Assembly (NCBI GenBank): GCA_026981635.1 | Contig: JALSIF010000047.1 | Location: 1 to 5,166 of the forward strand | Length of the DNA stretch: 5,166 bases | Reading direction: 5' to 3' | Source of the DNA: JALSIF01 sp026981635 [NCBI: bacterium] | GTDB lineage: Bacteria; 4484-113; JALSIF01 | Part shown: positions 1 to 5,166 of the stretch, one piece after another | Layout of the letters: each line of letters begins with the position of its first letter | How positions within the stretch are numbered: the first letter of the stretch is position 1 | Position numbers and translations under genes: made by a program | The notes under the pieces: model-generated | Database searches by the model: none | Told to the model about the DNA's origin: nothing | Seen by the model: the letters and a program-made list of their open reading frames with translations, nothing else

Positions 1-520
1 CAACGGAGAGGACATTGAGGTGGACGGGACCGGCCGGCTGGCTACTAGGGAACTGGGTGATGATGACCTGTTGGAGTGCTACGGACGGTCCACCCTGGAG
101 TTGGTGAGGGAGGCCTTTAGCTTTGCCGAACAGATTCTTCCCGCGGTGGTGGCGGATCTCAGGGAGGCCTCCCTGGACCTGCGCGGCAGGGACCAGGCCA
201 GAGGACTTGACCTGTTGATGGACAGCTTTGATGCCCTGGAGTGGTTCTTCACCGTCTGCGCCCGCACCGCCGAGGTCTACTCCCGACGGGAGCCGGAGAG
301 GCTGATGAAGTCCGCCCCGGGAGGGGAGCTGTTTGGGGTCTTCTCCAACCTGGACCGCCCCCTGGAGGTGCTGGCAGGGATAGAGAAGGCCCAGCGGGAG
401 GGCGACCTGGTCCTGGCCGCCGACCTCATTGAGTACGAGCTGGTTCCGCTGTTGGAGAGGTTCAGTGGGGAGGTTCCGCTAGTGAGAGAGCGTTTCAGGG
501 AGGAGACTGCCCGGGCCTGA
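1..520 (+). CDS. Small helical protein of unknown function next to MAF gene (5' end probably outside window)
   Basis: I do not recognise a named family. The frame is open from base 2 to the TGA at 518-520. A GTG at 20 with GGAGAGG (5-11) eight bases upstream could start a 166-aa protein. However, the codons before it read NGEDIEV, which looks like the edge of a beta-strand-rich N-terminal domain, so I favour a gene that begins to the left and is partial here. Counting from that GTG, residues 24-87 look alpha-helical and hold the segment DLLMDSFDALEWFF (64-77). Residues 124-148 form another amphipathic helix (GDLVLAADLIEYEL). There is no signal peptide, membrane segment or catalytic motif, and two cysteines (20, 80) fit a cytoplasmic protein. 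It ends 8 nt before the MAF gene, so co-transcription is likely. A role with the MAF protein or in flagellar assembly is inference from position only. It does not look like the FliJ coiled coil. Confidence 0.7.
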   Translation, partial: NGEDIEVDGTGRLATRELGDDDLLECYGRSTLELVREAFSFAEQILPAVVADLREASLDLRGRDQARGLDLLMDSFDALEWFFTVCARTAEVYSRREPERLMKSAPGGELFGVFSNLDRPLEVLAGIEKAQREGDLVLAADLIEYELVPLLERFSGEVPLVRERFREETARA

Positions 521-523
521 GGG
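519..523 (+). promoter_or_regulatory. Weak ribosome binding site of the MAF gene
   Basis: GAGGG lies 5 nt before the GTG at 529 and overlaps the TGA stop of the upstream gene. It is shorter than the AGGAGG sites of the genes further down. This suggests translation of the MAF gene depends partly on ribosomes terminating at the upstream gene. The coupling is inferred from spacing. Confidence 0.5.
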
Positions 524-528
524 ATAAG

Positions 529-2523
529 GTGAGATACCTAGAGAGCAACCTCAAAGCAATCGCTGACCGCTTCCCCGAGATTGCAGCTCAGCTTGAGGAG
601 GCGGTGGGCATCAACCGTCCCCTGCTGGAAGAGGGGCGAATGGGGTGTTTCCAGCTGGCCCAAGCCCGCAGCGGCGATCCCACCGTGCGCTACCTGGATG
701 GGACGGGAGGCAAGTTTGTCCACTCCAGCTATGATCCCAGGCGGGAGGCGGCGGCCCTGGTTGAGGGCCAGCTGAGCGAGGAGCGGGAGAGGGACTTTGT
801 GATTGCCTCCGGGCTGGGGATGGGCTACGCCCTGGAGGAGGCGGCCCGGCGGCTTGGGGAGAGGACAAACCTCTTCTTCTATGAGCCCCACACTGACCTT
901 TTCCTGCTTGCCCTTGCCTGGCGCGACCTCACCTGGCTTTTTGGCCACCCCAACCTGGACTTCACCGTAGGGGAGGACTTTACTCCCTTGCTCAGGAATC
1001 TTGCCGCCCGGGTCAATCTGGCCACCGTCAAGGGGTTTGTCTATCTGGAGCACCCCATCCTCTCCACTCTGCCCAAGGGCAAGCTCATCAGTGGTTTTGG
1101 CGAGCAGGTCAGGGTGCTCTTCTTCCAGCTGGCAGGAAACCTCCAGACCATGATGTACATGGGGCCGAGCTACCTCTACCACTCCCTGGTCAGCTTTGAG
1201 GAGGTGATCCGCCGCCCGCCGGTCAAGGTGCTGTTTGACCAGTTTGGGGACCTTCCCGGCATCATCGTCTCGGCAGGCCCCAGCCTGGAAAAGAATGTTG
1301 ACCTCATAAGGGAGCTCGCCCTGGACCGCCGGGCGGTGATCGTTGCGGTTGACACCGCCCTAAAGCCCCTCCTAGCCAGGGGGATTGAGCCCCACATCGT
1401 CTGCACCGGTGACCCCCAGGAGGCCAACTACAAGCACCTTAAGGGGGCCAAGGTCAGGCGCTCCTGCCTGGTGGCCGAGCCCCAGGCCCCACCCAAGTCG
1501 GTGGCCGAGTGGACCGGTCCGGAGATCTTCTTCTGTTCCTTTGACGACCAGTTCATGAGGTGGCTCAATCCCCTGATTGGCCACCGGGGTCTGCTCAGGA
1601 CCTGGGGCAGTGTGGCCACCATGGCCTACGACCTGGTCCTCCAGATGGGCTGCGACCCGATCATCTTCATCGGCCAGGACCTCTCCTACCCGGGAGGGAA
1701 GACCTATGTGAGCGGCACCTACTTTGAGGAGGAGGATGCCTACCCCACCGAGGTGGAGGGGCTGAGGGAGCGCAATGTCCAACTCTACGAGGTGGAGGAC
1801 ATCTACGGCAACAAGGTGCTCACCAACCGGCAGATGCTGGCCTACCTGGAATACTTCCGCGCCCGCTTTGAGGAGGACCACGGCCGCACCCTGATCAACG
1901 CCACCGAGGGGGGGGCGCTGACCCACCCCAGGCTCAAGATCATGAGCCTGCGGGAGGCGGTGGAAAGCTACATGCAGGGGGAAAGCGACATAGACCGCCG
2001 CATCCTGAGCCTGGCCAGCAGTTACCAGCCGCCCAGCTACCGCCCCCTGCGCTTTGAGCTGGACCAGGTGCTGGCCGAGATGCGCGAGGGGCTGGACGAG
2101 TGCCAGCGGATGGTGGTGGAGTGTGCCAGGGTGAGGGCCATCTGCGACCGGGGCGGATCGGCCGACCAGGTGGTCCCCTACTACAACCGCATCGTGCGCA
2201 CCTACCACAGCTTCGTTGGCAAGAAGAAGCTCATTCGCTTCCTGAAGCTGGCTAACCACGCAGCTCTCCATACCTTTGAGCGCGGCATCTACCGGCTGGA
2301 GCAGCGAGAGAAGCTGGACCTGGAATTCGTGGCCGAGGCGGCCGAGCTCTACCACACCCTGTTTGTGACCAGCAGAGACGCCCTGGAGCGGATGATCCCC
2401 CTGTTTGAGGACGCGCGGGACGTGGTTGAGGAGATCATTGCGGGTCGCCGTGGGACGGGGGCAGCTCTCCACCGGGAGGGGCTCAAGCTGGTTGAACCAG
2501 GAGGGATAGCCAGTGGCGGCTAG
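529..2523 (+). CDS. Motility accessory factor (MAF / DUF115) family protein, probable flagellin glycosyltransferase
   Basis: This 664-aa protein belongs to the MAF family (DUF115, MptE-like), whose studied members are needed to put nonulosonic acid sugars (pseudaminic or legionaminic type) on flagellin Ser/Thr in the cytoplasm before export. The N-terminal domain shows a Rossmann-like GLGMGY at 95-100 and YEPH at 118-121. The central DUF115 core has PGIIVSAGPSLEKN (243-256), DTALKPLL (275-282), GDPQ (294-297), SVATMA (361-366) and GQDLSYPGGKTY (382-393), all close to family consensus. Residues after about 470 are mostly helical, as is usual for the C-terminal part. Length fits a full-size member. 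No signal peptide or membrane segment is seen, and several cysteines agree with a cytosolic enzyme. The GTG start at 529 gives a typical N terminus (MRYLESNLKAI). The 3' end overlaps the next gene by 11 nt. The donor sugar and acceptor cannot be read from this window; no flagellin or sugar-synthesis gene is present. Confidence 0.93.
   Translation: MRYLESNLKAIADRFPEIAAQLEEAVGINRPLLEEGRMGCFQLAQARSGDPTVRYLDGTGGKFVHSSYDPRREAAALVEGQLSEERERDFVIASGLGMGYALEEAARRLGERTNLFFYEPHTDLFLLALAWRDLTWLFGHPNLDFTVGEDFTPLLRNLAARVNLATVKGFVYLEHPILSTLPKGKLISGFGEQVRVLFFQLAGNLQTMMYMGPSYLYHSLVSFEEVIRRPPVKVLFDQFGDLPGIIVSAGPSLEKNVDLIRELALDRRAVIVAVDTALKPLLARGIEPHIVCTGDPQEANYKHLKGAKVRRSCLVAEPQAPPKSVAEWTGPEIFFCSFDDQFMRWLNPLIGHRGLLRTWGSVATMAYDLVLQMGCDPIIFIGQDLSYPGGKTYVSGTYFEEEDAYPTEVEGLRERNVQLYEVEDIYGNKVLTNRQMLAYLEYFRARFEEDHGRTLINATEGGALTHPRLKIMSLREAVESYMQGESDIDRRILSLASSYQPPSYRPLRFELDQVLAEMREGLDECQRMVVECARVRAICDRGGSADQVVPYYNRIVRTYHSFVGKKKLIRFLKLANHAALHTFERGIYRLEQREKLDLEFVAEAAELYHTLFVTSRDALERMIPLFEDARDVVEEIIAGRRGTGAALHREGLKLVEPGGIASGG
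2499..2505 (+). promoter_or_regulatory. Strong ribosome binding site inside the MAF gene for the YlxF/MotE-like gene
   Basis: AGGAGGG lies within the last MAF codons, 7 nt before the GTG at 2513. It decides the start of the downstream gene, because that GTG precedes the MAF stop codon (2521-2523) and makes the two genes overlap. Confidence 0.75.
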
Positions 2524-3196
2524 AGGTCAGCGGGAAGGAAGGGAAGGTTCCTCTGGACGCATCCCTCCCGGCAGCCCCTTCCGCAAGGTGGAGGACATCC
2601 CCCTTGATCAGTTTAAGGTTCCCGGGGTGGCCAAGGCGATGCTGGCTGCTGCCGTGCTAGTGGCTCTGCTCGCCATCGGACTGGGTTATCTCTCCACCCT
2701 GCCTCCCGCCCCTCCCCGTCAGGAGCGCCAGGCCCGCCGGGCGGGACGCGGTGATGGGTGGGTTATGGAGAGGGTGAGCCGAAGCCTCTACCACCTTGAG
2801 GCGGTGGCTCCACCGGTGATAGCCCAGCCGGCGGCAGAGGGGCTGGCTGAGGTTTCCCTTTCCCGGATGGATCCCCGCCGGGCGGCACAGCTGCTGGAGC
2901 TTTTGGCGCCGGAGACGGCAGCGGCCTTTCTTGCCCTCACTCCTGGCTGGAGGGTGGGAAGGATCATTGAAGAAATGAGCCCGCCCAAGGCCTCGCAGGT
3001 GCTTTTGCTTATGAGGTCCATGGACGGTCTGCCCATCGAAGAGGTGAGGATGATTGGGGAGGTGGCCATCCCGGTCCCCGGTCAGCCAGCGGCGAGCGTC
3101 CAGGGGGGAGGCACCCCAGCGGTTCCCCCATCCCCCGGACCGGCGGCGGGGCAGGGTCAGCCCGCCCCGGGAAGCGGTACTCAATCTGGGCCCTAG
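2513..3196 (+). CDS. YlxF/MotE-like single-pass membrane protein with MgtE-N-like segment
   Basis: The 227-aa product has a basic, disordered N terminus (1-37), one hydrophobic membrane helix (about 42-61), a Pro/Arg-rich linker (62-80) and a helical outer segment. Residues 117-168 carry two helix pairs of the type MDPRRAAQLLELL ... MSPPKASQVLLLM, resembling the MgtE N-terminal repeat found in YlxF and MotE. From about 186 to the end it is Pro/Gly/Gln-rich and probably disordered. There is no cysteine. In Bacillus subtilis ylxF lies directly before fliK, the same place as here; MotE of alpha-proteobacteria is a periplasmic helper of a motor protein, while the YlxF role is not settled. Most members have a coiled coil between membrane helix and MgtE-N part; here that spacer is short and not clearly coiled. 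It is therefore a divergent member, with assignment resting on architecture plus context. The GTG start is fixed by AGGAGGG at 2499-2505. Confidence 0.75.
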   Translation: MAARGQREGREGSSGRIPPGSPFRKVEDIPLDQFKVPGVAKAMLAAAVLVALLAIGLGYLSTLPPAPPRQERQARRAGRGDGWVMERVSRSLYHLEAVAPPVIAQPAAEGLAEVSLSRMDPRRAAQLLELLAPETAAAFLALTPGWRVGRIIEEMSPPKASQVLLLMRSMDGLPIEEVRMIGEVAIPVPGQPAASVQGGGTPAVPPSPGPAAGQGQPAPGSGTQSGP

Positions 3197-3207
3197 AGGG
3201 CCGATAA
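3181..3207 (+). promoter_or_regulatory. Candidate sigma-28/sigma-D flagellar promoter upstream of fliK
   Basis: GCCGATAA at 3200-3207 is an exact match to the consensus -10 of the flagellar sigma factor (FliA/SigD). At the canonical spacing, with 11 nt between the two octamers, lies TCAATCTG (3181-3188), whose first four bases match three of the four in the TAAA core of the -35. The -35 lies in the last codons of the upstream gene and the -10 starts 4 nt after its stop codon. Transcription would begin near 3214, giving a leader of about 35 nt before fliK. This is a motif match, not proof of activity. Confidence 0.6.
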
Positions 3208-3214
3208 ACTGACT

Positions 3215-3232
3215 TGGAGCCGCAGGGCTCCA
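3215..3232 (+). promoter_or_regulatory. Perfect 7-bp stem-loop in the fliK leader
   Basis: TGGAGCC (3215-3221) and GGCTCCA (3226-3232) pair perfectly around a 4-nt loop, GCAG. No T-run follows, so it is not an intrinsic terminator. It ends 6 nt before the fliK Shine-Dalgarno site and does not cover it. If transcription starts near 3214 from the candidate promoter, the hairpin forms the 5' terminus of the mRNA, where such structures are known to slow decay. In a read-through transcript it could instead mark a processing or stabilising site. Confidence 0.6.
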
Positions 3233-3238
3233 CACGAA

Positions 3239-3246
3239 AGGAGGTG
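3239..3246 (+). promoter_or_regulatory. Strong ribosome binding site of fliK
   Basis: AGGAGGTG is near-perfectly complementary to the 16S rRNA 3' end. It stands 4 nt (counted from AGGAGG) before the ATG at 3249 and 7 nt before an in-frame GTG at 3252. The second spacing is closer to optimum, so the true start could be either; the protein differs by one residue. Confidence 0.8.
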
Positions 3247-3248
3247 GT

Positions 3249-4934
3249 ATGGTGGCACTGCTGGAGCAGCTAGCACTGCTCAGTCTGCTCACCGGAAAGG
3301 TGGGTAGCAAGGATGCAGATTCCACTGCCACCTCCTCATTCTCCTCCCCCAAGGGAAGGGTAGGAGAGTTTCAGCAGGTGCTCTCTAGTTTGCTGGCTGA
3401 GCTGGTGGCCCTGACCGAGCAGGGGGATCCCAAACAGGGGGAACTCAATGGGGAAACCTCGGCTAGAGAGGGAGATGCCCTTCTTGCGCGGGGGGAAGGG
3501 CTGACCATCGGTCAGCCCCCACTTCCCGCCGAAGGGAAGGACCCCTCAATGGAGAGGGCTAAGGAGATAGGGCCCATCCTTGATGGTGAGTTAGATGTTG
3601 GGGGCGAGGGGGCTAGCAGGAGCCCTGTCTCTCAGAAAGGAAGGGAGGTGCTTGCCCAGGTAGTGGGGACGTCCAGTCTGGGAGGACTGACCCTGGCAGG
3701 CTCGATCCAGTCGGCAGCAGGACCATCCTTCCCCTCCGCAGGATCGGCCGGGCAAGCTCCCCCCTCAGGAGTATCAGCGTCATTTTCCCAGCCTCTCCAG
3801 GTGGGTCTGGAGGGTGAGGAAGGGGTGGATCTGCTGATGAGACTTTTGGGGGTGAGGGTAGCCCTTGTTTCCTCACCCGATATCACCGCCCAAGGGAATA
3901 GGCCCCAGGAAATTGCCGGGCAGCTTGCCCGAGCCCAGATGGAGATGGTGATGATGATGGAGAAGTCAGCCGCCAAGAGCATCGGTCAGGAAGAAAAGGG
4001 CGCTCAGGTTGAGAGCCGGTTCGTTCAGCTCAGGAATGTTCCCCAGCCAGTGGTCACCTACTACTTCCTCCACGACCCCCGTGCCCTCAAGGCGGCGGCG
4101 GGGCCCAACCCCCTGTTCAAGGAGAATAGTCGGCCAGAGGTGATGGCTGATGCTAAGCGAAATGGCTCTGCCCAGGGGCTGGCAGTGGGAATGGAGAGAG
4201 AGGGAGCTGACCAAGGGGTCATACCCGCCTCGAAGAATGGGCAGGTGGAGGGAGCGGGGGAGAGCTCCCGCCCGCAGGAGCGGGGCGAGCGGCCGGCGGG
4301 AGAAGAGAGGTGGGCTAGGCTTGCCATCACTACAACTTTGCGGAAAAACGGTTCTGACGAAGGCACCTCGGCCGTGGTGACCGGCCACGCCTCCCAGGAT
4401 GCTTCTTCGGCCGGTATGGCTGTCCGGGGGGGGAGTAACGGTGCCCAGGGGAGTTTCCCGCTGCGCACTGAGTCTCTGACCGAGCTTCTGCTTGCCCAGC
4501 TCGCCGAGCTCAGTCAGCGGCCCGAACGGCCGACTGTATCTCAGCTCAGGCTGGAGCTCCATCCTCCCGAGCTAGGGGAGCTCAGGGCCGAGCTACACCT
4601 CCACCGGGAGGGTTTGGAGCTTAGGCTGATCACTCCCAATGGTCAGGCCCGAGAGCTTTTGGCCAGCCAGGCGGCGGGGCTAAGGGAGGCGCTGGCCCAG
4701 CACTATGGGGGGGAGGTGAGAGTGATAGTGCAGGGGCAGAATCTGGCCTTGGCCGGAGGGATGGCCGGTTGGAACCAGCAGAATGGGGAGGAGAGGCAGG
4801 GCGGAAACGGTTCGGCAAGGTTAGGGGAAAGTGGTGGCCCCCCCGGGGTGGTGGGTCATGTGAGGGAGGGCGAGGGCGATAAGCGAGTCCCCGAAGCCAA
4901 CCTGTTTAGCGACCCCACTGCCCGCTACATCTAG
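3249..4934 (+). CDS. fliK: Flagellar hook-length control protein FliK
   Basis: FliK is exported through the flagellar type III apparatus, measures hook length and switches export from rod/hook to filament substrates. The diagnostic part is the C-terminal Flg_hook domain at about 425-500: LRLELHPPELGELRAEL (433-449) fits the conserved L-L-P-x-LG-x-L/V pattern, followed by RELLASQAAGLREAL, the usual helix before the final strand. The N-terminal three quarters is low-complexity, rich in Gly, Ser, Glu and Gln, as expected for the unfolded ruler part. A more ordered island lies near 190-285, with a methionine-rich stretch (MEMVMMMEKS) and QPVVTYYFLHDP at 266-277. At 561 aa it is longer than the Salmonella protein (about 405 aa). 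No cysteine is present, as often in exported axial proteins. A 60-residue Gly/Glu/Arg-rich tail follows the domain. Its position between the YlxF/MotE-like gene and flgD matches Firmicutes operons. Its stop codon overlaps the flgD ribosome binding site. Confidence 0.92.
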   Translation: MVALLEQLALLSLLTGKVGSKDADSTATSSFSSPKGRVGEFQQVLSSLLAELVALTEQGDPKQGELNGETSAREGDALLARGEGLTIGQPPLPAEGKDPSMERAKEIGPILDGELDVGGEGASRSPVSQKGREVLAQVVGTSSLGGLTLAGSIQSAAGPSFPSAGSAGQAPPSGVSASFSQPLQVGLEGEEGVDLLMRLLGVRVALVSSPDITAQGNRPQEIAGQLARAQMEMVMMMEKSAAKSIGQEEKGAQVESRFVQLRNVPQPVVTYYFLHDPRALKAAAGPNPLFKENSRPEVMADAKRNGSAQGLAVGMEREGADQGVIPASKNGQVEGAGESSRPQERGERPAGEERWARLAITTTLRKNGSDEGTSAVVTGHASQDASSAGMAVRGGSNGAQGSFPLRTESLTELLLAQLAELSQRPERPTVSQLRLELHPPELGELRAELHLHREGLELRLITPNGQARELLASQAAGLREALAQHYGGEVRVIVQGQNLALAGGMAGWNQQNGEERQGGNGSARLGESGGPPGVVGHVREGEGDKRVPEANLFSDPTARYI

Positions 4935-4940
4935 GAGGTG
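4933..4940 (+). promoter_or_regulatory. Ribosome binding site of flgD overlapping the fliK stop codon
   Basis: AGGAGGTG shares its first two bases with the fliK TAG stop (4932-4934). It lies 8 nt before the flgD ATG at 4949. An ATG at 4941 directly abuts the site but is in another frame and stops after three codons (MGR), with its TGA at 4950-4952 overlapping the start of flgD. Confidence 0.75.
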
Positions 4941-4948
4941 ATGGGAAG

Positions 4949-5166
4949 ATGATGCTCAAGGCTGTCGCCCAGAGTGATCCCAAGGCTCTGGTGGGAAGTG
5001 AACCTGATCAGAGAGTAATTGAGCCTAGCCCCGGCCAAGCGGGAAAGCGACTAGGAGAAGATTCGGAAATTTTTCTGAAGTTGGTAGTGGCCCAACTCCG
5101 TCAACAGAACCCCCTCAAACCGCTGGACAACGCTGAGATGATGCAGCAGCTTGCCGCCTTCAACCA
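4949..5166 (+). CDS. flgD: Flagellar hook capping / scaffold protein FlgD, N-terminal part (cut by window end)
   Basis: The frame from ATG 4949 stays open to the right edge, giving 72 codons and two extra bases. FlgD caps the growing hook outside the cell and is needed for polymerisation of FlgE. After a polar lead of about 35 residues comes the hallmark N-terminal FlgD motif: E40-IFLKLVVAQLRQQNPLKPLDN-A62, then EMMQQLAAFN (63-72), matching the family pattern FLKLLVTQLxxQDPLxPMDNxEFxxQLAxFS. QNP replaces the more usual QDP. The C-terminal FLN-like and Ig-like domains lie outside. ATG 4952 directly follows ATG 4949, and either could be the start. It follows fliK by 14 nt, so both are surely in one transcript. 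No cysteine is seen in the visible part. Confidence 0.93.
   Translation, partial: MMLKAVAQSDPKALVGSEPDQRVIEPSPGQAGKRLGEDSEIFLKLVVAQLRQQNPLKPLDNAEMMQQLAAFN

What the first reader, a model, noticed from the sequence alone, without database searches (positions are those of the whole stretch)
3181..3214. Exact flagellar-sigma -10 (GCCGATAA) with correctly spaced -35-like element in the gap before fliK
Seen: GCCGATAA at 3200-3207 and TCAATCTG at 3181-3188, separated by exactly 11 nt, the spacing of the sigma-28 consensus TAAAGTTT-N11-GCCGATAA. It lies in the only gap longer than 14 nt in the window, on the right strand, 42 nt before fliK. Inference: an internal late-class promoter could raise fliK, flgD and downstream hook genes once the flagellar sigma factor is active. 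That would be notable, because hook genes are normally transcribed before the flagellar sigma is released.
Basis: partly seen in the sequence, partly recalled or inferred. Interest (0 to 1): 0.65.

Follow-up and report, generated by a model that had tools for sequence, protein, structure and literature searches.

The report
Flagellar-sigma promoter inside hook-gene operon
A short DNA switch that answers to the flagellum's own late sigma factor very probably sits just before the hook-length gene fliK in this uncultured bacterium, and one is found at or next to that spot in the five flagellated relatives examined, so hook genes there can probably be boosted late in assembly; a similar internal switch is already known in Bacillus.

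Summary
The letters are as described: TCAATCTG 3181-3188, 11 nt, GCCGATAA 3200-3207, on the fliK strand, 41 nt before the ATG. The -35 is only 4/8 of TAAAGTTT (3/4 of the TAAA core) and lies in the last codons of ylxF; only the -10 is in the 52-nt gap. The motif is probably functional. The genome encodes sigma-28, and its flagellin gene carries TAAAGTTC-N11-GCCGATAC. In all five other flagellated genomes held of the class a matching site (at least 9/11) lies just before fliK (3) or before the preceding ylxF (3; one has both), where background predicts about 1.6% per genome. TCAA-N15-GCCGATA also stands before flgM, fliD, fliS and flagellin in relatives, so the weak -35 looks like an accepted variant. 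Elsewhere only 5 of 95 fliK loci have a site (expected 1.3). Best reading: an internal sigma-28 promoter that boosts fliK and downstream hook genes after hook completion, comparable to B. subtilis PylxF3 (PMC3865298, passages). I had no expression data. Known kind, new and conserved instance in a little-known phylum.

The parts
3181..3184 (+). -35 core TCAA of the predicted sigma-28 promoter (3 of 4 of TAAA), inside the last codons of ylxF
   Evidence: TCAA-N15-GCCGATA also found before flgM, fliD, fliS and flagellin in class relatives
3185..3199 (+). 15-nt spacer; contains the ylxF stop codon (3194-3196) and most of a small palindrome GGCCC-TAGA-GGGCC (3189-3202)
3200..3207 (+). -10 element GCCGATAA
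3213..3215 (+). expected transcription start (inferred from the usual -10 to +1 distance, not measured)
   Evidence: inference
3215..3232 (+). 7-bp hairpin TGGAGCC-GCAG-GGCTCCA that would begin near the 5' end of the leader; fold z-score only about -1.2
3238..3245 (+). probable ribosome-binding site AAGGAGGT of fliK
   Evidence: read directly
2513..3196 (+). ylxF/motE-like gene (MgtE_N-like region, E=8e-4, below Pfam cut-off)
   Evidence: BLASTP to the genes before fliK in G001 and G005
3249..4934 (+). fliK, hook-length control (PF02120)
4949..5166 (+). flgD, hook cap, cut by the contig end (PF03963)
529..2523 (+). MptE-like / Maf family gene upstream in the same run of genes

Best explanation
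The 3181-3207 element is a real but sub-consensus sigma-28 (FliA/SigD) promoter inside a flagellar gene run. The run Maf-ylxF-fliK-flgD is presumably also read through from an upstream promoter that lies outside the contig. Once the hook-basal body can export FlgM, freed sigma-28 starts extra transcripts near 3214 that carry fliK, flgD and, judging by relatives, flgE and further genes, so later rounds of flagellum building or filament repair get more hook parts. Shown: the letters, the sigma factor gene, the consensus at the genome's own flagellin gene, and a like site before fliK or ylxF in five relatives. Inferred: activity, start point, read-through, FlgM-dependent timing and the purpose.
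For: Sigma-28 gene in the same assembly (TIGR02479, 251 bits, over cut-off). Own flagellin promoter TAAAGTTC-N11-GCCGATAC 194 nt before the start of the flagellin domain match; TAAA-N16-GCCGATAT ahead of a marginal flgM candidate and flgK. Relatives: G004 TTAA-N15-GCCGATAA at -89 in a 150-nt ylxF-fliK gap; G002 TCAA-N15-ACCGATAA at -98; G007 TCAA-N15-GCCGATAC at -109 plus TAAA-N15-GCCGATCT before ylxF; G001 TAAA-N16-GCCGATAA and G005 TCAA-N15-GACGATAA before ylxF. Background in the same loci: 11 sites of score 9 or more in 199,778 positions, so 5 of 5 relatives with a site in one of two 150-nt windows has a naive p of 1.2e-9, or 2.7e-4 if each family counts once. TCAA as an accepted -35: 6 of 18 TCAA-N15-GCCGATA sites (20 fetched, 2 at the ylxF-fliK run set aside) precede flgM (two, in tandem with TAAA sites), fliD, fliS, a rod-type gene or flagellin; none of 17 TGAA sites (18 fetched, one inside fliK set aside) was recognised as doing so, though only the five intergenic TGAA sites with a gene close behind were looked at for gene identity. 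T. denticola flaB2 has a mapped sigma-28 promoter with -35 TTAA and -10 CCGATAA (PMC9481697, passages). Behind fliK: flgD, a PF12611 protein and flgE in G004; flgE in G001 and G007; flbD, fliM, a FliN-type protein, fliO and fliP further on in G002.
Against: No transcript data. -35 only 4/8 (3/4 of core). No site before fliK in G001 and G005. The looser motif is not enriched in the own genome. 90 of 95 fliK loci outside the class lack a site. The relatives fall in two families, so they are not independent; the score cut-off and the 150-nt windows were fixed after the loci had been seen. In the class 8 of the 15 flagellin loci checked (of 20 flagellin-domain places found) have no site of score 9 or more within 500 nt, so the consensus used here is not complete.
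Confidence: 0.72

Rival explanations
1. Chance match: GCCGATAA arises from the gene-end sequence and the small palindrome GGCCCTAGAGGGCC, and no promoter is there.
For: 61 GCCGATAW in the assembly; the looser two-part motif is no commoner there than its reversed control; -35 weak; GCC of the -10 is part of one arm of the palindrome.
Against: p=6.7e-6 for the two-part motif in a gap of this size; a site before fliK or ylxF in 5 of 5 flagellated relatives held; TCAA variant seen at late genes.
Confidence: 0.2
2. The gap holds a leader RNA hairpin that tunes fliK translation or mRNA processing, and this, not a promoter, is what matters.
For: In the six class loci folded, the minimum-energy fold has a small hairpin at or near the ylxF-fliK junction, e.g. 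CACCGG-GCGAAG-CCGGTG in G005; cleaved transcripts there would also give 5' ends.
Against: Fold z-scores are unremarkable (0.25 to -2.27), the G004 hairpin is missing from its centroid fold, sequences are unalike, no Rfam match, and it does not explain TNAA-N15-GCCGATA. It can coexist with a promoter.
Confidence: 0.06
3. In this class sigma-28 is the main, not an auxiliary, sigma factor for the ylxF-fliK-flgD-flgE hook genes, so the hook is made in the sigma-28 tier. (A stronger form of the best explanation, not exclusive of it.)
For: In family f2 (G001, G005, G007) the gene run from ylxF on follows a purM-like (AIR synthase domain) gene and a small probable lipoprotein gene and starts right behind a sigma-28-like site; in G004 the upstream orf-Maf-ylxF run and a FlgE/F/G-type rod gene also follow TCAA-N15-GCCGATAA; no sigma-70-like promoter found in window 2900-3500.
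Against: FlgM is over cut-off in five of six flagellated genomes and marginal in the window's own (E=0.09), which makes hook genes that depend wholly on sigma-28 a deadlock unless leaky; promoters upstream of the runs were not scanned for other sigma types, and the scan used covers only sigma-70 type.
Confidence: 0.12

Closest known systems
PylxF3, SigD-dependent promoter inside the B. subtilis fla/che operon
   Same: Sigma-28-class promoter inside a long flagellar operon (promoter, SigD dependence and partial control of sigD: PMC3865298, passages; its place before ylxF and the gene order ylxF-fliK-flgD-flgE behind it are recalled). In G001, G005 and G007 the site is likewise before ylxF.
   Different: In the window, G004 and G002 the site is one gene further on, before fliK. 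In B. subtilis sigD lies downstream in the operon, giving feedback; here no FliA relative was found in the 17.8-20 kb stretches fetched around fliK in five relatives and the window's own FliA is on another contig. No B. subtilis sequence was compared.
Treponema fla operon promoter before tap1 (fliK)
   Same: A sigma-28-like promoter directly before tap1/fliK-flgD-flgE is recalled from Limberger et al. 1996 (seen only as a reference in PMC4032328; the paper is not held). T. denticola proteins of the fla operon fall in flgE and motB mutants (PMC6930189, passages). Mapped T. denticola flaB2 promoter: -35 TTAA, -10 CCGATAA (PMC9481697, passages).
   Different: Other phylum; no comparison of the sequences was made here.
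E. coli fliLMNOPQR dual FlhDC/FliA control
   Same: A mid-class operon that also has a FliA site: ChIP-seq site upstream of fliLMNOPQR (PMC4183435, passages).
   Different: In E. coli fliFGHIJK shows no FliA ChIP signal and no expression change (same passages), so fliK there is not under sigma-28.

Membership tests
sigma-28 (FliA/SigD) promoter | -10 GCCGATAA | tested here: met
   exact, 3200-3207
sigma-28 (FliA/SigD) promoter | -35 TAAA (TAAAGTTT) 15 nt (11 nt) before the -10 | tested here: inconclusive
   spacing exact; letters 3/4 of core, 4/8 of octamer; TCAA variant stands before late genes in relatives
sigma-28 (FliA/SigD) promoter | genome encodes sigma-28 and uses this consensus at flagellin | tested here: met
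   FliA; flagellin upstream TAAAGTTC-N11-GCCGATAC
sigma-28 (FliA/SigD) promoter | site kept in relatives | tested here: met
   score 9 or more of 11 before fliK in 3 of 5 flagellated relatives, before ylxF in 3 of 5, one or both in 5 of 5; position not fixed
sigma-28 (FliA/SigD) promoter | sigma-28-dependent transcript start | not testable with these tools
   no expression data
PylxF3-type internal promoter of fla/che | lies inside a flagellar gene run near ylxF/fliK | tested here: met
PylxF3-type internal promoter of fla/che | sigma-28 gene lies downstream in the same operon (feedback) | tested here: not met
   no FliA relative in L051-L055 (tblastn); own FliA on contig C75; the stretches and contigs end, so not exhaustive

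The most novel reading that the evidence does not exclude
In this little-known phylum the hook operon belongs to the sigma-28 tier itself: sigma-28-type sites stand before ylxF or fliK in the window and in both other flagellated families, and also before a rod-type gene in one genome, so hook building and filament building share one sigma factor and the FlgM checkpoint must work differently from the Salmonella scheme.
Probability: 0.12. Interest if true: 0.6.

Novelty: new member of a known kind. Interest (0 to 1): 0.4.

Why it matters
The usual order says hook genes are made before sigma-28 is free. A sigma-28-like site found before fliK or ylxF in all six flagellated genomes held of a class, shifting between the two neighbouring gene starts, suggests that late feedback on hook genes is useful enough to be retained. 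With B. subtilis PylxF3 it argues that the lack of FliA control seen for E. coli fliFGHIJK is not general. It is testable by 5'-end mapping or by in vitro transcription with FliA.

Tried and rejected
Strict consensus TAAAGNTT-N10-12-GCCGATAA in the own genome: none. ylxF protein search in 60 genomes of the 'relatives' set: only itself. Maf protein as a single query in genome contigs: no relative; with the three-sequence alignment: one locus, L097, a contig of the same length (33,644) as the fliK contig of G002, titled MAG bacterium isolate AUK090; so no named close relative of the window was obtained and the phylum was not named.

Sigma-28 site before flgB: G002 and G004 share TAAA-N15-GACGATAT near the end of the upstream gene and the window's genome has TAAA-N15-TCCGATCT at a like place, but it lies in coding sequence and may be protein conservation; not claimed.

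The first flagellin scan read minus-strand loci in the wrong orientation; redone. The TNAA-N14-16-GCCGATA pattern is only modestly commoner than its reversed control in the six flagellated genomes (148 against 81) and about equal in the four without fliK or flagellin hits (46 against 37) (summed).

Hairpins as the main feature: fold z-scores unremarkable, no Rfam match. Sigma-70-like promoter in 2900-3500: none found. Paper searches that gave nothing on this point: (PMC4526659, passages, only says that rod and hook genes form a separate tier in C. jejuni).

Full report
Observation. The window is a whole contig (C47) of a 1.75-Mb, 317-contig assembly, 85% complete. Five genes run on the + strand: an ORF without Pfam match (2-520), a Maf/MptE-like gene (529-2523), a ylxF/motE-like gene (2513-3196), fliK (3249-4934) and the start of flgD (4949-5166). 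GCCGATAA is at 3200-3207 and TCAATCTG at 3181-3188, 11 nt apart. The -35 half is weak (4 of 8) and lies in the last codons of ylxF. In a random 52-nt gap of this composition GCCGATAA has p=2.3e-4, and with 3 of 4 of TAAA at the right spacing 6.7e-6. In the whole assembly, however, GCCGATAW occurs 61 times and the looser two-part motif is no commoner than a reversed control, so letters alone do not settle it.

Does the genome use this consensus? Yes. It encodes a sigma-28 over the family cut-off (TIGR02479, 251 bits) and a flagellin. Upstream of that flagellin stands TAAAGTTC-N11-GCCGATAC, and a TAAA-N16-GCCGATAT stands ahead of a marginal flgM candidate (E=0.09), a 190-aa gene without NCBIfam match and flgK. 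A CAAA-N15-GCCGATAA follows the flagellin-domain gene behind flgK (probable flgL) and precedes a small gene and a fliW-like gene.

Relatives. The phylum has ten held genomes, all of one class; six have both FliK and flagellin matches. In the five others I read the region around fliK. The gene before fliK is taken as ylxF by place; support is BLASTP between the window and G001 and G005, among G001, G005 and G007, and between G002 and G004, and a sub-threshold MgtE_N match in the window and G004. With a score of up to 11 (TAAA plus GCCGATA, minus 0.5 for spacing 14 or 16), sites of 9 or more within 150 nt upstream of fliK are: window 10 (-49), G004 10 (-89), G002 9 (-98), G007 10 (-109); G001 and G005 none. 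Upstream of ylxF: G001 10.5, G005 9, G007 10, each 16 nt before the first possible start (the true start may be further on); window, G004, G002 none. Elsewhere in the same six loci, both strands, 11 sites of 9 or more and 3 of 10 or more occur in 199,778 positions. Naive probabilities: 3 of 5 relatives before fliK 5.5e-6; 5 of 5 before fliK or ylxF 1.2e-9; two families, one draw each, 2.7e-4. The cut-off and windows were chosen after seeing the loci, and the relatives belong to two families, so the last figure is the fairest. A pairwise alignment of G004 with G002 keeps CCGATAAT in register while much of the spacer differs.

Is TCAA an acceptable -35? Sites TNAA-N14-16-GCCGATA were listed in the ten genomes (the listing stopped within G004, so the G002 and G000 rows were not shown). 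I fetched all listed N15 sites with TCAA, TGAA or TAAA of G001, G005, G007 and of the shown part of G004: 20, 18 and 16. 13 of 20 TCAA, 6 of 18 TGAA and 10 of 16 TAAA sites are intergenic by a simple ORF rule. TCAA sites precede flgM in G001 and G005, each 108-126 bp behind a TAAA site, fliD, fliS and a FlgE/F/G-type rod gene, and a flagellin: 6 of 18 after setting aside the two at the ylxF-fliK run, against 0 of 17 TGAA sites (one inside fliK set aside); Fisher p=0.019. The comparison is uneven: of the TGAA sites only the five with a gene close behind were looked at for gene identity, four by eye and one by Pfam. A mapped T. denticola sigma-28 promoter also departs from TAAA (TTAA; PMC9481697, passages).

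How general? Two of the five (L181, L193) sit in the gap between fliK and the preceding ORF. So the arrangement is uncommon in bacteria at large. Sites before ylxF were not surveyed there.

Mechanism. fliK is followed by flgD, a PF12611 protein and flgE in G004; flgE is also found behind fliK in G001 and G007; in G002 flbD, fliM, a FliN-type protein, fliO and fliP lie further on (its genes between fliK and flbD were not tested against families). A sigma-28 start before fliK would therefore raise hook parts, and perhaps switch and export parts, after FlgM has been exported; FlgM is over cut-off in five of six flagellated genomes. This resembles PylxF3 of B. subtilis (PMC3865298, passages), except that no sigma-28 gene is in the stretches read. 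Why FlgM-gated hook genes are useful is inference: repair, or extra flagella per cell; the E. coli paper discusses repair for dual-controlled flgKL and fliDST (PMC4183435, passages). E. coli fliFGHIJK itself shows no FliA control (same passages), so the feature differs between lineages.

Verdict. Probably a real internal sigma-28 promoter (0.72), of a known kind, in a new lineage, with the site shifting between ylxF and fliK. I found no measurement. The bolder reading, that sigma-28 is the main sigma of the hook operon in this phylum, is not excluded. On re-checking I set the odds of that reading to 0.12 in both fields (one had read 0.15), because the genes behind fliK were family-tested in fewer relatives than I had first written.

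Noticed in passing
L231 (G001:C40), L237 (G005:C92), L228 (G001:C23), about position 2000 on the gene's strand: TCAA-N15-GCCGATA sites whose -10 ends only 2-9 nt before the first possible start codon of the gene (fliD in L231), leaving little room for a ribosome-binding site; this hints at leaderless sigma-28 transcripts or mis-set starts.
   Followed up: partly
G001:C7 27382-27533, G005:C82 8820-8953, G005:C17 18949-19088: Tandem sigma-28-like sites, TAAA type then TCAA type, 108-126 bp apart before flgM (twice) and a flagellin.
   Followed up: partly
window 2-520: ORF without Pfam family, related (29% identity) to a 216-aa gene of G004 that itself starts 35 nt behind TCAA-N15-GCCGATAA and is followed by the same Maf-ylxF-fliK order.
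   Followed up: partly
window 529-2523: Maf/MptE-like gene (a family recalled as linked to flagellin glycosylation) sits directly before ylxF in the window and in G004 and G002 (BLASTP 36-59% identity), while a purM-like and a small probable lipoprotein gene stand there in G001, G005 and G007.
   Followed up: no
window 3189-3202 and 3215-3232; like places in L051, L053, L054, L055: Short hairpins of unlike sequence are predicted between ylxF and fliK in the class; fold scores are not unusual.
   Followed up: partly
L290 433, L291 501, L288 441 (position on the fliE strand): TAAA-N15-GACGATAT sites within the gene before flgB in G002 and G004, and a weaker one in the window's genome; may be coding conservation or a sigma-28 promoter of the flgB run like B. 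subtilis PD-3.
   Followed up: partly
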